A stretch of DNA of 64,000 nt, taken from the NCBI GenBank assembly GCA_027315165.1, contig DAHUYN010000001.1:1-64000 (forward strand), read 5' to 3'. Origin of the DNA: Thermoplasmata archaeon. Its GTDB lineage: Archaea > Thermoplasmatota > Thermoplasmata > Lutacidiplasmatales > UBA184. This document shows positions 1 to 64,000 of the stretch, in pieces; positions within the stretch are counted from its first letter, which is position 1, and each line of letters begins with the position of its first letter. A program made the position numbers and the translations under genes. The notes beneath the pieces were generated by a model. That model was given only the letters and a program-made list of their open reading frames with translations, had not been told where the DNA came from and ran no database searches.

Positions 1-104
1 TGCGCGATCTTGGCATCGACCGCGTGTCGGAGACCTGCGTTCCGACCGCACAGCCTCCGGTAGTCCTGCTCGAACTCGGCCGAGACCTCGAGGCTCCAGC
101 TCAC
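1..104 (-). CDS. RelE/ParE-type toxin, partial (3' end beyond window)
   Basis: The first 34 codons are visible; the gene runs off the left edge. It starts with GTG at 104, which overlaps the TGA of the upstream antitoxin as GTGA. The visible residues (W-S-L-E-V-S, then E-F-E-Q-D-Y-R-R-L, then a basic helix) have the pattern of the N-terminal strand and helix of RelE/ParE ribosome-dependent mRNA interferases. Family members are about 85-95 residues long, so roughly a third is present. The antitoxin-then-toxin order with translational coupling is standard for type II modules. The identification rests on a short stretch plus context; catalytic residues are not visible. Confidence 0.6.
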   Translation of the reverse strand, partial: MSWSLEVSAEFEQDYRRLCGRNAGLRHAVDAKIA

Positions 105-352
105 TTCGGAGCCTCCAGCAGTTCCGCTGGCGACCGGATCGCTCGGAAGGGTCCGCGTCGAACTCGCTGGAGTCCCTCCACGAACTCGGGCCGAAGGGCC
201 GGGTCCAGGATCGTCTCCTCATAGGCCGCCACGATGGCTTCGATGGCCTCGGTCTTTCCGCGAAGTCCATCTCGGGCTTTGACGATGTTCACAATCCGGT
301 TGGCGTGCTCCGAGAGGTCGACCACTGCCTTCGGCATAGCTTCGAATTGCAT
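101..352 (-). CDS. DUF2683-like type II antitoxin
   Basis: A protein of 83 residues from ATG 352, or 78 from the internal ATG at 337. The core (A-V-V-D-L-S-E-H-A-N-R-I-V-N-I-V-K-A, then K-T-E-A-I-E, then L-R-P-E-F-V-E) matches the archaeal DUF2683 pattern, small helical antitoxins found beside RelE toxins. ATG 352 is preferred because GGAG lies seven bases upstream; 337 fits the usual family start better. A TATA-like stretch (CTTATAGCC on the minus strand) lies just upstream. The gene overlaps the downstream toxin start by four bases. It should neutralise the toxin and autorepress the pair. The stretch from 353 to 620 shows no further gene. Confidence 0.65.
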   Translation of the reverse strand: MQFEAMPKAVVDLSEHANRIVNIVKARDGLRGKTEAIEAIVAAYEETILDPALRPEFVEGLQRVRRGPFRAIRSPAELLEAPK

Positions 353-620
353 GATATATCTCCGGGCTATAAGGTCGTTCCTCTCGAACGAGATCTGGAA
401 CGGCCCCGAGGCCCCCGTCGAGAGTTCGTCCATCACGCGCGGGCGAGATCCCGGGGCAGAGACTAAGCTGACAGACCCCCTCGGAGTCCCGGCATCGAAA
501 TTTCGGTCCTTGCGTGGCCCCGGCATCCCACCCACGTTCGGACGGCCCAGAGGGTTCGCCACCTGTCGCTCCGCGGCGTGACGTTCCGCTCGGCGGGTCG
601 CGCGCGAGCCGCGAACGGCC

Positions 621-1022
621 CTACCCGGTGCCCACGAGGTACGCCGCGAGGCCGACACCGATGGCCACCATGGCGAGCGTGAGCGCCCACTCGAGGCCCG
701 CACGCACGCGGTATCTTCCGGCCTCGAGGTCCTCGCGGGTGGTTCGGAAGCGGAGGAACGCCAAGAGAAGCAGTGCGGCGCCCGCCAGGACGAGAAGGAC
801 TCCGGTGATCTCGGACACGGGCGCCGTGCCGCTGGAGCCCGTCGCGGTCCCCGAGAGTTCCCGTAAGATAAGTCCGAACTTCGCGACGACGAACCCGAAC
901 GCCATGATTGTGATGGACGTGCGCACCCACGCGAGGAAGGTGCGTTCGTTCGCGAGATGATCTGTCGGGGTCGCGAAATGGGGACTCACGGTCGGTGCGG
1001 TCGGTGCCTCGCGTGCGCTCAT
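621..1022 (-). CDS. DUF202 (YidH-type) membrane protein
   Basis: A protein of 133 residues. The signature L-A-N-E-R-T-F-L-A-W-V-R-T-S near residue 23 is diagnostic of DUF202/YidH inner-membrane proteins. Three hydrophobic segments follow: residues about 38-55, 72-90 and 108-130. The basic connector R-F-R-T-T-R-E-D-L-E-A-G-R-Y lies before the third, as in the family. The biochemical role of DUF202 proteins is unknown; some relatives sit with vacuolar transporter chaperone domains. The gene is transcribed on the same strand as the thioredoxin cluster but separated from it by about 330 bases, so it is probably an independent unit. Confidence 0.8.
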   Translation of the reverse strand: MSAREAPTAPTVSPHFATPTDHLANERTFLAWVRTSITIMAFGFVVAKFGLILRELSGTATGSSGTAPVSEITGVLLVLAGAALLLLAFLRFRTTREDLEAGRYRVRAGLEWALTLAMVAIGVGLAAYLVGTG

Positions 1023-1350
1023 CAGGGTCCGGCCATCGAAGACGCGCTCCCTTCATCAAGGCCGCGGTCGTCTCACCCCGTACCCTCGGTCCCTCGGACT
1101 CTCACGGTGAGGCCGAGACCCCTCGCACCAGGGTGGGCCGAGACGAGGAGCGCTTCGCCCTCGACCGAGAGGCCTTGCGAACCGTGAGCCCCTCGCTCGG
1201 CAGGGGACACGGCGCTGCCGGCCACGCGGGTCTTCGCGAGGCGGGCTCGCGCCGCCACGACGTACGAGAGGGAGGCCCGGGCGCCGACGGCCCCGACGAG
1301 GACCCCTTCCCACCCCGCGGAATCCGCCCGCGCGTCCGTTCGGCCGGAGG
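1023..1350. other. Gap between thioredoxin and DUF202 genes, no confident gene
   Basis: About 330 bases with no gene I can support. One minus-strand frame stays open from 1504 down to 1073 past the thioredoxin stop, and part of it looks protein-like. It has no ATG or GTG start after the thioredoxin stop until roughly 1255, and I recognise no family. Apart from room for the DUF202 promoter, nothing regulatory stands out. Confidence 0.4.
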
Positions 1351-1812
1351 CTACCGAGCGCTCGACCTCGACGCACTCGGGGGCAGCCGGAACGTCCGCC
1401 GGATCCTCGCCGAGAGCACGGGCCCTGTCTGCGCGCCGACGATCCGGTCGACGAGCCGACCGTCGTCGAACACGAGGAGCGTCGGGATCCCCTGAACGTT
1501 CCACTGGCCGGCGAGACCGGGCTCCTCGTCCGAGTTGACGCGCGCGAAGCGTACGTCCCCTGCCAGCTCACGGGCGAGCGCGTCGAGGATCGGGGCCATG
1601 GCTCGGCACGGACCGCACCACGGCGCCCAGACGTCGACGACCACACGGCGGTTCGACGAGAGGAAGCCGCCCACCGTCGCCGAAGTGAGGTCGACGGGGC
1701 CGGCCTCCGGCCGCGGCGTCGGGCCCTCTGTCCGACGACCGAGGATCTCCTGGCGCATCCGCTCGCGGATCGCCTCGAGCTCCGGGTCCCTGCCGTCCGT
1801 CCCGGCGTTCAT
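1351..1812 (-). CDS. trxA: Thioredoxin with N-terminal extension
   Basis: A protein of 153 residues. The active site W-C-G-P-C has its cysteines at residues 66 and 69, followed by the conserved G-I-P-T-L-L-V-F cis-proline segment. Usual thioredoxins are about 105-110 residues; this one has about 40 extra N-terminal residues, partly helical and charged. The start ATG at 1812 overlaps the stop of the upstream OsmC-methyltransferase gene (ATGA), so the two are translationally coupled. It should reduce disulfides in the cytoplasm, and the context suggests it reduces the OsmC-type peroxidase encoded next to it. No thioredoxin reductase is visible in the window. Confidence 0.9.
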   Translation of the reverse strand: MNAGTDGRDPELEAIRERMRQEILGRRTEGPTPRPEAGPVDLTSATVGGFLSSNRRVVVDVWAPWCGPCRAMAPILDALARELAGDVRFARVNSDEEPGLAGQWNVQGIPTLLVFDDGRLVDRIVGAQTGPVLSARIRRTFRLPPSASRSSAR

Positions 1813-2888
1813 GGGTGGGCCTCCACCCGGAAGAGGATGCCGTAGTGCCAGGGACCGAACTCGAACCGCTCGACCGCTCGCAATCCGTGCGCCTCGAGAC
1901 GCCGCGTTGCCTCCTCGGGAGTCAGGCGGACCTGGGTCGGGGGACCCCCCGGCGTGTCCTCCGGCTTCCAATCGATGTTGACGAGCCGACCGTCGGGTTT
2001 GAGCAGTCGCACGGCCTCGGAGACCGTCGCCTCGGGGACGTCGTGGAGGACGTTCGCCAGCAGCACGAGGTCCGCGGACGCCGAGTCAAGGGGGATGCGC
2101 TCGAGGGTGTTGTGGACCGCGACGAGCTGCGGGAGTCGCTCGGTCCCGGCCCGCTCCCGAAGGAGCGAGACGAGCTCCTCGGACAGGTCGGTAGCGTAGA
2201 CGCGACCGTTCTCGCCGACGCGCCGAGCCGCGGGGAGGGCAAAGAACCCGGTGCCGGCCCCGACCTCGACGACCGTGGCCCCCTTCGCAAGCGCGAGGCG
2301 GTCCCAGAGTCGCTCCGGGTCCTGCGACCTCCGCCGCTCCGGGGATTCGAGGGCGGCGATCGCCTCCTCCCGACTCCAGGCCCGCCCGACGAGGGACCCA
2401 TGGTGACCGCCGTGGGCGTGGCCGTGGGACGGGCGACCGGCGGGGACGGCGGCCGGCGCGACCGGGCGCGAGGCCGCCGCGGGGGATTGGACGCGCGTGG
2501 ACACGTGTACGGGCACGCCGGCCTGCTCGAACAGCACGCCGACGGGGCAGGTGCGCATCGTGATGCCGAGAGCGGTCTCAACGTCCTCCGCGCCGGCGGT
2601 CGTCGTCAGCGTGAACGCTCCGTCGACCGCGGTGAGGGTCCGGGCACCGCGGGGCCGGTGCGCTTCGAGGGTCACCGACATCGCGTCGAACGGGATCCGC
2701 CGGCGCCGCGCGACGAGGGCGAAGATCGTCGTGATGCACCCGGCGAGCGAAAGGACGAGCAGCTCGAGCGAAGAGGTGCCCGCATCCCGGCCCCCCTCGT
2801 CCCGCTCGAGGTCGACCGTGACCTCGTGTCCTCGTCCGTCGTCCAGACGCGTCTCGTACCCGCCCTTCCACGTTGCGGTCGCCTTCAT
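1809..2888 (-). CDS. OsmC/Ohr-like domain fused to SAM methyltransferase
   Basis: A fusion protein of 359 residues. Residues about 1-132 are an OsmC-family domain with both redox cysteines (C51 in L-A-G-C, C114 in R-T-C-P-V-G). A linker at 154-163 holds five histidines (155, 157, 159, 162, 163). Residues about 185-355 are a class I SAM-dependent methyltransferase with motif I E-V-G-A-G-T-G near 208-214. OsmC proteins reduce organic hydroperoxides through a cysteine pair; the methyl acceptor cannot be read from sequence. The start ATG 2888 overlaps the upstream peptidase stop (ATGA), and the stop overlaps the thioredoxin start. The combination is uncommon. A metal, metalloid or thiol substrate is a guess from the His-rich linker. 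Confidence 0.8.
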   Translation of the reverse strand: MKATATWKGGYETRLDDGRGHEVTVDLERDEGGRDAGTSSLELLVLSLAGCITTIFALVARRRRIPFDAMSVTLEAHRPRGARTLTAVDGAFTLTTTAGAEDVETALGITMRTCPVGVLFEQAGVPVHVSTRVQSPAAASRPVAPAAVPAGRPSHGHAHGGHHGSLVGRAWSREEAIAALESPERRRSQDPERLWDRLALAKGATVVEVGAGTGFFALPAARRVGENGRVYATDLSEELVSLLRERAGTERLPQLVAVHNTLERIPLDSASADLVLLANVLHDVPEATVSEAVRLLKPDGRLVNIDWKPEDTPGGPPTQVRLTPEEATRRLEAHGLRAVERFEFGPWHYGILFRVEAHP

Positions 2889-3616
2889 GCTTTCGTTCCG
2901 GTGAATTCGGTCGAGGGGGACCTGGTGCGCCGCGATCGGGGGGGCCGGCGGCCGCTGGGGCTCGGCACGAGTTCCGCCCGCCAGATGCGTACCCAGCAGC
3001 GGGTTCCCTCGAAGCCGGAGCGGGTCCACGCCCCTCGCCACGGCTGCGGCCGTCCGACGCGCGTCGGCCAGAGCGGGTCCTCGAGCTGCACGCCGTCCTC
3101 CCGAGGCGCGACCCGGAGCCAGTGCGGGTCCCCGACCCCGCTCGACCGGTCAACCTCAGAGGAGAGCACGAGTCCGTGGCCGGCCCTGAGGAGCCTCGGC
3201 CCGCTGCTGCCGTGGACGGAGATCCCGAGCGCCCGGCAGTCGTGACGGAGGACGCGCTCGACGGCACGGTACTCCGACCGGCGGAACCCCGGATGGCGCC
3301 GGGAGACGTGGGCCCAGAGCCAGGGGCTCGGGCCGTCGAGCACGACCTCTGCGCCGAACCCCCGACGCCGGGCTGCGAGCGCGAGTCCGAGCGGGTGTGC
3401 GCCCGGACACGCGACCGCGGTGCTCTCGCGCCACAGCTGGAGCTCGGCCTCGACCCTCGGGCCGGTAGGACGCCAGCCGAGGTCGACGAGGACGCCCCCG
3501 AGCGCGGCCGCGCCACAGGTGTACGGGAATGACTGATGCCACGGCCGCGCCGCCCGCCCCTCTCCTCGAGACGCGGCACCGCCACGCGGACGGTCGTGCG
3601 GGCCGCGTCGCGTCAT
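2885..3616 (-). CDS. C39-like cysteine peptidase
   Basis: A protein of 243 residues. The motif H-Q-S-F-P-Y-T-C-G-A-A-A-L has its candidate nucleophile at C34. H165 (in G-D-P-H-W-L-R-V) and D180 (in L-E-D-P-L-W) complete a C-H-D triad typical of the peptidase C39/DUF3335-like fold. There is no ABC transporter domain and no signal peptide, so it is a stand-alone cytoplasmic enzyme rather than a bacteriocin exporter. Start ATG 3616 overlaps the stop of the upstream membrane methyltransferase (ATGA). Its target is unknown; the operon suggests a role in thiol or peroxide handling, which is inference only. Confidence 0.7.
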   Translation of the reverse strand: MTRRGPHDRPRGGAASRGEGRAARPWHQSFPYTCGAAALGGVLVDLGWRPTGPRVEAELQLWRESTAVACPGAHPLGLALAARRRGFGAEVVLDGPSPWLWAHVSRRHPGFRRSEYRAVERVLRHDCRALGISVHGSSGPRLLRAGHGLVLSSEVDRSSGVGDPHWLRVAPREDGVQLEDPLWPTRVGRPQPWRGAWTRSGFEGTRCWVRIWRAELVPSPSGRRPPRSRRTRSPSTEFTGTKA

Positions 3617-4272
3617 TCGTCCTCTCCGTGCCCCGTACGGCGGCGCCTCACCGCGATCCGTGGCAGGAAGCGGCCGGTCGTCCCGAGGTATCGGGCATAC
3701 TCTCTCTGGAGGTGAGCCGAGGCGAGGAATAGCCTCTCCTCCTCGCGGGCGCGGTACACGGCCAGGGTCAGGACGAGGACCGCCGCGGCGGCGAGGGGAG
3801 GGCTGAGCAGCGTGAGGGCGAACCCCGCGGACCAGAGGAGGTTCGCGGTGTACATCGGGTGGCGCAGGCGCGTGTACGGTCCCTCGCGCACGACGCGGTG
3901 GTCGGGGCCGACCCGCATCTCGAGAGTGGCGAACCGGCCGAGGGAGCGGAACGCCCAGCCGAGAAGGGCCCCCCCGGCGAGGACGCTCGCGACGCCGACG
4001 AGCTGGACCGGGGCGTCTCCGGCGAAGGAGACCGCGAGCGGCGCGGACTCCAGCGCGGCGGGCGCGACAAAGATGCCGAGCGGGTAGAGGAGCGCGGCCG
4101 CGAGCGTCGCGAGCCAGACGGCTTCGACGAGGGTTTCCCCGCGGCGACGCGACCTCGGCTCGGACGTTCGGCGGCCCCTTCGCGGGAGAGGCGGCCGGGC
4201 GTACACGACGGCGCCGGCAAGGAAGAGGTAGAGCGCGGCGACGAGGGCTTGTGTGAGAGAGAGCGCGAGCAT
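3613..4272 (-). CDS. Isoprenylcysteine/phospholipid methyltransferase-like membrane protein
   Basis: A protein of 219 residues with about four to five membrane segments. The C-terminal half has the ICMT/PEMT signature: G-P-Y-T-R-L-R-H-P-M-Y-T-A-N-L-L-W and, further on, E-E-E-R-L-F followed by Y-A-R-Y. These are the SAM-binding elements of membrane methyltransferases that modify C-terminal isoprenylcysteine in eukaryotes and unknown small molecules in prokaryotes. It is the first gene of a run of four with four-base overlaps (peptidase, OsmC-methyltransferase, thioredoxin follow). The substrate is unknown; a thiol acceptor would fit its neighbours. Confidence 0.8.
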   Translation of the reverse strand: MLALSLTQALVAALYLFLAGAVVYARPPLPRRGRRTSEPRSRRRGETLVEAVWLATLAAALLYPLGIFVAPAALESAPLAVSFAGDAPVQLVGVASVLAGGALLGWAFRSLGRFATLEMRVGPDHRVVREGPYTRLRHPMYTANLLWSAGFALTLLSPPLAAAAVLVLTLAVYRAREEERLFLASAHLQREYARYLGTTGRFLPRIAVRRRRTGHGEDE

Positions 4273-4426
4273 GAGCGTCGGCCGGGCGCGCGCCTACCGT
4301 CGGCGCGAGAGCGCCGCCGCTGCGCGGGCGCGTTCCGGGTCCGGCGCCCGGGCGGGTGCCGGCCTCGGTGCCGCCCGAGGCGGAAGGGGTTCGCGTGGCC
4401 GGAGCCGAGGCATCACTCGATCGCGC

Positions 4427-4693
4427 CTACGCGGTGTAGAACGGCGTGACCTCGCGGATCGACCTCGTCGTCGGAAGCCCGAGGCTTCGGTAGAGCGCCT
4501 CGAGGCTCTCGGAGGAGGGCGCCTCCCAGAGGCAGTGTGCCTCGGTCCGTCCGGGAACGGCGACGATCGAGACGGGGCGGAACCCGGCAGGGATCTGTCC
4601 CTTCTTGGCCATCGCGACCGCGCTCTGGACCTTGTCGACAACCGTCTTCGTCTGCTCGGCCGACCACTTGTGCTCGATCTCGTAGAGGGGCAT
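4427..4693 (-). CDS. Small DUF4242-like ferredoxin-fold protein
   Basis: A protein of 88 residues. The C-terminal half (A-H-C-L-W-E-A-P-S-S-E-S-L-E-A-L-Y, then G-L-P-T-T-R-S-I-R-E-V) matches the DUF4242 pattern, a small alpha/beta barrel family that includes nickel-binding members. The N-terminus (M-P-L-Y-E-I-E-H-K-W) is a plausible first strand. No function is assigned; a stress or metal sensor role is possible. It is divergently oriented to the HTH_10 regulator, with about 100 bases between starts that contain a 16-bp palindrome. Confidence 0.6.
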   Translation of the reverse strand: MPLYEIEHKWSAEQTKTVVDKVQSAVAMAKKGQIPAGFRPVSIVAVPGRTEAHCLWEAPSSESLEALYRSLGLPTTRSIREVTPFYTA

Positions 4694-4738
4694 CGGGTAC
4701 CTCGGTCTCTCAAGGCCGGCGGGCCCGATGAGCGGTCC

Positions 4739-4754
4739 CGTTGCGTACGCAACG
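4739..4754. promoter_or_regulatory. 16-bp perfect palindrome, candidate operator
   Basis: CGTTGCGTACGCAACG reads identically on both strands. It abuts a TATA-like stretch (TCTATTA, 4756-4762) about 33 bases before the HTH_10 regulator start at 4792, and it lies about 50 bases before the divergent DUF4242-like gene. The position over the likely BRE suggests a dimeric regulator site, perhaps autoregulation by the adjacent HTH protein. The palindrome is seen; the function is inferred. Confidence 0.55.
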
Positions 4755-4791
4755 TCTATTAGAGTCGGGGCCGGCTGGCGCCCGACGGCCG

Positions 4792-5571
4792 ATGCAGCTG
4801 TTGCGCATCACGGTCGAGCACGACTGCCCGTTCTCGATGCCGCTCCGGAGGCACGCCGGCGTCCGCGCGACCCACCTGTGCCACCGAGGCAGCGAGGCGC
4901 TGCTCGAGGTCCACGGGAGCGAGGCCGAGGCGTTCGCCGCGGTGGTCGCCGAGTACGAGGCGCTCGGGGGGAGCGCGGTGCTCCGCGGCGAGGACGGGCT
5001 CGGCGCGCTCGTCCGGTTCGCCACCTGCGCCTGCTGCCGCTCGGGACGCGTGATCCCCGCGATCGAGGCCGCGGGCCAGCTCTACCTTCCTCCGTCGGCC
5101 TACGGGGCCGACGGGCGGGAGGTCTACCAGTTCCTCGCTCACGAGGCCACCGTCGACACGGCGTTGCTCGCCCGACTTCCCGAGGGCGTCCGGGTCGTCC
5201 AGACGGCCGTCCGCCCGCTCTCCGAGCTCGGGTTCGAGGAGGGGTTCCTCGTTCCCGTGGGTACGCTCTTCGGCGAGCTCACGACGCGCCAGCGGCTCGC
5301 GCTCGTGACGGCGGTGCGGCGTGGCTACTACCGGATCCCGCGCCCGGTGACGACCGCGGAGCTCTCGACGGAGCTTTCGATCTCGCGCGAGGCGTTCGAG
5401 GCGCTGCTCCGAAAGGCGGAGAACAAGCTGGTCTCCGGGCTGTTCCCCTACCTCGTGCTCGGGGACGTGCCCGACCCCGCCGCCGCAGGGTCGGGGACGC
5501 CCGGCGAGGGGCGACGGGGCCGAGGCGAGCCCCCTCGAGCCGAGGGCGACGCCCGCCGCGCCCCCTCGTGA
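4792..5571 (+). CDS. HTH_10 (bacterio-opsin activator-type) transcriptional regulator
   Basis: A protein of 259 residues. Residues about 163-222 form an HTH_10 domain (L-T-T-R-Q-R-L-A-L-V-T-A-V-R-R-G-Y-Y, then the recognition-helix region S-I-S-R-E-A-F-E-A-L-L-R-K-A-E). This domain is characteristic of archaeal Bat-like regulators. The N-terminal 160 residues are an unassigned sensor with cysteines at 12, 30, 79, 81 and 82; the C-A-C-C cluster could sense metal or redox state. ATG 4792 was chosen because the longer frame from 4741 would begin inside the palindrome. A low-complexity R/G/E tail follows residue 225. Confidence 0.85.
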   Translation: MQLLRITVEHDCPFSMPLRRHAGVRATHLCHRGSEALLEVHGSEAEAFAAVVAEYEALGGSAVLRGEDGLGALVRFATCACCRSGRVIPAIEAAGQLYLPPSAYGADGREVYQFLAHEATVDTALLARLPEGVRVVQTAVRPLSELGFEEGFLVPVGTLFGELTTRQRLALVTAVRRGYYRIPRPVTTAELSTELSISREAFEALLRKAENKLVSGLFPYLVLGDVPDPAAAGSGTPGEGRRGRGEPPRAEGDARRAPS

Positions 5572-5592
5572 CGCCGGCTTGACCGTACGGCC

Positions 5593-6006
5593 ATGGCTCC
5601 TCTCTCCCTGCTCTTCCCCGCGGCGGGGCCGATCGACGGAGGAGGGATGGGGGTGGGCGAGGGCCGGGCAGGGGACCGGGTCGTCTGCGACCTCCACGAC
5701 GAGGCGACGAGGGCGGCGCTCGTCGACTCCCCGGGGCTCCTCGACCGGGGCGGGGTCCGGGGACGGCGGACCGTCGAGTGCGCGTCGTGCCCGCTGTGCC
5801 GGGCGGCACTGACCTGGCTCGCGCTCGCCTTCCCCGAGGGCGCCGAGGTGCAGGTGCCGCGGGGTTTCGACCGCGAGGCGGTCTGGCGCACCGTCGTCGA
5901 GACCGCGCAGCCCCGGGTCCCGGCTCTCGTGGCCGCCCCGGAGTCGCCTCGCGCCGTGCCCGAGGGGGCTACGCGTGGCGGATCTCCGCCCGTAGCGCGG
6001 CCTTGA
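5593..6006 (+). CDS. Hypothetical protein with C-x2-C-x2-C motif
   Basis: An open frame of 137 residues filling the gap between the HTH_10 regulator and the convergent CBS gene, with whose 3' end it overlaps by 38 bases. ATG 5647 (119 residues) is an alternative start and has a good GGAGGAGGG immediately upstream. The core E-C-A-S-C-P-L-C-R-A-A-L-T-W-L-A contains three closely spaced cysteines followed by a hydrophobic helix. It could be a small metal-binding or redox protein acting with the regulator before it. I recognise no family, and GC-rich shadow coding cannot be excluded. Confidence 0.45.
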   Translation: MAPLSLLFPAAGPIDGGGMGVGEGRAGDRVVCDLHDEATRAALVDSPGLLDRGGVRGRRTVECASCPLCRAALTWLALAFPEGAEVQVPRGFDREAVWRTVVETAQPRVPALVAAPESPRAVPEGATRGGSPPVARP

Positions 6007-6550
6007 GGAGGTCGTGGGGCGTCACGATGCCGACAAGCTTGTAGCCGTCGACGACGGGTAGGCGGTTCACGCCGCGCTCGGCCATCGTCTCCATCGCGAG
6101 CTCGAGCGGGGCGTCGGACCTCAGGAAGACCGGCGGCTGGGTCATCGCCTCGGAGACCTTGGCCTCCTCGAGCGTGCCCCGGAGCTCCTCGAGGCTCGGG
6201 CTCGCGTTCGCCCGCGTCGGGAACGTGAAGAGGTCGAGCACGGAGGTCGGCTCGGGGAGGCCGGCCTCGCTTGCGAGGTAGGCGGCGATGTCCTTCTGGC
6301 TGAGCACCCCGATGAGGCGTCCCGGCCGCTCGACGACCGGGAGCCCCGTGATGTTGTGGGTCCGCATCAGGACCGCGGCGTCCCACAGCGACGCGTCGGG
6401 CTCGACGGTGACCGGCCGCCGGTTCATCACGTCGCCCACGGTCACATTGTAGGTGAGCCGGAACCCGAGCGTCGGCACGGGTCGGAGGGGCTCGGCCGCC
6501 TCGGGCGCCGGCCCGGCCCCCTCCACCGTCGCGGTCCGAGAGTTCGCCAT
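5969..6550 (-). CDS. CBS-domain pair protein
   Basis: A protein of 193 residues with two CBS motifs. The first is about residues 37-95 (T-V-G-D-V-M-N-R-R-P-V-T-V-E-P, G-L-P-V-V, G-V-L-S-Q-K-D). The second is about 130-190 (V-S-E-A-M-T, G-V-N-R-L-P-V-V-D, G-I-V-T-P-H-D-L-L). Stand-alone CBS pairs bind adenine nucleotides or SAM and act as energy sensors or regulatory subunits. No partner enzyme is fused or obviously adjacent. The N-terminal 30 residues are low-complexity. The target is unknown. Confidence 0.88.
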   Translation of the reverse strand: MANSRTATVEGAGPAPEAAEPLRPVPTLGFRLTYNVTVGDVMNRRPVTVEPDASLWDAAVLMRTHNITGLPVVERPGRLIGVLSQKDIAAYLASEAGLPEPTSVLDLFTFPTRANASPSLEELRGTLEEAKVSEAMTQPPVFLRSDAPLELAMETMAERGVNRLPVVDGYKLVGIVTPHDLLKAALRAEIRHA

Positions 6551-6632
6551 CGTTGCACGTCCATCGTTCCGAGCCTCGTGGGGGTATTTCCTCCTCCGTC
6601 GAACGGGGTTGACCGGGGCGCGCGGCGCCGGG

Positions 6633-7691
6633 TCAGAGGACCGGGGTGGCGAGCGTCGGCTCGTAGTCCGGTGCGAGCGTACCGACGATCGGGATCGGGT
6701 GGCCGCAGCCCCGGCACCGGTTCTCCCGGTCGAGGTTCCACGAGCGGATCAGGAAGCCGAGACGGTCGACCGCGATCTGCCCGCACCGCGGGCAGTAGGT
6801 GTGCTCGAGCGGATGGCCCCAGACGTTCCCGAGATAGACGTAGTCGAGCCCCTCCTCCTTCGCGACCGCATGGAGGCGCTCGAGCGTGCGCACGGGGGTC
6901 TCCGGGAACTCCATCATCTGGTAGTCCGGATGGAACCGGAGCAGGTGGAACGGCGTCTCGGGAGAGAGCTCGTCGTGCACGAAGCGGGCGAGGGAGCGGA
7001 ACGCGGCGACGTCCTCGCCGACCCGAGGCACGATGAGGTCGGTGACCTCGACATGGACGCCCCGCCGATACAGGTCGACGACCGTCGAGAGGATCGGGTC
7101 CGGACCTTTCGCGGTGATGTACTTCCGAAGGAAGCCCGGCTCGCCGCTCCCCTTGAAGTCGACGCTGATGGCGTCGAGCTTCGGCGCGAGCCGCTCGACC
7201 GCCTCGGGGGTCATGTAGCCGTTCGTGACGAACGTCGCGAACAGCCCCTGCTCGTGCGCGAGGTCGATGATGTCGAGCGCGTACTCGAGGAAGATCGTCG
7301 GCTCGTTGTAGGTGAAGGTGACCCCCGCGCAGCCGAGGCGTTTCGCCGAGGCGACGGCCGCCGCCGGGGGCAGGGGCCGGCCCTGGACCCCACGCTCCTG
7401 CGAGATCTCGGCGTTCTGGCAGTACTGGCAGCGCCAGTTGCAGCCGACGGTGCCGATCGAGAAGACCTTCGACCCGGGCCGGAAGTGCGAGAGCGGCTTC
7501 TTCTCGATGGGGTCGACCTGGACCGCCGCGGCGATCCCGTAGGTGAGGAGCTCGAGCGTGCCGCCAACGTTCTTGCGGACGAAGCAGAAGCCGTGCGAGC
7601 CCTCGGGGATCACGCAGTAGCGCGCACAGGCGGTGCACCGGACCTTGCAATCGGGCAGCCGTTCGAAGAGGGTCGCGGCGTGGCCGGGCAT
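6633..7691 (-). CDS. amrS: AmmeMemoRadiSam-type radical SAM enzyme (AmrS)
   Basis: A protein of 352 residues. The radical SAM motif C-N-W-R-C-Q-Y-C sits at C84/C88/C91. An N-terminal cysteine set (C15, C19, C22, C26) and a C-terminal zinc-ribbon-like pair (C-P-R-C and C-R-G-C) match the PflA-like AmrS family, which co-occurs with AMMECR1 and MEMO proteins. T-F-T-Y-N-E-P-T-I-F and F-V-T-N-G-Y are further family signatures. AMMECR1 and MEMO homologues are not in this window. ATG 7691 starts the conserved region; the frame upstream is unconserved. The physiological substrate of the family is unknown. Confidence 0.88.
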   Translation of the reverse strand: MPGHAATLFERLPDCKVRCTACARYCVIPEGSHGFCFVRKNVGGTLELLTYGIAAAVQVDPIEKKPLSHFRPGSKVFSIGTVGCNWRCQYCQNAEISQERGVQGRPLPPAAAVASAKRLGCAGVTFTYNEPTIFLEYALDIIDLAHEQGLFATFVTNGYMTPEAVERLAPKLDAISVDFKGSGEPGFLRKYITAKGPDPILSTVVDLYRRGVHVEVTDLIVPRVGEDVAAFRSLARFVHDELSPETPFHLLRFHPDYQMMEFPETPVRTLERLHAVAKEEGLDYVYLGNVWGHPLEHTYCPRCGQIAVDRLGFLIRSWNLDRENRCRGCGHPIPIVGTLAPDYEPTLATPVL

Positions 7692-7780
7692 CCTCCCCCC
7701 GGCTCGAACAGGGGTCGCATGCCGATAACCGTTCGCTCTCGCCCCCCTCGACGGGGCCAAGGATTCATCCGTCAGGCGCC

Positions 7781-9199
7781 ATGGCCCTCGCGATGTCGGA
7801 GGCGGTGCCGGCGGAGGCCGAGGCCGACCGGCTCGAGCGCGAGGTGCTCGTCCGGATCTCGCCCGACGACGCGACACGCGCCCGGGTCGCCGCGGCGTGC
7901 CGCGCCCTCGTCGAGCGCGCCGAGGCCGCCGCGCGCTCCCGAGGGATCCCGGTCGCGCGGTGCCTCGTCGCCGGCTCCGCCGCCCGGGGGACCTACCTCG
8001 TCGACCGGCTCGACATCGACCTGTTCCTCCTGTTCCCGCCGTCCACGACCCGAGCCGACCTCGAGCACCGGGGCCTCGAGCTCGCGGCGGCGATCCTCGA
8101 GAGGCCCGAGACCCGCTACGCGGAGCACCCCTACCTGCGCGGCGTCTTCGACGGCTTTCCCGTCGACGCCGTCCCGGGGTTCGCCGTCGACGACCCGACG
8201 CACCCGATCAGCGCCGTCGATCGGACGCCGTTCCATCAGGCCTACCTCGAGAGCCGGTACACGCCCGCGCTCGTCGACCAGGTGCGGCTCGCCAAGCAGT
8301 TCCTCCGCGCCATCGGCGTCTACGGCTCGGAGGCACGGACCGCGGGCTTCTCGGGCTACCTCCTCGAACTCCTCGTGCTGCGCTTCGGCGGCCTGCGGGG
8401 GCTTCTCAAGGCGGCGCGGGCGTGGCGGCCGCCCGTCCGCCTCGAGTCAACGCCCGGCGCCTCCCCGACGGTGCCGGAGGACATCGCGCTCATTCTCGAC
8501 GACCCGGTCGACCCGGGGCGCAACGTCTCCTCCGCGCTCTCGCGACGTAACTTGGCCACCTTCATCCTCGCGGCGGCGACCTACCTCGAGCACCCGGGCC
8601 GGTGGGCGTTCGAGCGAACGCCGCGCGCGCTGCCGACGCTCTCGGGCGCGATCGAGCTCGTCGCCGACCGGGGCACCCACGTCGCCGTCCTCACGGTCCC
8701 GAGGCCGACCGTCGTCGACGACATCCTCTACCCGCAGATGCGCAAGGCCGAGCGGGCGGTCTCCGAGGAGGCCGCGAGGCTCGGTTTCCGCGTCCTCGGA
8801 ACGGCCAGCGCGGCCGGGCCCGACCGGGTCTACCTCCTCCTCGAGGTCGAGCATGGCCGTCTCCCCGCCGTCCGTCTGCAGGAGGGGCCACCCCCGGGCC
8901 TCGACCGCGTCGCGTCGTTCCTGGAGAAGTGGAGCACGACATCCGCGCCCGTGCTCCAGGGACCCTACGTGCTCGCCGACGGCCGTCTGGCCGTCGAGGC
9001 CCGCCGTTCGGAGCGGGAGCTCGAGCCGCTCCTTCGGGCTGCGATCGACCGTCTTCCGCTCGGGCGCGACCTCAAGCCCCGCGAGCCCGGGCTCGTGGCC
9101 GTCGCGTCCCTCGCCTCCGTCGCGGAGACCGAGGCGCTCGACGAGGCGGTCTCGGACCTGTTGGAGAAGCGGCTTCCCTGGTCCGAGGCGGCGCGCTAG
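7781..9199 (+). CDS. cca: Archaeal CCA-adding tRNA nucleotidyltransferase
   Basis: A protein of 472 residues, close to the usual length of class I archaeal CCA enzymes. The nucleotidyltransferase motif G-S-A-A-R-G-T-Y-L is followed by carboxylates D78 and D80 (R-L-D-I-D-L-F-L-L-F), with D129 (F-P-V-D-A-V) as the third metal ligand. The H-P-Y-L-R-G segment and the later tail-domain pattern agree. It adds or repairs the 3' CCA of tRNAs without a nucleic-acid template. ATG 7793 is an alternative start four codons in. The 3' end overlaps the convergent membrane-protein gene by four bases. Confidence 0.93.
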   Translation: MALAMSEAVPAEAEADRLEREVLVRISPDDATRARVAAACRALVERAEAAARSRGIPVARCLVAGSAARGTYLVDRLDIDLFLLFPPSTTRADLEHRGLELAAAILERPETRYAEHPYLRGVFDGFPVDAVPGFAVDDPTHPISAVDRTPFHQAYLESRYTPALVDQVRLAKQFLRAIGVYGSEARTAGFSGYLLELLVLRFGGLRGLLKAARAWRPPVRLESTPGASPTVPEDIALILDDPVDPGRNVSSALSRRNLATFILAAATYLEHPGRWAFERTPRALPTLSGAIELVADRGTHVAVLTVPRPTVVDDILYPQMRKAERAVSEEAARLGFRVLGTASAAGPDRVYLLLEVEHGRLPAVRLQEGPPPGLDRVASFLEKWSTTSAPVLQGPYVLADGRLAVEARRSERELEPLLRAAIDRLPLGRDLKPREPGLVAVASLASVAETEALDEAVSDLLEKRLPWSEAAR

Positions 9200-9579
9200 C
9201 GCAGCAGGACGTCGGTCAGCAGGAACCAGATCCCGATCCAACCGAACACCTCGACGAGGATCATGCTCGCCCACTCGCCCTTCGTGTACTCGGAGGCGGC
9301 CGCGCGCAGGCGTCCCCAGAGCAGCGGCGAGGTGGCGATCGTCATGATGCCGACGACCACCGGCACGAGCCCCTCGAGTACGCCCGTGCCGGCCATCGCG
9401 AGAACGTGCGTCAGCCCGAAGGAGACGGCGCCGAGGAGGATGGCGAGGCCGAGCGCAAAGCCCGTCGCGACCGACTGCTCGAACTCGTGGGCGACGAAGC
9501 CTTCCTCGTCGAACTCGGGGAACTCGAAGCCCGCGGCCTCGGCGTCCTCCTCGAGCCGCTTGCGGGCCTTCTTCGCCAT
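9196..9579 (-). CDS. Hypothetical membrane protein, three predicted TM segments
   Basis: A protein of 127 residues. A charged, acidic N-terminal 35 residues (lysine-rich start, then E-F-P-E-F-D-E-E-G) precede three hydrophobic segments, about residues 38-60, 65-85 and 103-125. No family is recognised. It lies three bases before lipA on the same strand (lipA stop 9582, this start 9579), so the two are likely co-transcribed. It overlaps the cca stop in convergent orientation. Confidence 0.7.
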   Translation of the reverse strand: MAKKARKRLEEDAEAAGFEFPEFDEEGFVAHEFEQSVATGFALGLAILLGAVSFGLTHVLAMAGTGVLEGLVPVVVGIMTIATSPLLWGRLRAAASEYTKGEWASMILVEVFGWIGIWFLLTDVLLR

Positions 9580-9581
9580 CG

Positions 9582-10493
9582 CTAGCGCCCCCGCGACGCC
9601 TGGGCGGCCCGGAACAGGGCCTCGGCGCGATAGGAGCTCCGGACGAGCGGGCCGGCCTCGATGCCGGAGAATCCGGCGCGACGGGCCCGGTCGGCGAGCG
9701 CCCCGAACTCCTCCGGCGGCACGTACCGCGCGACCGGGACGTGAGCGGGGCTGGGCCGGAGGTACTGGCCGAGCGTGAGGAGGTCGACCCCGGCCTCCCG
9801 GAGGTCACGGTTCGCCTCGTCCAGCTCGTCGAGCGCCTCGCCCAGGCCGAGCATGATCGAGCTCTTCGTCACGAGACGTCTCGGGCCGAGCTCGCGGGCG
9901 GCCCGGAGGAGCGCGAGGGAGCGGTCGTAGCCCGCGCGCCGGTCCCGGACCGCGGGCGAGAGCCGGCGGACCGTCTCGAGGTTGTGCGCGAGCACGTCCG
10001 GCGGCTCCTCGAGGAGGGTCCCGAGCGCGCGCTCGTCGCCGCCGAGGTCCCCGACGAGGAGCTCGACGAGGACCTCGGGCGAACGGGCGCGGATGGCCCG
10101 GACGGTCTCCGCGAGGATCGAGGCGCCTCCGTCCGCGAGGTCGTCCCGGCAGACCTGCGTGAGCACGACGTAGCGGAGTCCCCCGCGTCGGACCCCCTCG
10201 GCGACGCGCGCCGGCTCGGTCGGGTCGACCGCGCCGTGGGGCCAGTGCGTCGTCACCGCGCAGAACGCGCAGCGCCGTGTGCAGGCCGCGCCGAGGAGCA
10301 TGAACGTCGCCGTGCCGGCCGACCAGCACTCGGACTTGTTGGGGCAGCGGGCCTCGCGGCAGACCGTCGCGAGTCCCAGCTCGGCGAGCGTCCCCTGCAC
10401 CTCTGGGTATCGGCCGCTCGGAAGCGGGACCCGGATCCACTCGGGGAGCCGGGCCGAGGGCGGCGAGCGGTCCGCCGTTGTCGCCGTCGCCAC
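9582..10493 (-). CDS. lipA: Lipoyl synthase
   Basis: A protein of 303 residues, the normal length for LipA. The auxiliary cluster motif C-x4-C-x5-C is at C45/C50/C56, and the radical SAM motif C-T-R-R-C-A-F-C at C71/C75/C78. The C-terminal R-S-S-Y that contributes a serine ligand to the auxiliary cluster is present. It inserts sulfur into octanoyl chains on lipoyl-dependent proteins. No lipoate ligase, octanoyltransferase, glycine cleavage or 2-oxoacid dehydrogenase genes are in the window, so its client must be elsewhere. Confidence 0.95.
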   Translation of the reverse strand: MATATTADRSPPSARLPEWIRVPLPSGRYPEVQGTLAELGLATVCREARCPNKSECWSAGTATFMLLGAACTRRCAFCAVTTHWPHGAVDPTEPARVAEGVRRGGLRYVVLTQVCRDDLADGGASILAETVRAIRARSPEVLVELLVGDLGGDERALGTLLEEPPDVLAHNLETVRRLSPAVRDRRAGYDRSLALLRAARELGPRRLVTKSSIMLGLGEALDELDEANRDLREAGVDLLTLGQYLRPSPAHVPVARYVPPEEFGALADRARRAGFSGIEAGPLVRSSYRAEALFRAAQASRGR

Positions 10494-10517
10494 GAGCGTG
10501 GGAGCCGGGCTCGCGTC

Positions 10518-11666
10518 TTAGGCTTTGCGCGAGCGGCGGCCCGCCCGGTCCTCGAGAAGCGTCGTGAGGTAGCTCATCGGCATCTCGTCCATGCTGAGCC
10601 GGTTGCCCTCGCCGCGGCTGGCCGGCGGCTCGACGCCGAGCAGCCCCTCGCGCTCGAGCGCCTTCACGGTCCGCCAGAACGTGACACGGCTCATCGCCGT
10701 GACGCCGTACTCCTCCGCGGCCGCCTGGTAGGCCTGCCGGACCTTGTCGGTCGTCGCGACGGCGTGCCGCCCGCGGAGGCAGCGCGCGAGCGCGAGGAGC
10801 ACGAGGAGCTCGGTCTCCCCGAGCGCCTCGAGCTTGGATTCGGTGACGGTCGGGTAGATCGAGCCCTTCGCCGCGCGCACATGCTCGGGGCCGACCTCAC
10901 GGGCCCCCTCGGACTCCGCCGCCCGTGCGGCCCCGGCCAGGAGTTCGAGGGCGAACCGGGCGTCGCCGCTGGACGCGGCCGCCCGGGCGATCTGCTCGGC
11001 CATCGGTGGGGGGAGCGCGCCGGGGCGCAGCGCGACCTCGGCCCGGTAGCGGACGATCTCCTCGAGGTCCTCCGCGTCGTACCGACGCAGCTGCAGTCGG
11101 TGGGTCACGCCGAAGCTCGAGCGGCTCGGGGCATCGAGGTACGGGAGGACGTCCTCGGAGGCGACCAGGAACAGCGAGATCGAGCCGAGGCCGACCTCGG
11201 GCGACCTCGAAAGCAGGTAGACGAGCTTGGTCTCCTGGCGGACGAGCGCGCTCACCTCGTCGAGGATGACGAAGACGTGTCGGGGCGCGCGCCGGATCCC
11301 CTGTTCGAAGACGTCGAGCATCTCGGGGAGGCCGTAGCCCCGGTCGGGGAGCGACACGCCGACCCCTCGGAGCAGCTGGAGGAGGATCGTCCGGTCGTTC
11401 GAGCGCCGCCAGCAGTTGACGTAGAGCTTGAGGACCGGAAGGGAGCCGACGCGCCCCGCGCGGACGAGCTCGTCCCCGAGCCGCTGCGCGAGCGCGGTCT
11501 TGCCGCTCCCGACGCCGCCCGTGAGGAGCTGGTGGTAGGCGACGCCCTTCGCGAGCGAGGCCTTGTAGCGCTGCGAGAGGAGGGCGAGCTCCGTCTCTCG
11601 CCGGACCAGCTTCGGCGGCAGGTAGGAGGCGTCGAGCGTCTCCTCGTGCGTGAGGACCCGTTCCAC
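10518..11666 (-). CDS. orc1: Orc1/Cdc6 replication initiator
   Basis: A protein of about 382 residues. The AAA+ core shows Walker A G-G-V-G-S-G-K-T-A (49-57), Walker B V-F-V-I-L-D-E (131-137) and sensor elements, followed by a C-terminal winged helix (residues about 290-370). The start is placed at GTG 11666, the first usable start after the tmk stop and just before the family N-terminus; no ATG exists there. It is the last gene of a run with the 59-residue coiled-coil protein, Nudix, TatD and tmk. No AT-rich gap or ORB-like repeats lie next to it, unlike many archaeal cdc6-linked origins. Confidence 0.9.
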   Translation of the reverse strand: MERVLTHEETLDASYLPPKLVRRETELALLSQRYKASLAKGVAYHQLLTGGVGSGKTALAQRLGDELVRAGRVGSLPVLKLYVNCWRRSNDRTILLQLLRGVGVSLPDRGYGLPEMLDVFEQGIRRAPRHVFVILDEVSALVRQETKLVYLLSRSPEVGLGSISLFLVASEDVLPYLDAPSRSSFGVTHRLQLRRYDAEDLEEIVRYRAEVALRPGALPPPMAEQIARAAASSGDARFALELLAGAARAAESEGAREVGPEHVRAAKGSIYPTVTESKLEALGETELLVLLALARCLRGRHAVATTDKVRQAYQAAAEEYGVTAMSRVTFWRTVKALEREGLLGVEPPASRGEGNRLSMDEMPMSYLTTLLEDRAGRRSRKA

Positions 11667-11700
11667 GGCGAACCCGAGCCCGAGACACGCCTCGGGTAGA

Positions 11701-12336
11701 TTACGCTCCCGCTCGCCGGCGGGGTCGTCGGGGCGGTGGCAGCCAGGCGGCGAGGCGCTCGTAGGCACCGTCGGCGAGCTCCGTCCGAGAGCGGCGGGCG
11801 TCCAGCACCCACCAGCGCCCCGCTCGGGCGAACCCGGCGTAGGCGCGTGCAACGCGCCGGAGCGTGCGCAGTCGTTCGAGCGGGGCCCGGTGGTTCCCGC
11901 GGCGGCCGACCCGACGGAGCGCCTCGGCCGCCGGGAGCTCGAGCCAGAGCACCCGGTCCGGCGGGACCGTGACCCCTCGCTGGAGCCTCGCGAGGGCCCG
12001 ACGGGGCGCGGGCGGGAGGGCGCTGCCCTGGTAGGCGAGGGTCGAGTAGAACGAGCGGTCGGAGAGGACCACGTCCGCGCGCGCCAGCGCCTCGAGGAGC
12101 GTCGGCCTCGCCAAGAGCCGGTCGACCGTGAAGCCGACGGCCCCGCCCAGCGGGTCGCGTCGAGCGAGCTCCTGAGCACGACGGCCGAGGCGCGGGTCCG
12201 TCGGCTCTCGCCAGAGGACCACGCGCCAGCCCGAGGCGCGCAGGCGTCGTGCGAGGCGTCGCTGCAGGGTCGACTTGCCCGTCCCGTCGATCCCCTCGAG
12301 GGCCACGAGCCGTCCCGGGCCGCGGGACGAGCTCAT
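11701..12336 (-). CDS. tmk: Thymidylate (dTMP) kinase
   Basis: A protein of 211 residues. The P-loop G-I-D-G-T-G-K-S-T spans 15-23, and the Y-/F-S-T-L-A-Y-Q-G substrate-binding segment follows S-D-R-S. Length is typical. It phosphorylates dTMP to dTDP for DNA synthesis, consistent with co-transcription with orc1 35 bases downstream. The start ATG 12336 overlaps the tatD stop (ATGA). An Arg/Pro-rich tail closes the protein. Confidence 0.92.
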   Translation of the reverse strand: MSSSRGPGRLVALEGIDGTGKSTLQRRLARRLRASGWRVVLWREPTDPRLGRRAQELARRDPLGGAVGFTVDRLLARPTLLEALARADVVLSDRSFYSTLAYQGSALPPAPRRALARLQRGVTVPPDRVLWLELPAAEALRRVGRRGNHRAPLERLRTLRRVARAYAGFARAGRWWVLDARRSRTELADGAYERLAAWLPPPRRPRRRAGA

Positions 12337-13211
12337 CGGCTCCCCGCGCGCGCCACCGACGGAACGAGGCCGTAGACCTCACGGAGCGAGTCGACGAACG
12401 GCACCCGGAGCCGCTCGATCGCCTCAGCGCCCTGGCCGGCGATCGCCACCGCGCGGCGCGGGACCGTCGTGACGTCGAGCACCGCCCCCGGCCGGGCCGG
12501 GTCATCGAGGAAATCCGTCTCGAGGAACCACGGGCCCGGCTCGGTCCGCACCTTCGCGACGACCTCGCGACGCGCGAGGTAGGAGGCGGTGACGCCGGCT
12601 CTCGCGGCCGCCGGCGTGCCCGCCCGGTCGTAGTGCTTGACGACGTGCGACGGGGGGAGGCCGACCTGGGCCGCGAGCGCGGCGAGTCCTTCGTAGCCCG
12701 CGGCGTCCAGGTCCTCGGAGTGGACGACGGCGGGACATCCGACGTCCCTCGCCACCTCGAGGGCGTGGCGGAAGACGTCGCCGCCCGCCTGGGCGACGGG
12801 CTCCGCGACGGGGAAGTGACATCGGCCCACCTCGCCGAGCGCGACCGCGCGCTGCTCCGCCACACGCGCTCCGGCGAGCTCGAGCGCGTCCCGCTGCAGG
12901 GCCACGGCCGCCTCGAGCCCGAGGTGCTCGGACTGCGCCGCGAGGTCCACGGGGTAGGGAGCGAGGACGACGTAGACGGTCACGCCCGCCTCGCTCTGGG
13001 CGACCCGGGCGAGTCGCTCGGTCTCGTCGTACTGCGCCACGTAGTCGTCCCGCGAGAGCGGCGGACGGCGCTCGTAGTCCTGGGTGGTGAGGAAGAGGTG
13101 CGTGCCGCCCGCGGCCGCGAACCGGCGGACCGCCGCGACCCCCTCGCCCGAGGCGGCGAGGTGCACGTGGTGATCGACGACGGGGAGGTCGCTCGGGAGC
13201 GCCCCGCTCAT
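12333..13211 (-). CDS. TatD-family metal-dependent hydrolase
   Basis: A protein of 292 residues. The N-terminal V-V-D-H-H-V-H-L metal-binding motif, the E-V-G-R-C-H-F segment, V-V-H-S-E-D and the C-terminal E-T-D-F-L-D-D belong to the archaeal TatD-related (COG1099-type) TIM-barrel hydrolases, likely 3'-5' DNA exonucleases or related phosphoesterases. ATG 13211 overlaps the Nudix stop and its own stop overlaps the tmk start, so it is embedded in the replication operon. A DNA-repair role is inferred from family and context. Confidence 0.82.
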   Translation of the reverse strand: MSGALPSDLPVVDHHVHLAASGEGVAAVRRFAAAGGTHLFLTTQDYERRPPLSRDDYVAQYDETERLARVAQSEAGVTVYVVLAPYPVDLAAQSEHLGLEAAVALQRDALELAGARVAEQRAVALGEVGRCHFPVAEPVAQAGGDVFRHALEVARDVGCPAVVHSEDLDAAGYEGLAALAAQVGLPPSHVVKHYDRAGTPAAARAGVTASYLARREVVAKVRTEPGPWFLETDFLDDPARPGAVLDVTTVPRRAVAIAGQGAEAIERLRVPFVDSLREVYGLVPSVARAGSR

Positions 13212-13792
13212 CCCGCCTCGGCCGGCTCGATCTTGAACAGCTCGAGGAGCACGCGGCGCGTGAACCCCCAGAGGACGTGGCCGTCGAAGACGACGCACTC
13301 CATGTCGCGCGACCCCTGGGGCGTGTCGCGCGGGAGGAGGCGGAAGGTCCGCAGCGCGGCGACGGGGAGCCAGAAGACGTGCGCGACCTCACGGGCGTTG
13401 TGGGCGCGGGGGGCGCGGCCGGCCGGGCCGAGCTCCGCCGCGAACGCGGCGACGGTCAGGGCAAAGCGCGGGGCCGGCACGAGCCCGAGACACCGGAGCG
13501 GGGTCACGAGGTCTCCCTCGGTCAGGCCGACCTCCTCCTCGAGCTCCCGCAGCGCCGTCTCGGCGAGCGAGGCATCGGACTCCTCGACGTGGCCTCCCGG
13601 AAGACCGACCTGGCCCGACGCCGGGTCGCCGTCGCGGACGGCGCGCTGGATCAGGAGCACCTCGACGTCCTCGAGGCCGTCGCGGAGGACGGCGAGGACC
13701 GCGGCCCCGCCCGACCCTCGGGGCGGGGGGTCGGTGGGCAGCGTCTGGAGCCACGACGCCGCGCCGGCCGCGCCCGCGGGCGCCGCGTTCAC
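13208..13792 (-). CDS. Nudix hydrolase (CoA pyrophosphatase-like)
   Basis: A protein of 194 residues. The Nudix box G-x5-E-x7-R-E-L-x-E-E-x-G-L is complete (G-H-V-E-E-S-D ... R-E-L-E-E-E-V-G-L). Upstream L-L-I-Q-R-A-V and the Q-V-G-L-P-G-G-H block resemble the CoA pyrophosphatase (NudL/YeaB) subgroup. It cleaves a nucleoside diphosphate linked to another moiety; CoA is the best guess. The start overlaps the small coiled-coil gene (ATGA). Confidence 0.88.
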   Translation of the reverse strand: MNAAPAGAAGAASWLQTLPTDPPPRGSGGAAVLAVLRDGLEDVEVLLIQRAVRDGDPASGQVGLPGGHVEESDASLAETALRELEEEVGLTEGDLVTPLRCLGLVPAPRFALTVAAFAAELGPAGRAPRAHNAREVAHVFWLPVAALRTFRLLPRDTPQGSRDMECVVFDGHVLWGFTRRVLLELFKIEPAEAG

Positions 13793-13968
13793 CGGGGGCC
13801 CTGCCAGTCGTAGACGGACTTCTCGCGGACGACGGAGCGGTCGGTCGGGTGCTCGACGCTCGGGTCCATCTGCTGCTCGAGGACGAGGAGCCGCGCGCGG
13901 AGCGCGGCGACCTGCCGCTCGAGGTCGCGCACGCGTTCCTCGAGAGAGGAGGGCGACGGGGAGGACAT
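13789..13968 (-). CDS. Small coiled-coil protein heading the orc1 operon
   Basis: A protein of 59 residues that is easily missed because of its size. Residues 7-33 (L-E-E-R-V-R-D-L-E-R-Q-V-A-A-L-R-A-R-L-L-V) have clean heptad spacing of leucine/valine, a short coiled coil. A polar tail ends in Y-D-W-Q-G-P-R. Its TGA overlaps the Nudix ATG by four bases. A TATA box (CTTTTCTATAAT, minus strand) is centred 26 bases before the ATG, so it is probably the first, leaderless cistron. It may dimerise; no family is recognised. Confidence 0.75.
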   Translation of the reverse strand: MSSPSPSSLEERVRDLERQVAALRARLLVLEQQMDPSVEHPTDRSVVREKSVYDWQGPR

Positions 13969-13988
13969 CGGGACCCTAGAGGACGCTC

Positions 13989-14000
13989 ATTATAGAAAAG
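13989..14000 (-). promoter_or_regulatory. TATA box of the orc1/tmk operon
   Basis: On the minus strand this reads CTTTTCTATAAT, an AT-rich island in GC-rich surroundings. It is centred 26 bases before the ATG at 13968, the spacing expected if transcription begins at the start codon. This is a textbook archaeal leaderless arrangement. Confidence 0.7.
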
Positions 14001-14018
14001 CGACCCGGGGCGACGCGG

Positions 14019-14837
14019 TCAGGCCGAGGACGCCGCGGAGCGACCCTGTTCGACCGAACTGACGAACTCGCGGATCGTCTGCGCGGTCTCCGCGGGCTTC
14101 TCGACCGGCAGCAGATGTCCCGCCTGGACGAAGAGCTTGAGGTCGGCCCCGGGGATCGAGACCCGAAGGAGCCGGCCGTGCGAGCCGTCGACGACGGCGT
14201 CGTCCATCGACTGGACGATGTGCGTGGGCAGCCGGATCCGCATCAGCCGTCCCCGCAGGTCGAAGGAGCGCGTGGACTGGCCCCAGGCGAGCGCGCTGCG
14301 GAGGTCCGCGTGCTCGAGCTGTCGCCGCAGCCGCTCGACGACGTCGAGGTGCGCGTCGACCCAGTCGGGATAGTAGAGGTCCTTGACGAGACGCAGCAGG
14401 TAGGCGTCGAACCCCTCGGTCCGGTACGTGTCGGCCCAGCGCTGCGCGACCGCCCGCGTGTGCTGGTCGCAGTGCGGGGCGCCGTTGACGACGGTGAGGC
14501 TCGCGAGCCGGTCGGGAGCGTCCAGCGCCCATCGGAGGGCCAGGAACCCGCCCGCGCTGAGGCCGACCAGGTGCACCTTCGGGAGGCCGAGCGTGTCGAG
14601 AAGGAGCGCCAGGTCCCCCTCGAGCTCGGAGAAGGAGAACGTCGAGCCGTCGGGCGCCGGAGAGCGTCCGTGCCCCCGGAGGTCGGGCGCGACGACGCGA
14701 AACTCGGGCGAGAGCCGCTCGATGACGTCGTTCCAGACCGTGTGGTCGCCGCCGAGCCCGTGGAGGAGGAGCACGGGCGGGCCGCGGCCGGCCTCACGGT
14801 AGTGCAACGGGACGGGCGGCAGCGCCGGCTCGGCCAC
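14019..14837 (-). CDS. Alpha/beta-fold hydrolase
   Basis: A protein of 272 residues. H-G-L-G-G (oxyanion-hole region), D-L-R-G-H-G-R-S, the nucleophile elbow G-L-S-A-G-G (Ser near 95), an acid in S-M-D-D-A-V-V-D and a C-terminal histidine in A-G-H-L-L-P-V-E-K-P give a complete triad. The sequence is in the large family of esterases, lactonases and C-C hydrolases; the substrate is not predictable. A TATA-like GCGTAAATAC (minus strand, about 14857-14866) lies about 24 bases before ATG 14837. It is divergent to the ThiI-like gene. Confidence 0.88.
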   Translation of the reverse strand: MAEPALPPVPLHYREAGRGPPVLLLHGLGGDHTVWNDVIERLSPEFRVVAPDLRGHGRSPAPDGSTFSFSELEGDLALLLDTLGLPKVHLVGLSAGGFLALRWALDAPDRLASLTVVNGAPHCDQHTRAVAQRWADTYRTEGFDAYLLRLVKDLYYPDWVDAHLDVVERLRRQLEHADLRSALAWGQSTRSFDLRGRLMRIRLPTHIVQSMDDAVVDGSHGRLLRVSIPGADLKLFVQAGHLLPVEKPAETAQTIREFVSSVEQGRSAASSA

Positions 14838-14887
14838 GGCGCGCCGAGCGGGGTGCGGTATTTACGCCTAGGCGGCGCGCGCTGGGC

Positions 14888-14896
14888 TCAAATAGG
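14888..14896 (+). promoter_or_regulatory. TATA box of the ThiI-like gene
   Basis: TCAAATAGG stands out in GC-rich flanks and is centred about 25 bases before the GTG start at 14917. The same AAATAGG core recurs before the agmatinase gene (22435-22442) and before the secreted thioredoxin gene (53081-53088), which supports it as a real promoter element. Confidence 0.7.
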
Positions 14897-14916
14897 GGGC
14901 GCGGGGTGGAACCGGC

Positions 14917-15543
14917 GTGGCGCGGGGCGTCGTCCTGATGAGCGGCGGCATCGACTCGCCGGTGACGCTCTATCTGATGCTGCGCCAGGGGCACGACGTC
15001 GTCGCGGTCCATCTCGACAATCGCCCGTTCACCGACGACTCCCCTCTCGAGAAGATCCTGGACCACCTCAGGGTGCTCGAGGCCCGCTTCGACCGCAAGG
15101 TGCCGATGTACGTGGTGCCGCACGGCCCCACGCAGGTGACGCTGATGCGGAACACGGACCGGCACGTCGGCTGCGTGCTGTGCCGCCGGTTCATGTGGCG
15201 GGCCGCGGAGCGGGTCGCGATCCGGGAGAACGCCACCTTCCTTGCGACCGGCGAGGCGCTCGGCCAGGTCGCCTCGCAGACGCTCAGCAACATGCGCACC
15301 GCCACGGCCTCGGTGGGTCTCCCGATCGTCCGTCCGCTCGTCGGGCTCGACAAGCAGGAGATCGAGGCGATCGCCCGCGAGATCGGGACCTACGCGATCT
15401 CGACCCGCCCGGGCGTCTGCTGTCAGGCCGTTCCCGACCGGCCGGCGACGAGGACCAGCCTGCTCCAGATCCAGCGCGAGGAGGACCGCATCGACGTCGA
15501 GCAGATCCTCGACGACTGCGTCCGGCGCGCGGTGGTGATGTGA
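14917..15543 (+). CDS. ThiI-type PP-loop sulfurtransferase domain protein
   Basis: A protein of 208 residues. The PP-loop S-G-G-I-D-S is at residues 9-14, with cysteines C86 and C89 (C-V-L-C) and a later C-C-Q-A-V-P-D-R-P. This corresponds to the ThiI C-terminal adenylation domain; the ferredoxin-like and THUMP RNA-binding domains of full ThiI are absent. Such short forms occur in archaea and may thiolate tRNA uridine or serve thiamine sulfur transfer. GTG 14917 is chosen because of the TATA spacing. There is no rhodanese domain. Confidence 0.85.
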   Translation: MARGVVLMSGGIDSPVTLYLMLRQGHDVVAVHLDNRPFTDDSPLEKILDHLRVLEARFDRKVPMYVVPHGPTQVTLMRNTDRHVGCVLCRRFMWRAAERVAIRENATFLATGEALGQVASQTLSNMRTATASVGLPIVRPLVGLDKQEIEAIAREIGTYAISTRPGVCCQAVPDRPATRTSLLQIQREEDRIDVEQILDDCVRRAVVM

Positions 15544-15589
15544 CCCCCGCGACCGGGTCGCGGGGGGCCGGCCTTCCGAGGGGGGTCGG

Positions 15590-15865
15590 ATGCCGTACGC
15601 GAGCCTGAAGGTCTGCTCGAACCGTGGGGCCCTCGAGGCGGTCCCCGAGCCCCCGACGCGTCTCGACCTGGCTCGGGTCCGGACCGCGTTCGAGGCGGCC
15701 GGTGTCTCGGTCCTCGACTGCCGCGTGATGCTCATCGCCCGATTCGAGCGCGAGGTGACGGTCGGGCAGGACGGACGCCTCCTCATCAAGACCACCGACG
15801 AGCGCGAGGGCCGCCGTGTCCTCGAGCGGGTCGAGGGCCTTCTCGAGGCGGCGCGGGCCCGATAA
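15590..15865 (+). CDS. Small protein, possible sulfur-transfer accessory
   Basis: A protein of 91 residues, 47 bases downstream of the ThiI-like gene and probably co-transcribed. The stretch V-T-V-G-Q-D-G-R-L-L-I-K-T-T-D-E-R-E-G resembles the short C-terminal domain of many archaeal and bacterial ThiF/MoeB E1-like proteins (pattern T-x-F-x-D-G-R-A-x-I-K-G-T-x-D). This resemblance is weak. Two cysteines (C9, C43) are present. I do not assign a function; a partner of the PP-loop enzyme is plausible. Confidence 0.65.
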   Translation: MPYASLKVCSNRGALEAVPEPPTRLDLARVRTAFEAAGVSVLDCRVMLIARFEREVTVGQDGRLLIKTTDEREGRRVLERVEGLLEAARAR

Positions 15866-15922
15866 CGCCGCACGCAGGGTTTTACCCTCCCGGGGGTAGT
15901 CCCGGGCGCGCCGGTTAAGCCC

Positions 15923-17077
15923 ATGCGGGAGACCTGGGTCGTCGGAGCTGCGTCGAACCGGTTCGGCAAGATGCCCGAGAGCGGGCGCGAGGCGGCGACG
16001 CTGGTCGCGCTCGAGGCGATCGACTCGTCGGGCCTCGAACCCAAGGACATCGGTTACACGTTCGTCGCCAACTGCTTCGGGATCGCGGAGCGCCAGGCTC
16101 ACGTGGGACCGCTCATCAACACCGGCCTCGGGATCCCCGAGGTGCCCTCCTGCACGATCGAGTCGGCGTGCTCCTCGTCGAGCGCCGCCCTCCACGAGGC
16201 GTTCGTCCACGTGGCGGGAGGCTTCACCGACGCCGTCCTCGTCGTCGGGGCCGAAAAGCTCTCGCACCTCGACACGCTCAACGCGACGAGCTACTTCGCG
16301 ATGGGCGCGGACTATCCGTTCGAGACCCGGAACGGGGCGACGTTCCCGGGGCTCTACGCGACGCTCGCCAACGCCCACCAGCGGCGCTACGGCACCTCGC
16401 CGGAGCAGCTCGGGGCGGTCGCGGTGAAGAACCACGCGAACGCCGCCGCGAACCCGCATGCGCACTTTCAGAAGCCGATCACGATGGAGACCTACCTGCG
16501 CTCGCCCGTGATCGCGAGCCCGCTGCGGCTCTACGACTGCTGTCCGTTCTCGGACGGAGCGGCGGCCGTCGTCGTCGCCGCGCGGGAGCGCCTCCCGAAC
16601 CCTCCCTCCGAGCCGCTCGTGATCCGCGCGTCGGTCCGGAGCGGCTCGATCGCGGACATGCACGACCGGTCGACGATGACCGGGCTCCCCGCGAGCCGCC
16701 TCGCCGGCGAGATCGCGTTCAAGGCCGCCCACGTCGAGCGCTCCGACATCGACCTCGTCGAAGTGCACGACTGCTTCACGATCGCCGAGCTGATGGCGCT
16801 CGAGGACCTCGGCTTCTACGAGGCCGGTCGCGCGGGCCGCGCGACCGTCGAGGGCGAGACCGCGCGCGACGGGCGCCTCCCGGTGAACCCGTCCGGCGGT
16901 CTCAAGGCGAAGGGCCACCCTGTGAGCGCCACCGGCGCCTCCCAGGTCGTCGAGATCTTCGAGCAGTTCAACGGCAAGGCGGGCGGCCGCCAGGTCAAGG
17001 ACCCCACGCTCGCGCTCGCGCACAACGTCGGCGCCACCGGCGGCTCGTGCTCCGTCCACATCTTCGGACGGAGGTAG
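15923..17077 (+). CDS. Thiolase (acetyl-CoA C-acyltransferase)
   Basis: A protein of 384 residues of the archaeal/SCP-x thiolase class. The nucleophile is C83 in E-S-A-C-S-S-S-S; the H-D-C-F-T-I-A-E segment and G-H-P-V-S-A-T-G-A-S (catalytic His) are present. It is followed six bases later by a DUF35 protein, the usual archaeal partner. In many archaea this pair joins HMG-CoA synthase in one complex, but none is adjacent here. The neighbours are an acyl-CoA ligase, acyl-CoA dehydrogenase and enoyl-CoA hydratase, so fatty-acid or ketone-body metabolism is likely. Confidence 0.9.
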   Translation: MRETWVVGAASNRFGKMPESGREAATLVALEAIDSSGLEPKDIGYTFVANCFGIAERQAHVGPLINTGLGIPEVPSCTIESACSSSSAALHEAFVHVAGGFTDAVLVVGAEKLSHLDTLNATSYFAMGADYPFETRNGATFPGLYATLANAHQRRYGTSPEQLGAVAVKNHANAAANPHAHFQKPITMETYLRSPVIASPLRLYDCCPFSDGAAAVVVAARERLPNPPSEPLVIRASVRSGSIADMHDRSTMTGLPASRLAGEIAFKAAHVERSDIDLVEVHDCFTIAELMALEDLGFYEAGRAGRATVEGETARDGRLPVNPSGGLKAKGHPVSATGASQVVEIFEQFNGKAGGRQVKDPTLALAHNVGATGGSCSVHIFGRR

Positions 17078-17082
17078 GTCCG

Positions 17083-17502
17083 ATGGCGACGGAGGCGCAC
17101 GCACGGCATTCGATCGCCGAGTACCGGTCCGACTACGAGGAGGGACGTCGACTTCGGGGCCTCCGCTGCGCGTGCGGGTTCGTCACGGCGACCTGGGGGC
17201 TCGTCTGCCCGAAGTGCGGGGGCCGCGCGCTCGAGGAGGTCGAGCTCTCGGGACGGGGCCGGCTCGCCGCGTTCACCGTCCAGACGGTCCCCTCCGACGA
17301 GTTCCTCAACGACGCGCCCTACGCCTACGTCGTCGTCGACCTCGAGGAGGGCGGACGGATCACCGGCTGGGTCGAGGGGATCCGGGACGAGAAGGAGCTC
17401 ACCGTCGGAGCCCCGGTGCGCTGGACGCCGACCTACAAGCCGGGCGTCCACTTCACGCTCGAACCCGCCCCGGGACCGACGACACGGGAGAGCCCCCCCT
17501 GA
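17083..17502 (+). CDS. DUF35 OB-fold/zinc-ribbon thiolase partner
   Basis: A protein of 139 residues. A rubredoxin-like zinc ribbon (C-A-C-G ... C-P-K-C-G-G, residues about 27-48) is followed by an OB-fold (G-R-G-R-L-A-A-F-T-V, then P-Y-A-Y-V-V-V-D-L, G-R-I-T-G-W-V). Known structures show DUF35 subunits bridging thiolase and HMG-CoA synthase and shaping the CoA tunnel. ATG 17083 follows the thiolase stop; its own stop is three bases before the fadD-like start, so this is a tight operon. Confidence 0.9.
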   Translation: MATEAHARHSIAEYRSDYEEGRRLRGLRCACGFVTATWGLVCPKCGGRALEEVELSGRGRLAAFTVQTVPSDEFLNDAPYAYVVVDLEEGGRITGWVEGIRDEKELTVGAPVRWTPTYKPGVHFTLEPAPGPTTRESPP

Positions 17503-17505
17503 GCC

Positions 17506-19183
<1,678 letters not shown>

Positions 19184-19200
<17 letters not shown>

Positions 19201-20377
19201 GCAGGTCGCGGGCGACGACGAGGCGCTGGATCTCGTTCGTCCCCTCGAAGATCTCGCTGATCCGCGCGTCGCGGTAGGCGCGCTCGACCGGGGTCCCCCG
19301 GATGTAGCCGAGCCCGCCGTGGATCTGCAGCGCCTCGTCGATGACCTGGCTCGCCCACTCGGAGCCGAGGCACTTGACGGTGGCCGACTCCCGGGTCTTG
19401 ACGAGCCGCTCGAGCCGGTTCCAGGCCTTCGGCACGTAGCCCATCCGGTCCTGGTGGGCGGCCGCCTGATAGACGAGGAGGCGGAGCGCGTGGATGAGCA
19501 TCGCCATGTCCGCGAACTTGAACTGGATCGCCTCGTACTCGCTGATCGGCAGCCCGAACTGCGTGCGGTTCTGCGCGAAGGAGAGCGCCTCCTGCGCCGC
19601 CGCCTGCATCCCGCCGAGCGCACCGGCCCCGAGCGAGACCCGGCCGACGTCGAGCGCCGTCATCGCGACGATGAACCCGCGCCCGACCTCGCCGACGACC
19701 CGGTCGGGACCGACGCGGACGTGGTCGAGGATGAGCTCCGCCGTCGAGGTCCCGTGGAGCCCCATCTTCTTCTCGCAGCGGCCCACGCGGAACCCGTCGG
19801 TGCCCTTGTCGACGAGGAACGCCGTGACGCCCCCGTTCGGCCCGAGCTTGAGGTCGTTCGCGGCGAGGACGAGCACCGTGTCGGCCTCGCGGCCGTTCGT
19901 GACGTAGATCTTGGTGCCCGTGAGCCGCCAGCCGTCGCCGTCGCGCTCGGCGACGGTCCGCAGGGCCCCGGAGTCGCTCCCCGAGCCGGGCTCGGTGAGA
20001 CTGAAGGCGAGCAGCTTTTGGCCCCGGGCCGCGGGCTCGAGGAAGCGGCGTTTCTGCTCCTCGGTCCCGTAGTACAACAGCGGCGTCGTCCCGAGCGACG
20101 TGTGGGCGCCGACGATCGCCGTGTGCGAGGCGTCGACGCGCGCGAGCTCCTCGGTGAGGAGGCAGTAGCCGACCTTGCCGAGGCCGAGGCCGCCGTACTC
20201 CTCGGGGACGGGCACGCCGAAGTAGCCCTCCTCCTGCATCCGGCGCACGGTGCGCTCGGGGAACTCCTCGCGCTCGTCCATCTCGGCGACGACCGGGAGG
20301 ATCTCCTTCTGGGCGAAGGCGCGAACCGCGTCGCGGAACGCCTCTTGGTCCGGGGTCAGCGAGAACTCGATCGCCAC
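19184..20377 (-). CDS. Acyl-CoA dehydrogenase
   Basis: A protein of 397 residues, normal for the family. It carries S-L-T-E-P-G-S-G-S-D (FAD/substrate loop), K-I-Y-V-T-N-G, H-G-T-S-T-A-E and the C-terminal I-F-E-G-T-N-E-I-Q-R with the usual catalytic-base glutamate. It oxidises acyl-CoA to enoyl-CoA and passes electrons to ETF; etfAB lie at 28876-30653. It is five bases downstream of the enoyl-CoA hydratase gene, forming a two-gene unit convergent with fadD. Confidence 0.94.
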
Positions 20378-20381
20378 GGAC

Positions 20382-21167
20382 CTACGCCCCCTTGAACTTC
20401 GGGGGCCGGCGCTCGAGGAACGCCGCGAGCCCCTCGCCGAGGTCCGCGCTCGGGAGCACCTCGCTCTCGAAGAGGCGTGCCTCGAGCGCGAGCCCCTCGC
20501 GCACCGGTCGGGTCGCTCCCTCGCGGATCGCCCGCTTTGCGGCCTGGACCGCCTTCGGGGCGCGCTGGGCGATCGTGTGGGCGAGGTCCCGCGCCGCCCG
20601 GAGCTCCTGGCCGGCGGGGACGGAGCGGTTGGCGAGGCCGATGCGGACGGCCTCGGCGGCGTTGATGAGGTTGCCCGTGAGGATGAGCTCGCGGGCCTTG
20701 GCCGGTCCGACGAGCCGCGGCAGCCTCTGCGTGCCTCCGTAGGAGGGCATCAGGCCGTAGTTCACCTCGGGGGCTCCGAGCTTCGCCGACTCGCCGACGA
20801 TGCGGAGGTCGCACGCGAGGGCGAGCTCGAGCCCGCCGCCGAGCGCGAGGCCGTTGACGGCGGCGACGACGGGCACTCGGAGCTCTTCGAGCCGGGTGAA
20901 CAGGCCCTGGCCCTTCGCCACGATCCCCGGCGCGTCCGAGAGGTCGAGGGTGCCGAGCTCCTTGAGGTCGGCCCCCGCGCTGAAGTACTGACCGTCCCCC
21001 GTGAGGATCACCGCGCGCGCGGTGGGGTCCCGTTCGAGCGCCTCGAGATGCGCGCCCAGCTGGTCGAGCAGGGCCACGCTCAGCGCGTTCACCGGCGGGT
21101 GCTTGAGGGTGAGCACCTCGACCCCGTCCTCTTCCCCACGCCGCACGACGAGCTCGTTCTCCGCCAT
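20382..21167 (-). CDS. Enoyl-CoA hydratase/isomerase (crotonase)
   Basis: A protein of 261 residues. Oxyanion-hole residues are in F-S-A-G-A-D-L and N-G-L-A-L-G-G-G. Both catalytic glutamates of hydratases appear to be present (G-G-G-L-E-L-A-L-A-C-D and G-A-P-E-V-N-Y-G-L). It hydrates enoyl-CoA from the adjacent dehydrogenase. A 3-hydroxyacyl-CoA dehydrogenase is not visible in the window. A TATA-like GTTAACAAAG (minus strand, near 21190-21199) is about 27 bases before ATG 21167. Confidence 0.93.
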   Translation of the reverse strand: MAENELVVRRGEEDGVEVLTLKHPPVNALSVALLDQLGAHLEALERDPTARAVILTGDGQYFSAGADLKELGTLDLSDAPGIVAKGQGLFTRLEELRVPVVAAVNGLALGGGLELALACDLRIVGESAKLGAPEVNYGLMPSYGGTQRLPRLVGPAKARELILTGNLINAAEAVRIGLANRSVPAGQELRAARDLAHTIAQRAPKAVQAAKRAIREGATRPVREGLALEARLFESEVLPSADLGEGLAAFLERRPPKFKGA

Positions 21168-21255
21168 GGCGTCGGCCTCGAGGGCCTGACGCTTTGTTAA
21201 CCCTTGGGGAGCGGTCCCGGCGCTCGGCTATCTACTCTGCGGGCCCTCGACCGGC

Positions 21256-22437
21256 GTGGCCCGCTCCGACCTGGTCTCGCTCTCGCTCTACTCGCTGCTC
21301 GCGAGCAACCGGGGCGGGGTCTTCGTCGTCTACTTCCCGCTGTTCCTCTCGAGCCCCGCCGAGGGCGCCTCGGTCCCGGTCGCGCTCGCGTTCCTCTCGG
21401 CCGCCTACGTCGCGGCGAGCATCCTGGGCCCGCTCTCGGGCCGCTGGTCCGACCGTCTCGGACGCCGGCGGCCGTTCCTCCTCGCCGCCGAGCTCGGGGC
21501 CCTGCCGCTGTTCCTGGCGATACCGTTCGTGCCCGGCTATCTCGCCGCCGGGACGCTCTTTCTCGCGGCCCAGGTCGTGCTCTCGCTGGGCTCGCCGGCC
21601 TACAACGCCTACGCCGGGGACCTGTCGGCCTCGACGGAGCGGGGCCGGGCCTATGGCCTGCTCAACGCGGCGTCGCAGGGGGGCGCGATCGCGGGGTTCG
21701 TGGCCACGGCGTTCCTCATCACGGCCTTCGGCTACGCCGTGCTGTTCCCGTTCGTCGCGGCCGTGATGGTGGGGACCGTGCTCGTCGTCCTGTTCCTCGT
21801 GCCCGACCGGCCCGTCGCGCGGGGCGCCACCCGCCAGCCCTGGAGCGCCTACCGCCCGCTCGTCGGCTTCTCCGTCGTCGTCTCGATCCGCTCCCTCGGT
21901 GCCGGCGCCGTCGGGACGTTCGTCGGGGTCCTCGCGGCCGAGCTCGGCGCCAACCCGTTCGAGATCGCGGTCGTGGCGATCGCCGGGCTTCTCACCGGCG
22001 CGCTCACCTCGCTCCCCCTGGGTCGGTGGGTCGACCGCTCGGGGGAGATCCGGGGGATCTGGTACGGGACGCTCCTCACCTTCGGCTCGACGGCCCTCTT
22101 CCTCGTCGCGCCAGCGTGGCCCGAGCTCCTCCCGGCCCAGGCGATCCGCTTCGCGGGGATGGCGCTCTTGTCGACGGGCATGCTCGCCTACGTCGCGAAC
22201 CGGGCCCTCCCCGGGCACCGGGCGGAGGACCTCGGGGTCTTCTCGCTGATCAACTCGACGTTCTGGAGCCTCGGCCCCCTCGCCGGCGGGGTCGCGCTCG
22301 AGTTCGGCGGGAAGGTCGGCCTGTTCGGCTTCGCCCTCGCGACGACCGCGATCTCCCTCGTCGGGATCGAGCTCACGTACCTGGCCCGGGGCGGTCGGGG
22401 GCGGGCGCTCTCGCCGACGCGGGCGAGGGCAGGCTGA
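21256..22437 (+). CDS. MFS transporter
   Basis: A protein of 393 residues with about 12 hydrophobic segments. The loop 2-3 signature appears as G-R-W-S-D-R-L-G-R-R-R-P-F, and a second copy G-R-W-V-D-R-S-G in the C-terminal half supports the MFS repeat. Substrate is unknown; the A-G-D-L region resembles sugar or drug efflux carriers. The GTG start at 21256 has a TATA-like CTATCTAC (21228-21235) 24 bases upstream. Its stop lies inside the promoter of the next gene. Confidence 0.88.
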   Translation: MARSDLVSLSLYSLLASNRGGVFVVYFPLFLSSPAEGASVPVALAFLSAAYVAASILGPLSGRWSDRLGRRRPFLLAAELGALPLFLAIPFVPGYLAAGTLFLAAQVVLSLGSPAYNAYAGDLSASTERGRAYGLLNAASQGGAIAGFVATAFLITAFGYAVLFPFVAAVMVGTVLVVLFLVPDRPVARGATRQPWSAYRPLVGFSVVVSIRSLGAGAVGTFVGVLAAELGANPFEIAVVAIAGLLTGALTSLPLGRWVDRSGEIRGIWYGTLLTFGSTALFLVAPAWPELLPAQAIRFAGMALLSTGMLAYVANRALPGHRAEDLGVFSLINSTFWSLGPLAGGVALEFGGKVGLFGFALATTAISLVGIELTYLARGGRGRALSPTRARAG

Positions 22438-22442
22438 AATAG
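22435..22442 (+). promoter_or_regulatory. TATA box of the agmatinase operon
   Basis: TGAAATAG, centred about 24 bases before ATG 22463. It contains the TGA stop of the MFS gene, so coding and promoter sequence overlap. Same AAATAGG core as the element at 14888. Confidence 0.65.
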
Positions 22443-22462
22443 GGCCCGTCGGTCCCGCCACC

Positions 22463-23335
22463 ATGGAGCGCCCGGGGACGTTCGCCGACGCGAACGCGAC
22501 GTTCGAGGAGGCGAAGTTCGTCATCGCCGGCGTGCCGTTCGACCGGACGACGTCGTTCCGGCCGGGCGCCCGCTTCGGCCCGGACTCGATCCGCCAGCAC
22601 TCCTGGAACTTCGAATCGTACGACCTCGAGACCGGGGTCGATCTGAGCGACGTCCCGATCCACGACCTTGGCAACGCCGGCGAGTTCGGCAGCGCGGCAG
22701 AGATGGTCGCCTCCGTCCGCGAGGAGCTGCGACCCGTCTACGAGGCGGGGAAGATCCCGATCGTCCTCGGTGGCGACCACGCCTGCTCGCCCCCCGTCGT
22801 CGAGGCGCATCCGGACCCTAGCTCGCTCGGGGTCCTCTACCTCGACGCCCACATGGACTTCCGGTCGAGCTATCTCGGCGACAGCCGCAGCCACGCCTGC
22901 TCCTCGCGACGCATCGTCGAGCGGGTGGGCGCCCGGAACGTCGTCGTGCTCGGGGTCCGCTCCGTCTCCCGAGAGGAGATCGACGAGAACAAGGGGATCG
23001 GCATGAGCTTCGTCACGGCCCACGAGGTGGCGCGCGAGGGGATCGAGTCCGCGGTCCAGCGGGCCCTGAACATGCTCAAGACGGAGCGGATCTACGTCTC
23101 GCTCGACATCGACGCGATCGACCCGGCCTACGCGGCCGGGACCGGGACGCCCGAGCCGTTCGGCCTCACGCCGCGCGACGTGAAGTACGCGATCGGCCAG
23201 GTCGCCCCCCGCCTGGCGGGGCTCGACATCATGGAGGTCAGCCCGCACTACGACAACGGCAACACGAGCGCGCTCGCCGCCCGGCTCGCGCGCGAGGCGA
23301 TCGTCCGCAGCGTCGCCGCCGGGCACCCGCACTGA
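22463..23335 (+). CDS. speB: Agmatinase-type ureohydrolase
   Basis: A protein of 290 residues. All manganese-binding motifs are present: G-G-D-H (103-106), D-A-H-M-D (128-132) and S-L-D-I-D-A-I-D-P (213-221), followed by G-T-G-T-P-E-P. Agmatinases release urea from agmatine to give putrescine; guanidinobutyrase or arginase specificity cannot be excluded. The bud32 start follows one base after the stop, suggesting co-transcription. Confidence 0.92.
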   Translation: MERPGTFADANATFEEAKFVIAGVPFDRTTSFRPGARFGPDSIRQHSWNFESYDLETGVDLSDVPIHDLGNAGEFGSAAEMVASVREELRPVYEAGKIPIVLGGDHACSPPVVEAHPDPSSLGVLYLDAHMDFRSSYLGDSRSHACSSRRIVERVGARNVVVLGVRSVSREEIDENKGIGMSFVTAHEVAREGIESAVQRALNMLKTERIYVSLDIDAIDPAYAAGTGTPEPFGLTPRDVKYAIGQVAPRLAGLDIMEVSPHYDNGNTSALAARLAREAIVRSVAAGHPH

Positions 23336-23336
23336 G

Positions 23337-23987
23337 ATGACGCCCGAGGAGGAGGGCCCGACCGTCGCGCGCGGCGCCGAAGCGTCGCTCCGGCGCGTCG
23401 ACTGGATGGGCCTCGCCGCGATGCTCAAGGAGCGGGACCCGAAGAACTACCGGCCGAAAGCGCTCGACGAGCGCCTCCGTCGGGAGCGCGCCCGCACGGA
23501 GGCCCGTCTGCTCGTCGAGGCCCGGCGGCTCGGCGTGCGGACCCCGCTCGTCTACGACCTCGACCTCGCCCGGGGCCGGCTGATCCTCGAGGAACTGCCG
23601 GGCCCGACGCTCCGGCAGCTGCTCGAGGAGCACCCCGCCGAGGCGACGCCGCTCCTGCCCGCCGTGCGCGCCTTCGGCCGCGCCCTGGGCCGGCTCCATG
23701 CCGGAGGCATCTCGCACGGCGACCTCACGAGCTCGAACGTCCTCTTCCCGGCAGGCGCGAGCGGCACGCCCGCCTTCCTGGACCTCTCGATGGGCTCGAA
23801 GGGCGGAGGCGTCGAGGAGCTCGGGATCGACCTCCACCTCGTCGAGGGGGACCTCAAGGCCCTCCATCCGATGGGCGAGCGGCTCGTCGAGGAGTTCCTC
23901 GAGGGCTATGACGAGGGGAACGCGACCGGCGCTCGCGAGGTCCGGGCCCGGGCGCGCGAGATCAAGGGCCGCGTGCGCTACGCCTGA
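23337..23987 (+). CDS. bud32: KEOPS complex kinase Bud32
   Basis: A protein of 216 residues, the usual short piD261/Bud32 kinase. The catalytic loop H-G-D-L-T-S-S-N spans 127-134. The metal-binding aspartate is D149 in D-L-S-M-G-S-K, a variant of the usual D-F-G. Bud32 works with Kae1, Cgi121 and Pcc1 in the t6A37 tRNA modification complex. In many archaea it is fused to or adjacent to kae1, but kae1 is not in this window. Its 3' end overlaps the convergent nnr gene by ten bases. Confidence 0.9.
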   Translation: MTPEEEGPTVARGAEASLRRVDWMGLAAMLKERDPKNYRPKALDERLRRERARTEARLLVEARRLGVRTPLVYDLDLARGRLILEELPGPTLRQLLEEHPAEATPLLPAVRAFGRALGRLHAGGISHGDLTSSNVLFPAGASGTPAFLDLSMGSKGGGVEELGIDLHLVEGDLKALHPMGERLVEEFLEGYDEGNATGAREVRARAREIKGRVRYA

Positions 23988-25477
23988 GCGCCCGGGGCGG
24001 TCCGGGCGGCGCGGAGTCCCGCGACGAGCGTCTCCGACAGGGTGTCGAGCACATCGGTCGCGAGGAGGGAGAAGTCGCGCCGCTCCGCCGTGCGCGCGCC
24101 CGCCGTACCGACCCAGAAGGCCGCGAGCCGCGCGGCCCCCGTGGGCTCGAGTCCCTGGGCCCAAAGGCTCGCGAGGACGCCCGCGAGGACATCCCCGACG
24201 CCCCCGACGGTCGCCGCCGGATGGTGGTGCGGGTTCGTCTGCGCGGTCCGGCCGTCGGTGATCAGGTCCACCGGGCCCTTGACGAGGAGCGTGACCCCCC
24301 ACTCGGTGGCGCGACGCCGCGCCGTCTCGAGCCGGTCCTCGGCCGTGCGCGAGGGGTCCGGCCCGAAGACCCGCTCGTACTCCGCGGGGTTCGGGGTCGC
24401 CACGAGGTGGGCGGCGCCGCCCGGAGCCCGGGTGAGCGCCCCGAGGGCGTCGGCGTCGACGACGAGCGGAAGGCGGCCTCGCCACTCCGCGAGCAGCGCC
24501 GAGTACATCGCCAAGGTCTCCGGCTCCCGACCGGCGCCCATGCCGAGGACGACCGCGTGGACCTTCAGCTCGCGGGCCATCGAGACGACCTCGGCGGCGT
24601 TCGCCGAGGTGAACCGACCGGTCCCGACCGACCGGACGATCAGGTCCGGCGACATCGCGCGCACGGCCGCGGCGGCCGGCTCGGGGAGCAGGACGGTCAC
24701 GCGTTCCGCGCCCGCGCGAAGGGCCCCGAGCGCGGCGAGCGCGGGGGCGCCGGCGAACGGGCCCCCGCCGACCACGAGCACGCGCGCGGAGCGGCCCCGG
24801 TCCGCCCGGAGCTTCGCGTCCGGATAGCGGAGGAACTCGCCCGGGCCGGTGGCGCTCCAGGCCTCGTGCGGGATCCCGATGTCCCGCACGACGATCTCGC
24901 CGGAGCTCTCCGGTGTCATCCCCGACTTGCGTGAGGTGAGCGCGACGGTCCACGCGGGTCGCACGGCCGTCGAGGTGCCGAGGCCCGTGGGGACGTCGAC
25001 GCTGAGCGTCGGACGGTGCGCCCGCTCGATCGATGCGACCGCCTCGCGGTAGGGACTCCGTAGCTCGCCGTGCTGGCCGGCGCCGAGGGCGGCGTCGACG
25101 ACGAGCTCGGCGCTCGCGAGATCCGCCTCCGCCGGTGCGCCGAGGTGGACGGGGAGCCGGTGGGCGATCCGGTCCCAGCAGCGACGGGCCGAGCCGCCCG
25201 TGATCTCCGCGGGGGAACGCAGGAGCCAGACCTCGGGCGTGTAGCCCCACTGGGCGAGGTAGAACGCCGCGCAGGTCCCGTCTCCGCCGTTGTTGCCGAC
25301 CCCGGCGACGATCGCGACGCGCGCGGGGGCCTTCGGCAGGTGGCGAGCCGCCTCCTCGGCGACGGCCCGGCCCGCGTTCTCCATCAGCTCGTCGAGCGAC
25401 AGCCCGAGGGCGAGCGCGTTCGCCTCGAGCACGCGGCTCTCGAGCGCGGAGACCTCGCCGACCGGCTCGGTCGCCAT
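23978..25477 (-). CDS. nnr: Bifunctional NAD(P)H-hydrate epimerase/dehydratase
   Basis: A protein of 499 residues. The N-terminal epimerase domain (about 1-215) has M-E-N-A-G-R-A-V and G-N-N-G-G-D-G. The C-terminal ribokinase-like dehydratase domain (about 225-495) has G-G-G-P-F-A-G-A-P, A-T-P-N-P-A-E-Y, H-H-H-P-A-A-T-V-G-G-V-G-D-V-L-A-G. It repairs hydrated NAD(P)H. The stop lies a few bases from the bud32 stop. aIF-1A is immediately upstream on the same strand (gap of seven bases), so the two are likely co-transcribed. Confidence 0.94.
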   Translation of the reverse strand: MATEPVGEVSALESRVLEANALALGLSLDELMENAGRAVAEEAARHLPKAPARVAIVAGVGNNGGDGTCAAFYLAQWGYTPEVWLLRSPAEITGGSARRCWDRIAHRLPVHLGAPAEADLASAELVVDAALGAGQHGELRSPYREAVASIERAHRPTLSVDVPTGLGTSTAVRPAWTVALTSRKSGMTPESSGEIVVRDIGIPHEAWSATGPGEFLRYPDAKLRADRGRSARVLVVGGGPFAGAPALAALGALRAGAERVTVLLPEPAAAAVRAMSPDLIVRSVGTGRFTSANAAEVVSMARELKVHAVVLGMGAGREPETLAMYSALLAEWRGRLPLVVDADALGALTRAPGGAAHLVATPNPAEYERVFGPDPSRTAEDRLETARRRATEWGVTLLVKGPVDLITDGRTAQTNPHHHPAATVGGVGDVLAGVLASLWAQGLEPTGAARLAAFWVGTAGARTAERRDFSLLATDVLDTLSETLVAGLRAARTAPGAQA

Positions 25478-25484
25478 CGCGGCC

Positions 25485-25916
25485 CTACGAGGTCGCGGGA
25501 GGGCTCTCGGGCGCCGACTCCGCGCCCTGGAAGAGGTCGATCGAGGAGGGCAGGAGGTTGCGCCGCGAGAGGTACATCGACTGGGTCCGGCTGTAGCGGA
25601 AGAGGATGTCGGCCTTCCCCTCCTGGAATCCCCACGGGCGCACGATGAGAAGATCCCCTTCCCGGATCCACATCTTCTTCTTCATCTTCCCCGTGATGCG
25701 GCCCATCCTTGGGACCGAGTCCTCGCACATCACGCGGATCCGGGCGGCGCCGAGGAGCTGGTTCGCGATCGCGAAGACCTCGCCACGGGAGCGCCTCGGC
25801 AGCGGAAGGCGTCCGACCTCCTGGCCGCCCTCGACGACGACGACCGTGGGGGTCGGCGTCTCCGGCGTCGTCGAGCCCTCGTGGCTCGACCCGGGCTCCT
25901 CGGGGGGATCGGGCAC
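25485..25916 (-). CDS. eif1a: Translation initiation factor aIF-1A
   Basis: A protein of 143 residues. The S1/OB-fold core (R-V-M-C-E-D-S-V-P-R-M-G-R-I-T-G-K-M-K, then W-I-R-E-G-D-L-L-I-V) is unmistakable. It has a longer than usual acidic/Pro/Thr-rich N-terminus (about 30 residues) and C-terminal tail. It binds the ribosomal A site during initiation. Followed by nnr. Confidence 0.95.
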   Translation of the reverse strand: MPDPPEEPGSSHEGSTTPETPTPTVVVVEGGQEVGRLPLPRRSRGEVFAIANQLLGAARIRVMCEDSVPRMGRITGKMKKKMWIREGDLLIVRPWGFQEGKADILFRYSRTQSMYLSRRNLLPSSIDLFQGAESAPESPPATS

Positions 25917-25942
25917 GGCCGCCGGAGACCGACCTCAGTATT

Positions 25943-26800
25943 TCAAGAGGGGGGGCGGCGGGGAAAGACCCGCTCGGGGTTCTCCTCGAGGATGGCGCGC
26001 CGGACCTCCTCGGGGAGCGGGAGCGACAAGAACTCGGCGAGGTTCTCCCCGATGTCCTTGACCCCCGGCCCCGGCCAGTCGGTGCCGAAGAGGACCTGCC
26101 CCGAGACCGACGCGAGCCTCGGGAAGTACTCGAGGAGCCGCCTCGGCGGGATCGAGGAGACCTCGAGGTAGACGTTCGGGAAACGGCGGACGAGGAACAT
26201 CGCCTCCTCCATCCAGAGGGGGCGCCCGCCGTGGGCCAAGACGATCGTGAGGCGCGGAAAGTCGATGGCGACGTCCTCGACCAGGAGCGGCTGGCCGAAC
26301 CGGTTGCGAGCCCGCGGGAACACCGAGGTCCCGGTGTGGAAGATGATCGGCACCTCGCGCCGCTCGCAGACCTCGTAGATCTCGTGGAGGCCGGGCGCGC
26401 TCCCGTCGAGGTACCCGTTCGGCGCGAACAGCTGGTGCGGGGGGTGGAGCTTCAACGCGCGCAGGTGGAGCTCGTCGACGAGCCGTTCGACCTCTCGCCC
26501 GGGCTCCCGTCGGCTCGGCAGCACGGAGCCGACGGCGAGCAGCCGGCGCGGGTCGTGCGCCGCGTAGCGGCTCACCCATTCGTTGACCTTCTCCGAATAG
26601 CCGACGACGTCGGGGCTCACGTAGTTGACGAGCACGGCGCGGTCGACCCCGGAGGCCCCGAGGTAGTCGAGGAACCGGTCGGGATGCTCGAGCCAGCCGT
26701 CGAACTCCGCGCGGCGCGGGTGCTGTCCGACGAGGGCGCGCGCGTGCGGGAGCATCTCCCACACGGGGTTGATGTGCACGTGGCAGTCGGTGACCCGCAT
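25943..26800 (-). CDS. Amidohydrolase-2 family metal-dependent hydrolase
   Basis: A protein of 285 residues. It shows the TIM-barrel metal sites: D-C-H-V-H at residues 5-9, K-L-H-P-P near 117, F-H-T-G-T, H-G-G-R-P and the late F-G-T-D-W-P-G. This is the ACMSD/uracil-5-carboxylate decarboxylase-like group of amidohydrolases. The substrate is unknown. It lies 26 bases upstream of aIF-1A on the same strand. Confidence 0.85.
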   Translation of the reverse strand: MRVTDCHVHINPVWEMLPHARALVGQHPRRAEFDGWLEHPDRFLDYLGASGVDRAVLVNYVSPDVVGYSEKVNEWVSRYAAHDPRRLLAVGSVLPSRREPGREVERLVDELHLRALKLHPPHQLFAPNGYLDGSAPGLHEIYEVCERREVPIIFHTGTSVFPRARNRFGQPLLVEDVAIDFPRLTIVLAHGGRPLWMEEAMFLVRRFPNVYLEVSSIPPRRLLEYFPRLASVSGQVLFGTDWPGPGVKDIGENLAEFLSLPLPEEVRRAILEENPERVFPRRPPS

Positions 26801-26868
26801 CGACCGCGCGAGCTCCCGGCCCCGTAAGAGCCCTCCACCCTCGCCGCTTCGGCTCGGGCGAGGGGTTT

Positions 26869-27486
26869 ATGGCACACCTCTCCGGTCCCCCGGTCGTGAC
26901 GGGTGACTCGCCGCGGCTGCTGCGCGCGACCTATCTGGCCGATTCCGAGGGCCTGCTTCGGGAGACGCGGGCGACGGCGCTGTTCTACCTGCCGGGCCCG
27001 GTCCTCTGGCTCGTCGTGATGCTCGTCGTCGACTGGCTCGCGCTCGGTGTCGGACGGTCGTGGGCGGGCATCTCCCGCCTCTCGGACCAGCTCCGCCAGC
27101 TCCCCTCGATCGCCGGCTACGCGCCCTCGAGCTACCTGCTCCTCGTGAGCGTCCTCCTCACGCTCGTGGTCCTGCTCTGGCTCCTGGTGAGGTACCTCCG
27201 CTGGATCTCGACCGTCTACGCCGTGACGACGCACCGCGTGATCATCCAGAAGGGCATCTTCTCGCGGGGCTTCGACGAGATCCCGATCCCGCAGGTCCGT
27301 GGCGTCGACGTCCACCAGCGGGTCTTCCAGCGCCTCCTCGGCTACGGGACCGTCCGCGTGAGCTCGGAAGAGGGCTCCCACCTCGGGAACGAGGACTGGG
27401 AGGGAATCCCGAAGCCGTTCGAGTTCCAGCGGTTGATCGAGGCGGCGAACCAGTCGATCACGAAGACGACCGGCACCGGCCGGTAG
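26869..27486 (+). CDS. Membrane protein with bacterial-type PH domain (bPH2)
   Basis: A protein of 205 residues. Two membrane segments (about 40-60 and 83-107) are followed by a bPH2 domain: Y-A-V-T-T-H-R-V-I-I-Q-K-G-I-F-S-R, then I-P-I-P-Q-V-R-G-V-D-V. The domain sits on the cytoplasmic face in related YdbS/YdbT-type proteins; the role is unknown. Single gene between divergent and downstream units; 61 bases before fixC. Confidence 0.85.
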   Translation: MAHLSGPPVVTGDSPRLLRATYLADSEGLLRETRATALFYLPGPVLWLVVMLVVDWLALGVGRSWAGISRLSDQLRQLPSIAGYAPSSYLLLVSVLLTLVVLLWLLVRYLRWISTVYAVTTHRVIIQKGIFSRGFDEIPIPQVRGVDVHQRVFQRLLGYGTVRVSSEEGSHLGNEDWEGIPKPFEFQRLIEAANQSITKTTGTGR

Positions 27487-27547
27487 CGTCGGGGCCGGCT
27501 CCCCAACGTTTTGAGAGGCTCTCGGTTCGCACGCGTCGGGCGGACCG

Positions 27548-28849
27548 ATGGCCGACGACTTCGACGCAATCGTCGTCGGGGCGGGCTTCGCCGGCTCCGC
27601 GGCGGCGATCCGACTCGCCAAGGGCGGGGCGAACGTCCTCCTCCTCGAGCGCGGGGCCGAGGCGGGCGTCAAGAACCTCTCCGGCGGCATCCTCTGGGGA
27701 CACGACCTCGACACGCTGCTCCCCGGCTGGCAGGAGGAGATGCCGCTCGAGCGGCACATCGTCCGCAAGCGCTTCGGTCTCCTCACAAAGGAGCGGGCCC
27801 TCTCCTTCTCGCTCGCCGACCCGGCCTGGCGCCAGCGCCCGTACGTCGCCCACTCGGTCCTCCGCGCACGGACCGACGCCTGGCTGGCGAAGAAGGCCGA
27901 GGAGGCGGGCGCCACCGTCGTCACCTCCGTCCCGGTCGAGCGGCTCCACTGGGAGGGCCACACGGTCCGCGGCGTCGAGCAGGGGGGCGAGACGATGACC
28001 GCCCCGGTGACGATCCTGTGCGACGGGGCGAACTCGAGGCTCTCCCTCGGGACGCCGATCCGCGCCCGCCCGCACCTCGCGCCCGAGGCCACGGAGCTCG
28101 GGATCAAGGAGGTCTACCGGCTCGACCCCGGGACGATCGAGGAGCGGTTCCACGTGGGGCCGGGCGAGGGTCACGCGGAGGAGTGGGTCGCGGGCCTCTT
28201 CCCCGAGGGCGTGATGGGCGGCGGCTTTCTCTACACGAACCAGGACACGCTCTCGGTCGGCCTCATCGTCCAGGTCGCCTCGCTCTACGACCGGGGCGTC
28301 TACTCGCACGACCTGATGGAGTCGTTCAAGCTCCAGCCCGTGATCGCCCAACGGCTCGAGGGCGCCGAGCTCGTCGAGTACGGCGCCAAGCTCCTCTCGT
28401 CGGGCTGGCGGAGCCGCCCCGACGCCTTCTCGGGGGACGGTTGGATGGTCGCGGGCGACGCCGCGGGGTTCGTCTTCTCGAACGGGCTCGTCATCCAGGG
28501 GATGAACTACGCGCTCCGCAGCGGCCTCGAGGCGGCGGAGACCGCGCTCGCGGCCCGCGCGGCGCACGACGCGTCGTCGGCGAGGCTCGCCGAGTACGGG
28601 GCCCGTCTCGAGAGAACGGGGGTCCTCGCGGACTTCCGGGAGTTCGAGCGGATGGACGAGGTCAAGTGGAACCCGCGGCTCTACTCGACGTACCCGACGC
28701 TCGCGACCGGGCTGGCCCACGAGCTCTTGCGCGCGCCGGACGGACCGCGCCGCTCGCTCTACCGCCTCTTCCGGGAGGCCCAACGGGCCGCGGGGGCCTC
28801 AACCCTCGCGCTGCTCGAAGACGGGCTCGACGCCGCCGAGGACCTGTAG
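27548..28849 (+). CDS. fixC: FixC-type electron-transfer flavoprotein:quinone oxidoreductase
   Basis: A protein of 433 residues. N-terminal FAD-binding motif G-A-G-F-A-G-S-A-A-A (12-21) and E-R-G; G-G-I-L-W-G-H; the second FAD motif V-A-G-D-A-A-G-F-V. The segments G-I-K-E-V-Y and G-G-G-F-L-Y-T-N place it in the FixC/ETF-QO flavoprotein branch rather than geranylgeranyl reductases. The 4Fe-4S C-terminal domain of full ETF-QO is absent and no FixX ferredoxin gene follows. It should move electrons from the neighbouring ETF to the quinone pool. Confidence 0.88.
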   Translation: MADDFDAIVVGAGFAGSAAAIRLAKGGANVLLLERGAEAGVKNLSGGILWGHDLDTLLPGWQEEMPLERHIVRKRFGLLTKERALSFSLADPAWRQRPYVAHSVLRARTDAWLAKKAEEAGATVVTSVPVERLHWEGHTVRGVEQGGETMTAPVTILCDGANSRLSLGTPIRARPHLAPEATELGIKEVYRLDPGTIEERFHVGPGEGHAEEWVAGLFPEGVMGGGFLYTNQDTLSVGLIVQVASLYDRGVYSHDLMESFKLQPVIAQRLEGAELVEYGAKLLSSGWRSRPDAFSGDGWMVAGDAAGFVFSNGLVIQGMNYALRSGLEAAETALAARAAHDASSARLAEYGARLERTGVLADFREFERMDEVKWNPRLYSTYPTLATGLAHELLRAPDGPRRSLYRLFREAQRAAGASTLALLEDGLDAAEDL

Positions 28850-28875
28850 AGGCGAGCGCGACGGCGCGGCGCGCG

Positions 28876-29859
28876 CTAGGCGCCCCGAACGCGTCGGACC
28901 TCGGCGATGAGCGCGGGGACGATCTGGAAGAGGTCGCCCGCGATGCCGTAGTCGGCGACGCGGAAGATCGGCGCCTGCGCGTCGGAGTTGATCGCGGCGA
29001 TCACGCGTGAGCTCGTCATCCCGACGAGGTGCTGGATCGCCCCCGAGATCCCGACCGCGAGGTACAGCTGCGGAGAGACCGACTTCCCGGTCTGGCCGAC
29101 CTGGAGCGCCGCGGGGCGCCAGCCGGCATCGGTGACGGCCCTCGAGGCCCCGACGGCGGCCCCGAGCGCGTTAGCGAGCTCCTCGACGAGCGCGAAGTTC
29201 TCGGCGGCTCGAAGACCTCGGCCGCCGGAGACGACGATGGCCGCATCGGAGAGGGGGGGCCCGCGCGCCCCGGCGACGGTCGCGAATCCCGTGATCCCCG
29301 GGCCTCCGCTCGCGACCGTCGGGGCGGCCGTGACGGTCTCGAGCGGCGCCGGGTCGGCGCGACGCGCCGCCGGGGGGAACGCATGGGGGCGCAGCGCGAC
29401 GACGGCGGGCCCGGCGGCGAGGGTCCTCTCCTCCGTGGCCCGGCCTCCGAAGATGGGGCGCGCCAGGCGGAGGGCGCCGTCGGGGGCGCGCGCGACCTCC
29501 GTGACGCCCGTGGCGGCGCCGGCGCTCCGACGGACCGCGAGACGGCCCGTGACGTCGCGCCCCTGGACGGTCGCGATCGTGAGCACGAGGCGCGCTCCGG
29601 CTTTCGTGGCCGCGGCATCGGCGAACGCGGCCGCCTCGGCGGGCGAGGCGGGCACCGGCGCGCCGGCGGGGAGCGTGAGCGCAAGGTCCGAGGCCGCGAG
29701 CCGAAGGTGCGCGACCGCCGGGTCGTCGGCCGGGGCCGCGAGGGCCACCGAGACGGCTCCGCCCTCGGCGAGCTGGCGTGCGACGCCGAGCGCCTCGTGC
29801 GTGGCGTCGGCCAGACGGCCGCCACGCGACTCCCCGACGACGAGGACGGGCTCGCTCAC
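28876..29859 (-). CDS. etfA: Electron transfer flavoprotein alpha subunit
   Basis: A protein of 327 residues. The C-terminal FAD domain is clear: [48 protein letters not shown] and A-I-N-S-D. Start GTG 29859 overlaps the etfB stop (GTGA). The N-terminal half is Ala-rich and divergent. With EtfB it accepts electrons from acyl-CoA dehydrogenases and passes them to FixC, encoded convergently 26 bases away. Confidence 0.94.
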
Positions 29860-30653
29860 GGGAACACCTTCGCCTCCTCTCGCAGGAGGCGGACGAGCTC
29901 CTTCGCGGCCTCTTCGGGGGTCTTGTACGAGATCATCTTCGCGCCGGTCCGGGGCGGCGGGAGCCGGAACCGCGCCGCCGTCGAACGAGCGGCCGCGTGC
30001 TCTCCGAGGGCCGCGGCCACGCCGGCCCAGGCGAGGCGGTCGATCGGCGCCTTGCGCGACTTCAGGATGTTGGGGAGCTTGGCGGTCCGGGGGTCGTTCC
30101 AGGCCTGCTGAAGCCCGATCACGACCGGCGGGGGCGCGGCCCCCGTCTCCGTGCCGCCCTCGACCGCGCGCGAAAAGGTGAATCGGCCCGCGGCCGCGTC
30201 GAACCTGAGGTCGGTGACGCCCGAGAAGCTCGGTCGGCCGAGGAGCTCGCCGACCGCGGCCGCGACGAGCCCCTGCTCGTCGTCGCCCGACTGCTTGCCG
30301 GCGAGGACCAGGTCGCTCGGAAGGGTCGAGAGCGCGTGCGCGAGCGCGCGGGCCGCGAGGATCGGGTCGACGGCCAGGTCGGACGGCTGCTCGACCCAGG
30401 TGGCCGCATCGCAGCCGAGGGCGATCGCCGCCCGGAGCACCTCCTCGGACCGGGGCGAGGGGCCGAACGCGAGCGCGCGCACGCGCGAGCCGGGGACGCT
30501 CTCCTTGAGAAGAAGGGCCTGCTCGACCGCCGACTCGTCGTAGCCGGCGAGGACCCACTTGACCCCGTCCGTGTCGAGCCCCGTGCCGGCGGCGTTCGCC
30601 CGCAGCCGCGTCTCGGCGTCCGGGGCGGACTTGACCAGGACCGCGATCTCCAT
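29856..30653 (-). CDS. etfB: Electron transfer flavoprotein beta subunit
   Basis: A protein of 265 residues. V-L-V-K-S-A-P-D near the start, [26 protein letters not shown] and the recognition-loop region [12 protein letters not shown] are standard EtfB elements. ATG 30653 follows the acyl-CoA dehydrogenase stop by 16 bases; the stop overlaps etfA. The operon order is acyl-CoA dehydrogenase, etfB, etfA. Confidence 0.94.
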
Positions 30654-30669
30654 CGGCGCGTCCCCGGGC

Positions 30670-31818
30670 TCAGGCGTAGGCCCTGAGGTGCTCTCGCGCG
30701 ATGACGATCCGCTGGATCTCGTTCGACCCCTCGTAGATCTGGGTGAGCTTCGCGTCGCGGAGGAGCTTTTCGACGGGGTACTCGCGCATGTAGCCGTAGC
30801 CGCCGAAGATCTGGATCGCCTCGTCGGTGACGCGCATCGCGGCGTCCGAGGCGAAGCATTTGGCGAGCGACGACTCGAGGGTCCCGCGCTGGCCGTGGTC
30901 GATCGTCCAGGCGGCCTGCCAGGTGAGGAGCCTCGAGGCGGCGACGTCCTGGGCCATGTTGGCGAGCTTGATCTGGATCGCCTGGTGCTCGGCGATCGCC
31001 TTCCCGAAGGCGTGGCGCTTGAGCGCGTAGTCGCTCGCGTAGTCGAGCGCCGCCTGCGCGATCCCCGTCGCGAGGGCGCCGATCGGGGTCCGTGTCTGGT
31101 CGAGCGTCCGCATCGCGATGGAAAAACCGTCGCCCTCCTGGCCGAGCCGGTCGGCGACGGGGACTCGGACGTCCTCGAAGCGCACGGTCCCGGTCGACGA
31201 GGCCCGCTGGCCCATCTTCTCCTCGTCCTTCCCCGCGACGACCCCGACCGCGGTCCTCGGGACCACGAAGGCGGTGATCCCCTTGTGACGGAGCTCGGGG
31301 TCGATCGTCGCAAAGACGGTGTAGAGGTCGGCGTGGGGGGCGTTCGTGATGAAGCACTTCTCGCCGTTGAGCGTGTACTCGTCGCCCGAGCGCCGGGCCC
31401 TCGTCCGGAGCGCGCCCGCGTCGCTGCCGCCCGACGGTTCGGTGAGGCAGAACGACGCGAGGTTGTAGCGCCCGCAGAACGGGGGGAGGATCCGCTGCTT
31501 CTGCTCCTCGCTCCCGCCGAGGACGATCGGCTCGAGCGCGAGGTTGTTCGCGCTGATCGTCGTCGTCATCCCCGAGCAGGCGCGAGCGAGCTCCTCGGTG
31601 ATGAGGCACTGTTCGACGAGCCCGAGCCCCGCCCCGCCGTACGCGGTGGGGACGTTGAGGTTCATCAGGCCGATCTCGTGGGCCTTGCGGTAGACCTCCT
31701 CGGGGAAGCGACCCGTCCGGTCACACTCGGCCGCTCTCGGGAGCATCTCGGTGCGCGCGAACTTCCGGGCGAGGTCCCTGAGGCTCGTCTGCTCCTCGGT
31801 TAGCGTGAACTCCGGCAT
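30670..31818 (-). CDS. Acyl-CoA dehydrogenase, ETF-linked
   Basis: A protein of 382 residues. F-C-L-T-E-P-S-G-G-S-D, K-C-F-I-T-N-A, F-G-G-Y-G-Y-M-R-E-Y-P-V and the catalytic Y-E-G-S-N-E-I-Q-R are present. It differs clearly from the enzyme at 19184-20377 and heads the etfBA operon, so the two probably act on different chain lengths or branched acyl-CoAs. The start ATG 31818 is about 39 bases from a TATA box shared with larB. Confidence 0.94.
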   Translation of the reverse strand: MPEFTLTEEQTSLRDLARKFARTEMLPRAAECDRTGRFPEEVYRKAHEIGLMNLNVPTAYGGAGLGLVEQCLITEELARACSGMTTTISANNLALEPIVLGGSEEQKQRILPPFCGRYNLASFCLTEPSGGSDAGALRTRARRSGDEYTLNGEKCFITNAPHADLYTVFATIDPELRHKGITAFVVPRTAVGVVAGKDEEKMGQRASSTGTVRFEDVRVPVADRLGQEGDGFSIAMRTLDQTRTPIGALATGIAQAALDYASDYALKRHAFGKAIAEHQAIQIKLANMAQDVAASRLLTWQAAWTIDHGQRGTLESSLAKCFASDAAMRVTDEAIQIFGGYGYMREYPVEKLLRDAKLTQIYEGSNEIQRIVIAREHLRAYA

Positions 31819-31852
31819 CTCGCAGTCCCGGCGGCGCGAGGAGTGGGGATGC

Positions 31853-31860
31853 GCTATAAG
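31853..31860. promoter_or_regulatory. TATA box between larB and acyl-CoA dehydrogenase genes
   Basis: GCTATAAG on the plus strand is centred 27 bases before the larB ATG (31884), the leaderless spacing. On the minus strand it reads CTTATAGC, about 39 bases before the acyl-CoA dehydrogenase ATG (31818). It is the only AT-rich element in the 65-base divergent gap, so both genes may use it. Confidence 0.6.
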
Positions 31861-31883
31861 AGGCTTCGCGGCTCGCCGGTGCG

Positions 31884-32621
31884 ATGGCCTCGAGACGACC
31901 TCAATCGCCTCGGCGCGGCGGCGCCGTCGAGGTGGCGATCGGAGGCTACGCGCGCTACGACGCGCACCGGGGCACCCGGACGGGTGCCCCCGAGGTCGTT
32001 CTCGGCGAGGGGAAGACCGTGGCCCACCTGGTGGGGATCTTGGACGGGCTCCACGCTCGCGGACACGGGGCCGTCGTCTCTCGCCTGACGCCCCCGCAGA
32101 GACGTGCCCTCACCGGGGCCGCCCGGCGAGGGCTCCCCGTCCGGCTCCTCGCCGGGGGGCGGCTCGCGCGTCTCGCCGGCCCGATCGCCGGGACCCCGGT
32201 CCTCGGGACGGTCGCGATCCTCTCCGCCGGAACGGCCGACGTGCCGGCCGCCGAGGAGGCCGCCGAGCTCCTCGAGACGCTCGGCGCGGAGGCCCTCCGC
32301 CGCTACGACGTCGGCGTCGCGGGGATCCACCGCCTCGCGCGAGCGCTCGCCCGGATCGAGCGCCGCCGGCCCTTGGTCTACCTCGTCTTTGCCGGCCGTG
32401 AGGGGGCCCTCGCGACGGTCGTCGCGGGGCTCGTGCGGGCCCCCGTGGTCGGCGTGCCCACCTCCGTCGGCTACGGCCGGGGCGGTCGCGGGGAGGCGGC
32501 GCTCGCCGCGATGCTCCAGTCGTGCGCGCCGATCGCCGTCGTGAACATCGACGCGGCGGTGCCCGCCGCGCTGTTCGCCGCGCAGCTGCTGGCCCGCGCC
32601 GGGACCCCGGCTCGAGCCTAG
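31884..32621 (+). CDS. larB: LarB-type pyridinium-3,5-biscarboxylic acid mononucleotide synthase
   Basis: A protein of 245 residues with a PurE-like C-terminal domain. Family marks are D-A-H-R-G-x-R-T-G-A-P-E-V-V-L-G-E-G-K-T (27-45), the S-A-G-T-A-D-V-P-A-A-E-E-A block (114-126) and L-Q-S-C-A-P with C214, matching the catalytic cysteine of LarB. LarB carboxylates nicotinic acid adenine dinucleotide in nickel-pincer cofactor synthesis. larC, larE and larA are not nearby, so either they are elsewhere or this homologue has another role. Confidence 0.88.
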   Translation: MASRRPQSPRRGGAVEVAIGGYARYDAHRGTRTGAPEVVLGEGKTVAHLVGILDGLHARGHGAVVSRLTPPQRRALTGAARRGLPVRLLAGGRLARLAGPIAGTPVLGTVAILSAGTADVPAAEEAAELLETLGAEALRRYDVGVAGIHRLARALARIERRRPLVYLVFAGREGALATVVAGLVRAPVVGVPTSVGYGRGGRGEAALAAMLQSCAPIAVVNIDAAVPAALFAAQLLARAGTPARA

Positions 32622-32657
32622 GGACAGCCTTTTGACGGGTCCCGGCCTCGACTCGTC

Positions 32658-33566
32658 GTGTCGGGTCGCCTGACCCTCTCCGAGGCCGACGAACAGGCGG
32701 AGCGGGAGGACCGCGAAGCCCTCCACCGCCTCGAGGCGAAGATCCGCGAGGCCCGGGCCCGGCGCCAGTCGCATCTCGACGACGTCCGTCAGCTCTCCTC
32801 GGAGCAGAAGTCGCTCTACGACCAGCGTCTCCCCCGTCAGGAGGCGCTCGAGGCCCTCAACCGGGAGCACCACGAGCTCGGCCGGGCCCTCGGCGACCTG
32901 CGACGACAGCGCGACGCCGCGCGAGGTCAGCTCGATCAAGCGCTCGTCCGGCTGCGCGAGCACCGCGCCCTCTCCCCCAGGGGCGAGCGGGCCCGACCGG
33001 AGCAGATCCAGCGGGAGATCGCCGACCTCGAGATGCGCCAGCAGACCCTGGCGGTGCCGATCGCCGAGGAGAACCTGATGATCCTGCGCCTCCGGGAGCT
33101 CACCCGCTCGCTCGAGGAGGCGAAGCGGCACGCCACCGAGCACGACGATCGGGCGCGTCGGACGCGCGAGCTCGAGGCGGCGCTCACCCAGGCCCGGACC
33201 GAGGTCGACCGGCTCGGGATCGAGATGGGCAAGGCGCACGAGGCGCGGGAGCGCACGATGCAGGCGATGCGGGCCCGGCTGGTCGAGGAGGGGCGCCTCG
33301 TCGCCGAGATGCGCGAGAAGGGGCGGCTCCGCGCCCAGACGATGGAGCGGCTCGAGGCGTCGAACCGTGAGGTCGGCACGCTCGAGCGAGAGGCCGACCG
33401 ACTCTTCCAGCAGCTCCGCTCGCGGCGGCACGAGGCGCGCCAGACGGTCCGCGACTACAATCGCACCGTCCGGGAGAACGTCGCCGGACCCGACGCCTTC
33501 GCGCGCGCGGCCGACGCGCAGCTCCAAGAGCTGCTCAAGCGCGGGCGCATTACGCTCGGCGGCTGA
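32658..33566 (+). CDS. Long coiled-coil protein (COG1340-like)
   Basis: A protein of 302 residues. Almost the whole length (about 10-280) is charged heptad-rich helix with repeated E/R/L/A patterns; no globular domain is visible. It resembles the archaeal COG1340-type coiled-coil proteins of unknown function. It starts with GTG at 32658, 36 bases after larB, possibly in the same transcript. Confidence 0.8.
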   Translation: MSGRLTLSEADEQAEREDREALHRLEAKIREARARRQSHLDDVRQLSSEQKSLYDQRLPRQEALEALNREHHELGRALGDLRRQRDAARGQLDQALVRLREHRALSPRGERARPEQIQREIADLEMRQQTLAVPIAEENLMILRLRELTRSLEEAKRHATEHDDRARRTRELEAALTQARTEVDRLGIEMGKAHEARERTMQAMRARLVEEGRLVAEMREKGRLRAQTMERLEASNREVGTLEREADRLFQQLRSRRHEARQTVRDYNRTVRENVAGPDAFARAADAQLQELLKRGRITLGG

Positions 33567-33590
33567 GCCCGCCCGGCGCGCGTTCCCCCG

Positions 33591-34538
33591 TCAGGGGAAG
33601 ACGTTGACGACCGTCACGAGGAAGATCAGCGTCTGGCCCTGGACCTCGCTGTTGTAGTTCTCCGTGTAGGTCCCGCCGCCGAGGTTGACGGCGGAGACGA
33701 TGAACCTCCCGCCCGAGGACGACGAGCACGGGCCGGTGCCCGCGTAGTCGGTGCCGAGGAGGTGCCCCGCCTGCGACGGGAACAATTGGTTCTCGAGCGT
33801 GATCGTCGCCGAGCCGTTCGCGGCGGCGGAGACGTTCGTGACGGTCACCGGCCACCCCGAGGGGCTCGCGCTCCAGCCGGGCTGCGGCAGGTTCTCGTAG
33901 GTGACGAACGAGGCGTTCGCGCTCAGGATGACGACGGGCCAGCCGTAGTGGGGGTCCGTGAACTGGGCGCCGGAGGCGGTGAGGACGCCCGGGTAGTCCT
34001 TGGCGAACGTCGACCCGGTGACGGTCTGGACGACGGGGATCGTGTAGGTGAGGGGCTTGGTCGAGAGGCACGCCTGGTTGACATTGCCGTAGCCGAGCGA
34101 GGGCGGGACGACGATGGCGGTCGTCTGGTTCGGGGCCGCGCCGACGAGCCCCTGCCAGAAACCGGGGACGACCTGGATGAACGTGAGACCCCCGAGGCTG
34201 TAGCCCGAGGACGGCGTGTTGCCGCCGACGTGGACGTCGAGCGTCGTGTAGTTCGACGGCGAGCTCCCCCGAGCGTGGAACTCGAGGGACTTCGGATACG
34301 CGATGTTGTCCGTCGCGACGGCGTAGAGGGAGGTGTCGAAGACCTTCCCCTGCTCGGGGCCGCTCCCGAAGAGGCCGATGTAGTTCACCGTGACGTTGTC
34401 GCCGAGCTGGACCGCCGCGGCGCCGCTCGCCTTCCCGGGGAGGCCCTTGTCGTAGAGGTAGCCGAGGCCGCCGCCGGTCGCGGCGACGATCAGGACGACG
34501 AGGACGATCGGAACGAGCGGGGAGGGGGCGCTGGCCAT
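33591..34538 (-). CDS. Membrane-anchored extracytoplasmic FKBP-type prolyl isomerase
   Basis: A protein of 315 residues. An N-terminal membrane anchor (about 9-30) precedes an FKBP domain: G-D-N-V-T-V-N-Y-I-G-L-F, V-F-D-T-S, F-I-Q-V-V-P-G-F-W-Q-G-L-V-G and P-P-S-L-G-Y-G. An insert of about 50 residues separates the V-F-D-T-S and V-P-G-F segments. Many N-x-S/T sites suit a glycosylated exterior protein. A long Ser/Thr/Asn-rich C-terminal region (about 190-315) is unassigned. It likely folds exported proteins such as the neighbouring surface proteins. Confidence 0.85.
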   Translation of the reverse strand: MASAPSPLVPIVLVVLIVAATGGGLGYLYDKGLPGKASGAAAVQLGDNVTVNYIGLFGSGPEQGKVFDTSLYAVATDNIAYPKSLEFHARGSSPSNYTTLDVHVGGNTPSSGYSLGGLTFIQVVPGFWQGLVGAAPNQTTAIVVPPSLGYGNVNQACLSTKPLTYTIPVVQTVTGSTFAKDYPGVLTASGAQFTDPHYGWPVVILSANASFVTYENLPQPGWSASPSGWPVTVTNVSAAANGSATITLENQLFPSQAGHLLGTDYAGTGPCSSSSGGRFIVSAVNLGGGTYTENYNSEVQGQTLIFLVTVVNVFP

Positions 34539-34662
34539 TGATGAGCCTACGGAGTGGGGGTCAGAAGGTCGCGGCTCTCGTCACGGTGTCGGAGAGACAG
34601 GTGCTCCTCATTCCCCCGCCCCCCGAACCGGGGGGAGATATAAATGGCTCGGCGGGCCGCCG

Positions 34663-37242
34663 CTACGCCCGCCGCTGTCGGCGGAGCAGGAGCACGGCCT
34701 CGACCGCGACCGCAGCGGCGACGATGCCGACGAGCGCGTAGATCAGCCAGGGGGTCGAGCTGCCGCCGCCGGAGGCGGTCGCGCAGGAGATCGACGCGGC
34801 GGTGACGTTCTCCGTCGACTGCACGGTCGTCCCGGCGGTGTCGACGACCGTGAGCCCGATCGCGTAGGTCGCGCCGGCCGGGACGAGCGTCGAGCCGCTC
34901 GCGGAGCCCGGGGCGGGTCCGGTCACGCCGTAGGGGAAGCTCCAGGCGTAGGTGTAGCCACCCGCGCCGCCCGAGGCGTTCGCGGAGACGTTGACGAAGG
35001 CCACGCCCGAGCCGCTCAGGCAGTACGGGGCGCCGGCGACCGCGGAGAACGACGCGCTGAGGGGGGCCGCGACGACGACCTGGACGGTGGTGGTGGCCGT
35101 CGTCGAGGCCGCGTCGGTCACCGTGAGCGTCGCGTCGAAGGTGCCGGCGCTCGTGTAGGTGTAGGCTGAGCTCGCCGTCGTCGAGCTCGCGCCCGCGACG
35201 CCGAACGACCAGCTGTAGGTATAGGGAGGGACCCCGCCCGACGCGGAGCCGCTGAACGCGACGTGCAGCGGCGCCGTGCCGGTCGCGGGGGTCGCGGACG
35301 CGGAGGCGTGGAGGGCCGGCGGCGCCGACACCGTCACCGAGACCGAGGAGAGGTTCTGCTCGGAGATCGCGTCCGTGACGACGACGATCGCGGTGTAGGT
35401 GCCCGGGCTCGTGTAGGTGTAGCTCGTGTTCTCCGACGTCGACGTTGTGCCCCCGGAGAGCGTCCAGAGGAACTGGTAGGGAGGCGCGCCGCCCGTGGCG
35501 ACCGCGCCAAAGCGGACCGTCAACGGGGCGACGCCCGCGCTGACGTCGGCCGTCGCGACGACGCTGAGCGGGATCGAGGGGGCCGTGGCGGTGATCGGTC
35601 CGACGCTCGCCGTGGCCGAGAGGCCCCGCGCGTCGGTGACCACGAACACGGCGTTGTAGACGCCGGGGAGGTAGGCGTGGGTCGGGTCGAGGATTGTCGC
35701 GTTGGCGCCGTCCCCAAAGCTCCAGCGGTAGCTGAACGGGGCCGTCCCGCCGGCGATCGTCGCGTTGAACGTGACCGAGAGCGGAGCCGGCCCCGTCGTC
35801 ACGGAGGCGACGGCGCTCGCGCTCGGGTCCGGGTTCACCACGAGGGAGAGCGTCGGGCTCGTCGCCGTGAACCCGCCCACATCGACCGCGCCGACAGTGA
35901 CGGCGTAGCTCCCGGAGGCCGTCGGAGTGCAGGCGACGCTGGACGCGTTGCCGCCCGTGCACCCGGGCGGAAGCCCCGTCCACGAGAGGTTCAGGGGGGC
36001 GTAGCCGCCGGTGGCGACGGCCGCGAGGGTCGTCGTCTCGCCCAAGTCGATCGGGCTCGTCCCCGCGAGCGTGATCTCGATCGGGCGCTTGTAGGACCAC
36101 GTGTCGTTGAGGAGCGTGCCGTTGGCGAGCGGGGTCGTTCGCCCGCCGAAGAGGACGACGTAGGGAAGGGTCGGGGCCGGGTCGTAGGCCATCGCCGCGT
36201 CCTCGCGGGGAGGCGGCGTGGCCGAGAGCGTGAGCGAGGACCAGGCGCCGCCGGTGAAACGCCACTCGTCCGAGAGGCTGTTGGGGTAGTGGAACCCGCC
36301 GTAGAGCAGCACGTAGCCGTCGACGGAGTCGTAGACCATGTTGAGCGACTCGCGGCCGGGCGGAGCGAGGGCGAGCGTCGCGGTGAGGTTCGTCCAGTGG
36401 CCGGCCTTGTACGTCCAGGTGTCGTTGAGGAGGTTCGAGCTCGTCCCCTTCCCGCTGAACAGGAGGACGTAGCCGTCGACGGCGTCGAACGCGGCCGCGC
36501 CGGCCTCGCGGGCCGGCGGCGCGGCCCCGACGAGCGCCGTGAGATTGCTCCACGAGCCGTTCTGGAACGCCCAGGTGTCGTTGAGGAAGTTCCCGGCGAA
36601 CGCCTCACCGCCGAAGAGCATCAGGTAGCCGTCGGCCGCATCGTAGGCCGCCGCAGCGTCCTCGCGGGCGGACGGCGCGCTCGCCGTGACGAGACGGGAC
36701 CAGGCGCTCCCGTTCCACAGCCACGTGTCGTTGCGATAGAGCGTGCCCGCGTTCCCGCCGAAGAGGAGGGCGCCATGGTCCGCCGGGTCCTCCTCGAAGA
36801 TGGCCTTGTACCGGGCCGGCGGGGAGATCGTGAGGTTCGGCGTGAGGTCGGTCCAGGTCCCGTTGCGGAACTCCCAGGTGTCGGCGAGGGAGCGGTTGTG
36901 GGCGAGACCGCCGAAAAGGATGACGGCACCGCTCTCGGGCACATAGGCCATCGCGGCCCCCTCGCGGGCCCCCGGCGAGGTCGTGAGGAAGCCCGTCAGG
37001 TTCACCCAGGGGGTGCTCGGGGAGGCGGCCGTCCCGGGGTGCGAGGCCGGGCGCTCGAGCGAGGCCCGGGCGAGGGCGAGCTCGGTCGCGGCGGCCGGGG
37101 TCGGCGTCGCGGTCGGGCTCGTCGAGGCCCCGGGGGCCGCGAGGCCGAGAAGGGCCGCCGTCGGGAGGAGGAGGAGGAGGGCGAGGGCGGTCGTGGCCCC
37201 GAGCCGTACAGGGCGAGCGGAGGGCGACCCGGGGTGGGGCAT
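34663..37242 (-). CDS. Secreted kelch-repeat/PKD surface protein with C-terminal anchor
   Basis: A protein of 859 residues. A signal peptide (about 15-36) is followed by five to six kelch-type repeats (residues about 85-390; recurrent G-x-V-x-L-F-G-G and N-D-T-W motifs). Then come an Ig-like segment and three or more PKD domains (about 470-780; F-G-D-G, Y-x-Y-x-W-S-F, Y-T-Y-T-S-P-G-T-Y motifs). A transmembrane helix near 830-852 and R-R-Q-R-R-A end the chain. This architecture suits a cell-surface adhesin or glycan-binding protein. Function beyond that is not assigned. Confidence 0.88.
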   Translation of the reverse strand: MPHPGSPSARPVRLGATTALALLLLLPTAALLGLAAPGASTSPTATPTPAAATELALARASLERPASHPGTAASPSTPWVNLTGFLTTSPGAREGAAMAYVPESGAVILFGGLAHNRSLADTWEFRNGTWTDLTPNLTISPPARYKAIFEEDPADHGALLFGGNAGTLYRNDTWLWNGSAWSRLVTASAPSAREDAAAAYDAADGYLMLFGGEAFAGNFLNDTWAFQNGSWSNLTALVGAAPPAREAGAAAFDAVDGYVLLFSGKGTSSNLLNDTWTYKAGHWTNLTATLALAPPGRESLNMVYDSVDGYVLLYGGFHYPNSLSDEWRFTGGAWSSLTLSATPPPREDAAMAYDPAPTLPYVVLFGGRTTPLANGTLLNDTWSYKRPIEITLAGTSPIDLGETTTLAAVATGGYAPLNLSWTGLPPGCTGGNASSVACTPTASGSYAVTVGAVDVGGFTATSPTLSLVVNPDPSASAVASVTTGPAPLSVTFNATIAGGTAPFSYRWSFGDGANATILDPTHAYLPGVYNAVFVVTDARGLSATASVGPITATAPSIPLSVVATADVSAGVAPLTVRFGAVATGGAPPYQFLWTLSGGTTSTSENTSYTYTSPGTYTAIVVVTDAISEQNLSSVSVTVSAPPALHASASATPATGTAPLHVAFSGSASGGVPPYTYSWSFGVAGASSTTASSAYTYTSAGTFDATLTVTDAASTTATTTVQVVVAAPLSASFSAVAGAPYCLSGSGVAFVNVSANASGGAGGYTYAWSFPYGVTGPAPGSASGSTLVPAGATYAIGLTVVDTAGTTVQSTENVTAASISCATASGGGSSTPWLIYALVGIVAAAVAVEAVLLLRRQRRA

Positions 37243-37264
37243 GCCGCGCGCAGCCGGGGTTCAG

Positions 37265-37272
37265 GATAAGAA
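37265..37272 (-). promoter_or_regulatory. TATA box of the kelch/PKD gene
   Basis: Minus strand TTCTTATC, centred about 26 bases before ATG 37242, consistent with a leaderless transcript. Confidence 0.55.
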
Positions 37273-37307
37273 GGTTGCGAAAGCGGCGCGCGGCCGGGGC
37301 TCGGGGG

Positions 37308-38963
37308 CTACACGCGCCCGAGGAGCCCGCCGAACCCCCCTCGAGCCCGGCGCTCGGCCACGGCCCAGCAGGGGAACGTCATGCTCGTCGGCGCGACGGC
37401 CCCGAGGATCGTGGCCGGCGAGAGCGAGGGGAAGGTGAGGCCCGGGGGAAGCCCGCCTGCAAGCCTCGAGAGGGTCTTCTCGCCCAAGGCCGAGGAGAGG
37501 TTGACGACCATCAGCTCGACGCTCTCGGGGGCGAGCGTCAGCGACGGGACCGTCGTCGACACCCAGGCGTGGAGGACCGGGGACGCCGAGGCGTTGGACC
37601 AGCTCCAGGTCGCGCCGGCCTGCGGTGTGACGTTGAGCCCCCGGAGGGAGACGGTGACGGTCGCGGTGAGGTTCGCGTTCGCGGCGAGGACCGCGTAGCG
37701 GGTGCCGTCCAGGGCCCGCGTGACGACCGCGCTGACGCCGTTGCGCGCCGTCGCGAGCGGCGTCGGCACGACGACGGGGTCGAGCTTGGTGAGCATCTCG
37801 TCGTAGAGCGTCGCGACCACGGTCGAGCTCCCGTCCGGGGCCAGGAGCGAGCCGCCGTAGGCCGACTGGAGCGCGAAGACGTCGACGTTGGAGAGGTTGA
37901 GCGCGACGGCGCTCACGAACTCCGAGGAGAGGTAGGGGACGACGGCGAACCCGTTCATCCACGCGTCGTACGGCCCCCCCGCGGTGCCAGAGCCGAGCTC
38001 CGAGGCGAACAGCGAGATGGCACAGGTGGGGCACGCGGTCGCGATCGCCGCCCGGTCCGCGGGGACGCGCTGGGCGAGGGAGGAGCTCGAGCCGAGCGTC
38101 GCGTAGAAGGCCTGGAGCGTGCCGTTGGTCCCGGTCGCCGCGCCCGCGGGGTAGACGTGGATCGCGACGGCGCTCAGGTTCGCCCCGTTGGCCTGGACGA
38201 CGGCCCGGATCCACGTCGTCTCGCCCCACGCCCCCGTGCCGAGGCCGGGGAGGCCGATGAACCGGGCCGTCGGGTCGACGGCGCGGACCTTGGCGATGTA
38301 GGCGTGCACGAGGCTGGCGTAGCTGGTCGGGGTCGCGTTGAGCGACTGCGTCGAGTTCCACGAGGACCAGCTACGGCCATAATGCGTCCACACCGCCGGC
38401 TCGTTGCCGATCTCGAAGTAGGCGGGCGTGAAGTTCAGCGTGTGCTCGAAGTAGGCGACGTCGTAGGCGGCCGTCGACGGGCTGTCGATCTCCCCGGGGA
38501 GCCCGACGATCGCCTGGCAGCCGACGGAGACGCACCAGCGCACGAAGGCGGCCGCGCTCGTCGGCGGCGTGTAGGAGCTCCCCGAGTCGTTGTAGATGCG
38601 GTTCGCGGTGACGTTGAGCCGGTCCGCGACGGCCCCGCCGGGCCACCGCACGTAGGAGAGGCTCGCGGCCCCGAAGGCGGAGGTCTGGTTCGTCCCGAGG
38701 CTGTAGTAGGGCCGGAGGTTCGCCCCCCAGAACGCCGGGCCGAGCACGACCGGGGTACCGTTCGTGACGCCCGCGCCCCCGGCCGCGCTCGTGACCGGGC
38801 GCGGCGGCGTCACCGGCGCCACGCCGACCGACCCGAGGGGCCCGAGCGCGAGGACCGTGAGGGCCGCGAGGACGGCGAGCGTCGCGACGACCGCCGCGAA
38901 CCGCGAGAGGGGCTTGGGGCCGGTCGGCCTGCGGCTGACCGTCGGAGGAGGAGCCGGGCGCAT
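37308..38963 (-). CDS. Secreted clan-A glycoside hydrolase-like protein
   Basis: A protein of 551 residues. An N-terminal signal/anchor (about 22-45) precedes a TIM-barrel-like region. The acid/base is likely E188 in Y-F-E-I-G-N-E-P and the nucleophile E322 in S-L-F-A-S-E-L-G, the GH-A clan pattern seen in GH51/GH79/GH39-type enzymes. R-W-P-G-G near 106 is also typical of arabinofuranosidase and glucuronidase relatives. A beta-sandwich-like C-terminal part (about 420-500) follows. The exact family and substrate are open. TATA-like GTTCATATAC (minus strand, 38991-39000) lies about 32 bases upstream of the ATG. Confidence 0.75.
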   Translation of the reverse strand: MRPAPPPTVSRRPTGPKPLSRFAAVVATLAVLAALTVLALGPLGSVGVAPVTPPRPVTSAAGGAGVTNGTPVVLGPAFWGANLRPYYSLGTNQTSAFGAASLSYVRWPGGAVADRLNVTANRIYNDSGSSYTPPTSAAAFVRWCVSVGCQAIVGLPGEIDSPSTAAYDVAYFEHTLNFTPAYFEIGNEPAVWTHYGRSWSSWNSTQSLNATPTSYASLVHAYIAKVRAVDPTARFIGLPGLGTGAWGETTWIRAVVQANGANLSAVAIHVYPAGAATGTNGTLQAFYATLGSSSSLAQRVPADRAAIATACPTCAISLFASELGSGTAGGPYDAWMNGFAVVPYLSSEFVSAVALNLSNVDVFALQSAYGGSLLAPDGSSTVVATLYDEMLTKLDPVVVPTPLATARNGVSAVVTRALDGTRYAVLAANANLTATVTVSLRGLNVTPQAGATWSWSNASASPVLHAWVSTTVPSLTLAPESVELMVVNLSSALGEKTLSRLAGGLPPGLTFPSLSPATILGAVAPTSMTFPCWAVAERRARGGFGGLLGRV

Positions 38964-39031
38964 GCGCGTCTATACACACGCATACGCACAGTATATGAAC
39001 CTCTCGCCGGCGGACCGGGTCCCGGGGGGTG

Positions 39032-39970
39032 CTAGGCCCGACGGAGCTTTCCGACGACGGGCTCTTCGAGGACGCCGCTCTCCTCGAGCTGGCTCAAGAG
39101 CTCCTCCGCGCGCTCGGCCCGGACGCCCCGCTGCTCGCCCAGCGACAGCGCCTCGCGGAGGTCGGCGTAGCCGTCGACGGAGCGGTCCGCGAGCTCGTCG
39201 ACGATGTCGAGGAACGCGGCCTCCTCCGCCCGGACCGCCGCGCTCGGCGCCGGGCTCGCGGCGGTCGGTCGGGTCTCGCGGGAGACGCGCACGGGCCCGG
39301 GGGCCGCGCGGCGCTCGACGGGTCGTGGCGGAGGTCGGGCGGCCTCGGGCGCGCCGAGGGACGTGAGGACGTCGAGGAGCGGCCCCCGGAACGCCTCCGG
39401 GTCCAGCGTCGGGTAGCGCGAGACCGCGGCGCGGCCCCCGGCGAGCCAGGGGGTCGGGATCCCATCCGCCCTCGCGGCCTCCTCCGTCAGCGGTCCCTTC
39501 CCGGCCCGCAGGCGTTGGGCGAGATCGAGGCGGCGCGCGGTCTGGCGCACCGCCTCGACGAGCGCGAGCCGGTAGTCCGCGGGCGCGACGGGTCGGAGCG
39601 CCTCCGCCCGCACCGAGCCGTAGACCGTCTGATCCCGTCCTCGGTAGAGGTGGGCCTTTCCGACCACGAGGGCCGCCGTCGGCTCCGCGATCCGCTGCAG
39701 GGCGGCCAGCGCGCGGGGCTGGAACCCGCCGGCGGTCACCGTGAACGTCCCCGTCGGGTCGGTGAGCCGGGCCCGGAGGAACGCCTGGGTCGGGTCGCGG
39801 CCGACCGGCTCCGGGGCCGAGAGGGTCCCGACGACGAGGACCCGGTTCATCCGGGCACCGAGCGGGGAGATGACGTAGGTCGCCGCCCGGTCGCCCGTGC
39901 CTTTCTCCTCCTCGAGGGACGCCTGGAACTCGTTCGCGAGGACCCGCCAGGCGGGCTCGCGGCCCGTCAT
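39032..39970 (-). CDS. RPA-associated protein (COG3390-like)
   Basis: A protein of 312 residues. It has an OB-fold-like N-terminal half (R-V-L-V-V-G-T-L-S-A-P-E, then F-L-R-A-R-L-T-D-P-T-G-T-F-T-V-T-A-G) and a helical C-terminal region with D-I-V-D-E-L-A and L-L-S-Q-L-E-E-S-G-V-L-E-E-P. This is the archaeal RPA-associated protein that is encoded next to RPA. ATG 39970 overlaps the RPA stop (ATGA). It probably forms a subunit of, or modulates, the single-strand DNA-binding complex. Confidence 0.85.
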   Translation of the reverse strand: MTGREPAWRVLANEFQASLEEEKGTGDRAATYVISPLGARMNRVLVVGTLSAPEPVGRDPTQAFLRARLTDPTGTFTVTAGGFQPRALAALQRIAEPTAALVVGKAHLYRGRDQTVYGSVRAEALRPVAPADYRLALVEAVRQTARRLDLAQRLRAGKGPLTEEAARADGIPTPWLAGGRAAVSRYPTLDPEAFRGPLLDVLTSLGAPEAARPPPRPVERRAAPGPVRVSRETRPTAASPAPSAAVRAEEAAFLDIVDELADRSVDGYADLREALSLGEQRGVRAERAEELLSQLEESGVLEEPVVGKLRRA

Positions 39971-41142
39971 CGCCGACCCTCCGAGACCTCGCGGGCCACC
40001 GCGCCGGGGTCGACCTCGACGGACGGGAGCTCGAGCAGGCTCTCGGGATACAGCGTGACGCCGAAGTCGTCGGCGGTCGCGCGGCCGCTCGCCCGAAGGC
40101 GCCGGCCGAAGAGCGCCTCGAACAGCTGCTCTTCGAGAAGCGAGGCGTCCGGCAGCTGCCTCAGCTGCTCGAGACAGTCGGCGAGCCGACGGCCCCAGAG
40201 CCGCTCCGTGTCGTCGAGCCCGGCGTTCACCGTCACGGCCCCCGTGCCGTCGTCGAGGACGATGCGGGCCCGAAGGTCCGCCTCGCCCTGGACCGATCCG
40301 TGCAGGCGGCAGAGCCCCTTGGTGACGTTCCGCCGGCACTCGGGGCAGCGGTAGACGAGGCCGCTCGGCGGGGAGAGGCCGACGACGACCCCCTCGAGGA
40401 CGACGTGTTCGGCGCCGCGCGACGCCCCGAGGGAGGCGATCGGCGCCGGGCCGGATCGCTGCCAGTCGTCGAGCGTCGGAAGCGCGCGTCCGTCGATCGT
40501 CTCGACGTGGGAGCGCTCGTCCAGGATCACCTGGGGGCGCCCCCGGAAGGCGCGGACGTAGCCGCCGACGATGCGGATGGCCGCGCCCGGGGTGAGGCGG
40601 AAGTCGGACCAGGCGGTGAAGCCGACGCTCCCGCTCGCGTCGAGGAGGAGCCCCTCGTAGAGAAGTCGTCGCTCCTCCCCGACGCTCACGGTCTTCGGCT
40701 GGACCTTGGCGACACGCGCCTCGAGGCGGAACCCCTCGTCGCCGTCGGTGAGGGTCCCGACACGCGCGACGGGAAGGTCCTCCGCGCGAAGGGACGGCAG
40801 CTCGCTCTCGTTCGCGGGCGCGACGCGCGTCTTCCAGCCGAACGTGACCTCCGCTCGGCCCCGGAACTCCCGGACCTGGACGGGGCCGGCCCGGAGGACG
40901 GTCCCCCGCTCGATCTCCTCGCTCGGCGGGTCCCACCAGGTGAATCGTACGGTCGCGGTCCCGTCGCTGAGGAGGCCCGAGAGGACGGGCCGTCGACCGC
41001 CGTCGCTCCGGCGCGTGATCTCGCGCCGCTGCACCGACACGACGCGCGCGACGATCACGATCGGTCGCTCGGTGGGCCGAAGGTCCTTGAGCCGGAGCTC
41101 GAGCGGACCCTGGCCGGCGGCCTCGGACGGTTCGGCGGGCAT
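39967..41142 (-). CDS. rpa: Replication protein A (single-stranded DNA-binding protein)
   Basis: A protein of 391 residues with three OB-like segments (about 25-110, 125-215, 240-330). A zinc finger sits in the last (C-P-E-C-R-R-N, then C-R-L-H). This multi-OB plus zinc-finger layout is the euryarchaeal RPA form used in replication and repair. It is coupled to the downstream RPA-associated gene by ATGA. Confidence 0.9.
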   Translation of the reverse strand: MPAEPSEAAGQGPLELRLKDLRPTERPIVIVARVVSVQRREITRRSDGGRRPVLSGLLSDGTATVRFTWWDPPSEEIERGTVLRAGPVQVREFRGRAEVTFGWKTRVAPANESELPSLRAEDLPVARVGTLTDGDEGFRLEARVAKVQPKTVSVGEERRLLYEGLLLDASGSVGFTAWSDFRLTPGAAIRIVGGYVRAFRGRPQVILDERSHVETIDGRALPTLDDWQRSGPAPIASLGASRGAEHVVLEGVVVGLSPPSGLVYRCPECRRNVTKGLCRLHGSVQGEADLRARIVLDDGTGAVTVNAGLDDTERLWGRRLADCLEQLRQLPDASLLEEQLFEALFGRRLRASGRATADDFGVTLYPESLLELPSVEVDPGAVAREVSEGRR

Positions 41143-41170
41143 CGACGCGTGAAGGGCAGCGAGTCGGCCG

Positions 41171-41180
41171 GTATAGATTA
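41171..41180. promoter_or_regulatory. TATA element upstream of rpa
   Basis: GTATAGATTA (minus strand TAATCTATAC), centred about 33 bases before the rpa ATG at 41142. It is the only AT-rich stretch near the divergent rpa/pyrF starts. For pyrF a second AT-richer element (AATCCTTTT, about 41244-41252) sits 28 bases before the GTG at 41276. Confidence 0.5.
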
Positions 41181-41275
41181 AGGCTCAGGGGCGCGGGGGG
41201 TGGGAGGTGGCGCGGGGCGCGGGCCCGAGCGGGGCGCCGGCACAATCCTTTTCCTCCGACCCGGCTGACCCCGCG

Positions 41276-42118
41276 GTGCCCTTGAGCTTCCAGGCGCGCG
41301 TCGACCGGATCCTGAAGGCGCGCCGTTCTCTCCTCTGCGTCGGGCTCGACCCGGACCCGAAGCTGCTGCCGAAGCCGCTCGCGAGGCTGTCCCGCCGTCG
41401 CGCGCTCGCGACGTTCTTGGAGGGGATCGTCTCGACGACCCTCCCCTACACCGCCGCCTACAAGATGCAGCTCGGCGCCTACCTCGCCTTCGGGACCGAC
41501 GGGCTCGACGCGCTCGTCCGGCTCCCACGGCGCATCGGCCCGACGCGTCTGCGCATCCTCGACCTCAAGGCGAACGACATCCCCAACACGATGCGCCTCT
41601 ACCGCGACGGCGTGTTCAACGAGCTCGGCTTCGACGCGATGACCGTGACCCCGTGGCTCGGCTGGGAGACGCTCGCGCCGTTCGCCGACGATCCCGAGCA
41701 CGGCTTCTTCGTCGTGGCGCGCTCGTCCAATCCGGGCGGCCCCGACTTCCAGGAGATCCCGACCCCCCGCGGACCCCTCTGGCACGCGGTGATCGGCGAG
41801 GTCCACCGGCTCGCGGAGCGCCACGAGAACGCCGGCGCCGTCGTCGGCGCGACGTTCGCGGAGGCGATCCGCACGGCGCGCCAGACCCTCGGCAACGGCG
41901 TCCCGATCCTCGTCCCCGGCGTCGGCGCCCAGGGCGGTCAGCTGTCGACGACCGTGCGGGAGGGCGTCGACGCGCACGGGCGTGCCCTTCTCGTCAACGC
42001 GTCGCGCTCGGTGCTCTACGCCTCGGCGGGCCCCGACTGGAAGGAGGCGGCGGCCCACGAGGCGCGCCGCCTCATGGTCGAGATCAACCAGCTTCGAGCA
42101 GGCCTCGGTAAACGCTGA
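41276..42118 (+). CDS. pyrF: Orotidine 5'-phosphate decarboxylase, type 2
   Basis: A protein of 280 residues from GTG 41276; the frame is open further up to GTG 41207, but the extra 23 residues are low-complexity. It shows C-V-G-L-D-P-D (21-27), K63 in A-Y-K-M-Q and the catalytic D-L-K-A-N-D-I-P-N-T (96-105) of the long, type 2 PyrF group. V-P-G-V-G-A-Q-G-G binds phosphate. It makes UMP. The 3' end overlaps the convergent glycosyltransferase by 35 bases. Confidence 0.93.
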   Translation: MPLSFQARVDRILKARRSLLCVGLDPDPKLLPKPLARLSRRRALATFLEGIVSTTLPYTAAYKMQLGAYLAFGTDGLDALVRLPRRIGPTRLRILDLKANDIPNTMRLYRDGVFNELGFDAMTVTPWLGWETLAPFADDPEHGFFVVARSSNPGGPDFQEIPTPRGPLWHAVIGEVHRLAERHENAGAVVGATFAEAIRTARQTLGNGVPILVPGVGAQGGQLSTTVREGVDAHGRALLVNASRSVLYASAGPDWKEAAAHEARRLMVEINQLRAGLGKR

Positions 42119-43217
42119 GCAGCTGGTCGGCGACGGTCTCGACCCCGTACCGGCGCTCCGCGCGGAGCCGGGCCGCGATGGCCATGCGCGCCCGTCGTTC
42201 CGGGTCGTCGAGGAGGGTCCGCACCTTCTCGGCGATGTCCTTCGGCAGGAGCGGCTCGACGAGCAGCCCCTCGACGCCGGGCTCGATCACCTCTCGCACG
42301 CCCGGCAGGTCGGCGATCACGACCGGGAGGCCGGCCGCCATCGCCTCGGCGACGGCGAGGCCGAACCCCTCGAGCCGGTTCTGCGAGGGGAAGACGAACA
42401 GGTCGGCGGCGCGCAGGTATCGGGGGAGCTCCTCGTCCGAGACGTTCGGGCAGAAGCGCACCCGGTCCTCGACCCCGAGGCGGCGCGCCGTCGACAGGAG
42501 GTTCGGGAGCGTCGGCCCGCGGCCGACGACGACGAGCGCGACCTCTTGCGGGAGCTCGACCAGGGCACGGAGGAGCGAGTCGACCCCCTTGTGGGGGACG
42601 AGCCGTCCCGTGAAGGCGAGCACCTTGCGGCCCTCGAGCGCGAGTCGCGCCCGGATCTCGTGGCCGTCGTCGCCCGGGCGGAAGCGGTCGAGGTCGACGG
42701 AGGAGGGGACGATCTCGAGCGAACGCCCGCGCAGCCCGGCGGAGGTCCGGCCGTAGCTCGAGGTGTGGACGATGAACCGGTCGACGCGGCGGAAGGTCGG
42801 CGGCAGGAAGAACCGGTGGTAGGCGCCGGTGAGGAGCCGGCCGGCGGGGCCGGGGAGGTAGAGGTCGCAGTGGTAGGTGAGGCACACCGGGGTCCGACGG
42901 TCGGCGAGCCCCCGGACCGCGAAGAAGGCGCTCAGGGGAGGCGGGTAGTGCAGGTGGATGACGTCCGCGTCGACGCGAGCGAGCAGCCGTCCCGTGCCGA
43001 CGTCGATCGGGGTGTTGTAGACGACGCCGAGCGTGCGGCTCCGCAGCACCCGATACCCCTCGCGGCTCTCCTCGAGGGGGAGCGACGCGTCGTAGCGGGA
43101 GGTGACGACCGTCACCTCGTGGCCCCGACGGGCGAACGCGGCGGCGAGCGCCCGGACGTGCGACTCGACGCCGCCGGCGTGCGGCGCGAAGAACGGGCTC
43201 ACCTGGACGATCCGCAC
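42084..43217 (-). CDS. GT4-family glycosyltransferase
   Basis: A protein of 377 residues with a GT-B fold. N-terminal F-F-A-P-H-A-G-G-V-E-S-H-V and C-terminal G-R-L-V-P-H-K-G-V, F-V-F-P-S-Q-N-R-L-E-G-F-G-L-A-V-A-E-A-M-A-A-G (EX7E-type motif) define the GT4 family. It transfers a nucleotide-activated sugar; acceptor unknown, perhaps lipid or surface-protein glycans, given the N-glycosylation-rich proteins in this window. Confidence 0.9.
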   Translation of the reverse strand: MRIVQVSPFFAPHAGGVESHVRALAAAFARRGHEVTVVTSRYDASLPLEESREGYRVLRSRTLGVVYNTPIDVGTGRLLARVDADVIHLHYPPPLSAFFAVRGLADRRTPVCLTYHCDLYLPGPAGRLLTGAYHRFFLPPTFRRVDRFIVHTSSYGRTSAGLRGRSLEIVPSSVDLDRFRPGDDGHEIRARLALEGRKVLAFTGRLVPHKGVDSLLRALVELPQEVALVVVGRGPTLPNLLSTARRLGVEDRVRFCPNVSDEELPRYLRAADLFVFPSQNRLEGFGLAVAEAMAAGLPVVIADLPGVREVIEPGVEGLLVEPLLPKDIAEKVRTLLDDPERRARMAIAARLRAERRYGVETVADQLLSVYRGLLEAG

Positions 43218-43269
43218 GACCCCCCCTCGCGCCCGGGCCCCGGGCGGCTCGACGACGCGGGCGGCGCGC

Positions 43270-44208
43270 TCACGCCTCGGACTTGGGACGGGTCGTCGGC
43301 AGCGGCTCCGACTCCCTCGACTGGAGCAGCTCCGCCGGCGCGAGGTGCGTGATCTCGAGGCCCTTCATGGCCTCGCCGAGACCGGTCGAGACGCGGGCGA
43401 GGAGCTCGGCGTCGTCGTAGTGGTGCGACGCCTCGACGATCGCGCGCGCGACCTTCGTCGGGTGCTGCGACTTGAAGATCCCGCTGCCGACGAAGACGCC
43501 GTCGACGCCGAGGTGGCGGCACAGCGCGGCGTCCGCCGGGGTCGCGATGCCGCCGGCGGCGAAGTTGACGACGGGGAGCCGGCCCCGCTCCTTGACGTCG
43601 GCGACGAGCGACGTCGGGACGCGCTCGGCCTTGGCCCACGCCTCGAGGTCGCGGCGGCCCATCTTGTGGACCTCCTCGATGTCGGCGTTCATCTGGCGGA
43701 TGTGGCGGACCGCCTCGACGACGTTGCCGGTGCCGGCCTCGCCCTTCGTGCGGATCATCGCGGCGCCCTCGTCGATGCGCCGGAGCGCCTCGCCGAGGTT
43801 CCGCGCGCCGCAGACGAACGGGACCTGGAACGACTTCTTCTCGACGTGGCGGAACGGGTCCGCGGGCGTGAGGACCTCGGACTCGTCGATCATGTCGACG
43901 CCGAGCGACTCGAGGATCCGGGCCTCGGTCGTGTGGCCGATGCGGCACTTGGCCATGACGGGGATCGAGACCCGCTCGCGGATCTCGCGGACCTTCGTCG
44001 GGTCGGCCATCCTCGCGACGCCCCCGGCGGCGCGGATGTCGGCGGGGACCCGCTCGAGCGCCATCACCGCGACGGCGCCCGCCTCCTCGGCGACGGCGGC
44101 CTGTTCGGCCGTCGTCACGTCCATGATGACCCCGCCCTGCTGCATGCGGGCGAAGCCGCGCTTGACGAGCTCGGTCCCGAACCGAAGCTTCTCGACAGGG
44201 TCGGGCAT
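43270..44208 (-). CDS. pdxS: Pyridoxal 5'-phosphate synthase, PdxS subunit
   Basis: A protein of 312 residues. [13 protein letters not shown], active-site K87 (M-A-K-C-R-I-G-H) and K155 ([10 protein letters not shown]) are intact. It condenses ribose 5-phosphate, glyceraldehyde 3-phosphate and ammonia to PLP. The glutaminase PdxT is not adjacent. ATG 44208 is supported by a TATA box 28 bases upstream; the longer open frame upstream is antisense to the thiamine genes. Confidence 0.96.
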
Positions 44209-44231
44209 AGACGCTCCGTTGGACGCGACCG

Positions 44232-44239
44232 GATTATAA
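44232..44239 (-). promoter_or_regulatory. TATA box of pdxS
   Basis: Minus strand CTTATAAT in a GC-rich context, about 28 bases before ATG 44208. Supports a leaderless or nearly leaderless pdxS transcript. Confidence 0.65.
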
Positions 44240-44265
44240 GAGACTACGGAGCGACCCCCGAACCC

Positions 44266-44273
44266 CTTTAAAC
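44266..44273 (+). promoter_or_regulatory. TATA box of the TPP-riboswitch/thiBPQ operon
   Basis: CTTTAAAC, centred near 44270. Initiation about 25 bases on (near 44295) would fall at the 5' edge of the TPP riboswitch, so promoter and aptamer positions agree. Confidence 0.65.
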
Positions 44274-44292
44274 CGCCGTTCGTTCCGTCGGT

Positions 44293-44384
44293 TCGCAGGG
44301 GGAGCTGTGGACCGGCTGAGAGGACGAGCTTCGCTCGTCGACCCCACGAACCTGCACGGGGTAATGCCCGCGAAGGGACCGCGA
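44293..44384 (+). promoter_or_regulatory. TPP riboswitch (THI element)
   Basis: All hallmark elements are present in order. P1 is TCGC (44293-44296) with GCGA (44381-44384). The GGGG run near 44298-44302 can pair with CCCC at 44342-44345 (P2). P3 is GCTG/CGGC and leads into CTGAGA (44316-44321). A seven-pair hairpin GACGAGC-TTC-GCTCGTC follows (44323-44339). Then come ACCC, GAACCTG, the stem CGGG-GTAATG-CCCG (44357-44370) and GCGAAGGGA (44370-44378). This is the conserved thiamine-pyrophosphate aptamer. It lies 40 bases before a ThiB-like gene, so it should repress transporter expression when TPP is abundant. Confidence 0.93.
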
Positions 44385-44401
44385 TGCGCGACCTGACGGC
44401 T

Positions 44402-44423
44402 CCTCCCGCGGGCTGGCGGGAGG
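44402..44423 (+). promoter_or_regulatory. Expression-platform hairpin of the TPP riboswitch
   Basis: CCTCCCGC (44402-44409) pairs perfectly with GCGGGAGG (44416-44423) around a six-base loop, ending one base before the ATG at 44425. The 3' arm contains the only Shine-Dalgarno-like sequence, so the hairpin would hide the ribosome-binding site. No T-run follows, which argues for translational rather than terminator control. Confidence 0.65.
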
Positions 44424-44424
44424 G

Positions 44425-45591
44425 ATGACGGCGGCCCCGAGCCTCCCGACGGCGCGGGCGAAGACCCGGCGGCGTGCCGGGACGCTGTCGCGTCGCCTGG
44501 TCGCGATCGCGATCACGGTCGTCGCCGTCCTCGCCGCCTACGCGGCCTACGCCTACGTCGTGTCGCTCCCGCCCGCCGGCACGACGCGCCTCGTCGTCTA
44601 CACGTACCCGTCGTTCTTCGGCGGCAACTGCAGCCTCTCCAAGCCGCTCGCCACGGCGCTCGCCCCGTTCGAGAGCCGCGAGCACGTCTCCGTCGACCTC
44701 GAGTGCCCCTCCGACCTCCTCTCGACGCTCGAGTCGGAGAAGGCGGCGCCGAACGCGGACGTCGTCGTCGGCCTCGACGAGGTGACGGCGCCGGAGGCGA
44801 TGGCGCTCGGCCTCGTCACGCCCTACGTCTCCCCCGAGCTCGCGAACGTCTCGCCGGACGTCGCGGGCGAGCTCGACCCGGGCCACGGGATCGCGCCGTA
44901 CGAGTGGGGCTACCTCGCGATCGACTACACGCCCGCGTTCTATAACGCGACGCACGGCGCCATCGCGCACTCTTCCTTCTCGAACTTCACCCAGAACGCG
45001 ACGTGGCGCAACGGGCTCCTGATCGAGAACCCGACGACCGACATCGTCGGCGAAGAGTTCCTCCTGTGGGAGGTCGAGTTCTCCGAGGCGATCCTCCACG
45101 AGAACTGGACGACGTGGTGGATCGACGGTGGCGCGAAGGCGCCGAGCGCGCCGGACTGGGGGACGGCGTTCAACGAGTTCCTCTCGCAGCCGGCGCTCTA
45201 CCCGACGGTCGTGAGCTACACGACGGACTCGGCCTACGCGGCCGGGACCGGCACGCCGGGCTCGCTCAACACGACGGTGACGACCTGGAACGGGACGCAG
45301 TACGGCTGGCGGACCGTCTACGGCGCCGCCGTCGTCCACGGCTCGCACCACACGGCCCTCTCCGAGGCGCTGATCGACTGGCTCCTCGAAGGCTCGGTCC
45401 AGTCGGCGATCCCCTCGAACGAGTGGGAGTACCCGGCCAACACGACGACGCCGCTGCCTCCCTCGTTCTCGGCGGCGCTCGACCCGTCCCAGATCGTGCC
45501 CCTCAACGACGCTACGACGCCGACGGCGATCGCCTCGCAGCTCCCCACCTATCTCTCGGAGTGGCAGGCGATCGAGAACCAGTACGGATGA
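44425..45591 (+). CDS. thiB: Thiamine ABC transporter substrate-binding protein
   Basis: A protein of 388 residues. An N-terminal membrane anchor (about 24-47; no lipobox cysteine) precedes a type II periplasmic-binding fold. Y-T-Y-P-S-F-F near 59, [20 protein letters not shown] and [11 protein letters not shown] match the ThiB family. It is directly downstream of the TPP riboswitch and coupled to the permease by ATGA. The ligand is thiamine or a phosphate ester by inference from the riboswitch. Confidence 0.9.
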
Positions 45592-47201
45592 GGCGCGGGG
45601 CCGCTCCGACACTCGCCCTCGCGCCCGTCTCCCTGTTCGTCGGCCTCCTCGCCGCCCTGCCGGTCGCGTTCCTCGTCGGGCGGGCGCTCGTGTCGTCCGG
45701 TCTGCCGGGGCTCGTCGCCGCGTGGAGCGACCCGCTCAACGGGCAGGCCGTCGAGAACTCGCTCGTGCAGGGGGGCCTCAGCGCCGTCGCGACGGTCGCC
45801 TCGGGCTACCCGCTCGGCGTCCTCCTGGGTCGCTACGACTGGCGCGGCCGCTCCGTCGTCCGCGCCGCGCTCGTGGTGCCGTTCCTATTGCCGTCGCTCG
45901 TGATGGTCCTCGGCGTCGAGGATCTGTTCGGGCCGACCTCGCCGATGGCGCAGGCGCTTCCCGCCGTCACGCAGCTCGCTCGAGGGGTCCCCGGCATCGT
46001 CCTCGTGAACCTCCTGTTCAACGTCCCGATGGTCGCGCTCCTCACGGCCGTCGGGATCGAGAGCGCGTCGGCGCCGCTCGAGGAGACCCTGACGACCCTC
46101 GGCGCCGGCCCGCTCCGGGTCTATCGGGAGGCCTGGGGGCCTCCCTCGTGGCGGGGGGCTCTCGCCGGCGGGCTCCTCACGTTCCTGTTCTCCGCGCTCG
46201 CCTTCGCCGCGCCGCTCCTCCTCTGCGGGCCGCGATGCTACACCGTCGAGGCCCGGGTCTGGTCCCTCGTTCGCGAGCTGCTCGCTCCCGGCGAGGCGGC
46301 CCTCCTCGCCGGGACGATGGTCGTCCTCCTCGTGGCGCCGGCGCTGGCCTACTTCCTGCTCGTCCGCCGCCTCGAGGGTGCCGGGCCCGGGGCCTCCCGC
46401 CGCCTTCGTCCCATCCCGTGGCGCTCCCCGGGGGCCTGGCCCGTCCTCGCCGCCTCGGTCGCGGTGCTCGCGCTCCTCACGGGGCTCCTCGGCTCCGTCG
46501 TCGCGCGGGCCGTCGTCGCCGCCCGACCCGGGGGAGCCCCGGGGAGCGCCTGGGGCGCGCTCTTTACCGGGTCGGCGACCGCGGGCGGGATCCCGACGAG
46601 CGCGGCGCTCGTGAACTCGCTCGTCTTCGCGGGCTCCGCGGCGGCGATCGCGACGCTCTTGGCCGTCGCCGCCGGCTTTGCGCGTCGCGACGGCGTGCGC
46701 TCGGCGCTGCGGGTCTATCTGTTCCTGCCGCTCCTCGTCTCGCCCGTGGTCCTCGCCTTCGCCCTCGCTACGTTCTGGCGGCCGCTCCTGGGCGGCGACG
46801 CGCAGGTGTGGCTCCTCGTCCTTCTCGCGCAGGCGACGGTCGCGCTCCCGTTCGCGCTGCAGAGCCTCGACGTCGGCCTCGCCGCGGTCCCGAGAGCGTT
46901 CCGGGAGGCCGCCCAGAGCCTCGGCGCCCGGCCGTTCGCGGCCTACCTCGAGGGCGAGCTCCCCCTGGCCCGCGGGGCCCTCGTCACGGGGGCGCTGTTC
47001 GCCTTCGCCCTGGGCCTCGGCGAGTTCACGGCGACCTACTTCCTCGTCACGCCCGCCTTCACGACGCTCCCGGTCGAGCTCTACCACTACGCCGCGACGA
47101 GGGCCGCCGGCCTCGCCGACGCGCTCGCCGGGCTCCTCGTCGTCGTGAGCCTCGCCGCGTTCCTGCTCGTGCAGCGGGGAGGGTACCGTGTCCTCCTCTG
47201 A
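45588..47201 (+). CDS. thiP: Thiamine ABC transporter permease (two fused permease halves)
   Basis: A protein of 537 residues with about 12 membrane segments and two permease (BPD_transp_1) halves. Typical cytoplasmic coupling loops are seen as [11 protein letters not shown] (first half) and [11 protein letters not shown] (second half). This is the ThiP/FbpB double-length layout. ATG 45588 overlaps the thiB stop; the 3' end overlaps the ATPase gene by 14 bases. Confidence 0.92.
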
Positions 47202-48150
47202 GGGCCTCGAGGTCGTCGACCTCGCCGTCGCCTGGAACGGCGTGCGGGTGCTCGACGGCGTCACGTTCTCGCTGCGCCCCGGCGAGCTCGTGACGCTGAT
47301 GGGCCCGAACGGCTCGGGAAAGACGACGCTCCTCCGGGCGATCGCCGGGTTCGAGCCGGTCGCCGCCGGCCGGGTCTCCCTCGAGGGCCGGGACCTCGCG
47401 CGCGTGCCGCCCCATGCGAGGGGGGTCGGCCTGCTCTTCCAGGAGCCGGTCCTGCTGCCGCGACGCACCGTCGCCGAGAACCTCGCCTTCGGGCCCGAGG
47501 TCCAGCGGCTCGACGCGACGCTCGTCGCCGCGAGGGTCGCCGAGGCCGCGGAGCGCCTCCACCTCGGCGACCTCCTCGACCGGCCCAGCGAGGCGCTCTC
47601 GGGGGGCGAGCGGCAGCGCGTCGCGCTCGCGAGGACGCTCGCCGCCCGGCCCCGGCTCGTCCTGCTCGACGAGCCGTTCGCCGCCGTCGACCCCGAGCTC
47701 CGCGCCGAGCTCCGCTCGGAGTTCCGCCGCATCCTGCTCCGCGAGGGGGTCTCGGTCCTCCACGTGACCCACGACCGCGAGGAGGGCCTCTTCCTCGGCG
47801 ACCGGGTCCTCCTCCTCGACCGGGGCCGCCTCGTCCAGGCGGGACGCCCTCGAGAGGTCTTCGAGAACCCGGCGACCGCCGGCGTGGCGAGGTTCCTTGG
47901 TTACAACGTCGCCCGCGAGGGCGACCGGCTCGTGGCGGTGCACCCGACGGAGGTCGAGCTCCTCGCGCCCGAGGGCGCGGAGGTCGAGGCGACGGTCGTC
48001 GCGAGCGGCCCGGTCGGCGACGGGTGGGCCGCCTTCCTCGAGGCCCGTGACGGGGCCCGCTGGGAGGTCCGGGGACGATCGGGCCCTCCGCCCGTCGAGG
48101 GAGCGCGCGTCGGTCTCCGGGGACGTCGGCGCGTGCTGCTGCCGCGATGA
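47188..48150 (+). CDS. thiQ: Thiamine ABC transporter ATP-binding protein
   Basis: A protein of 320 residues. Walker A G-P-N-G-S-G-K-T-T, signature L-S-G-G-E-R-Q-R-V-A-L-A-R, Walker B L-V-L-L-D-E-P and the H-loop H-V-T-H-D are intact. The C-terminal 90 residues are a TOBE-like regulatory domain, making it longer than bacterial ThiQ and nearer to PotA/FbpC. It starts with GTG at 47188 inside the thiP 3' end. It powers the ThiBP importer. Confidence 0.92.
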   Translation: MSSSEGLEVVDLAVAWNGVRVLDGVTFSLRPGELVTLMGPNGSGKTTLLRAIAGFEPVAAGRVSLEGRDLARVPPHARGVGLLFQEPVLLPRRTVAENLAFGPEVQRLDATLVAARVAEAAERLHLGDLLDRPSEALSGGERQRVALARTLAARPRLVLLDEPFAAVDPELRAELRSEFRRILLREGVSVLHVTHDREEGLFLGDRVLLLDRGRLVQAGRPREVFENPATAGVARFLGYNVAREGDRLVAVHPTEVELLAPEGAEVEATVVASGPVGDGWAAFLEARDGARWEVRGRSGPPPVEGARVGLRGRRRVLLPR

Positions 48151-48986
48151 CCTCGTCGTCCCCGCTCGGTTATCGCTCCGTCGACGATGGGGCCTTTGTG
48201 ACGCCCCTCGGCGCGAGGCCCGCGACCCACGGAGTTCGTTGGCTCTCGTTGGGGGTCGGAGCGCTCGTGGTGCTCCTCTCGGTCGTCCCGGGGGTCGGCG
48301 GTGTGACGGTCGGGGGCGTGCCCACCGGTCCGAGCGTCACGATCCAGGCGACGCCCGCGGCCGGGCCGGCGCCGCTCACCGTCGAGCTTGCGGCCACGGG
48401 GACGAACGGCACCCCGCCGTACACGTTCCTCTGGGGGTTCGGCGACGGAGGCGCGAACGCCTCCGGAGCCGTCGTCACGCACACCTATGCGACGCCCGGC
48501 CGCTACACGGCGACCGTCGCGCTCACGGACGCCTACGGCGCCTCGGCGGGGGCGAGCGAGCTCGTCGCGGTCTCGCCGCCGCCGCTCTCGCTGGCGGGGA
48601 CCGCGGTCCCTGCGACGGTCTCCGTCGGCGTCGTCACCCTCCTCGAGACGAGCGTTCAGGGGGGCGTGGCGCCGTACACGTACAACTGGAGCGGGCTGCC
48701 GCCGGGCTGCCCGAGCGCAGCCGTCGAGAACTACTCGTGCGAGCCGACGGCCTCGGGAAACTACTCGATTCTCGTGCGCGTGACCGATGCCGTCGGGACC
48801 GAGGCGAACGCGACGATCCGTCTCACGGTGCTCGGGGCGCCCGCTCCGAAGACCCCCGCGACGCCCTCTCCGGGGGGCCTCGACGAGACGACGGCGATCG
48901 GGCTCGGGGTCCTGGCCCTCGGCGCGGGAGGCGCAGGGCTCTGGATCGGCCGTCGCGCGCGACGGCGGCGGGACGGACCCCGCTAG
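48147..48986 (+). CDS. Secreted PKD-domain protein with C-terminal anchor
   Basis: A protein of 279 residues. A hydrophobic signal (about 31-53), one PKD domain (about 62-140; W-G-F-G-D-G-G, H-T-Y-A-T-P-G-R-Y), an Ig-like segment, a transmembrane helix (about 247-268) and a basic R-R-A-R-R-R-R tail. ATG 48147 overlaps the thiQ stop. A TATA-like GGTTATC (48169-48175) lies 26 bases before an in-frame GTG at 48198, which may be the true leaderless start (262 residues). A functional link to thiamine uptake is not evident. Confidence 0.82.
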   Translation: MTSSSPLGYRSVDDGAFVTPLGARPATHGVRWLSLGVGALVVLLSVVPGVGGVTVGGVPTGPSVTIQATPAAGPAPLTVELAATGTNGTPPYTFLWGFGDGGANASGAVVTHTYATPGRYTATVALTDAYGASAGASELVAVSPPPLSLAGTAVPATVSVGVVTLLETSVQGGVAPYTYNWSGLPPGCPSAAVENYSCEPTASGNYSILVRVTDAVGTEANATIRLTVLGAPAPKTPATPSPGGLDETTAIGLGVLALGAGGAGLWIGRRARRRRDGPR

Positions 48987-49711
48987 TCGTAGCGGCGTCG
49001 ACCCCGGGGTCGGTCCCCGTCGTCTCCGCGCCGGTCGTCGCGGGGGGCCCCGCGGCCGTAGCGGCGCGGGGGTCCGCGGTTGTACGGTCGCCGCTCCCGG
49101 TTGTCGCTGCGGCCGAACCCGCCGCCCTCACGGCGTCGCGGCAGCGTGAACGTGTTGCCGCAGGAACGGCAGCGACCCGTCACGGTCCCATCCTCCGCGG
49201 TCTCGAAGGCGAGGGGGCCGCCGCACTGGCGGCACGGCCTCGAGGGGGGGCGGTCGTCGCCGGGGCGGGGGCCCCGGCGGTCCTGGAACCCTCCGCCCTG
49301 GAAGCGCGGCGCGCGTTTCCGCGGCGCCTCCTCTTCCTCCTCGTCCGCGGCCCCTCCCTCGGCGGCCGGCTCGGCTTCCTCGCCGGGGTGGGAGAGGACG
49401 AAGGTGATGGTCTCGCCGCACTCGTCGCACAGGCCGACGAGGCGGTCCGGGGCCGCGAGCTCGAGGGTGAGCGTGCCGTCGCAGTCCTCGCCCGGGTGGG
49501 GGACGGTGAACGCGGCCTCCGCGGGCCCGGCGCTCGACGCGCCCTCGGTGGCGGGGGTCACGGCGCCTTCGCCGGCAGGGGCGGGGACGTGAGCGGTCGG
49601 CGCGAGGAGGAGGACCTCCCGGGAACAGTTCGGGCAGGCACCCGCGAGGATCGGCAGCGTCCGCTCCGTTACCTCGACGGCGCCGCCGCAGGCGGGGCAC
49701 GAGATCGACAT
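48983..49711 (-). CDS. Zinc-ribbon protein with Arg/Gly-rich tail
   Basis: A protein of 242 residues. Three potential zinc sites: C-P-A-C ... C-P-N-C (5-29), C-D ... C-D-E-C (about 76-100) and C-R-Q-C ... C-R-S-C (about 160-184). An acidic linker (E-E-E-E-E) joins them. The last 50 residues are rich in Arg, Gly, Asp and Tyr (R-R-Y-G-R-G-A-P-R-D-D-R-R), like RGG/RG nucleic-acid-binding tails. A TATA-like ACCTAAAGAG (minus strand, 49736-49745) is about 29 bases upstream. A nucleic-acid-binding role is inferred; no family is recognised. Confidence 0.75.
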   Translation of the reverse strand: MSISCPACGGAVEVTERTLPILAGACPNCSREVLLLAPTAHVPAPAGEGAVTPATEGASSAGPAEAAFTVPHPGEDCDGTLTLELAAPDRLVGLCDECGETITFVLSHPGEEAEPAAEGGAADEEEEEAPRKRAPRFQGGGFQDRRGPRPGDDRPPSRPCRQCGGPLAFETAEDGTVTGRCRSCGNTFTLPRRREGGGFGRSDNRERRPYNRGPPRRYGRGAPRDDRRGDDGDRPRGRRRYD

Positions 49712-49739
49712 GGCGGGGCAGAGGGGCGGCGGGGGCTCT

Positions 49740-50843
49740 TTAGGTCGCCCCCTCCGCGCGAGAGGGGGGCACGGCCCCCCTCCGGCCCCGATTCGGGTCC
49801 TTGTAGAGGCGCAGGAATCGGCCCTGGAGGGCTCGAGGCAGTCGGAGGAGCCGTCGGCGCGACGCCGCGCGCCCGGGGTCGTCGAGCGCCCGACGGACCG
49901 CGACGTCGAACGGCAGGAGCGGGCGCGGGACCAGTCGCACCAGCTCCGCTTCGGTGCAGACCGCGTTCGTCGCCATGCCCTCGACGATCGGCCGGGCCAT
50001 CGTCGCGGGCACCTCGGTGATGAACCCCACCCAGTGGGACGAGAGGGACGGCGTGAGCAGCGGGAGGGCCACGACGAGCGGCGCGCGGCCGACCGCCCGA
50101 CCGACGCGGCGGAGCGCGTCGACGTAGGCGAGCACCTCCGGGCCGCCGACGTCGAAGGTCCGGCCGGCGGTCTCGTTGAGCTCGCCGCACGCGACGAGGT
50201 ACTCGACAAGGTCCTCGAGCGCGATCGGCTGGCACGGGGTCTCGATCCAGCGCGGCGTCAGCATCACGGGAAGACGCTCGACGAGCTGGGCCATCATCTC
50301 GAAGGAGGCGCCGCCCGCGCCGAGCACGACGCCAGCGCGGAGCTCGGTGACGGCGGCGCGACCGCCCCGGAGGATCGTCGCCACCTCCCGACGGCTCTCG
50401 AGGTGCGTCGAGACGCCCGCGAGGGCCCCGCCGAGCCCTCCGAGGTAGACGACCCGCTCGAGGCCCGACCGGTCCGCGGCCCGCACGAGCTCGGTGGCCG
50501 CGCGCCGGTCGCGTTCGGCGAACCCTCGCTTCCCCGAAGGGCCTCCCATCGAATGCACGAGGTAGTAGGCGAGCCGGACGCCCCGGAGCGCCTCGTCGAG
50601 CCCCGTCCCGTCGACGACGTCCCCGACGACGAGTTCGACCTCCGCAGGGAGACGGTCGCGAGCCCGGGCGGCGTCGCGGACGAGGGCGCGGACCCGCCGG
50701 CCCCGCGCCCGGAGCGCCGAGACGAGCGGGCGGCCGACGAATCCCGTCGCGCCGAGGACGAGGACCGGGTCCTCCGGGCCGCGGATCGGACCCGCGGGGT
50801 CGGGTCGATCGGGCCCCCTCGTGAGCTCCGGGGACGGCGGCAC
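49740..50843 (-). CDS. NmrA/SDR-like NAD(P)-binding protein
   Basis: A protein of about 367 residues from GTG 50843. The Rossmann motif G-A-T-G-F-V-G lies near residue 28, with Y-Y-L-V-H-S-M and a C-terminal region typical of atypical SDRs with an added SRPBCC-like or DUF2867-type segment (V-R-R-A-L-D-D-P-G). Related proteins act on quinone or chlorophyll-like cofactors or in complex I assembly. The frame continues to 50990 with low-complexity residues; the exact start is uncertain. Confidence 0.78.
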   Translation of the reverse strand: MPPSPELTRGPDRPDPAGPIRGPEDPVLVLGATGFVGRPLVSALRARGRRVRALVRDAARARDRLPAEVELVVGDVVDGTGLDEALRGVRLAYYLVHSMGGPSGKRGFAERDRRAATELVRAADRSGLERVVYLGGLGGALAGVSTHLESRREVATILRGGRAAVTELRAGVVLGAGGASFEMMAQLVERLPVMLTPRWIETPCQPIALEDLVEYLVACGELNETAGRTFDVGGPEVLAYVDALRRVGRAVGRAPLVVALPLLTPSLSSHWVGFITEVPATMARPIVEGMATNAVCTEAELVRLVPRPLLPFDVAVRRALDDPGRAASRRRLLRLPRALQGRFLRLYKDPNRGRRGAVPPSRAEGAT

Positions 50844-50944
50844 GGGACGTCGGGAGAGCGTGGCAGGGGAAAGCTCTCGCGACGCTGGCGCGGGCCGCGT
50901 CAACGCCTTCCGGTCGCGCTCGACGACGGCTCCCCCCCCCGAAG

Positions 50945-50954
50945 GCACTAGTAC
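50945..50954 (+). promoter_or_regulatory. TATA box of the GH15 gene
   Basis: CACTAGTACC, the only AT-containing break in the region, centred about 26 bases before the GTG start at 50976. Confidence 0.5.
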
Positions 50955-50975
50955 CCCGCCGCGCGTGGTACCGGC

Positions 50976-52853
50976 GTGCGACCCGCCCACCCCGCCCGTG
51001 CGAGCCGATCCCGCGCCGCGTCACGTCGTTCTCCCTCGGGGGACCCCGGGATCTACGACTACGGCGTCATCGGGGACCTCCACTCCGCGGCGCTCGTTTC
51101 TCGCTACGGCGCGGTCGAGTGGGCCTGCCTACCGCGGTTCGCCTCCCCGAGCGTCTTCGCGCGCCTCCTCGACCGGCACCGCGGCGGGTCGTTCGACCTC
51201 GCCCCGGTCGAGCGGTACGAGAGCGAGCAGTCCTACGTCCCGTCGACCAATGTTCTCCTCACCCGGTTCTTCCTCTCGAAGGCGCGCCAGCTCGACCTGG
51301 TCGACTTCATGCCCGCCTCCTCCGAGCCCGTCCCGCACGGCCGGTCGATGATCGGCCGGGTCCTCGAGGCGCGCGGAGGGCCGGTCGAGGTCGGCGTCTC
51401 GGTCGAGCCTCGCTTCGACTACGGCGCCGAGACGGCGCGTTGGGCGTCGGGGGAGGGGCTCGCGCTCGCGCGCGGCTCCGAGGCGACGCTCTGGGCACGG
51501 GCCTCCTTCCCCTGGTCGATCGACGGCGGGCGCCTCGTCGGAGCGCTGACGCTGGCCCCCGGGGCTCGCGCCGAGGTCGGCGTCGGCTGGGGCGAGACCC
51601 CGCCCAACGCCGAGCCGCTCACGACGCTCCTGACGAGTACGCTTCGGTTCTGGCAGGGCTGGGTCCACCCGCCCACGACGCCGCTCCATCGCGTCGCCGG
51701 GCTCTGGCACCCGTGGGTGGAGCGATCCGAGCTCGTCCTCAAGCTCCTCTCGAGCCAGACGACCGGCGCGTTCATCGCCGCCCCGACGACGTCGCTGCCC
51801 GAGTGGCCGGGAGGCCCGCGCAACTGGGACTATCGGTACGTCTGGGTCCGCGACGCCGCGTTCTGCGCCCAGGCGATGATCCTCCTCGGCCACCTGAGCG
51901 AGGCGGAGCGGTTCCTGAGCTGGCTCGTCCAGCGGATCCCCGAGGACGACGCCGGGGGGCCCCTGCGCGTGCTCTACGGAGCCCACGGGGAGACGGAGCT
52001 CTCCGAGCGGGAGCTTCCCGAGCTCGAGGGGTTCCTTCGATCGCGGCCCGTCCGCGTCGGCAACGGCGCATCGGAACAGTTCCAGCTCGACATCTACGGC
52101 GAGTTGCTCGATGCCGCGAGGCTCCTCGCGGCCCGCCGGCCGAGCGAGGTCCTTCCGCACTGGCCGAGGCTCGCCCGCGTCGCCGAGACCGTCGTCAAGC
52201 GCTGGCAGGAGCCGGATCACGGCATCTGGGAGGTCCGCGGGCCGCCCCAACCGTTCGTCCACTCGAAGCTGATGGCCTGGGTCGCGCTCGACCGGGCGAT
52301 CGAGCTGGCCGAGCTCTTCGGGGACGAGCGGGCGGCGGGTCGCCTGCGTCCCGCGCGCGAGGCGGTCCGCGCGTGGATCCTCACGGAGGGGTACGACGAG
52401 GGGACCCGTTCGTTCGTCCGGGTCGCCGGCGCCACGGCGATCGACGCGGCGAACCTGCGCCTCCCCCTCGTCGGGTTCCTCCCGTTCGAGGACCGTCGAG
52501 TGCGCTCGACGATCGCGCGGATCCGCCGCGAACTCGGCGTCGGGCCCTACGTCTACCGGTATCGTGTCGAGGACGGGCTCGACGGGCCGGAGGGGACGTT
52601 CCTCCCGGCCGCCTTCTGGATGGTCGAGTGCCTCGCGCGCTCGGACCGCCGCCGCGAGGCGGAGGCGCGCTGGCGCAAGCTCCTCCTCTCGGGGAGCCCC
52701 CTCGGACTGTTCCCCGAGGAGTTCGACCCGACGGGCCGACAGCCCCTCGGCAATTTCCCGCAGGCGTTCACCCACATCGGTCTCCTCAGGGCCGCGACCG
52801 CGCTCGGCGCCACGGAGACCCCGACGTTCCTCGAGCCGGCGTTCGTGCGCTGA
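50976..52853 (+). CDS. GH15 glucoamylase/trehalase-like hydrolase
   Basis: A protein of 625 residues. An N-terminal beta-sandwich (about 25-240) precedes an (alpha/alpha)6 barrel with N-W-D-Y-R-Y-V-W-V-R-D-A (about 285-296). The catalytic acid region is E-P-D-H-G-I-W-E and the base region E-G-T-F-L-P-A-A-F-W. No signal peptide is visible, so it acts in the cytoplasm. In Thermoplasma relatives GH15 members with this layout hydrolyse trehalose, so trehalase is at least as likely as glucoamylase. Confidence 0.9.
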   Translation: MRPAHPARASRSRAASRRSPSGDPGIYDYGVIGDLHSAALVSRYGAVEWACLPRFASPSVFARLLDRHRGGSFDLAPVERYESEQSYVPSTNVLLTRFFLSKARQLDLVDFMPASSEPVPHGRSMIGRVLEARGGPVEVGVSVEPRFDYGAETARWASGEGLALARGSEATLWARASFPWSIDGGRLVGALTLAPGARAEVGVGWGETPPNAEPLTTLLTSTLRFWQGWVHPPTTPLHRVAGLWHPWVERSELVLKLLSSQTTGAFIAAPTTSLPEWPGGPRNWDYRYVWVRDAAFCAQAMILLGHLSEAERFLSWLVQRIPEDDAGGPLRVLYGAHGETELSERELPELEGFLRSRPVRVGNGASEQFQLDIYGELLDAARLLAARRPSEVLPHWPRLARVAETVVKRWQEPDHGIWEVRGPPQPFVHSKLMAWVALDRAIELAELFGDERAAGRLRPAREAVRAWILTEGYDEGTRSFVRVAGATAIDAANLRLPLVGFLPFEDRRVRSTIARIRRELGVGPYVYRYRVEDGLDGPEGTFLPAAFWMVECLARSDRRREAEARWRKLLLSGSPLGLFPEEFDPTGRQPLGNFPQAFTHIGLLRAATALGATETPTFLEPAFVR

Positions 52854-53305
52854 CCTCGGGGTCCGGACCTCCCCCCTCCCGCGAGCCCGGGCGGCGCAGC
52901 TCGGGACCTCGTACGGACCCCCATCGCGGTGTCCAGGGCCGACCGGCGCCGAGCCCCCTTTGGCGGCCGGAGCTCGTTCGGTGGGAGCCGCGGTCCGCCC
53001 TCCTCCCTCCCCCTGGGCGTCTCACCTGTCGCCGGGCCGACGAACGCAGGCGCCCGAGCGAGAGAATCTCGGCGAGGGGACTAAATAGGGGACGGGGGTC
53101 CCTTTCGCGTGCGCCGGTCTCACACTGCGCGCGCTGCGTCGGCAGCGCGACCGCCGTCGGGCCCCCGGGTGGGGTTCGGCCGAGGCGGGCTCCCCCGCCC
53201 CCGACGTGGGGCGCTTCATCTCCTCCCTCCCCCGGCGTTCGGCCCCTTGCGGTCCGATCGTCGCGCCGGGGGCGGGGGGGAGTGAGCCGAAGTCGGAGTC
53301 ACAAG
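52854..53305 (+). other. Intergenic region with a promoter and long structured 5' leader
   Basis: About 450 bases without a gene. CTAAATAG at 53081-53088 is a clear TATA box (shared AAATAGG core), so transcription should start near 53110 and leave about 195 bases of leader before ATG 53306. This contrasts with the leaderless norm here. The leader includes a perfect eight-pair hairpin (CGCGCTGC at 53130-53137, loop GTCG, GCAGCGCG at 53142-53149). I do not recognise a known riboswitch. A small non-coding RNA is another possibility. Confidence 0.5.
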
Positions 53306-55357
53306 ATGGAGAAGCGTTCGGTCGCCGTAATCCTGGTCCTCGCCCTGATGGTCGCCGGCGGGTTCGCCGTGCCCTCGTCGGCCCACCCGACGAGCGGCCT
53401 GGCGCTCGCACCGGCGCGGGCCCCGGCCGCGGCGCCCGCGGTCGTCGCCACGCCCCATGCCGCCGGTCCGGCCACGACCCCCGCCGCGGGCGCCTACCCG
53501 CGGCTCGTGATGATCGAGACCTTCACCGCGGAGTGGTGCGTCTACTGCGAGGAGGAGTCGCAGGCGCTCTACTACATCGAGCACCACACGAGCGCGAACG
53601 TGATGCAGATCGGTGAGCTCCACATCTGCTACTCGAGTACGAACTGCGGCGACAGCTACACGACGCCCGACGGGACCGCGAACACGCGCGGCTCCTTCTA
53701 CGGCGTGAACGCCTTCCCGACGGTCTTCTTCGACGGCGACCACTCGATCGTCGGCGCCGCGCCGACCCTCAACGAGATGGAGACGTGGTACGACGGCCTG
53801 ATCGCCAACGCCTCCATGGTCCCGGGCAACGTCTCGTTCGCCCAGAGCGCGGTCCTCACCGCGCCCGGAACGCTCTCGTCCCACACGACCATCACCTCGG
53901 CCGTCAACGGGACATACCACGCGATCACCTACATCCTCGAGTACATCGGGAAGAACGACAGCACCGGCCACGACCTCGGCTGGGTCGTCCGCGGGAGCCT
54001 CGTCGACCAGAACGTCGCCCTCACCGCGGGCACGACCACCGAGATCAGTGGGACGAAGTCGATCTCCTCGACCTGGAACATCCAGCACCTGGCCATCGTC
54101 ACGCTCGTCCAGCAGAACTCGACGAAGATCATCGAGAACGCGGCCATGGTCCCCGTCTCGACGATGGCGACGACGGCCTCCGTCGCGGCCGCCACGATCA
54201 ACGGCGGCGCGAACACGACGGTCACCGTCCAGGTCGTCAACAGCAGCACGGCGGCCCCGCTCGCGGGCGCGGCGGTCACGCTCAGCGCGAGCGGCGGCAC
54301 CGTCACGCCGACCCTGGGGCTGACCAACAGCTACGGGATGTTCACGGCGAACTTCTCCGCCCCGCGCGTCTCCGCGGTCCAGACCTTCCAGATCACGGCG
54401 CAGGCGAGCCTCGCCAACTACACCCCCGGGCCGTCGGCGACGACGAGCGTGACCGTGAACCCCCTCTATCCGCCCGGGCTCCCGGCGAACTTCTCGGTCG
54501 TGCCCGAGGGCCCGAACGTCCTGCTCAACTGGTCCCCGCCGGCCTCCGGCGGCGGCGGTGTCACCTACCACGTCTCCCGCTCGAGCTCGCAGGTCGGCGG
54601 CTACGGGGAGATCGCCATCACGACGCAGACCAGCTATCTCGACACGACCGTCCAGGACGGGCAGTCGTACTGGTACACGGTCAGTGCGCAGGACATCGGC
54701 GGCTACTCCGCGAACGCCACCTCGATCTCGGCGACGGCGGTCGTCGTCACACCGACGGGGATCGGACCCTACACGAGCTGGTGGTTCTCGGTCGGGTCGC
54801 TCGTCTTCAACTCGTCGACGAGCGCGGCCCTGTCGTTCCACCTGGAGGGCGGCTCCTACACCTACGCGTTCGGGTCGTACTCGAACGCCTACGTCGCGCC
54901 CGTCGGGCTCAACAACCTCGCCGTCGGGAGCTCGCTCCTCCAGCTCACCGTGGCGTTCCTGCCCAACTACGCGACGCTCACCGGGACGGTCTCGCCCGCC
55001 ACGGCGACCGTCACCGTCAACGGCTCGTCGGTGCCGGTCGTGAACGGCGCGTTCTCCGAGTCGATGCTCGCCGCGACGTACACGGTCGTCGTGACGGCCG
55101 CGGGCTACCAGGAGAACACCACGAGTGTCACGCTGTCGCCGGGCAACACGTCGAAGGTCGCGATCGCGCTCCAGCCGGTCTCCTCCTCGGGCTCGACGGG
55201 CGCGAGCCTGGGCGGCCTCTCGACCACCGAGCTCGGACTGCTCGTGGCCGGTGTCGTCGTCGCGCTCGCGATCGTCGCCGCCGGCGCGCTGATGCTGCGG
55301 CGGGGCCGCTCGCCGCGCCGTGCGCCGCCCGAGTCGCCGCCGACGAGCGAGCCCTGA
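53306..55357 (+). CDS. Secreted thioredoxin-fold protein with Ig/Fn3-type domains
   Basis: A protein of 683 residues. Signal peptide (about 5-26), an Ala/Pro-rich spacer, then a thioredoxin-like domain with W-C-V-Y-C (C78, C81) and A-F-P-T-V-F-F-D-G (cis-proline). Two more cysteines (I-C-Y-S and N-C-G-D) lie near 110-118. Then follow a Big-1-like Ig domain (about 290-390), an Fn3-like domain (about 395-480), a PEGA-like segment (about 560-630) and a C-terminal helix (about 645-665) with basic end. It resembles Omp28/TlpA-like surface oxidoreductases. It is the first gene of the redox cluster ending with CcdA. Confidence 0.85.
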   Translation: MEKRSVAVILVLALMVAGGFAVPSSAHPTSGLALAPARAPAAAPAVVATPHAAGPATTPAAGAYPRLVMIETFTAEWCVYCEEESQALYYIEHHTSANVMQIGELHICYSSTNCGDSYTTPDGTANTRGSFYGVNAFPTVFFDGDHSIVGAAPTLNEMETWYDGLIANASMVPGNVSFAQSAVLTAPGTLSSHTTITSAVNGTYHAITYILEYIGKNDSTGHDLGWVVRGSLVDQNVALTAGTTTEISGTKSISSTWNIQHLAIVTLVQQNSTKIIENAAMVPVSTMATTASVAAATINGGANTTVTVQVVNSSTAAPLAGAAVTLSASGGTVTPTLGLTNSYGMFTANFSAPRVSAVQTFQITAQASLANYTPGPSATTSVTVNPLYPPGLPANFSVVPEGPNVLLNWSPPASGGGGVTYHVSRSSSQVGGYGEIAITTQTSYLDTTVQDGQSYWYTVSAQDIGGYSANATSISATAVVVTPTGIGPYTSWWFSVGSLVFNSSTSAALSFHLEGGSYTYAFGSYSNAYVAPVGLNNLAVGSSLLQLTVAFLPNYATLTGTVSPATATVTVNGSSVPVVNGAFSESMLAATYTVVVTAAGYQENTTSVTLSPGNTSKVAIALQPVSSSGSTGASLGGLSTTELGLLVAGVVVALAIVAAGALMLRRGRSPRRAPPESPPTSEP

Positions 55358-55380
55358 CGGGGCACGGGAGGACGGGGGTC

Positions 55381-56388
55381 GTGCCGCGAACCGATCCCGG
55401 AAGGGTCGGGGGCCGAGGGCGGGTCGCCGTGACCCGCCTCCCCCCGGGTCCGGGGAGGTCGGGAGAGCGGCGTCGCGTGGCGCTCGGCATTGCGGTCGTG
55501 CTCCTCCTCGCGGCGCTTCCCGGCCTCTCGGCCGCGCCGCCGGTGCGCCCCGCGGTGGCGACGGTGCTCGCGGTCACGCAGAGCCCGGGACCGCTGACGG
55601 AACAGGGAGCGGTGACGGTCTCGCTCGAGGTCGCGAGCACCGCGAACATCCACCAGGTCTACTTCACGTTCTGCCAGCTCACGACCTCGGTCTGCTACTT
55701 TCCCGTCGTGATGAACCCGACCGCGGGCGGATGGTATGTCGGGACGACGAGCCCGATGTCGGCCTATCCGGGGATGGGGCCGGGGATCTCCGCGGGCTAC
55801 AACATCACGATCCTCTACAACGACAACTCGACCTCGAGCGAGCCGAGCGTGCCCAACGCCTTCGCGAACCTGACGGTCGCCGCGACCGTGACGGGCGAGT
55901 ACGTGTTCAAGGTGACCGTGGCGAACCTGACCTACGGCGTCGACGGCCGCGTCGTCGACTCGGCGACGGGGCACACGCTCGCGGGTGCGACGGTCACGAT
56001 GTCGCCGGGCACGGCCCTCACGACGGTCACGAACGCGTCGGGCGGGTACGCGTTCACGAACCTCTCCAACGGCAGCTACACGCTCTCGGTGACCCTCCAC
56101 GGCTACGACAACGCGACGCTCGCGGTCGTCGTCTCGGGCCAGTCGGTCGTCCAGGACGTCTCGCTCAACGCCACCTCCGTCACCCAGTCCCACTCGACGC
56201 CGGGCCCGGGCTCAGCGTCCGGTGCGATCGGCTTCCTCGAGAGCCCGACGGGCCTCGGCGTCGTCGGGGCGATCGTCGTCGTCGTGGCCGCGGCCCTCGC
56301 GCTGATCCTCCTCCAATCCCGCCGCCGTCGCGGTCGGGACGGCGAGCGGGATCCCGGTTCCTCCGCCACGCCTCCGACCGGACCCTAG
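55381..56388 (+). CDS. Secreted protein with carboxypeptidase-regulatory-like domain
   Basis: A protein of 335 residues from GTG 55381. Signal (about 33-55), a beta-sandwich with two cysteines (F-C-Q-L, V-C-Y-F), then a CarboxypepD_reg-like domain (about 180-265; V-D-G-R-V-V-D, G-A-T-V-T, Y-A-F-T-N-L-S-N-G-S-Y-T-L-S-V). A C-terminal helix (about 285-310) and R-R-R-R-G-R anchor it. It sits 23 bases after the thioredoxin-fold gene and 18 before the ccdA fusion, so it is probably in the operon. Function unknown. Confidence 0.8.
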   Translation: MPRTDPGRVGGRGRVAVTRLPPGPGRSGERRRVALGIAVVLLLAALPGLSAAPPVRPAVATVLAVTQSPGPLTEQGAVTVSLEVASTANIHQVYFTFCQLTTSVCYFPVVMNPTAGGWYVGTTSPMSAYPGMGPGISAGYNITILYNDNSTSSEPSVPNAFANLTVAATVTGEYVFKVTVANLTYGVDGRVVDSATGHTLAGATVTMSPGTALTTVTNASGGYAFTNLSNGSYTLSVTLHGYDNATLAVVVSGQSVVQDVSLNATSVTQSHSTPGPGSASGAIGFLESPTGLGVVGAIVVVVAAALALILLQSRRRRGRDGERDPGSSATPPTGP

Positions 56389-56406
56389 CACGGTGAGGAC
56401 GGGTCG

Positions 56407-57783
56407 ATGAGAGCCGGTCCACGCTCGGAGACGCGAGCCCGGTCGGTCCCGCGCCGGCGCCTCTCGAGGCCGCTCGCGCTCGCGGCCCTGGCGTGCCTCG
56501 CGGTCGTCGCGCTCTCGCTCGCCTCGGGACCGGCCGTCGGCGTCAGCGCGACCCCGTCGGCGACGCTGGCGCCGAACTTCACGCTACCCGACATCTACGG
56601 ACAGAACTTCACGCTCTCGAGCTATCGCGGCAGCGCCGTCGTCGTCATCGAGTTCACCTCGCTCTCCTGCAGCGAGTGCCAGATCGTTGAGCAGAGCCTC
56701 GCGACGATCGCCTCGGTCTACAACCAGAGCGGGAGCGGCGGGGACGTCCGCATCCTCTCGGTGTTCATCGAGCCCCAGTTCGGGGACACGATCCCGGCGC
56801 TGCGCACCTACCAGACCCAGCACGATATCACGTGGACGATGGCGCAGGACACGCCGACGCTGGCCGTCTCGAAGAGCTACGGGGTCCAGGACATCCCGAC
56901 CGTCGTCACGGTCAACAAGAACGGCCAGGCGATCTACGACGTCTCCGGGCCGCAGAGCACGACCCAGCTCGAGACGAGCATCTCCTCCGGGCTCGCCGGG
57001 ACCGCGGCCCCGATCTCGATCATCACCGTGAGCGTCTTCGGTCTCGCCGTCGTCGCGGGGCTCACGACGTTCTTCTCGCCGTGCGCCTTCCCGATGTTCC
57101 CCGGGTACATGACGCTCTATCTCGGCCTCAACTCGGGCGGGGGCGACCCGTCGGGCACGACGAGCCGGACCTACAAGGGCGCGGTCCGGAGAGCGTTGTT
57201 CGCCGGGTCCGTCGCCTCGTCGGGGATGCTCGTCGTCTTCTTGGGGATCGGACTCGCGCTGATCGTCGCGGCGAGCCGCGTGGGCGGCTACATCCCCTAC
57301 TTCCTCGTGCTCGTCGGCGCGATCCTGGTCGGGCTCGGCCTCCTCCTCCTGACGAACCTCCAGTACTGGCGGATCGTGACGCCCGTGCAGACGCTCTGGC
57401 GGCGGATCCGGGGGGTCGACGCGGCGGCCGCGACCCCGGCCCCCCCGACGGCCCCCGGGCAGCGGGGGTTCTACCTCAAGCTGTTCGGCTATGGAATGGG
57501 CTATGCCGCGGCCGCCGCGGGCTGTGTCGCACCCGTGATCTTCTCGGCGATCATCGCCGGCATGGCGCTCGGGCTGTTCAACGGGATCGTCAGCATCCTC
57601 ATCTACAGCCTCACCGCGGCCCTCCTGATGGTCGTCGTGACGGTGATGCTCGCGGTCGCCGGGAAGCGCTACATCAACGCGCTCAAGACCTACACGCCGG
57701 TGATCAAGAAGGTCAGCGCCGTCGTCCTCGTCCTCGTCGGCGTCTACCTGATCTACTTCTACTACACCGCCTGGGGCTTCTAG
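56407..57783 (+). CDS. TlpA-like thioredoxin fused to CcdA/DsbD transmembrane domain
   Basis: A protein of 458 residues. N-terminal signal/anchor (about 22-42), an exported TlpA/AhpC-like domain with C-S-E-C (C88, C91) and Q-D-I-P-T-V-V-T-V. Then a six-TM CcdA domain (about 203-458) with its cysteine pair C226 (F-F-S-P-C-A-F-P) and C373 (A-G-C-V-A-P-V). CcdA carries reducing equivalents from cytoplasmic thioredoxin across the membrane. The fusion delivers them to its own outer thioredoxin domain and, by context, to the secreted thioredoxin-fold protein encoded upstream. Confidence 0.92.
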   Translation: MRAGPRSETRARSVPRRRLSRPLALAALACLAVVALSLASGPAVGVSATPSATLAPNFTLPDIYGQNFTLSSYRGSAVVVIEFTSLSCSECQIVEQSLATIASVYNQSGSGGDVRILSVFIEPQFGDTIPALRTYQTQHDITWTMAQDTPTLAVSKSYGVQDIPTVVTVNKNGQAIYDVSGPQSTTQLETSISSGLAGTAAPISIITVSVFGLAVVAGLTTFFSPCAFPMFPGYMTLYLGLNSGGGDPSGTTSRTYKGAVRRALFAGSVASSGMLVVFLGIGLALIVAASRVGGYIPYFLVLVGAILVGLGLLLLTNLQYWRIVTPVQTLWRRIRGVDAAAATPAPPTAPGQRGFYLKLFGYGMGYAAAAAGCVAPVIFSAIIAGMALGLFNGIVSILIYSLTAALLMVVVTVMLAVAGKRYINALKTYTPVIKKVSAVVLVLVGVYLIYFYYTAWGF

Positions 57784-57989
57784 GCGGCATCGCCGTCTCT
57801 CCCGCGAAGGGGCAGGCTCCGCCCTTCGGCCCGGCGATCGCTCCGTCCCCCGGGCGGCCGCGCGACCCTGACGCTACCGTGGAGGAGCGGCGCCCGTCGG
57901 CGCGAGCGGGCGAGGGGGCGGGCCGACTCGGACAGGTGCGTGTGTCCGTCCCCGGCCCTGGCGCGTCCTGCCGCGACTCCCGGCGCGGT

Positions 57990-58609
57990 GGCCGCGAGCG
58001 AGCGGCTGGCGGAGGACCGTCCTCGATCGCGCGGAGGGCGTGCGGCGAGGGTCGCTCCGGTAGCTCTCGTCGTGGCGGCCCGTGAGCGCGTCGCCGCGAC
58101 CCCGGGCGAAGGCGTCGAGCGCCTCGATCGTCGCCACCTCGCCCGGGTGCGGTCCCACGTAGCGCACCTCCGCAGACCTCCCCTCCTTCGAGCGTTCGAG
58201 GCGAAGCCGTGCGAGGCCCGAAGCGCTCCCCTTCTCGCGGAGGCGCCGCACCGCGCCGACGAGGTCTCGACGGTGCACGCCGTCCGGCTCGCGCAACCGG
58301 AGCGTCCCGCGCCCGTCGTCGGGGCGACCGACGGGGAGCCGCCTCCCTCGCGCGCCCAGTTGCGGCCCTCGAGGGGCATCACGAGAGCCCGGCGAACGCC
58401 GGGGTCCTTCGGCCCGAACGTGATCGCGAAGGCGGCCCCGTACAGGGCTTCAATGGCTCGCGGCATTCGGGCGTCGTGCCGGGGGCCCCTTTCCCGTCGA
58501 CCCTCAGCGAGGACATCGCGGGCACGTCGTCGACGACCGGTGTCGTGGCGCTCGAGAAGTAGGGCCGTCGGATCTCCGCCGGAAGCTGCGCGCTCGACAT
58601 CGCCCGCAC
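57990..58609 (-). pseudogene. GyrI-like (AraC effector-binding) protein, frameshifted
   Basis: A GyrI-like small-molecule-binding domain is recognisable but split over three frames. Frame one (58609 to about 58455): Y-F-S-S-A-T-T-P-V-V-D-D-V-P-A-M, G-T-T-P-E-C-R-E. Frame two (about 58467 to 58340): A-I-E-A-L-Y-G-A-A-F-A-I-T-F-G, V-M-P-L-E-G. Frame three (about 58350 to 57997): L-R-L-E-R-S-K-E-G-R-S-A-E-V, G-P-H-P-G-E, H-D-E-S-Y-R-S-D-P-R-R, L-R-Q-P-L. The normal C-terminal stop is also lost. Two frameshifts indicate decay or assembly indels in a GC-rich stretch. Bases 57784-57989 hold nothing else I can support. Confidence 0.75.
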
Positions 58610-58732
58610 CCGCGAGAGGAGTCCGGCGCGCGCGGAAGAGCCTCGCGCACATCCGGGTCGAGGGTCGACCCGTGCGCCCTCCGGGACTGGGCTCTCCCGT
58701 AGAGGGGGGACCGCCCGTCGGTCGAGGGAGGA

Positions 58733-58841
58733 CGCCCGTGCTGGGATTCGAACCCAGGTCTGAGGCTCCGCAGGCCTCTAGGATAATCCATTGTAGCGGG
58801 ACCGGCGCGGACGCCGAACCCCGTAGCTACCCCACACGGGC
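58733..58841 (-). tRNA. tRNA-Arg(GCG) with a D-loop insertion
   Basis: On the minus strand the acceptor GCCCGTG pairs with CACGGGC, followed by discriminator G (CCA not encoded). The T arm is CTGGG-TTCGAAT-CCCAG. The anticodon arm is GAGGC-CTGCGGA-GCCTC, giving anticodon GCG (reads CGC). The D arm begins GGGTAG and ends ATCC, but about 36 extra bases lie within the loop. They can fold on their own: GTAGC/GCTAC, GGG/CCC and CGGCG/CGCCG. Total 109 bases against about 74 expected. An extra base also lies before the anticodon stem. The insertion may be a non-canonical intron. Confidence 0.88.
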
Positions 58842-58887
58842 GTGAGTCGCTAGTGCGTCCTCTCCGGCGGGCGCCGAGGAGGGCGTG

Positions 58888-58897
58888 ATATAAAAGC
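58888..58897 (-). promoter_or_regulatory. Probable TATA box of the tRNA-Arg gene
   Basis: Minus strand CTTTTATATC, centred about 52 bases upstream of the tRNA 5' end, so a 5' leader of roughly 25 bases would be trimmed by RNase P. It could also serve plus-strand transcription. Confidence 0.45.
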
Positions 58898-58928
58898 CCG
58901 GGCGTGGCCCCCCTGTCGGGCGCGGAGG

Positions 58929-58938
58929 ACTTTATAGC
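58929..58938 (+). promoter_or_regulatory. TATA box of the gatD-gatE operon
   Basis: ACTTTATAGC, centred near 58934. Initiation about 25 bases downstream would leave a short leader of 10-18 bases before the TTG (58971) or GTG (58977) start of gatD. Confidence 0.6.
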
Positions 58939-58976
58939 GGGACGGGCTGGGACGAGCCCGACGGGGGCTCTTGAGA

Positions 58977-60308
58977 GTGTCGGCGACCGGGGCGCCCGTG
59001 CCGGACGACGCGTGGGAGACGCTCCGGCGACTGCCCCGAGGCCGCACGATCGAGATCGAGACCCACGACGGCCACCGCTGGCGCGGGACCCTCGTTCCGC
59101 CGCACGACCTTTCGGGGGAGCGCGTCGTTCAGATCAAGCTCGACAGCGGCTACAACGTCGGCGTGCGCATCGACCCCGCGGACCGTCTTCGCCTCCTTGA
59201 CGAGGAGACCGGGAACGGCGGGAACGGAGGCAACGCGACCGCGCCGTCGAGGGCCCGGACCCGCGACGGCGAACCGTGGGTCGCCCTCCTCTCGACGGGC
59301 GGCACGATCGCCTCGCGCGTCGACTACCGCACGGGTGGGGTCCGGCCCGTGCAGGACGAGGCCGAGCTTCTGTCGTTCTACCCCGACCTCGAGCGAGACG
59401 GGCCGGTCCGTGTGACCCCCGTGTTCGACCGGCTGAGCGAGAACCTCGCGCCGGAGGACTGGCAGACCCTCGCGCGGGAGGTCGGCCGCGCCTTCGGCGA
59501 GGGGGCGCGCGGTGTCGTCGTCGCGCACGGGACCGACACGCTCGCCTTCACCGCCGCGGCGCTGAGCTTCCAGCTCGAGAACCTTCCCGGGCCGGTCGTC
59601 CTCGTAGGCGCGCAGCGGTCCCCAGACCGCCCTTCCTCGGACGGCGTCACGAACCTCGCCGCGGCGGTCCGGCTCGCGCGGACGGCGCCGATCGGGGAGG
59701 TCGTCGTCGTGATGCACGCGAGCCTCTCCGACGACCGGTTCGCCATCCACCGCGGGACGCGCGTGCGCAAGATGCACGCGACCCGGCGCGACGCCTTCCA
59801 GAGCCGGAACGGTCCGTCCCTCGGCTGGATGGACGCGGCCACGGTGCACTGGAACACGCCCCCGCGACCGGCGGCCACCGGGCCGGTCCGGGTCGATGAC
59901 CGGCTCGGGGACCACGTCGGACTCCTCTGGCTCTACCCCGGCCTCTCGCCCGCGCGCGCCGAGGCGTTCTCGAAGGACCTCCGCGGGCTCGTCCTCGCCG
60001 GGACCGGGCTCGGCCACTCGAGCACCGTGCACCTCGCGTGGATCCGCGCCGCCGTCGCGCTCGGGACGGTCACGGTGATGACGAGCCAGTGCCTCGACGG
60101 CGCCGTCGACCCGTTCGTCTACGCGACGGGCCGCGAGCTGCTCCGCGCCGGCGTCCTCTACGCCGACGACCTCCTCCCCGAAACGGCCTACGTCAAGCTC
60201 CTGTGGGCGCTCGGGCGCTCCTCGGACCCGCGCGAGGTGGCGGCGCTGATGCTCGAGGACCGCGCCGGCGAGTTCACCGGCCGGCGGCTCGCCGAGGGGG
60301 ACCGGTGA
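58977..60308 (+). CDS. gatD: Glutamyl-tRNA(Gln) amidotransferase subunit D
   Basis: A protein of 443 residues from GTG 58977 (TTG 58971 is an alternative). An N-terminal beta-barrel domain (about 1-80) is followed by an L-asparaginase-type domain with S-T-G-G-T-I-A-S and V-A-H-G-T-D-T-L (the two catalytic threonine motifs) and the lysine region further on. Archaea-specific GatD supplies ammonia for converting Glu-tRNA(Gln) to Gln-tRNA(Gln). Its TGA overlaps the gatE GTG by four bases. Confidence 0.95.
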   Translation: MSATGAPVPDDAWETLRRLPRGRTIEIETHDGHRWRGTLVPPHDLSGERVVQIKLDSGYNVGVRIDPADRLRLLDEETGNGGNGGNATAPSRARTRDGEPWVALLSTGGTIASRVDYRTGGVRPVQDEAELLSFYPDLERDGPVRVTPVFDRLSENLAPEDWQTLAREVGRAFGEGARGVVVAHGTDTLAFTAAALSFQLENLPGPVVLVGAQRSPDRPSSDGVTNLAAAVRLARTAPIGEVVVVMHASLSDDRFAIHRGTRVRKMHATRRDAFQSRNGPSLGWMDAATVHWNTPPRPAATGPVRVDDRLGDHVGLLWLYPGLSPARAEAFSKDLRGLVLAGTGLGHSSTVHLAWIRAAVALGTVTVMTSQCLDGAVDPFVYATGRELLRAGVLYADDLLPETAYVKLLWALGRSSDPREVAALMLEDRAGEFTGRRLAEGDR

Positions 60309-62170
60309 AGAGCGGCCTCGAGGTGCACCAACAGCTCGCCACCGGCAAGCTGTTCTGCAACTGCCCCGCGGAGCTCTCCGAGGAGGTCCGTGGCCGGGTG
60401 CTGCGCCGCCTCCGCGCGACGGGGGGCGAGAACCACGCGATCGACCCGGCGGCGGCCTTCCAGGCCTCCCGCGACCTCCGCTTCGTCTACGAGGTGGTGC
60501 CGTCCAGCTGTCTGGTCGAACTCGACGAGGAGCCGCCGCACGGCCTCTCCAAGGCCGCGCTCGACGTGGCGCTCGTGATGGCCCAGCTGCTCCACGCGCG
60601 CGTGCTCGACGAGATCGAGGTCATGCGCAAGATCGTCGTCGACGGCTCGAACACGGCCGGCTTCCAGCGGACCGCCCTCGTCGCGGTCGACGGCCATCTC
60701 GAGGTCCGCGGGCACACGATCTCGATCCCGACGGTCTGCCTCGAGGAGGACGCGGCGCGGAAGACCGGCGAGACGGCGGGCGAGGTCACCTACCGGCTCG
60801 ACCGCTTGGGGATCCCGCTCATCGAGATCGCCACGGGTCCCGAGATCACGAGCGGGGCGGAGGCGCGCGAGGTCGCCGAGGAGATCGGGATGCTCTTGCG
60901 GACGACCGGGCGGGTCCGACGCGGGATCGGGACGATCCGCGAGGACGTCAACGTCTCCACGGAGGGAGGCGCACGCGTCGAGATCAAGGGCGTGCAGGAG
61001 CTCCGGCTCCTGGAGCGCTACGCGGAGCTCGAGGAGCGACGGCAGCGGTTCCTGCTCGACCTTCGTGAGAAGCTTCGAAGCCGCGGCGCGAGGCCGCCGT
61101 CGGGCCCCGGGCAGGACGTCGCGCCGGCCCTCACGGGGCCGGGGAAGGGCTTTCTCTTCGAGGCGGCCCGTCGCGGACACCCGGTGCTCGGACTCGTCCT
61201 CCCCGGCTTCCGCGGCCTGCTGCGGGAGCTCGACGCGAGCGGCGAGCGGCTCGGGCGAGAGCTCGCCGATTACGCCCGCGCCGCCGGCCTGCGGGGCCTC
61301 GTCCACTCGGACGAGCTGCCGGGCTACGGACTCGAGGGAGATCGCCTCCAGGCTCTCGAGCAGGCGCTCGGGACCGGTCCCGAGGACGCCTTCGTCCTCG
61401 TCACGGCGCCCGAGGTCGCGACCGCCGCGAGGGCGCTCGCGGGGGTCTCGGCGCGGGCCGCCGCCGCCCTTGTGGGCGTTCCGGGCGAGACCCGGGAGCC
61501 GCTACCGGACGGCCGCACGCGCTACACGCGTCCGCTCCCCGGCCGCGACCGGATGTACCCCGAGACGGACGTTCCCCCCGTGCGGGTCGACCCGGGGCAC
61601 CTGCGGGAGCTCTCGGCGAGCCTCCCGCCGCGGCCCGAGGTCGTACGAGAACGGCTCGCCGACCGCTACCATCTCAACCCCGAGGTGGCCCGACAGCTCC
61701 AGCGACGCGGGGCCGTCGAGACCTTCGAGTCGCTCGTCGGCCGCGGCCACGCCGCGGCGCTCGTCGCGCGCGTGTACACGCAGGACCTTCCCACGGCCGA
61801 GGCCGACCTCACGGCCCCGGTCGAGCTCGCGCCGGCCCTGCTCGAGGAGGTCCTCGGCTCCGTCGCCGAGGGCCGGATCGCGAAGGAAGGGATCGCCTCC
61901 GTGTTGCGCGAGCTCCTCCTCGGGGCCCCGACGACCGTGGCGGCGATCGAGCGGGCCGGGCTCGGGGGAGGCCCGGTCTCGGACCTCGACACGCTCGCCG
62001 AGAGGGTCGTGGCCGCAAACGAGGCTCTCGTGCGCGAACGCGGCGACGAGGCGTTCTCTCCGCTGATGGGCGACCTGATGCGAGAGGTCCGCGGGCGCCG
62101 CGACGGCCAGGAGGTCGCGAAAGCGCTCCGCAAGGCCCTCGCCTCCCGCCGGGCCCCGAGCGGAGGCTGA
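60305..62170 (+). CDS. gatE: Glutamyl-tRNA(Gln) amidotransferase subunit E
   Basis: A protein of 621 residues. It begins at once with the conserved G-L-E-V-H-Q-Q-L and F-C-N-C-P of GatB/GatE, carries the E-I-A-T-G-P-E-I and R-E-D-V-N-V-S segments of the kinase/amidotransferase domain, an AspRS-like insert (about 265-410) and the C-terminal YqeY-like tail. The first codon is GTG at 60305, coupled to gatD. The pair is a firm archaeal marker. Confidence 0.96.
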   Translation: MKSGLEVHQQLATGKLFCNCPAELSEEVRGRVLRRLRATGGENHAIDPAAAFQASRDLRFVYEVVPSSCLVELDEEPPHGLSKAALDVALVMAQLLHARVLDEIEVMRKIVVDGSNTAGFQRTALVAVDGHLEVRGHTISIPTVCLEEDAARKTGETAGEVTYRLDRLGIPLIEIATGPEITSGAEAREVAEEIGMLLRTTGRVRRGIGTIREDVNVSTEGGARVEIKGVQELRLLERYAELEERRQRFLLDLREKLRSRGARPPSGPGQDVAPALTGPGKGFLFEAARRGHPVLGLVLPGFRGLLRELDASGERLGRELADYARAAGLRGLVHSDELPGYGLEGDRLQALEQALGTGPEDAFVLVTAPEVATAARALAGVSARAAAALVGVPGETREPLPDGRTRYTRPLPGRDRMYPETDVPPVRVDPGHLRELSASLPPRPEVVRERLADRYHLNPEVARQLQRRGAVETFESLVGRGHAAALVARVYTQDLPTAEADLTAPVELAPALLEEVLGSVAEGRIAKEGIASVLRELLLGAPTTVAAIERAGLGGGPVSDLDTLAERVVAANEALVRERGDEAFSPLMGDLMREVRGRRDGQEVAKALRKALASRRAPSGG

Positions 62171-62178
62171 GGCCTCGC

Positions 62179-62898
62179 ATGGCACCGCGGCGGGGCGCGC
62201 CGGCCTCGAGGCTCAAGGCGCTCGTCACCGACGTCGACGGGACCCTCACCGACGAGCGGCGTCGTCTCGACCCCCGCGCCGTCTCGGCGGTGCGCGAGCT
62301 CGAGGCGCGCGGCGTTCCCGTCCTCCTCGCGACGGGGAACGTGCTGCCCGTCGCCCTCGCGCTCCATCGATCGCTCGGCCTGAGCGGCCCGATCGTCGCC
62401 GAGAACGGGGGCCTTCTCTACCGGCGCGTCGCGGGGCGCGAGGTCGTCACGCGCCTGTGCTCGAGGCGACCCGCGCTCGCTGCCTACCGCCGCCTTCGCA
62501 AGGCCGGGCTTCCGGTAACGCCGCTGTTCACCGACCGCTGGCGCGAGACAGAGGTCGCGCTCGAGCCGACCGTCGCGCTGGCCCGGATCCGGCCGCTCCT
62601 CGCGGGGAGCGGCGTCCGCGTCGAGTCGACCGGCTACGCGCTGCACCTGATGGCGCTCGGGCACGGGAAGCGCCGGGCCCTCGGGCGCGCCCTCGAGCCC
62701 CTCGGCCTCACGCTCGCCGACTGCCTCGTCGCGGGGGACGGCGACAACGACGTCGAGATGCTCGGCGCGGCGGGGTTCGGGGTGAGCTTCCGCAACGGCA
62801 GCGTGCGGGCGCGCCGCGCGGCCGACTACGTCGCGAGGGCGAGCTACGCCCGCGGGTTCGTAGAAGCGCTTAAGCGAAGCGGCGTTCTCGCTCGCTGA
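62179..62898 (+). CDS. pgp: Archaeal phosphoglycolate phosphatase (HAD family)
   Basis: A protein of 239 residues. HAD motif I D-V-D-G-T-L-T (near 18-24), motif II A-T-G-N, motif III lysine region (G-H-G-K-R-R-A-L) and motif IV G-D-G-D-N-D are complete; cap type C2 as in the Thermoplasma acidophilum enzyme. It dephosphorylates 2-phosphoglycolate. Eight bases after gatE, probably the same transcript. Confidence 0.9.
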   Translation: MAPRRGAPASRLKALVTDVDGTLTDERRRLDPRAVSAVRELEARGVPVLLATGNVLPVALALHRSLGLSGPIVAENGGLLYRRVAGREVVTRLCSRRPALAAYRRLRKAGLPVTPLFTDRWRETEVALEPTVALARIRPLLAGSGVRVESTGYALHLMALGHGKRRALGRALEPLGLTLADCLVAGDGDNDVEMLGAAGFGVSFRNGSVRARRAADYVARASYARGFVEALKRSGVLAR

Positions 62899-62912
62899 GC
62901 GAGCGGGTCACG

Positions 62913-63104
62913 ATGCTGGTCGGGAGCTGTGCGCGGTGCGGCGCCCCGGCCACGCTCCGCTGTGCGATGTGCGGCCGAACGCTGTGCCGCAACTGCCTCG
63001 ACTCCGACGAGCGGATGTGTCCGGAGTGCGTGGCGCTCTCGAAGCGCCAGAAGGGCGCCGCCGGCGTCCCGGTGCCTCCGTCGCGTCGGATGGGTCAGAC
63101 CTGA
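62913..63104 (+). CDS. Small double zinc-finger protein
   Basis: A protein of 63 residues. Eight cysteines in four C-x2-C pairs (C-A-R-C, C-A-M-C, C-R-N-C, C-P-E-C) form a B-box/HIT-like cross-brace pattern over residues 6-40, followed by a basic tail. ATG 62913 is 14 bases after pgp, so it likely shares its transcript. Role unknown; nucleic-acid or protein binding is plausible. Confidence 0.75.
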   Translation: MLVGSCARCGAPATLRCAMCGRTLCRNCLDSDERMCPECVALSKRQKGAAGVPVPPSRRMGQT

Positions 63105-63130
63105 CCGGCCCGAACCCGGGCGGAGGGCCC

Positions 63131-63448
63131 TCAGTAGGCGCGGCCCGGAAGGACGAGCGGTCCTCGTGGGGCCGCGCGCGAGAGGATCACGATCGCGAGC
63201 CCGACGGCGCCCGTGAGCGCTCCGATGAGGAGCGTCGTCCAGGCGAACGGTCCGAGCGCGTTGTGGACGACGACCGGTCCGATCGAGGTCCCCGAGGCGG
63301 GGGCCTCGAGGTGGAGAAGGAGGTTCACGACGACGCCGAGCAGCCAGCCGAGGCCCACGAGCGTCGCACCGGCGGCGGCGAGCCCGGCGCGCTCGTCCCC
63401 GCCGTAGTCCTCGGGCGGGACCGCGGGCGTCTCCTGGAGGTCGGTCAT
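63131..63448 (-). CDS. Hypothetical two-TM membrane protein
   Basis: A protein of 105 residues with hydrophobic segments at about 22-46 and 65-90, an acidic N-terminus and basic C-terminal loop. No family recognised. It is five bases downstream of the conserved 98-residue gene on the same strand and may belong to the rpl11 transcript. Confidence 0.65.
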   Translation of the reverse strand: MTDLQETPAVPPEDYGGDERAGLAAAGATLVGLGWLLGVVVNLLLHLEAPASGTSIGPVVVHNALGPFAWTTLLIGALTGAVGLAIVILSRAAPRGPLVLPGRAY

Positions 63449-63453
63449 CTCGT

Positions 63454-63750
63454 CTAGGCGAAGCCCGGGAGCGACTTCGTGTCGCCGGCGGGCCGACCAG
63501 GGATCTTCCGAAGCTCCTTCGGGCTCTCGACGAGCCGGACGAGGGGCGCCGACTGGACGACGTAGAACGGAAGGCCGGTCGCCGGGTCGTTGCCGGCCCT
63601 CAGGATGTTCATGATGATCAGCTTGACCTCGATGACCGAGCCGTCCTTGAGCTTCAGCTTGACGACGGGCTCGCCCGTGACGACGGTGTAGTCGACGATC
63701 TCGGCCTTGGAGAGGTCCGGAGCGGGCTGCCCCGGCGCGCCCCCCATCAT
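63454..63750 (-). CDS. Conserved-looking 98-residue protein downstream of rpl11
   Basis: A protein of 98 residues. The core V-D-Y-T-V-V-T-G-E-P-V-V-K-L-K-L-K-D-G-S has a compact beta-rich pattern without signal or membrane segments, followed by F-Y-V-V-Q-S-A-P-L-V-R-L. ATG 63750 overlaps the rpl11 stop by four bases, so it is translated from the ribosomal protein transcript. I do not recognise the family. A ribosome-associated role is an inference from coupling only. Confidence 0.72.
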   Translation of the reverse strand: MMGGAPGQPAPDLSKAEIVDYTVVTGEPVVKLKLKDGSVIEVKLIIMNILRAGNDPATGLPFYVVQSAPLVRLVESPKELRKIPGRPAGDTKSLPGFA

Positions 63751-64000
63751 CGAGGGCCCCTCGCCGCGACGCGGGCCTTGAGGAGGACGCGCGGGTCCTG
63801 ACCGTCCACGGTGAGCCCGAGGGAGGTGCAGGTGCCGATCACCTGATTCATCCGCTCCTCGAGGCTGCGGCCGAAGAGGTCCGAGCCCTTCGCCTCCGCG
63901 ATCGTGCGGATGGCGTCGAGGGAGACGTCCCCGATCACCTCGCCCTTCGGCTTGCCCGAGCCCTTCTCCTTCTTCGCCTCCTTGAGGAGGAGCGCCGCCG
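63747..64000 (-). CDS. rpl11: Ribosomal protein L11, C-terminal part (5' end beyond window)
   Basis: The last 83 codons or so are present. L-L-L-K-E-A-K-K-E-K-G-S-G-K-P, then V-S-L-D-A-I-R-T-I-A-E-A-K and I-G-T-C-T-S-L-G-L-T-V-D-G-Q-D-P match the rRNA-binding C-terminal domain of archaeal L11. The gene enters from the right edge and continues out of the window. A short open frame starting at 63938 is part of it, not a separate gene. Confidence 0.92.
   Translation of the reverse strand, partial: AALLLKEAKKEKGSGKPKGEVIGDVSLDAIRTIAEAKGSDLFGRSLEERMNQVIGTCTSLGLTVDGQDPRVLLKARVAARGPR

Follow-up and report, generated by a model that had tools for sequence, protein, structure and literature searches.

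How can a genome whose translation appears mostly leaderless make use of a switch that resides in an RNA leader? This question is raised by a TPP riboswitch that precedes a thiamine importer operon in a 64,000-nucleotide stretch of DNA from a soil-dwelling Thermoplasmata archaeon, referred to here as the window (contig DAHUYN010000001.1). The features of the locus are as follows.

44267 to 44272, forward strand: TATA box TTTAAA of the thiB operon, at the A/T peak of a 64-locus profile.
44288 to 44396, forward strand: TPP riboswitch aptamer (RF00059 match), with helix P1 in the window formed by 44293-44296 and 44381-44384.
44373 to 44378, forward strand: AAGGGA, around the 3' strand of aptamer helix P4, partially resembling a Shine-Dalgarno (SD) sequence and 5 nt before the leader start codon.
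44384 to 44428, forward strand: leader open reading frame (ORF) of 14 codons, ATG to TGA, whose TGA overlaps the ATG of thiB.
44394 to 44396, forward strand: TGA stop, conserved in the family, in the +1 frame relative to the leader ORF.
44402 to 44423, forward strand: start-codon hairpin CCTCCCGC-GGGCTG-GCGGGAGG, from fold prediction and an arm-swap test.
44425 to 45591, forward strand: thiB, thiamine-binding subunit of an ABC importer, 388 amino acids (TIGR01254, 2qry).
45588 to 47201, forward strand: thiP-like permease (BPD_transp_1; the ORF is given as 45591-47201), its start taken from gene calling, overlapping thiB by 4 nt.
47188 to 48150, forward strand: thiQ-like ATP-binding subunit (ABC_tran, 124 bits), overlapping thiP by 14 nt.

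The TPP riboswitch at this locus is real and of a known kind. A conserved THI element had been read from the sequence in an earlier note on this DNA, and the Rfam covariance-model search agrees: RF00059 matches at 44288-44396 on the forward strand with 58.5 bits (gathering cut-off 54.3, E 6.8e-09). It is the sole Rfam family at the gathering threshold within the 64-kb window, and the window locus is the sole TPP match of the RF00059 search in the host genome. TPP matches were present in 39 of 61 related genomes, including 36 of the 37 that belong to the window's genus (the window counted), and in 193 of 400 genomes sampled from the class, the latter search using stricter filters than the former. 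The element is thus common within the class, and the earlier note's statement that archaeal TPP riboswitches are few needs to be limited accordingly. Of the 14 genomes in a control set, 10 matched, with no match in any of the four archaeal controls.

The TATA box proposed for this riboswitch lies where the family would place it. In the profile of 64 family loci, A/T content peaks at -33 to -28 before the aptamer motif GGGGAGC (0.80 to 0.92 at -32 to -29), and an A-rich stretch is found at -37 and -36. Archaeal promoter spacing would put the start of transcription near the 5' strand of P1, with a 5' end predicted around 44291-44297. On the reverse strand, pdxS (encoding the PLP synthase lyase subunit) at 43270-44208 is oriented away from the thi operon; some 28 nt separate TTATAA at 44234-44239 from its ATG, a distance that would suit a leaderless transcript.

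The riboswitch lies upstream of thiamine transport genes, as had been proposed. ThiB passes the TIGR01254 cut-off by one bit (94.4 against 93.4 bits) and has a match in 2qry, a thiamine-binding protein of solved structure (E 2.8e-12), while no Pfam family matches it at E 0.001. ThiP models match the permease below their cut-off, and the ATP-binding subunit matches many ABC ATPase models, with ThiQ below its cut-off; since the specific models score under their cut-offs, both subunits are named by context. We found no ThiC match in the host genome, which is 94% complete, and Thi4 gave five short partial matches of approximately 40 to 50 residues each, the best of them at the cut-off (26.2). We rejected a Thi4 identity for these five and took them as a shared nucleotide-binding motif. 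The absence of a ThiC match, together with only partial Thi4 matches, fits dependence on imported thiamine, and the gene content suggests that the host is likely a thiamine auxotroph. The host genome is of the Lutacidiplasma type, and among the named contigs that carry ThiB relatives are those of 'Candidatus Lutacidiplasma silvani' and UBA184. The Lutacidiplasmatales are described in PMC9287336, the main text of which contains no word beginning with thiamin or riboswitch.

We found that a short ORF, absent from the earlier note, runs from the 3' edge of the aptamer through the hairpin to the start of thiB. In the window it reads ATG CGC GAC CTG ... GGA TGA, the first base of its ATG being the last base of P1, and its end shows the overlapping or adjoining stop and start codons by which coupled pairs are recognised (ATGA, 44425-44428). 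We followed this ORF through a family sample of 64 loci drawn from among the TPP matches listed, weaker matches being left out; 49 loci come from the window's genus (48 genomes) and 15 from genera g24, g27, g28 and g29 (14 genomes). After removal of L034, whose contig ends before thiB, and of two repeats in this stretch, 61 unique loci remain. The leader start codon stands exactly 5 nt past the aptamer GGGA in 60 of them (55 ATG, 5 GTG; the exception is L081), and any other position from -5 to +9 around it carries ATG or GTG in at most 7 of the 61. In 59 of 61 loci the leader ORF has its stop between -5 and +11 nt relative to the thiB start, where dinucleotide shuffles would give 3.7 (the range was chosen after seeing the loci), and 43 of these 59 share the exact 4-nt overlap. 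The two exceptions are L078, in which the overlap is longer, and L081 (G079), which has no leader ORF.

The position of the leader start codon holds across a wider set of genomes. A pattern search of 78 genomes of the window's genus yielded 75 aptamer cores in 72 genomes, and ATG follows at +5 in 74 of the 75, the sole miss being G405. With a similar pattern, 15 of 17 cores in other genera have ATG or GTG at +5; both misses fall in g24, one being G079 (L081) and the other a core without a start at +5 in G234. The same search gave no aptamer core in genus g25. Eight held-out loci, taken from 30 fetched, all show the leader ORF, the overlap (exactly 4 nt in six) and the frame-1 stop, with the limit that two are identical in this stretch and some resemble loci already used. 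In L003 (G038), from the window's order, the frame opened by the aptamer-proximal ATG continues into ThiB (MLQLSPHTGERK-MKEKD...), a layout resembling a fusion of leader and gene.

We next consider what is conserved within the leader ORF. Among loci with 41-nt spacing, pairwise identity of the ORF body averages 0.49 (range 0.16 to 0.97), so recent ancestry alone does not explain the conserved start and stop. Mean entropy at codon positions 1, 2 and 3 is 1.24, 1.22 and 1.32 bits across 38 loci of the genus, which is almost no three-base periodicity. Since the codon positions vary nearly equally, the peptide is without visible selection while length, start and stop are kept, and the peptide itself is probably irrelevant. 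An attenuator in which the leader peptide is sensed was rejected, as these entropies point to neither a conserved peptide nor conserved codons. A programmed frameshift from the leader ORF into thiB was also rejected, given that 11 of 61 loci have a 40-nt spacing, which sets a different frame from spacings of 38, 41 and 44 nt. Overall, the sequence evidence for the leader ORF is strong.

How does the start of thiB compare with other gene starts in this genome? Using a home-made gene caller, we obtained 422 genes in 448,597 bases of the host genome and classed 370 of them (217 first genes and 153 operon-internal genes). A strong SD at -16 to -3 is found before 19 of 217 first genes, compared to 12 of 217 in an internal control window, and before 50 of 153 operon-internal genes, compared to 7 of 153. 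The view that the genome is mostly leaderless is therefore reasonable; any four-base SD match is somewhat enriched before first genes (56 against 35 of 217). The exact 4-nt overlap seen between the leader ORF and thiB occurs at 61 of the 153 operon-internal genes, 25 of these 61 with a strong SD. This gives thiB the make-up of a gene inside an operon, with the leader ORF as the putative first cistron.

The earlier note had proposed that the hairpin hides the only SD of thiB, and this part of it is not supported. In the window, GGAGG (44419-44423) is 1 nt from the thiB ATG at 44425, while 39 of 46 GGAGG copies before operon-internal genes of the host lie at 4 to 10 nt. A strong SD in the interval -16 to -3 of thiB is missing from all 61 unique family loci (a count of strong SDs, leaving aside four-base matches), and GGAGG occurs at thiB only at 0 to 2 nt, in 25 of 61 loci, as part of a hairpin arm. 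We therefore rejected SD sequestration at thiB, as this SD leaves too little room before the ATG and the family does not keep it. A strong SD is likewise found before the leader start codon in 0 of 61 family loci, so the leader ORF's own initiation is weakly explained. Rodionov is said to have described in 2002 that archaeal THI elements directly overlap start sites.

We consider it probable, on the strength of these sequence comparisons, that the locus holds a TPP OFF-riboswitch whose regulated start codon opens the leader cistron instead of thiB, with thiB reached by termination-reinitiation. Control of translation in the OFF direction is itself likely. Without TPP, the 3' part of the aptamer (P1 and P4) would open and a ribosome would initiate at the leader ORF; while translating, it would melt the hairpin, terminate at the TGA and reinitiate at the overlapping ATG of thiB. 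With TPP, the aptamer would close over the leader start region, the ORF would go unread, the hairpin would stay shut and thiB would be off. The output would then be a leader cistron gated by the riboswitch and coupled to the gene of an archaeal importer. We also considered an extension of P1 into the leader ATG as a conserved lock and rejected it. P1 is weakly conserved in the family, with only the GGGGAGC-4 : u-2 pair (54 of 60 loci) beating shuffling, while most P1 pairs and those past P1 are at chance, including the pair with the A of the leader ATG (14 of 60 loci).

The eight-pair hairpin described at the thiB start is supported by the family. Positions 44402-44409 pair with 44416-44423 through eight pairs and a U-G, and in an arm-swap test over 60 loci cognate arms fold at -13.6 kcal/mol on average compared to -10.8 kcal/mol for swapped arms, none of 10000 permutations being as good. 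Cognate arms beat the swapped-arm median in 51 of 60 loci and beat 90% of swapped arms in just 14 of 60. The hairpin stretch folds with z below -2 in 26 of 61 loci, and RNAalifold found no common pairs on a plain alignment of the hairpin, in our opinion because the stem shifts register. In the window the hairpin is predicted with a probability of 1.00 whether the RNA folds freely or the aptamer is forced, so it seems not to be the element that switches. Pairing of the leader ATG is 0.05 in the free fold and 0.52 once the aptamer is forced, 0.33 of the latter being the forced U-A pair itself; for AAGGGA the change is slight (0.46 to 0.50). The forced-aptamer fold is 12 kcal/mol less stable than the free fold, with ligand and tertiary contacts uncounted. 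These folds support a fixed lock at thiB and say little about the switch.

A more classical arrangement would place the switch at thiB itself: in the free state the 5' strand of the aptamer (GGGGGAGC) would pair with the 5' arm of the hairpin and free the thiB start, TPP would let the hairpin hide that start, and the leader ORF would be secondary. The matched hairpin arms would suit such a switch, and free folds of 60 loci, in which pairing of the hairpin region with other parts outweighs its local pairing in 39 while the reverse holds in 21, leave room for an anti-sequestor. The proposed duplex reaches -24.5 kcal/mol in the window and averages -15.7 kcal/mol over 60 loci compared to -12.3 kcal/mol for shuffled arms, yet just 30 of the 60 loci beat the shuffled mean by more than 2 kcal/mol. 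Furthermore, the hairpin of the window is predicted with and without the aptamer forced, no family locus offers a strong SD at a usable distance before thiB, and this arrangement gives no reason for the leader ORF to finish where thiB begins, as it does in 59 of 61 loci. We regard this arrangement as unlikely.

The G+C-rich hairpin 3' of the aptamer might instead terminate or pause transcription, in which case translation of the leader would play no part. The hairpin has no T-run after it, the coding sequence starts at once and the overlapping ORF is unaccounted for, all of which make this proposal very improbable. We likewise consider very improbable an accidental ORF, in which the 3' edge of the aptamer happens to hold an ATG and G+C-rich sequence happens to stay open for 14 codons. 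In its favour, conservation of the aptamer needs no ORF to account for it, and a G+C content this high leaves few stop codons. However, ATG swaps with GTG in the same place while the neighbouring positions seldom carry either, the overlap occurs in 59 loci compared to 3.7 expected, and a second family shows the same arrangement with other ORF lengths. A translated leader as the opener of the lock, with TPP acting on the leader start, fits best.

The family conserves another signal next to the leader start. Of 61 unique loci, 60 (63 of the full set of 64) carry a stop in frame +1 of the leader ORF at a position from u+1 to u+13, compared to 4.9 of 61 expected, and neither of the other two frames has a stop between these positions. 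The first such stop is at u+10 in 49 of 64 loci, at u+13 in 12 and at u+1 in 2, and its codons are TAG in 28, TGA in 26 and TAA in 9. Frame +1 may be read from inside the aptamer, or its stop may instead insulate the hairpin from stray ribosomes. It is possible that the stop ends an ORF that begins at an AUG in loop L5, which is present in 52 of 64 loci and lacking in 12; no agreed start codon for frame +1 was found in the family loci. A bolder proposal, which we hold only tentatively and think rather doubtful, is a second mini-ORF in frame +1 that runs from inside the aptamer to the conserved stop, so that a chain of overlapping mini-cistrons would let ribosomes, beside TPP, decide aptamer folding.

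We found the putative leader cistron beyond the window's family, but not throughout the class. In family f19, which we tentatively take to be Thermoplasmataceae, 75 loci from among the matches listed divide into 27 whose start codon opens the transporter directly, 32 coupled through a short ORF, 13 with neither arrangement and 3 unanchored. GGAGG lies inside the aptamer in 59 of the 72 anchored f19 loci, and most loci of f19 and f31 have the full SD GGAGGGA at the position of AAGGGA. A stricter recount, with limits chosen after seeing examples, covered 60 unique f19 loci with GGAGG in the aptamer: the following start codon opens the transporter in 28 and a short ORF in 31, and one has no ATG or GTG. 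This short ORF ends at the transporter start in 27 of 31 loci, compared to 2 and 3 when the other frames are read as a control. Elsewhere in the class, the direct design is seen in f31 (11 of 12), f27 (1 of 1) and f3 (1 of 1), while the coupled design accounts for 3 of 6 loci in f11, 1 of 7 in f25 and none of 2 in f26.

Further arrangements were seen among these families. By eye, ABC-type ThiB loci of f11 and part of f19 mostly follow a third design (L095, L096, L231, L236 and similar), in which a CTTnTCTGGCAGGAGA-like block carries an SD-like sequence at a normal distance; several of these loci also have ATGGATCCTGC just inside the gene, complementary to GCAGGA. In f25 and f26, the TPP riboswitch of L060, L064, L097, L099-L101 and L252 stands before a putative protein with the motif KYPMGKVSR or a close variant, approximately 350 amino acids long where complete. 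A TTTTCAGC-like block and a hairpin of the GACCCTGAGGAGTC kind are present in several of these loci.

The window shares its aptamer, and the placement of that aptamer upstream of thiamine transport genes, with other RF00059 riboswitches, including euryarchaeal ones, as described in PMC2258182. In many loci of the class the start codon after the aptamer is that of the transporter gene itself, its SD lying within the aptamer; the output in the window would pass via a leader cistron. The closest precedent appears to be ppe2 of Mycobacterium tuberculosis, where, as reported in PMC11260477, a B12 riboswitch controls the short ORF uPPE2, which has an AUGA overlap; ppe2 is without an obvious SD, and production of PPE2 relies on uPPE2 being translated, mainly through termination-reinitiation. 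In both cases a riboswitch is followed by a short ORF, an AUGA overlap and a downstream gene without an obvious SD, in what is for ppe2, and would be for the window, a translational OFF switch. The two differ in ligand and organism (B12 in a bacterium, TPP in an archaeon) and in that uPPE2 has an SD, while the window has its start codon at the 3' edge of the aptamer and a hairpin at the second start. For archaea, termination-reinitiation at overlaps of this kind has experimental support, with strict coupling in 13 of 14 gene pairs tested in Haloferax and E. coli reported in PMC6728339; unlike those pairs, the window has a riboswitch on the first start codon. The fluoride riboswitch of Thermococcus kodakarensis, presented in PMC8241225 as the sole natural archaeal riboswitch determined by experiment as of 2021, is likewise archaeal and thought to act on translation, but its ligand and aptamer are different. 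Judged by titles and the openings of abstracts, the open-licence papers listed contained no earlier report of an archaeal leader cistron gated by a riboswitch.

If our reading is true, the window would contain a natural archaeal riboswitch that acts via a leader cistron and reinitiation, as for B12 in M. tuberculosis. This suggests how a largely leaderless translation system may use a leader-based switch: the start of a mini-gene would be switched, and the real gene would be handled like any cistron inside an operon. Since a second family, possibly with cultured Thermoplasmataceae among its members, has the same arrangement, this model is open to testing.
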